Shown here one piece after another: positions 1 through 15,448 of a stretch of 15,448 nucleotides of DNA; positions within the stretch are counted from its first letter, which is position 1; each line of letters opens with the position of its first letter. The DNA is from Bacteroidota bacterium. GTDB taxonomy: Bacteria > Bacteroidota > Ignavibacteria > Kapaibacteriales > UBA2268. The stretch is taken from assembly GCA_022708005.1 (NCBI GenBank), contig JAKIZN010000004.1, forward strand, positions 1-15,448, read 5' to 3'. Made by a program: the position numbers and the translations under genes. Under the pieces are notes generated by a model, which saw nothing but the letters and a program-made list of their open reading frames with translations, had not been told where the DNA came from and ran no database searches.

Positions 1-1943
1 ATAGAAGTAATTTTCACTCCTCTATCGGAACGCTCTTTTAGCTGATATTTTTCGTTGGCGACAACTATTTTTAGCTTGCGAATAAATTCTCCTAACTTTA
101 TTTTGCTGTTGGGGATTCGCTCGGAATTTATCGCAGCCATCTCATCAACTAAATCTATAAATTTATTCAGCGCTGCAACATCTTTCTCTATTTCTTCGGC
201 AAGCCTATAGTATTCAATATTGCCTAAATTACCGTGCGACTTTTTAATATCGGCATATTGACTAGTTATAGTTTCTTTAATTTTAAATTTTTCTAATACT
301 TCGACCTTAATTAGTTGGCTAATTTCGTTTGGCTTGAGCTCTTCATTACTAAACGTAATAGCGTCAGTTATTTTATTGAAATCATTTAATGCTTTATCGA
401 GCGATTTCAGGCTCGCTTCCATAGCAGCCAAAGCGGCGTCATCTTCTTCATAAGATTTGGATTGTTCAAGACTACTTTTTAAGAAATCTATCCTTGCTTT
501 TAGAATGTCTTCCCAAGCTGCTTGACCGCGGCGGCGAGTGCCACCGATGATTCTGAGCTTTTTGGCAACGCTCACTAAATTGGGCACATCTATATCATTA
601 TCGCCCCAGTGCTTAATGTAAGAACTTTGTATCATCTTGAATACATCAGCTTTGCGATAACCGTCAATCACAACGTCAAAAATACTTAAAATCGCCGTAA
701 CAAGCTGCGAATTAGATAAGTTATATCTATCGGATACAAAGCATGGAATTTTATAGAGTGCAAACATTTCCCTAAATAGTGAAGTATATTGGCTTGGAGT
801 TCGCATACATACGCAAATATCCTGCTGCTGCACTTTGCAATCTTTTATTTTATATCGCACTAATTTTGCAATCGACCTAACTTCATCAACTATATTTTCA
901 GCCTCGATGATTTTTACGCAACTCTCGAAAGATTCGTTGCGAATTTCCTTTTCGGTATTAAAGAGCCAGCGCCGCAAGTATTGGGAAGGTAATAGATTTA
1001 CGTCATCTTTTGAATTTGGCTCGGCAAAGTTAGTATCTTCGAGAACAGTTCTATTATTAAAGCCTTGTTTAATCAGCAGTTCTGTTACTGCCCGCAAATT
1101 TCCAAATAGAGGTCCATTGAACTCTGTATAATCAAGGTTAATCGCAAATGGAAATTTACTTTTTGCGAAATAGGCAAGAAATTCGATTTCAGGCACTTTG
1201 AATTCCGAAAATCCGTGCAGTAGGATAATTGGCTCGCCGTCGATAGCCTTATCGATAGGCAGGTTTTCATCTACGCTGCCGCTTGGAAATAGTTGAGATT
1301 CCTGCGAATTAGCATCATCACTTACTGTCGATAGCATTTTTTGCTTCAAATTGATAAAAATTTGCGGACTATCTAAAAATTCGCTGCCGAGCAATTTTTG
1401 ATAATTTTCGTAAATTTTCGCGATATCCTCCAATCGGAGAGGATCCTTCACGCCTCCCTCATTCGTATCTATACGCTTTTGCGGAACATAATGCTCTAAA
1501 TCTTTATAGAGGTCTTTGGGCATTATGCCGTCTTTCTTTATGCCCAATATAGTATCCGAAATTTTTTTGATTAAGCTATATGAAATATTTTGGGATTCAT
1601 TAGCAAAAAATTTTAAGTCCGACTTTTTCATAGCCTCTTCCATCAGCGAATATAAGAAAGCATCAGATATGTTTCTACCCGCTTCGCTACCAAACACTCT
1701 TTGATAGCACATTTGGGCAAATTTCTGCAACGTGTATATACGCGGCTTTTGGCAAGGTTGCTTGTGCTTTCTGAAATATTTTGAAATGAAATCTTTTGGG
1801 AGCTTTTTCGCCATTCGCTCTGTTGGCACAATAAGTATCATCTTTTCTGGTGATTTTCGCTCTATGCAATATTCCATCAAAGCCTCGTCGGAGAAAGGCA
1901 TATTTTTGATGTCGAATCTGCCGTTGTATATCAATTGGGGCAT
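1..1943 (-). CDS. AddB/RexB-like helicase-nuclease subunit (5' part only)
   Basis: The reading frame is open on the minus strand from ATG at 1943 to the window edge, giving about 647 N-terminal residues; the C-terminus is missing. A TAA lies in frame three codons upstream of the ATG, so this start is firm. The fold pattern is that of a degenerate UvrD-like helicase. A short strand ending in VPTER (residues 36-43) corresponds to motif Ia of AddB proteins. An LHGFSEF strand near residue 240 and an AENIVDEVRSIAKLV helix near 350 follow, then a strand-helix segment reading KIPCFVSDRYNL. The visible part ends in GVKITSI, where AddB proteins normally continue into the motif V region. No Walker A (GxxGxGKS) is present near the N-terminus, so ATP hydrolysis by this subunit is unlikely. 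In AddAB, AddB carries a C-terminal PD-(D/E)XK nuclease and acts in double-strand break repair; here that part would lie off the window. The family call is from motif memory and is moderately sure. Confidence 0.62.
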   Translation of the reverse strand, partial: MPQLIYNGRFDIKNMPFSDEALMEYCIERKSPEKMILIVPTERMAKKLPKDFISKYFRKHKQPCQKPRIYTLQKFAQMCYQRVFGSEAGRNISDAFLYSLMEEAMKKSDLKFFANESQNISYSLIKKISDTILGIKKDGIMPKDLYKDLEHYVPQKRIDTNEGGVKDPLRLEDIAKIYENYQKLLGSEFLDSPQIFINLKQKMLSTVSDDANSQESQLFPSGSVDENLPIDKAIDGEPIILLHGFSEFKVPEIEFLAYFAKSKFPFAINLDYTEFNGPLFGNLRAVTELLIKQGFNNRTVLEDTNFAEPNSKDDVNLLPSQYLRRWLFNTEKEIRNESFESCVKIIEAENIVDEVRSIAKLVRYKIKDCKVQQQDICVCMRTPSQYTSLFREMFALYKIPCFVSDRYNLSNSQLVTAILSIFDVVIDGYRKADVFKMIQSSYIKHWGDNDIDVPNLVSVAKKLRIIGGTRRRGQAAWEDILKARIDFLKSSLEQSKSYEEDDAALAAMEASLKSLDKALNDFNKITDAITFSNEELKPNEISQLIKVEVLEKFKIKETITSQYADIKKSHGNLGNIEYYRLAEEIEKDVAALNKFIDLVDEMAAINSERIPNSKIKLGEFIRKLKIVVANEKYQLKERSDRGVKITS

Positions 1944-2120
1944 ATCGTCTTACTCTTGCGTACCATATAAAAATTGCAAAATAAGAAATTTTTATGATTT
2001 AATATTAGTTAAAGGCAAAATAAAAATAAGCGTAACCTTCCGCAGCTATCCGCCACCCAACGCTGTAACTATTTTTTCGTAAGTTCGTTAATATATTTAA
2101 CGGGTGTATAGTATAAACTA

Positions 2121-2149
2121 TTGCATTTCTACAATTTTTGAAGTAAATT
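2121..2149 (+). promoter_or_regulatory. candidate sigma70-like promoter for the 2190 gene
   Basis: TTGCAT at 2121-2126 and TAAATT at 2144-2149 are separated by 17 bases, good spacing for a housekeeping-sigma promoter. Transcription would begin near 2156, about 34 bases before the ATG at 2190. The surrounding DNA is very AT-rich, so chance matches are common. If the organism uses the Bacteroidota -33/-7 consensus (TTTG / TAnnTTTG), the true promoter may be different. Confidence 0.3.
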
Positions 2150-2189
2150 TATATTTTGAATTTGAGCAAAATTAATCGGAGTAAGAAAA

Positions 2190-2732
2190 ATGAAAGGAAA
2201 GTTGGTTTTAACGTTGCTGCTGTTCTTGTCATTTGCAGTTTATTACACGCAAGCGCAAGAAACAAAGAAAGTGCCAAAAGGCTGGGAGCATTATAAAGAG
2301 CAATACGAAGACGATTACACCGAGCCTTTTGAAGATGTATGGAATGCAGTGTTAGTTTCCCTGCAAGATATGGGCTGCCAAACCCAAACTAAAACAACAA
2401 GAGTTAGCGATGAAGGGCTGTTCAAAGGAGTAGTTCATTCGGATATGTGTATATTCACAGCTGGGGATTCTACTTTCAGAGTTTTGAACACGTATAGTTT
2501 GGATATGCCGTTTGTTCGCGGTGGCAGGTGGGACAACGGTCGAATGCAATATAAATTTGTTATACAAGAGAAAGACGAAGGGCATGTGCATCTTATCATG
2601 AAAACTGAAATGAGCGGAGTAGAGAGCGGCATCACAGAAAAAGTTCTTTTTTGGCGGTCTAATGGTCTATTGGAAATCGAAATGCTCAAGCGCGTGCGAG
2701 ATAATATAGGCAAAAAGCCAATAGAAGAATAA
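2190..2732 (+). CDS. exported protein of unknown function, 180 aa
   Basis: Residues 1-22 form a classical signal peptide: basic start MKGK, a Leu/Phe-rich core, and a TQA cleavage site before Q23. There is no lipobox cysteine, so the mature protein of about 158 residues should be soluble in the periplasm or secreted. The start has a good ribosome site, GGAG at 2178-2181, eight bases before the ATG. The mature part opens with an acidic, aromatic stretch (residues 31-49). It continues with a helix (EDVWNAVLVSLQDMGC), a strand-turn region with an EGLFKG motif (75-80), and alternating strands to about 142. This helix-then-sheet order resembles small envelope proteins with BamC- or DUF3568-like folds, but I recognise no specific family. 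Two cysteines (C63, C87) could form a disulfide. The gene stands alone, divergent from the AddB-like gene and convergent with the ferredoxin-like gene. It looks like a real gene because of the signal peptide, ribosome site and codon use. Confidence 0.8.
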   Translation: MKGKLVLTLLLFLSFAVYYTQAQETKKVPKGWEHYKEQYEDDYTEPFEDVWNAVLVSLQDMGCQTQTKTTRVSDEGLFKGVVHSDMCIFTAGDSTFRVLNTYSLDMPFVRGGRWDNGRMQYKFVIQEKDEGHVHLIMKTEMSGVESGITEKVLFWRSNGLLEIEMLKRVRDNIGKKPIEE

Positions 2733-2781
2733 AGCCGTTAGGTAATTGCATATAACCCAAATAATGCAGAAGAAACAATCG

Positions 2782-2832
2782 CCTATTCGCTGTTCTCCAG
2801 CTGTCCTACACCTTCGAGGTGTAGGACAGCTG
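2782..2832. repeat. palindromic repeat, copy 1 (16-bp stem)
   Basis: The core 2799-2831 is a perfect inverted repeat with a 15-bp stem (AGCTGTCCTACACCT and its complement) and a TCG loop. C2798 and G2832 extend the stem to 16 bp. The left flank, CCTATTCGCTGTTCTCC (2782-2798), is also part of the repeat because copy 2 at 9814-9863 shares it with one mismatch. Over the 50 aligned bases (2782-2831) the two copies differ at three positions. Two of these are the paired bases C2801 and G2829, which are A and T in copy 2. The element lies 66 bases after the stop codon of the exported protein and 23 bases after that of the convergent ferredoxin-like gene. No T-tract follows the stem on either strand, so it is not a typical intrinsic terminator. 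Confidence 0.92.
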
Positions 2833-2854
2833 AAAATCTAATTATGCGAAAAAT

Positions 2855-3697
2855 CTAATTTTTGAATACTATGGTTTGCTTGATTAGCTCGCCAGAAATA
2901 GCTAAAGTATGTTCCTCGATAGTTAGATTTTGCTTTCCAGACTGTCTCGCCGCTTCGACTGCTATATGGCTCAGCCCTCCGCAACAAGGCACTTGCACCC
3001 TAACAATAGTAACTTTTGGAATATTATTCGCGGCAAAAATTGCTGTAAGTTTAGGAATATATGGCTCGGTTCTGTCTAATTTGGGGCAAGCCACAATGAC
3101 ACTTCTGCCCTTGATGTAATCCTCATGAACATTAGCATTAACTATCGGTCCGCAAGTGGACATAATAATCAGCTCTTTATTATTAAAGAACGAAGCGGAA
3201 GGATTGACAAGGTGCAACTGAACGGGCCATTGCTCTAACTCCGACGGCATTCTTACGCTTGTTTCAAGTTTCGGTTTTTCTTCCCGCTTAATTTCCCTAG
3301 CAAGTGTGCCCGGGCAGGCACTAACCACTCTCAGTGGCTCGTTGTCTAAATTTATTTCTATTCCTCTTGCTTTGAGTATGTCCATTGCTTCGTTTAAATA
3401 TCCTATTTCATTGTGGTCTTTCAAATGTTTTAGGTGGGCAACCACAACGCTTCTGGGCTTTTTGAGCATAGATTCCATAACAAGTGCTTCATTATACGGC
3501 TCTGCTTCACGCTCTATTACTTTTATAGCGCCCTCGGGGCAATCGCCAATGCAAGCGCCAAGCCCATCACAAAATAAATCGCTTATTAATCTAGCTTTGC
3601 CATCAATTATTTGAATGGCTCCCTCGTGGCAAGCTGGCACGCAAAGCCCGCACCCGTTGCACTTTTCTTCGTCAATTTCAATTACTTTTCTTATCAT
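2855..3697 (-). CDS. 4Fe-4S dicluster ferredoxin-like protein with C-terminal CCGG domain
   Basis: This 280-residue protein begins with two iron-sulfur cluster sites. The first is a standard CxxCxxCxxxC (C13, C16, C19, C23). The second is C43, C49 and C53 in CDGLGACIGDCPEGA, a spacing used in related oxidoreductase ferredoxin domains; its fourth ligand is not obvious from the sequence. The remaining 200 residues contain conserved patches: ACPGT near 129, a QWPVQLHLVNPSASFF block near 157-172, ACPKLD near 200, and VPCCGG at 236-241. I recognise this layout as a widespread family of anaerobe and facultative-anaerobe iron-sulfur proteins, usually annotated only as 4Fe-4S binding protein. The extra cysteines near 130, 180, 200 and 238-239 may bind a further cluster or metal. 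The protein is probably cytoplasmic because it has no signal peptide or membrane segment. It is separated from serS upstream by a probable terminator, so it should have its own promoter. Its electron partner and substrate are not evident. Confidence 0.85.
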   Translation of the reverse strand: MIRKVIEIDEEKCNGCGLCVPACHEGAIQIIDGKARLISDLFCDGLGACIGDCPEGAIKVIEREAEPYNEALVMESMLKKPRSVVVAHLKHLKDHNEIGYLNEAMDILKARGIEINLDNEPLRVVSACPGTLAREIKREEKPKLETSVRMPSELEQWPVQLHLVNPSASFFNNKELIIMSTCGPIVNANVHEDYIKGRSVIVACPKLDRTEPYIPKLTAIFAANNIPKVTIVRVQVPCCGGLSHIAVEAARQSGKQNLTIEEHTLAISGELIKQTIVFKN

Positions 3698-3790
3698 ATC
3701 ATCACTTATTATTTTTCAGATAAATTAGTCTGCTTAATCACTAAAAAGACGCATAAACGCCGTAATTGTTTTTAGCTATTTCATAGATAT

Positions 3791-3838
3791 AAAAACAAAA
3801 GAACTGCTGTAAGCAATATCATAATCCCGCAGCAGTCC
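3791..3838 (-). terminator. probable intrinsic terminator downstream of serS
   Basis: Read on the minus strand, GGACTGCTG (3838-3830) pairs with CAGCAGTTC (3809-3801) in a 9-bp stem with one G-T wobble and a 20-base loop. The T-rich run TTTTGTTTTT (3800-3791) follows directly. It lies about 20 bases past the serS stop codon and before the ferredoxin-like gene, so it would end the serS transcript. The large loop makes it weaker than a textbook terminator. Confidence 0.6.
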
Positions 3839-3857
3839 TATATATTTTCGTGTTTTC

Positions 3858-5120
3858 CTATATCACATCAAATCCACAGAAAGGCTGCAACACTTTTGGC
3901 ACATTGACATGCCCATCTTCGCGAAGATTATTTTCTAAAATTGCCACCATAATTCGAGAAGTGGCAAGGGCGCTGCCATTCAAGGTATGGACAAATTCTG
4001 GCTTAGCATCTGGTGTGCGTCTAAATCTGATTTGTGCGCGGCGAGCTTGGAAGTCTGCGAAGTTAGAGCAACTCGATACTTCTAACCATTTTTCTTCACC
4101 CGAAGCCCAAGCTTCTAAGTCATAAGTTTTTGCACTCGAAAAACTTGTATCGCCAGTGCATAGCAATAGTACGCGGTATGGTAGTTCTAGCGACTGCAAT
4201 ATCGCTTCTGCTTCGCCAACTAATCCTTCGAGCCTATCGTATGAATCTTCCGGCTTTGTGAAATTTACTAATTCCACTTTGTTAAATTGATGCACTCTAA
4301 GAAATCCATGCACTTCTTTGCCGTAGCCTCCGGCTTCGCGGCGAAAGCAAGGAGAATAGCCCGTGTATTTCAGCGGCAAATCATCGCCTTTCAATATATC
4401 GCCGTTATGGAAATTGGTAAGCGGCACCTCTGCAGTTGGAATTAGGAACAAATCATCGATTTGGGCATGATACATATCTTCGCACATTTTGGGGAGCTGC
4501 CCAGTGCCAAACATAGAATTACGATTAACCACAAATGGTGGCATTAGCTCTGTATAATTATGATTATCTAAGTGGTAATTAAGCATAAAGTTAATTAATG
4601 CCCGCTCGAGCTTTGCACCCTTGCCCACATAGAAGGAAAATCCTGTGCCAGTTACTTTTGCACCGCGGTCAAAATCTATAATGCTCAGCTCTTTTGCTAT
4701 TTGTATATGGTCTTTTTTTATTTTTTGTGGCTTGATTTCGCCCCAAGTGCGAACGGTTACATTGTCTTCGGCACTTTTTCCAATTGGAACGCTTGAATCT
4801 ACCATATTTGGAATTCGGTGCATTATCTCTTCAATGCCGAGTTCGACTTTGCGAAGCTCATCATCAAGCTCTTTGATTTTATCGGAAACGCCCTTCATTT
4901 CTGCAATTTTATCATCTGCATTAGCCTTGCTTTTTTTGAGTTCGGCTATCTCTTTTGAAACTACATTTCTCAAATTCTTCAAAGATTCTACTTCTTGAAT
5001 TATATTCCTGCGGCTCTCATCAAGGGCGGTAATTGCCGATACATCCGCTGATTCATTTTTGTTTGCAATGTTTTGCTTCACAAGTTCGATATTTTCACGA
5101 ACAAATTTTAAATCGAGCAT
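3858..5120 (-). CDS. serS: seryl-tRNA synthetase
   Basis: This class II aminoacyl-tRNA synthetase charges tRNA-Ser (and tRNA-Sec where present) with serine in the cytoplasm. The N-terminus (residues 1-100) is the long charged coiled coil that grips the tRNA variable arm. The catalytic domain shows TAEVPLTN (229-236), motif 2 FRREAGGYG (259-267) leading to HGFLRVHQF, and motif 3 LNGSALATSRIMVAILE (380-396). The last is usually LNGSGLAxxRxxxAILE, so the core is intact. The tail ends in the family's PFCGFDVI. At 420 residues the length is normal and the gene looks complete. It lies 76 bases after the VanZ-like gene and may be co-transcribed with it. A Bacteroidota-type -7 box (TAATTTTG, minus strand, 5159-5152) in the gap could also give it its own promoter. 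Confidence 0.98.
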   Translation of the reverse strand: MLDLKFVRENIELVKQNIANKNESADVSAITALDESRRNIIQEVESLKNLRNVVSKEIAELKKSKANADDKIAEMKGVSDKIKELDDELRKVELGIEEIMHRIPNMVDSSVPIGKSAEDNVTVRTWGEIKPQKIKKDHIQIAKELSIIDFDRGAKVTGTGFSFYVGKGAKLERALINFMLNYHLDNHNYTELMPPFVVNRNSMFGTGQLPKMCEDMYHAQIDDLFLIPTAEVPLTNFHNGDILKGDDLPLKYTGYSPCFRREAGGYGKEVHGFLRVHQFNKVELVNFTKPEDSYDRLEGLVGEAEAILQSLELPYRVLLLCTGDTSFSSAKTYDLEAWASGEEKWLEVSSCSNFADFQARRAQIRFRRTPDAKPEFVHTLNGSALATSRIMVAILENNLREDGHVNVPKVLQPFCGFDVI

Positions 5121-5196
5121 AGTTATTTTATTTATTTGTTCAACATTTATACAAAATTATGCAATTTTCGCTATATAGAATTGAAAATATTTTAGC

Positions 5197-5577
5197 TTAA
5201 TTGAAAATCTTATTAAGCGCCGCCGCTATTTTTGTATTAAATATAGTCGAAAGGGCAATGCCTATTGCATCTGCTATAAAATCATAAATAGACGCCGTTC
5301 GTCCCGGCACAAAACTTTGGTGCCATTCGTCAGACGCAGCAAAAAGTAGCCCCACAACTATCGCTATCAATATAGTTTTGCCCTTACTTAACTTGAAATT
5401 ACCGTTAATGAAAATTAAAAGAAATATTCCATAAAAAAAATACGCTATCAAATGCAATAGTTTATCGGTATTCCATAAGCCCAAATCAGGCAATTGAATA
5501 TCCTGCCTGCTCGAAGCGATTATAATCGCAACGGAAGCTAATAGTATGGGAAGGCTTGTCAGCACTCTAACTTTCAT
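5197..5577 (-). CDS. VanZ-like membrane protein
   Basis: This 126-residue protein has about four hydrophobic segments (roughly 5-22, 40-58, 68-84, 95-112). It carries the signature of the VanZ/YfhO-like superfamily: DKLLHLIAYFFYG (38-50), then SDEWHQSFVPGR (82-93) and YDFIADAIG. VanZ itself gives low-level teicoplanin resistance in enterococci, but most chromosomal members have no known function. Resistance should not be inferred here. The start codon lies inside the end of nnr (11-base overlap), so the two are very likely translated from one message. Adjacency does not by itself link it to cofactor repair. Confidence 0.9.
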   Translation of the reverse strand: MKVRVLTSLPILLASVAIIIASSRQDIQLPDLGLWNTDKLLHLIAYFFYGIFLLIFINGNFKLSKGKTILIAIVVGLLFAASDEWHQSFVPGRTASIYDFIADAIGIALSTIFNTKIAAALNKIFN

Positions 5578-7078
5578 TGCGAGCTGCCTTGATAGCTTTG
5601 CCTATATAGCCAATAAGTTTGCTTGCCGATAGGCTTTCGGGCGAATTTTCGCTAACGTAAATATCGGCAGCAAGTCCATGCAAAAATGTTGCCATCGCGG
5701 CTACATTGCTTAGCTTATCAGAATTTGTAGCCATCGCCGCAATCATTCCCGTTAGCACATCGCCACTGCCACCACTTGCGAGCCCTTGATTGCCCGACGT
5801 AGAATATAAAGTAATAGAGCCATCGGTAACCAAAGTTGTAGAACCCTTCAGCAATAGGCAAGCGCCACACTTCTGGGCAAATTTAGTTGCTATATTAAAT
5901 CTATCTTTATTAATTTCCTCCACGCTCAAGTTAGTCATTTTTGCAAATTCGCCAATATGCGGCGTTAGAATAAAACGATTGCTAAGATTAACTGCACCTA
6001 CTATCTTCAAGGCATCAGCATCTAATATAATTTTGCAATTAAGCTCTGATAATATTTTTTTTATTAGCTCAAACGTATCTTGGGAATTAGATAAACCCGG
6101 TCCGATTGCGACCACATCGCACTTTTTAAGCTCTATTAGTATTTTATCTAAGTTGTTAGAAGAAATGCATCCATCATCATTTTTACTTAAAATATGAGGA
6201 ATAACCTCTGGCATTAGCGCAGGGTGCATCGTAGTTGTAAATAAATGGACTAGCCCAGCGCCAGAGGCAACTGCGGCATTTGCCGACAGCGCCGCAGCAC
6301 CGGGAAATTGCTCCGAACCTGCAATAATTCCTATGCGCCCGCAATCAAATTTGCTAACCGATGCATGCTTTTGGGGTAAAATCCACGCAATATCTTTGCC
6401 TTCAATTTCCCACTCGGATATATCGCTAAAGTAAGAATCATCGCCAAGCCCCAGATTTCCAACTTCTACTTCGCCAATAATATTTCGCAGGTTTTTATTC
6501 AAAAAAGCCCGTTTATTTGCAAGCATAGTTATAGTCAAATCAGCCGCAAAAACATTGCTGTGGAACGCTCCGTTAGTAGCGCATAAACCAGTCGGCACAT
6601 CGATAGCAATTTTAATAGCATTGGCTCGATTTGCCCTTGCAAGCAGAGGAACAACCAAGCCTCGCAGATTTTCGCTTCCTCCGACGCCAATAAGAGCATC
6701 AATAATGCAATCAAAGTTGAAATTAAGTTCGGCAATTTCTCCTTCGGAATGCACATGAGTAATAGCCACTTTATTATTCTCGGCAAACTTATAATTTGTG
6801 CGGGTTTCGGCAGACATTTTCGCTGTATCGCCAATGAAATAAATTGTGCATTTTGCCACGCCAGCGAAGTGCCTCGCAATCGCGAAACCGTCCCCGCCAT
6901 TATTTCCAACCCCACAAAGAATTAATATATTTTGCAGCGTCGGGTATTTTTCCCTGATAATTTCAAAAGATGACCTCGCGGCGTTTTCCATCATCAGCAA
7001 TCCAGACGACTGCTCGTACTTTTCTATAAGCAACGCATCAACTAACTTAGCAGTTTGCGCTGATAAAATCGGCTTCAT
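5567..7078 (-). CDS. nnr: bifunctional NAD(P)H-hydrate epimerase / ADP-dependent dehydratase
   Basis: The enzyme repairs NAD(P)H damaged by hydration. The N-terminal half (YjeF_N, about 1-225) epimerises R-NAD(P)HX to the S form. The C-terminal ribokinase-like half (about 230-503) dehydrates S-NAD(P)HX using ADP. Epimerase features are GVGNNGGDG (56-64), DALIGVGG (127-134) and AIDVPTGL (158-165) with the catalytic aspartate D160. Dehydratase features are GSEQFPGAAALS (254-265), GPGLS (326-330), LDADAL (352-357), TPHIGEF (372-378) and the nucleotide-binding GGSGD (436-440) with D440 as the likely base. The length of 503 matches the fused family, and both halves keep their key residues. The start at 7078 is preceded by AAGGG, a plausible ribosome site. 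It begins a likely operon with the VanZ-like gene, and divergent promoters should lie in 7079-7326. Confidence 0.97.
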   Translation of the reverse strand: MKPILSAQTAKLVDALLIEKYEQSSGLLMMENAARSSFEIIREKYPTLQNILILCGVGNNGGDGFAIARHFAGVAKCTIYFIGDTAKMSAETRTNYKFAENNKVAITHVHSEGEIAELNFNFDCIIDALIGVGGSENLRGLVVPLLARANRANAIKIAIDVPTGLCATNGAFHSNVFAADLTITMLANKRAFLNKNLRNIIGEVEVGNLGLGDDSYFSDISEWEIEGKDIAWILPQKHASVSKFDCGRIGIIAGSEQFPGAAALSANAAVASGAGLVHLFTTTMHPALMPEVIPHILSKNDDGCISSNNLDKILIELKKCDVVAIGPGLSNSQDTFELIKKILSELNCKIILDADALKIVGAVNLSNRFILTPHIGEFAKMTNLSVEEINKDRFNIATKFAQKCGACLLLKGSTTLVTDGSITLYSTSGNQGLASGGSGDVLTGMIAAMATNSDKLSNVAAMATFLHGLAADIYVSENSPESLSASKLIGYIGKAIKAARNES

Positions 7079-7249
7079 ATTGCTCTGCCCTTAAATAGTT
7101 TTTAATGCAAATTAAGGAAAATTGTCGCAGTTTCAAAAATTATTTTTAGATTAAATTTTCGGAGCTGCTTATTAAAGTATTGCTTTTATTTCAATTACTT
7201 CCATTTATGTTGTTCTCTGAAATGTTTATGAATATTAATCGAAAATTCA

Positions 7250-7278
7250 TTGATTTTTGATTTTCATTGTATTATATT
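7250..7278 (+). promoter_or_regulatory. candidate sigma70-like promoter for the kinase-DUF58 pair
   Basis: TTGATT at 7250-7255 and TATATT at 7273-7278 have a 17-base spacer. Initiation would fall near 7285, about 42 bases before the ATG at 7327. A weak inverted repeat (AATCGAAAA at 7237-7245, TTTTTGATT at 7254-7262, one G-T pair) overlaps the -35 box and could be an operator. The region is extremely AT-rich, so both may be chance. The rest of 7079-7326 shows no gene. Confidence 0.33.
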
Positions 7279-7326
7279 GCATTGATACTAATTTCAATCG
7301 ATAAATATTAATTTTAATTGATAATT

Positions 7327-8931
7327 ATGAATCCAAAAATATTAATTGTAGAAGATAACGAAATTGTTGCAGAGCAAATATATTTTTTTCTTAAACGATA
7401 TAATTACGAGTGCTTCACTGTCGATACTGGCGAAGCTGCTCTTACAGAAGGGATTAGCTATTATCCCGACTTAATTCTTATGGATATAAGGCTAGCAGGA
7501 AAAATAGACGGCATAGAAACTGCCCGCAGAATCAAAGAAATTCGGGATTTGCCAATAATTTTCTTGACATCGCACACAGAACCAGAGGTGATAGAGCGAG
7601 CCGTCCTTGCTGACCCAGATGGATTTTTGCCTAAGAGTACTTCCCATTCTGATTTAAAGGTTCAAATCGATTATACTTTGACAAAGCACGCTAAACTGAA
7701 GCAACAAGCCGATAGACTGAAAATTTTAGAAAATAGCACAAAAATATATGAAGCTATTTTTAATTCTTCTCGTGACGCTATATTTTTCATTAGCGAAAGT
7801 ATGGACGTGCTTTATTGGAATCCTGCTGCAGAGCGAATCTTCGGCTATAGCATCGATAGAGCTGTGGGGCAGAAAATCAGCGATTTGATTATAACTGACG
7901 AAGATAAAAATAATTTTGATGCAGATTTTCAAAATTGGATAAGCCTTCGCGAGCAACAGCCATTATATTACAACTTAACGCCTACTCTGCGGGACAAGAG
8001 TGGCAGAGAATTTCCAGCAGAGCTAATATTAGGAATTGTAGAAGACGAGACTAAGTTATTCGTGTGTGGTTTTGCCCGCGACATAACAGAAAGAGTCGTC
8101 GCCGAAGAAGAAATGTCGAAAATGATAGAGGAAATGCAGATTGCGAGAGAAAATGCCGAACAACTCGCAAACGAAGCAATAACTTTGAACTCTAAGCTAT
8201 ATGAGTCGAAAGAGATACTAAAGAACTTAAATGCGAGCAAAGATAAGTTCTTCTCTATAATAGCTCATGACTTAAAAGGACCATTCCAAGGATTATTGGG
8301 TTATACAAAAATTCTGGCGCAAGACCTCAGTTCGCTAACAAATCAAGAAATCGAAGAGTTGGGAAGTAGCTTGCACCAATCAGCAAGCCAATTATTTAAG
8401 CTGCTCGAAAACTTATTAAGTTGGTCGAGAATACAAAGGGGCGTTATGGAATGCGAGGCAGCGAATCTCAATTTTTCGCTACTTGCCGAGCAAGTTACAA
8501 ATATTGCCAAATTAAGGTCTAGCCAGAAAAATATAACGCTAATCAATAATGTACCAAATGATTTTTACGTTTTAGCAGACGTGAATATGCTCAACACTGT
8601 TTTGAGAAATTTGATGTCTAATGCAGTTAAATTCACTCGCAAAGATGGCACTATCGAGATTTCCGCAAAGTACGAAAGCCCAGATGTTGCCAAAATTGAA
8701 GTTGCCGATAATGGAGTTGGCATGGACGATGAGTGCTTGCAGCAGATTTTTAAAATCGACTCATACCACAGCAAACCGGGCACAGAGAACGAACAAGGCA
8801 CAGGGCTTGGGCTGATTCTCTGCAAAGAGCTAGTAGAAAAAAATAACGGCACAATCACAGTTAAAAGTAAAGTTGGCGAAGGAACTACATTTTCAATCCT
8901 GCTCCCTGCTGGAACGGCAGAAAGCCAATGA
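7327..8931 (+). CDS. REC-PAS-histidine kinase (soluble hybrid sensor)
   Basis: The domain order is receiver, PAS, coiled coil, HisKA, HATPase. The receiver (1-120) has acid pocket E9-D10, phosphoacceptor D53 in LILMDIRL, T81 and K103. The PAS domain (about 137-257) reads YWNPAAERIFGYS and ends in the FARDITER motif typical of PAS/PAC. A coiled linker (258-305) leads to the H-box FFSIIAHDLKGP with phosphorylated H314. The ATPase has an N-box (N432 in LMSNAVKFT), DNGVG (461-465) and GTGLG (491-495). All catalytic residues are intact. There is no membrane segment, so it senses in the cytoplasm, or takes phosphate from another kinase through its receiver. An in-frame TTG at 7318 would add MII, but I prefer the ATG at 7327, which begins the usual MNPKILIVEDN. 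No Shine-Dalgarno is visible. Its last four bases (ATGA) overlap the next gene, so the pair is translationally coupled. No DNA-binding response regulator is adjacent, so the output is unknown. Confidence 0.95.
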   Translation: MNPKILIVEDNEIVAEQIYFFLKRYNYECFTVDTGEAALTEGISYYPDLILMDIRLAGKIDGIETARRIKEIRDLPIIFLTSHTEPEVIERAVLADPDGFLPKSTSHSDLKVQIDYTLTKHAKLKQQADRLKILENSTKIYEAIFNSSRDAIFFISESMDVLYWNPAAERIFGYSIDRAVGQKISDLIITDEDKNNFDADFQNWISLREQQPLYYNLTPTLRDKSGREFPAELILGIVEDETKLFVCGFARDITERVVAEEEMSKMIEEMQIARENAEQLANEAITLNSKLYESKEILKNLNASKDKFFSIIAHDLKGPFQGLLGYTKILAQDLSSLTNQEIEELGSSLHQSASQLFKLLENLLSWSRIQRGVMECEAANLNFSLLAEQVTNIAKLRSSQKNITLINNVPNDFYVLADVNMLNTVLRNLMSNAVKFTRKDGTIEISAKYESPDVAKIEVADNGVGMDDECLQQIFKIDSYHSKPGTENEQGTGLGLILCKELVEKNNGTITVKSKVGEGTTFSILLPAGTAESQ

Positions 8932-9782
8932 ATAGCGAATTAAAATATAGCAAAATAAAGCAGTTAGAAATAAAATCTACACTTATTGCACAAAGTCAAT
9001 TGGCGGGCGCCTATAAGTCTGCATTCAAGGGCGTGGGACTAGATTACTCCCAATCGAGAGTGTTCGAAGAAGGCGATGATTATCGCCGAATAGATAGCCG
9101 ATTGACCGCAAGAAATCATCAAATTTACACTAAGACTTTCGATGAAGAAAGGTTGCTGAATGTCATACTGCTCGTTGACGTTAGCGGTTCGATGCAGTGC
9201 GGGAACGCTGGCAGCTCCAACGCTGAACTGTCGGCGGAAGCCGCGGCTATAATTGCTGGTGCCGCACATTTTAATGGCGATAAAGTTGGGTTTATTACCT
9301 TTGACGAAAGTATTATTGATGCTACCCCGCCATCGCAAAGAATTGATAATATCCCCAAGATGCTTAAACATATATTAGACGCAAATAGCAATGGCAGCAC
9401 AAATATTGCCGTTGCATTGCAAAAATTGCTCTACATAATTCAAGAAAGAGCAATCGTTTTTATTTTATCAGATTTTCAATCTCAAAATTTCAAAAAAGAA
9501 CTCGCTGTAGCTTCAAAAAAATTTGATATTATTTTGCTACATTTGCGCGAGAGCATAGAAGTTGATAGCTCTATGAGCGGATTTGTTAATTTCATAGACT
9601 CGGAAACTAAAAGCCGCAAAGTGGCGCATTTAGGGAAGAATTTTGAATACCGCGACGCTCGCGGCGAACTTGAAATGATTTCAAAAGAACTAAATATAGA
9701 TTTAGTGAGCTTTTCCACTGCCGATGAACTTATAGCAAATCTTATAAATTTAATGAATGAGCGAACAAGGCGAAAAGTTTAA
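8928..9782 (+). CDS. DUF58 / VWA-domain protein
   Basis: At 284 residues this is a DUF58 family protein. The signature GDDYRRIDSRLTAR (49-62), followed by the strand-turn TKTFDEERLLNVILLVDVSGSM (68-89), is diagnostic. The second part is a von Willebrand A fold with a MIDAS metal site: D84, S86 and S88 in DVSGSM, T158 in GSTNI and D182 in LSDF, all present. DUF58 proteins are usually encoded beside a MoxR-type AAA+ ATPase and act as chaperone-like or regulatory partners. No MoxR gene is visible here; the upstream partner is a histidine kinase. The ATG lies within the kinase stop (ATGA), so expression is tied to it. There is no signal peptide or membrane segment, whereas many DUF58 proteins have N-terminal membrane helices. 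The copy therefore looks like the shorter cytoplasmic type. A functional link with the kinase is inference from gene coupling only. Confidence 0.93.
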   Translation: MNSELKYSKIKQLEIKSTLIAQSQLAGAYKSAFKGVGLDYSQSRVFEEGDDYRRIDSRLTARNHQIYTKTFDEERLLNVILLVDVSGSMQCGNAGSSNAELSAEAAAIIAGAAHFNGDKVGFITFDESIIDATPPSQRIDNIPKMLKHILDANSNGSTNIAVALQKLLYIIQERAIVFILSDFQSQNFKKELAVASKKFDIILLHLRESIEVDSSMSGFVNFIDSETKSRKVAHLGKNFEYRDARGELEMISKELNIDLVSFSTADELIANLINLMNERTRRKV

Positions 9783-9813
9783 TCGAAATAATGCATGAGA
9801 AGCTTTTCTATTA

Positions 9814-9863
9814 CCTATTAGCTGTTCTCCAGATGTCCTACACCTTCGAGGTGTAGGACATCT
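9814..9863. repeat. palindromic repeat, copy 2 (15-bp stem)
   Basis: The core 9831-9863 is a perfect inverted repeat with a 15-bp stem (AGATGTCCTACACCT and its complement) and a TCG loop. The flank CCTATTAGCTGTTCTCC (9814-9830) matches copy 1 at 2782-2798 with one mismatch. The pair A9833-T9861 replaces C2801-G2829 of copy 1. It lies 48 bases after the DUF58 stop codon and 62 bases after the end of the convergent rsmE. A weaker shared word, AAATAATGCA, lies further left at 9786-9795 here and 2759-2768 at copy 1. It may belong to the element, with a 5-base length difference in between. No T-tract follows the stem on either strand. Confidence 0.92.
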
Positions 9864-9925
9864 TAAAGCCTAACCTTTCCTTACGAATAGACAATCAGTT
9901 AGAGTTTCTATTGAATTATTGAGGG

Positions 9926-10618
9926 TTAATCGAAGGCGGATAAAATAGACATAGCCGCGATTAAAGCAGTTTCTGCCCGCAATCGCCGAGTTCCTAAAGC
10001 CCATTTTATGATATTAATTTCCTCAAATTTTTTATGCTCGTGGCTTGAAAATCCGCCCTCTGGTCCGACTATAAGCAGAACTCTATTGCCTAATTCGGCT
10101 GCACTTGGCTGGCTGCCGTTTTCATCTGCTAAAATTATGCTGTCGTAACCTTGTGAATTATTTAGCAAATCTATAAATTTAACTGGTTCAGTAATTTCTG
10201 GCAATTTCGCCCTTTTGCATTGCTTGATGCTGGCTATAGCTTTTGAGTGCAGCCTTTCAAGCGAAAGTTTGCTTTTTACAGCAAACTCGGAAATTAGTGG
10301 AATAAATTGGCTAGCCCCAAGCTCGATAGACTTTTCCAATGCAAACTCAAATCTATTTCTATCATCGAGCATACCCAACGCAACCGCTATATGCCTATTG
10401 GCTTCGCCTGAGTTCGGGTAGCTTTCTATAGCCGTGCCATAAAATTGATTTTTGCCAGCTCTTTCTATCAATAATTTGCAAATTAGCCCTTTTCCGTTGC
10501 TTGCTAATATGTAATTGCCTGAATCTATACGCAAAGCTTTCAAGTGCCGCGATTCCGCATCTGGTATCTCAAACTTGCCCGAAAGCATTTCTAAACGCTC
10601 GATGTATATGCACTCCAT
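9926..10618 (-). CDS. rsmE: 16S rRNA m3U1498 methyltransferase
   Basis: RsmE methylates N3 of U1498 in 16S rRNA on the assembled 30S subunit using S-adenosylmethionine. The N-terminal PUA-like part (1-65) has the family's HLKALRI (25-31). The SPOUT domain shows ALEKSIELGASQFIPL (93-108), a QCKRAKLPEI helix (133-142), VGPEGGF (184-190) and the knot-forming LGTRRLRAETA (208-218) ending in ALIAAMSIL. All hallmark residues are present, and 230 residues is slightly shorter than the usual 240-250. It starts 7 bases after the end of tamB, so it is likely co-transcribed with it. This pairing is not an obvious functional match and probably reflects operon packing. Confidence 0.96.
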   Translation of the reverse strand: MECIYIERLEMLSGKFEIPDAESRHLKALRIDSGNYILASNGKGLICKLLIERAGKNQFYGTAIESYPNSGEANRHIAVALGMLDDRNRFEFALEKSIELGASQFIPLISEFAVKSKLSLERLHSKAIASIKQCKRAKLPEITEPVKFIDLLNNSQGYDSIILADENGSQPSAAELGNRVLLIVGPEGGFSSHEHKKFEEINIIKWALGTRRLRAETALIAAMSILSAFD

Positions 10619-10625
10619 AGCTTGC

Positions 10626-13600
10626 TTACCAGCTCCCGCCTAATTTGATTTTCATCTCGAAATCTTTTGTCTCTTGTATCTGTGTTGTAATGCTCATACT
10701 TGCGGAACGGCTAATTTGAAAAATAATATCATTCAATGCTTTAGAGCTAACGGCAATAGGCACTTCAAAGCTAACTTCTAAATTCGATAAATCATAAATA
10801 TTTCCGCCCACAGTCCAATTGCCCACTCCTAATATTGTTCCCGAAAAGTTGACTTGCGCTTTTTCGAGCCCTTCGCCTTGAAATTTCACATCAGCACTTT
10901 GCACAACTCCAGTGCCTAATAGCAAGTCCGTTAGCGACTTGGAGGCTAATTGCGATATTCCCATATTAAACCCTTCGCCCACCAAATTTGTTGAGCCAGA
11001 CGAAGAGCCAAGGCTGCTCTTGGTTTTGCCAGTTGCCAATAAAATAAATGCGTCTTCCTCTATTTTTTTAGGGTCTCCGATTGGCGGATTGCCGTTAAGC
11101 AAATAGCTCAGCTTTATGCTTGGCTTCTCTTTTGTGCCAGTTACGTAGACGTAAACTGTGTAATAATTGGTGGTGCTTTCGTCGGTAAAGTTGCCGTCAT
11201 ATTTTGCTTCAAGGTCGAGCGTGGGATTATCTATAGCGCCAGTTGGGAAGGAAATCATTCCTTTGGTTTCCATAATCCTAAATATTTTCAGCGTGGAGCC
11301 TTCTTTTAATTCTAATTCTCCGCTGTAAATTTTTGGAGCATCTATATTTCTATATTTAACATAGCGCATAGGAATGCTCGGATCGCGAGTGCCAATTTTC
11401 GCATAAACTTCCCCCAGCGCTCCCATATCGAACAGCACAGAGAAGTTTTTGATTTTTATACTTAGATCGTAATTTATCAAGTCCGCAAAGTTTGTTGTAT
11501 TATCCGATGCCGCATTGCTGATGTGCTGTGTGGTATCCTTTTGCGATGATAGTTTATAAACTTTAGTTTTATTTTTCACTTCATAAGTAAAAGTGGTACG
11601 CACCATTTGTTGATTCTGCACTTCTGGCATTTTAAGTTCGGCGTTATATACAATCACGTCGCCTTCGAGATTAGGCTCTTGCATTGTGCCGAAAAATCTT
11701 ATTGGACGGCTCTCTGTGCCTATAGCGAAGTAGCCATATAAGCCGGGCATCGGCTTTTGCGAAGCATCGCTAAGCACGAGTAATTTATTAGACTTAACGC
11801 TTATATCAATAAAATCTGGCGAATAATCTTTTAGCTTTATGAAGCCAGAAATTTCTGCCATTCCGTCTTTCAAATCCGACTGCATATTCTTTAAAACGGC
11901 TTCATCGATTTTTATAAGGTCATTGGAAATTGAAACAGATGCATTCGCCGTATAAGCAATATTTGTATTGTCTAACAAAAAAGAGGCATTTTTTATGTCT
12001 GCTTTGCCTTTATAATTTATATTGTCGGGCAAAGTGCCGTAAAGGTTTATGCGGCTTTCTAATAGCCCTTGCATTTTTGAAACATTTGGAACAAATGGCG
12101 AAACTATTTGCAGTGGGAAATCGCTGGCTATAACATCTATATCGAAAAGTTCAGTTTGACTAAACATAGCTCTGCTTGAATCTGTGCCAATATAAAATGG
12201 TAAGTTATTGATTTTAGCGTCGAATAGCTTTTTATTTCTCCTATTGCTATAAATATTCGCATACCCAGAAAATCGCCCGTCTCGATTTTGCAAATCAACA
12301 GACAGACTACCAATATTATAGCCATTGAAAAACATTTCGCTCGTTTTGCCTCGCAAATCGATTCGCGGATTTCTCAAATCGCCATTTACTACAACGTCAA
12401 AATTTTCTATCTCGCCTTTTAGCGAATCTAATTGCTCGTTATTTACTATCTTTGCTATGTCTTCCGCGCGAAGTTTAGATAGTGAAATGCTGACAGACTG
12501 AGCAATGTCGTGGTCTATCAGCCCAGAAATAGAGAGTTGCTGGCTTTCTGATCCCACTAGATTGAAATTATCTATTTTGATAGTGTTTTCTTTCAAAAGC
12601 ACTATAATTTGGGAAGGATTATGCCACCTGAAAAAATCATTATAATTTAGCGACAGCGTGTCCATCGATAATTTAGCCAATGGCGTAGATATATCAAGCG
12701 AACCATTTGCTAATACGTCAATCATCTTGTTGATTTTAGCGCTAGCCGTGTATTTCAAAATTGAATTGTCAAACTGCAAATCAATAAAAGGCTTAGCAAT
12801 GCTTACATCGTTGATTAAAATTCTCCGATTGCTACTTGCCGAAATGTCTATATGAGACAGTTCGGGAATTGAGTCTTGAAGAGCAATATTAAGTTTAGCC
12901 GCTAATTGCATAGCTCCTAACTTAAAGTCTAAATTCTCATGTTTCATAAAGAATCTTCTAATAAATAGAGAATCAATTGAAATATGGCTGTTTTCAGCGT
13001 CGGATGATATGCTAATTTCGCCCACCAAATTCGTTGATATGTCAATATCTTTGATAAAAGTAGCTACTGGACTAAAATTTTTAAGCTCAAACTTTAGCGA
13101 ACAATCAGCCTTGGGCAAAGCGATTTTCTTCTTTTTATCTGCGTGGGGCGATGCTTCGCTGTTTATCACATGGAAATAATCTGATACTTTTTTGCTTGCA
13201 AAATCTACAAAGAAATCTGCCTGCTCTGCAATGGAGTTCAGCAGCTCGGAAGGCGTGAAATTGCCACTTGCTTCAGCGGAGAAAAAACTACTGCGGAACG
13301 AGAGTGATTTCGGCATATTTTTCAAAAACGATATATCAGAATTAACATCGAATGGCATCATTATTTTATCATCAAAGCTCACTTCGCCGATTTTTGCGCC
13401 GATTTTTGCTGTCATATTGTCCAAATCGATACCTGCGCCATTAAGCTCAATTGAAGCGGACAAATTATAAGGCATATCCTTATTCTTCAATATAGATTTG
13501 AGATTAATATCTTTTAGCGACATATCGAGATTATACCGCGGGAAGTTCAAGTTAGAAATATCGGCGTAGCCCGTAAGCGAGATAGCAGAACGATTTTCTT

Positions 13601-15143
13601 CAACTGTCGTGCTGTCGCTCTGCAAATCGGCATGGGTGCCTATAGATTGTGCGATGAGCTTTTCTATTATCAAGCTATCTTTAGAGCTAACTCTGCCAAC
13701 AAGCTCTAAACCGCTAACCGAATAGTTCATAAAAGAAGATTGCTGCAAGCCAATATCAAAAGTGGCATTAATGCCGTCAATATCCACTCCGCTACCGCTG
13801 ATTTTAATTTTTCCATTCAATTTACTTGCTAAATCACTGTTTGGCACAAATTTTTGCAGATTTATTTTATTTGCCGCTATATCGATTTTATATTGAAGCA
13901 AGTTATGAAAGCCGATTTCGGCTGTGCCATCAATATTTCCGCCGCCTGTTTCGATATCCATAGTTGCCGCGATATTTTTTGTATCGCCTTCGACTTGCAT
14001 TTTTTTGAGTTTTGCAAACCCAAACTGAGGAATAGAGTTATTGCTTAGAAATGGCAGAGCGCTGAGCAAATCGCTGCGTTGCACTTCGCTACCGTCCAAA
14101 GCCACATTGTAATACGCATTGTGCAAGAGATGTTTCAATTTGCCATTAATACTAACTTTCGATTTATCAAATGTCGCTTCAAACATCTCGATATTCATTT
14201 CCCCGAGAGTGCCGTTTGCGAGCAATTTTATGTTATACAAGCCTTCAATTTTTATCGGTATTTGTGCGAAACGTTCCGCCAAGCTATTGGAGTAGTTTTC
14301 TAAGTTTGCTCTGACATTGAAAACAGCCTTTTCGATGGCGCCGTTTGCTTGGTGTGCGAACACGTTGTAGTTAGTTAGCCCGGCTTCTAATATGCCAGTA
14401 GCTCCATTTACCGATAGTATAGCTTCTTTTATAGCGGCACCCTTTGTGGTTAGCTCGGCTTTCCCTTTGAAAAACTCAAGATTTATTCCAGAAGTTTTGT
14501 CGTAAAGCCTTACTTTTTTTATATCTGCTGTGAAATTATTTGTTAAAAGATTGGCGTTAGCGTTTAGCTCTGCGTCTAATTTGTGAAATTGCATTTTCGA
14601 TGGGTTGAACTCTCCGCGAGGTCTTTGCTCGGCAAGCGAATCTATCATATAAAAAAGCCCATCTTTGATGCGTAAGTTTCTCACTCTGATAGTCAAATCT
14701 GTAGGTTCATCTGAATGTGGCGTGTTGCTCGGCGGAGCTATTCTATTGTAATTCCAAGTGGAATCGCTTATCCTTCTGAGCAATTTTATATGAGGCTCGT
14801 TGAGTACAATTTTATTGACTTGAATTTTATTTCTGAGCAAAGGCTCAAGCGATAAATCCGCAAATATACTATTGACCGCCGCAAGAGTATCGCCACCTGT
14901 TATGAGCTTCACCTTGTCTAACTTAATGCCACCAAAGCCAATTAAGTGTATATCTTCTATCTCAATTTTAGCGGTAAGCTGAGTATTTACTATCCCAACA
15001 ATTTGAGATATAACTGCCTGCCTAAATGATGTATTGAATGCCAGAAAAGTAATAAAAATCGAAACAAGCAAAAGAATTGCAAGCAGTACCAACGACAGCC
15101 AGCCGAAAAATCGCAATACTTTATTCCGCTTTTTAGTTTTCAT
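10626..15143 (-). CDS. tamB: TamB-like AsmA-family envelope protein (DUF490)
   Basis: The 1505-residue protein has a basic N-terminus and one membrane anchor (about 14-36, WLSLVLLAILLLVSIFITFLAF). A very long periplasmic region follows, made of repeating beta-strand units with leucine/isoleucine-alternating patterns, as in AsmA-like bridge proteins. The C-terminal part is the TamB/DUF490 domain. It includes GALGEVYAKIGTRDPSIPMRY, GELELKEGSTLKIF near 1270, the PTLDLEAKY and YVYVTGT block, and LLNGNPPIGDPKKIEEDAFILLATG, and ends LGGSW. The terminal tryptophan and alternating hydrophobics resemble an outer-membrane docking signal. TamB-type proteins help move phospholipids between the membranes and assemble some outer-membrane proteins, with TamA as partner in Proteobacteria. 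No TamA gene is in this window. Length is usual for the family in this group, and no truncation is seen. It begins the tamB-rsmE unit and is divergent from the gene at 15300. Confidence 0.88.
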   Translation of the reverse strand: MKTKKRNKVLRFFGWLSLVLLAILLLVSIFITFLAFNTSFRQAVISQIVGIVNTQLTAKIEIEDIHLIGFGGIKLDKVKLITGGDTLAAVNSIFADLSLEPLLRNKIQVNKIVLNEPHIKLLRRISDSTWNYNRIAPPSNTPHSDEPTDLTIRVRNLRIKDGLFYMIDSLAEQRPRGEFNPSKMQFHKLDAELNANANLLTNNFTADIKKVRLYDKTSGINLEFFKGKAELTTKGAAIKEAILSVNGATGILEAGLTNYNVFAHQANGAIEKAVFNVRANLENYSNSLAERFAQIPIKIEGLYNIKLLANGTLGEMNIEMFEATFDKSKVSINGKLKHLLHNAYYNVALDGSEVQRSDLLSALPFLSNNSIPQFGFAKLKKMQVEGDTKNIAATMDIETGGGNIDGTAEIGFHNLLQYKIDIAANKINLQKFVPNSDLASKLNGKIKISGSGVDIDGINATFDIGLQQSSFMNYSVSGLELVGRVSSKDSLIIEKLIAQSIGTHADLQSDSTTVEENRSAISLTGYADISNLNFPRYNLDMSLKDINLKSILKNKDMPYNLSASIELNGAGIDLDNMTAKIGAKIGEVSFDDKIMMPFDVNSDISFLKNMPKSLSFRSSFFSAEASGNFTPSELLNSIAEQADFFVDFASKKVSDYFHVINSEASPHADKKKKIALPKADCSLKFELKNFSPVATFIKDIDISTNLVGEISISSDAENSHISIDSLFIRRFFMKHENLDFKLGAMQLAAKLNIALQDSIPELSHIDISASSNRRILINDVSIAKPFIDLQFDNSILKYTASAKINKMIDVLANGSLDISTPLAKLSMDTLSLNYNDFFRWHNPSQIIVLLKENTIKIDNFNLVGSESQQLSISGLIDHDIAQSVSISLSKLRAEDIAKIVNNEQLDSLKGEIENFDVVVNGDLRNPRIDLRGKTSEMFFNGYNIGSLSVDLQNRDGRFSGYANIYSNRRNKKLFDAKINNLPFYIGTDSSRAMFSQTELFDIDVIASDFPLQIVSPFVPNVSKMQGLLESRINLYGTLPDNINYKGKADIKNASFLLDNTNIAYTANASVSISNDLIKIDEAVLKNMQSDLKDGMAEISGFIKLKDYSPDFIDISVKSNKLLVLSDASQKPMPGLYGYFAIGTESRPIRFFGTMQEPNLEGDVIVYNAELKMPEVQNQQMVRTTFTYEVKNKTKVYKLSSQKDTTQHISNAASDNTTNFADLINYDLSIKIKNFSVLFDMGALGEVYAKIGTRDPSIPMRYVKYRNIDAPKIYSGELELKEGSTLKIFRIMETKGMISFPTGAIDNPTLDLEAKYDGNFTDESTTNYYTVYVYVTGTKEKPSIKLSYLLNGNPPIGDPKKIEEDAFILLATGKTKSSLGSSSGSTNLVGEGFNMGISQLASKSLTDLLLGTGVVQSADVKFQGEGLEKAQVNFSGTILGVGNWTVGGNIYDLSNLEVSFEVPIAVSSKALNDIIFQISRSASMSITTQIQETKDFEMKIKLGGSW

Positions 15144-15299
15144 TAAAATCGATGTTTTTATAAAATTTACTTGATTGTAAAATTATTTTTATTTAACTTT
15201 ATTAATATAAGAATTTGTATTTTTAATAATATATCAAATTACTTAATTTTTTAGTTCTATAAAAGAACAATATTACATTAAAATATTTGTAGGGGCAAT

Positions 15300-15448
15300 T
15301 TGAAAAAGTTTTTACTGCGGTCATTTAGATTCAAATTAGTTGGCATATATAGTGTTTTCATTATTTTGTCCTTCTTAGCTTTTTCGCATTGGATTCTTGT
15401 TGCCACAAAAGATTGGTTCTACGAAGGAGTAGACAATGCTTTATTGCA
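15300..15448 (+). CDS. membrane protein N-terminus, probably a sensor histidine kinase
   Basis: An open frame begins with TTG at 15300 and runs off the right edge (about 49 residues). AGGGG at 15291-15295, four bases upstream, is a close ribosome site, and the nearest upstream in-frame stop is TAA at 15279. No ATG lies between, so TTG is the first usable start. The protein starts with basic residues (KKFLLRSFRFK) and a hydrophobic segment (about 12-33), then WFYEGVDNALL. This pattern is common at the N-terminus of HAMP-type sensor histidine kinases, just before the extracellular sensor loop. The kinase part would be beyond the edge, so the assignment is a guess; membrane location is better supported. 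Confidence 0.5.
   Translation, partial: MKKFLLRSFRFKLVGIYSVFIILSFLAFSHWILVATKDWFYEGVDNALL

Follow-up and report, generated by a model that had tools for sequence, protein, structure and literature searches.

The 33-nt hairpin that occurs twice in the window, i.e., the whole stretch of 15,448 nucleotides that was analyzed from a Bacteroidota bacterium, is probably a REP-like repeat that spread as a single-stranded DNA hairpin recognized by a RAYT-like HUH transposase. Because several relatives have REP-type transposase genes surrounded by hairpins of this build, it is likely to be a tiny hitchhiking repeat spread by such an enzyme, and this association with RAYT-like genes groups it with the REP/RAYT systems. 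Observed features of the repeat are its copy number, its 33-nt unit, compensated changes between genera, dispersal as a bare unit in a related genome (G014), and palindromes of one build around and inside RAYT-like genes. In this way, an uncultured lineage close to Ignavibacteria/Kapabacteria would contribute a so far unnamed high-copy hairpin to the REP/RAYT systems; the hairpin has a clear architecture (33 nt, a nested dyad, no GTAG tag) and may be one of the atypical REPs of the literature.

The hairpin in the source genome and in relatives

The two copies in the window (2782-2831 and 9814-9863) are identical at 47 of 50 bases. They differ at position 2788 (C/A) in the unpaired flank and at positions 2801 (C/A) and 2829 (G/T), which together form a single compensated stem pair, C2801-G2829 in copy 1 and A9833-T9861 in copy 2. 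Copy 1 has a stem of 16 bp (2798-2832), one pair longer than that of copy 2 (15 bp; 9831-9863), and the loop is TCG in both. These features had been described in a sequence-only reading of the window and were all borne out by recomparison. The palindrome proper, to which no strand is assigned, extends from 2799 to 2831 in copy 1 (15+3+15 nt, loop at 2814-2816, extra outer pair 2798/2832) and from 9831 to 9863 in copy 2, which equals the majority 33-mer of the copies sampled from the source genome. Each 15-nt arm is itself a near-palindrome. The folding z-scores are -7.1 for copy 1 and -6.4 for copy 2, and none of 200 dinucleotide shuffles folded as well.

The assembly of the source genome (G000) comprises 2,022,654 bases in 421 contigs, with a completeness of 82.66% and an estimated contamination of 3.8%. 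A search with a 25-nt core, allowing up to three mismatches, gave 167 forward and 174 reverse matches and none for a reversed-pattern control. Since a near-palindrome is usually counted once per strand, this corresponds to about 170 copies in the 2.02-Mb assembly, as had been anticipated from the presence of two copies in a short stretch. In a copy sample of 681,777 bases, consisting of the window and 80 fetched contigs known to hold copies, 131 copies with up to three mismatches were found, 101 of which are identical in this sample biased toward exact copies; among copies whose contig has another exact copy, 43 of 76 are identical. When the spacing of the halves was left free, 131 of 137 full copies in the sample were exactly 33 nt long. 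Twenty other contigs (C97-C115, C117) contained no copies, a biased sample that is uninformative on density because the core search had given no exact match in these contigs beforehand. Among loci that were fetched largely for the hairpin family of the window, the class with a 15-bp stem and a 3-nt loop lies far above all other stem/loop classes, with 99 palindromes in loci of the source genome and 23 in those of relatives. The 15-nt halves occur 254 times within palindromes and 18 times outside, several of the latter being palindromes changed in length or cut by a contig end; the idea of an uptake sequence was rejected due to this rarity of halves outside palindromes.

By SerRS comparison (82% identity), the nearest named relatives of the source organism are assemblies labeled Ignavibacteria bacterium, Bacteroidetes bacterium, and Candidatus Kapabacteria bacterium. 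Among 60 genomes, seven including the source genome matched the core with up to three mismatches. A stricter 33-nt pattern was present in 5 of 395 genomes of the phylum, again including the source genome, in a sample that omits some of these 60 genomes. A loose pattern matched 19 of the 395 genomes including the source genome, and 14 genomes also matched the reversed control once; upon inspection, clear matches beyond the source genome were confined to G105, G236, G032, G017, G008, and G248, and the rest were discarded, with G016 being weak (13/15 pairs) and 11 other genomes appearing chance-like. Hairpins of the same family are held by G003, G008, G014, G015 (one copy, 13/15 pairs), G017, G018, G031, and G032, and further 33-mers by G248 (same class) and by G105 and G236 (same phylum, AGGTGTCCTACACCT). 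The flanks of the hairpin vary from genus to genus.

Covariation was analyzed with 38 distinct 33-mers, 36 from the family of the window in the wide sense and two from a sister family. In this set, 12 of 15 stem pairs change on both sides across genera, and 96.7% of cells are paired. Cells with double-sided changes number 45 compared with 7.4 after shuffling, with none of 500 shuffles as high, and the covariation score is 0.282 compared with 0.092 for shuffled and at most 0.080 for slid sequences. The prediction of a large structured family with compensated stem changes thus held across genera. An alternative fold into two 6-bp hairpins keeps 88.2% of pairs. The hexamers within an arm match each other at four to six of six positions in 26 of 28 distinct, albeit related, arms; a control with random 15-mers was set aside for this comparison, its 6-of-6 bin being inflated, probably by masked N runs. 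The hairpins of G014 each contain four perfect hexamers (AGATGT-CCA-ACATCT).

Within the source genome, the pair changes in the 131 copies comprise 20 mismatched and 15 G-T pairs vs. only four copies with a Watson-Crick compensated change. Selection on folding, which had been proposed from the paired change between the two window copies with the proviso that mismatches as frequent as compensated changes would refute it, is not supported by this genome alone.

The hairpin is dispersed as a bare unit in G014, where 82 forward and 86 reverse half-sites were found. No two of 20 distinct fetched copies share the adjacent 12 nt at 10 of 12 positions on either side, and local alignment of 80-nt flanks, judged against shuffles, revealed that 14 of 20 copies have flanks unlike all others and that, in the remaining six, one of the two flanks contains a separate repeat also present next to another copy. 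These copies with one flank in a further repeat fall into two sets (L354, L360, L364, L365 and L361, L369), and the distance of the repeat to the hairpin varies.

Gene context and composite elements

Both copies in the window are located between convergent genes. Copy 1 lies between a plus-strand ORF of 180 aa without a Pfam match (2190-2732) and a minus-strand 4Fe-4S ferredoxin-type ORF (2855-3697), and copy 2 lies between a plus-strand DUF58 ORF (8928-9782) and a minus-strand ORF with an RNA methyltransferase domain (PF04452; 9926-10618). Elsewhere in the window, positions 7318-8931 hold a single ORF with receiver, PAS, HisKA, and HATPase domains (hybrid sensor). According to home-made gene calls, 47 of the 131 copies of the source genome are in convergent, 53 in tandem, and 16 in divergent contexts, 14 are at contig edges, and one is within a gene call. 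Considering gaps of at least 60 bp in the sampled contigs, which were selected for containing a copy, the hairpin is present in 44 of 63 gaps between convergent genes, 51 of 138 between tandem genes, and 16 of 61 between divergent genes.

This distribution, the convergent neighbors of both window copies, and the better conservation of the hairpin compared with its arms (see below) would fit a transcriptional 3'-end element, either a bidirectional terminator or an mRNA-stabilizing hairpin, which is selected at gene ends. Such a function is an improbable explanation of the repeat. Just 29 of 131 copies in the source genome, 12 of 45 copies in relatives, and 9 of 22 rows from G014 (three rows being one place) have a T-run no more than 8 nt away on one side or the other; the succession of hairpin and T-run that defines an intrinsic terminator is absent from most copies. 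In addition, the low number of copies in some relatives indicates that the hairpin is no general terminator there, and the gap count is drawn from contigs picked for holding copies. The loop strand shows a ratio of 27:26 relative to the direction of tandem transcription. Furthermore, tolerance of insertions accounts for the same gene context, as described for REPs in the relevant passages of PMC3733652, where they are said to occur chiefly in unidirectional and convergent intergenic regions. For a REP-like repeat, copies would accordingly be expected to settle mainly at the 3' ends of genes, where insertion may be tolerated. As a separate observation, a conserved hairpin (AAATCTTTCATC...GATGAAAGATTT) with a T-rich stretch behind it is present at the same place in four relatives (L061-L064, near position 7790) and is perhaps an ordinary terminator.

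Many copies in the source genome are part of a composite element bounded by terminal inverted repeats (TIRs) with the consensus AAATAATGCAATAGAAAC, often preceded by TTWAWCCC. Copy 2 is enclosed by such an element of 136 bp (9786-9921, plus strand) with the TIRs AAATAATGCATGAGAAGC (9786-9803) and GTTTCTATTGAATTATTG (9904-9921); in between, the hairpin adjoins a 'GG' arm (9804-9830, plus strand; outward reading GGAGAACAGC) and a 'TA' arm starting with TAAAGCC (9864-9903, plus strand). Copy 1 adjoins a left TIR (2759-2776) and a left arm, which together span 2759-2798 on the plus strand, and it looks like a partial composite because no right TIR is paired with the left one. In the copy sample, 57 TIR pairs were recognized, of which 44 enclose a single hairpin, 12 lack it, and one has two; the commonest length is 136 bp. 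By this TIR-pair rule, 44 of the 131 hairpins are inside a recognized pair, and from 121 of 154 TIRs, a hairpin is reached within 700 bp on the inner side. The mean pairwise identity among 34 elements selected by their TIRs is 0.874 for the hairpin (missing in three rows), 0.81-0.84 for the TIRs, which is inflated by this very selection, and 0.68-0.71 for the arms, which is somewhat lowered by a few reversed rows.

The paired TIRs, their identity (with the inflation just mentioned), and the recurrent length would be expected if the element were a MITE mobilized by a classical TIR transposase with the hairpin as mere cargo. This is doubtful to a high degree, since similar 33-mers are found in other flanks in G014, G003, G018, G032, and others. 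Moreover, the sign of a target duplication is weak, with 11 of 52 TIR pairs showing 5-nt identity at offset 3 vs. 4.7 in shuffles, and no PF01609 transposase was found in the source genome when it was searched for the transposase families PF01609 and Y1_Tnp. Under the preferred REP-like reading, a mosaic intergenic element resembling BIMEs would have formed around the hairpin in the source genome, and this composite is predicted to be a passenger that is amplified non-autonomously. A search for an autonomous element with long-spaced hairpin halves gave no convincing candidate. Viral contigs searched with a 31-nt pattern, plasmids and phages searched with the 136-bp element, and plasmids searched with the 33-mer of a relative yielded no match.

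Several variants of the composite were noted in the source genome. In one element, a different imperfect palindrome, judged by eye, occupies the slot of the hairpin. At six places, a repeat (TTTGTCTGAATCA...), which starts with TTTGTC[TA]GAATCA, is joined to a left half-hairpin, with the full hairpin beyond (L156:556, L188:7996, L191:4437, L238, L240, L158). Nested composites (e.g., L162:963-1396, L163:5027-5461) contain arms of the type GTAACGAACCC...TTTGTAG and one or more tandem TATACGACTCCGTAGGAGTCG palindromes.

The arms are combined in a mosaic but selective manner. Three proximal types of outward arm (GG, TA, and AT) were distinguished and could be assigned for 118 of the 131 copies, giving 88 GG-TA, 16 AT-TA, 11 AT-GG, 2 TA-TA, 1 GG-GG, and 0 AT-AT pairs, i.e., three same-arm pairs vs. 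47.5 expected under random pairing. In GG/TA elements, the loop is oriented one way in 72 cases and the other way in 16. Long symmetric palindromes are presumably unstable, and the hairpin may serve as an exchange point for modules. Chimeric joins at the 33-nt repeat during assembly or binning could also produce mosaic arms, particularly in an assembly with this number of contigs and some estimated contamination. Such an artefact is highly improbable, as the arm combinations are far from random and solitary units of the same kind are found in another assembly (G014).

Within a palindrome, template switching replaces the sequence of one arm by a copy of the other. The compensated changes could therefore result from such palindrome correction when the DNA is replicated, without any selection on folding, and the occurrence of the loop in either orientation on the same arms fits this process, so that compensation need not mean selection at the RNA level. 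The near absence of long same-arm palindromes, as if lost by instability, points in the same direction. The constant 15-bp stem and 3-nt loop across genera and sequence families are not required by correction alone, and as an explanation of its own, template switching is rather unlikely. It is compatible with spread by a RAYT-like enzyme, and both can act together. Accordingly, the earlier conclusion that the paired change reflects selection on folding is retained only in part: stem changes are compensated across genera, but not within the source genome, and template switching also fits them. Paired changes among repeat copies may stem from template switching and are, alone, no proof of an RNA function.

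RAYT-like transposase genes in relatives

The connection to transposases is based on a second 15+3+15 family (ATTCATCCGATGACT) in G018, which is present on both sides of an ORF encoding 190 aa. Comparison with curated models was done for this protein only. It matched NCBIfam REP_Tyr_transpos (NF047646) with an E value of 3.4e-15 and 56.2 bits, below the cut-off of 80, and Pfam Y1_Tnp (PF01797) with an E value of 0.0013 and 19.3 bits, below the cut-off of 23; the match to the TnpA_REP structure 4er8 is weak (E 0.045). Of 60 genomes searched, 18 encode homologs of it with E <= 0.001. In all 10 aligned RAYT-like proteins, H54-F55-H56 and Y131 are invariant, giving the HUH motif and tyrosine of such transposases, and Y131 is the putative catalytic tyrosine according to its position in a YIHxNP motif.

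Palindromes with at least 14 of 15 pairs were found at 7 of 15 RAYT-like loci with E values below 1e-20, amounting to 28 palindromes in 50.6 kb; the other eight loci are without such a palindrome. In comparison, 4 of 78 SerRS control loci, which come mostly from other phyla, have a palindrome (four in 736 kb; Fisher p 1.6e-4), and a nearer control, IS200-type loci of relatives, has 1 of 10 (p 0.065 vs. the RAYT-like loci). In one contig of G014 (C93, L402), three palindromes of the window family in the G014 form AGATGTCCAACATCT are located before, inside, and after an interrupted RAYT-like gene; this is the only case of such a gene among palindromes of the window family proper (F1). G018, G032, G014:C6, G012, G008, and G006 each have their own 15+3+15 sequences at the RAYT-like gene, the palindrome of G012 (AGATGTGCCACACCT) being close to the window family. 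At a locus of G008 (C15, L382), at least seven 33-nt palindromes of the AGACATCCAATGTCT type are arranged near-tandemly on both sides of the RAYT-like gene.

In 4 of 14 mapped RAYT-like proteins, a palindrome is located within the gene itself, starting at residue 64.3 in G018, 65.3 in G032 (a copy with 13/15 pairs), 65.3 in G014:C6, and 64.7 in G012. These internal palindromes are in frame, directly follow the sequence encoding THFHF, and differ in sequence among the four genes (L373, L374, L375, L381); G012 and G014:C6 have a second palindrome in frame inside the gene. A tentative generalization is that the repeats constitute a REP class built as a palindrome of palindromes, in which four nearly identical hexamers recur every 9 nt (6+3+6+3+6+3+6 = 33 nt) and the fold could be either a single long hairpin or two small ones. 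In this scheme, each family would co-evolve with a RAYT-like enzyme carrying its own REP in frame after the HUH motif, as suggested by the position at residue 64-65 in four genes with four REP sequences. As the gene carries its own REP in frame, it could sense, or be edited by, its target. Several pairs of enzyme and repeat with different sequences and a common build are supplied by these loci, which makes it directly testable how RAYTs recognize and spread GTAG-less REPs.

A RAYT-like enzyme would bind, cut, and paste the hairpin. In the source assembly (82.7% complete), a single-sequence search revealed no RAYT-like gene, a profile of 10 RAYT-like sequences, run without a positive control, gave no match, and there was no match to Pfam Y1_Tnp (PF01797) either. 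The source genome may once have had a RAYT-like gene or may retain one in its unassembled part; if such a gene, about 0.6 kb long, lay between high-copy repeats, a fragmented assembly could miss it. The RAYT-like protein of G018 also had no match in G003, G015, and G031, which carry the window family. In G003:C6, a Y1 gene next to a hairpin was considered as a candidate partner but rejected, as it sits, judged by eye, among its own repeats of the GTAGGGGCGGGTT type.

Comparison with known repeat systems

As a 33-nt palindrome with about 170 copies, only one of 131 being within a gene call, the hairpin corresponds to the high-copy, mostly intergenic palindromes of 20-40 nt known as REPs. Neither end of the hairpin carries GTAG or CGTC as an unpaired tag; the flanks in the source genome are mostly CTCC or similar, and TAAA, and the GTAG in the 3' arm of the hairpin is paired and replaced by GTTG or GTCG in relatives. 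In the wide sense of a RAYT system, the gene in G014 is flanked by the family of the window and those at six other loci by sister families. The original statement that no named family fits is correct in that an Rfam search of the window gave no family at gathering score and that the tag is missing, but it has to be amended in that the RAYT-like genes place the hairpin with REP/RAYT systems. Among the titles found in a literature search, no description of these hairpin sequences was recognized. BIMEs are mosaic elements in which palindromes are joined to several kinds of flanking modules. The hairpin is likewise combined with several modules; in contrast to BIMEs, there is one hairpin core between two unlike arms, often in a TIR-bounded element.

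The 15-bp stem is outside the range of 5-13 bp for GTAG and 8-9 bp for CGTC REPs listed in Table 1 of PMC3733652. Atypical REPs are assigned to TnpA_REP subclass 2.6, mostly from Bacteroidetes, in passages of PMC6006769, where their structures are called weaker. The present repeats resemble this subclass as high-copy, mostly intergenic palindromes flanking a Y1 HUH gene, lacking a GT[AG]G foot, and with the Y motif YIH[QN]NP in the consensus of the RAYT-like genes of relatives. They differ from it in their 15-bp stems, 3-nt loop, and nested dyad and in the HUH motif THFH instead of NH[LIV]H. REPs in frame within the gene are called unique to subclass 2.4 in the same passages; in contrast to that subclass, whose REPs have a GT[AG]G foot, the repeats described here lack one, and the RAYT-like genes have the consensus Y motif YIHQNP. 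The mixture of features at these RAYT-like loci has no counterpart in the passages of PMC6006769.

A resemblance by description, rather than by sequence comparison, exists to the TIRtrons/TIRYT in passages of PMC3733652, in which a RAYT-related gene is located between GTAG-less inverted repeats, some of them double palindromic and some belonging to moderately abundant families. Finally, similar to the REPINs in passages of PMC3116915, two inverted palindromic units and a spacer form one long hairpin that is dispersed as a unit. A REPIN, however, is a doublet of whole REPs, whereas the hairpin described here consists of two 15-nt mini-palindromes with a 3-nt spacer, amounting to 33 nt without a GTAG tag.
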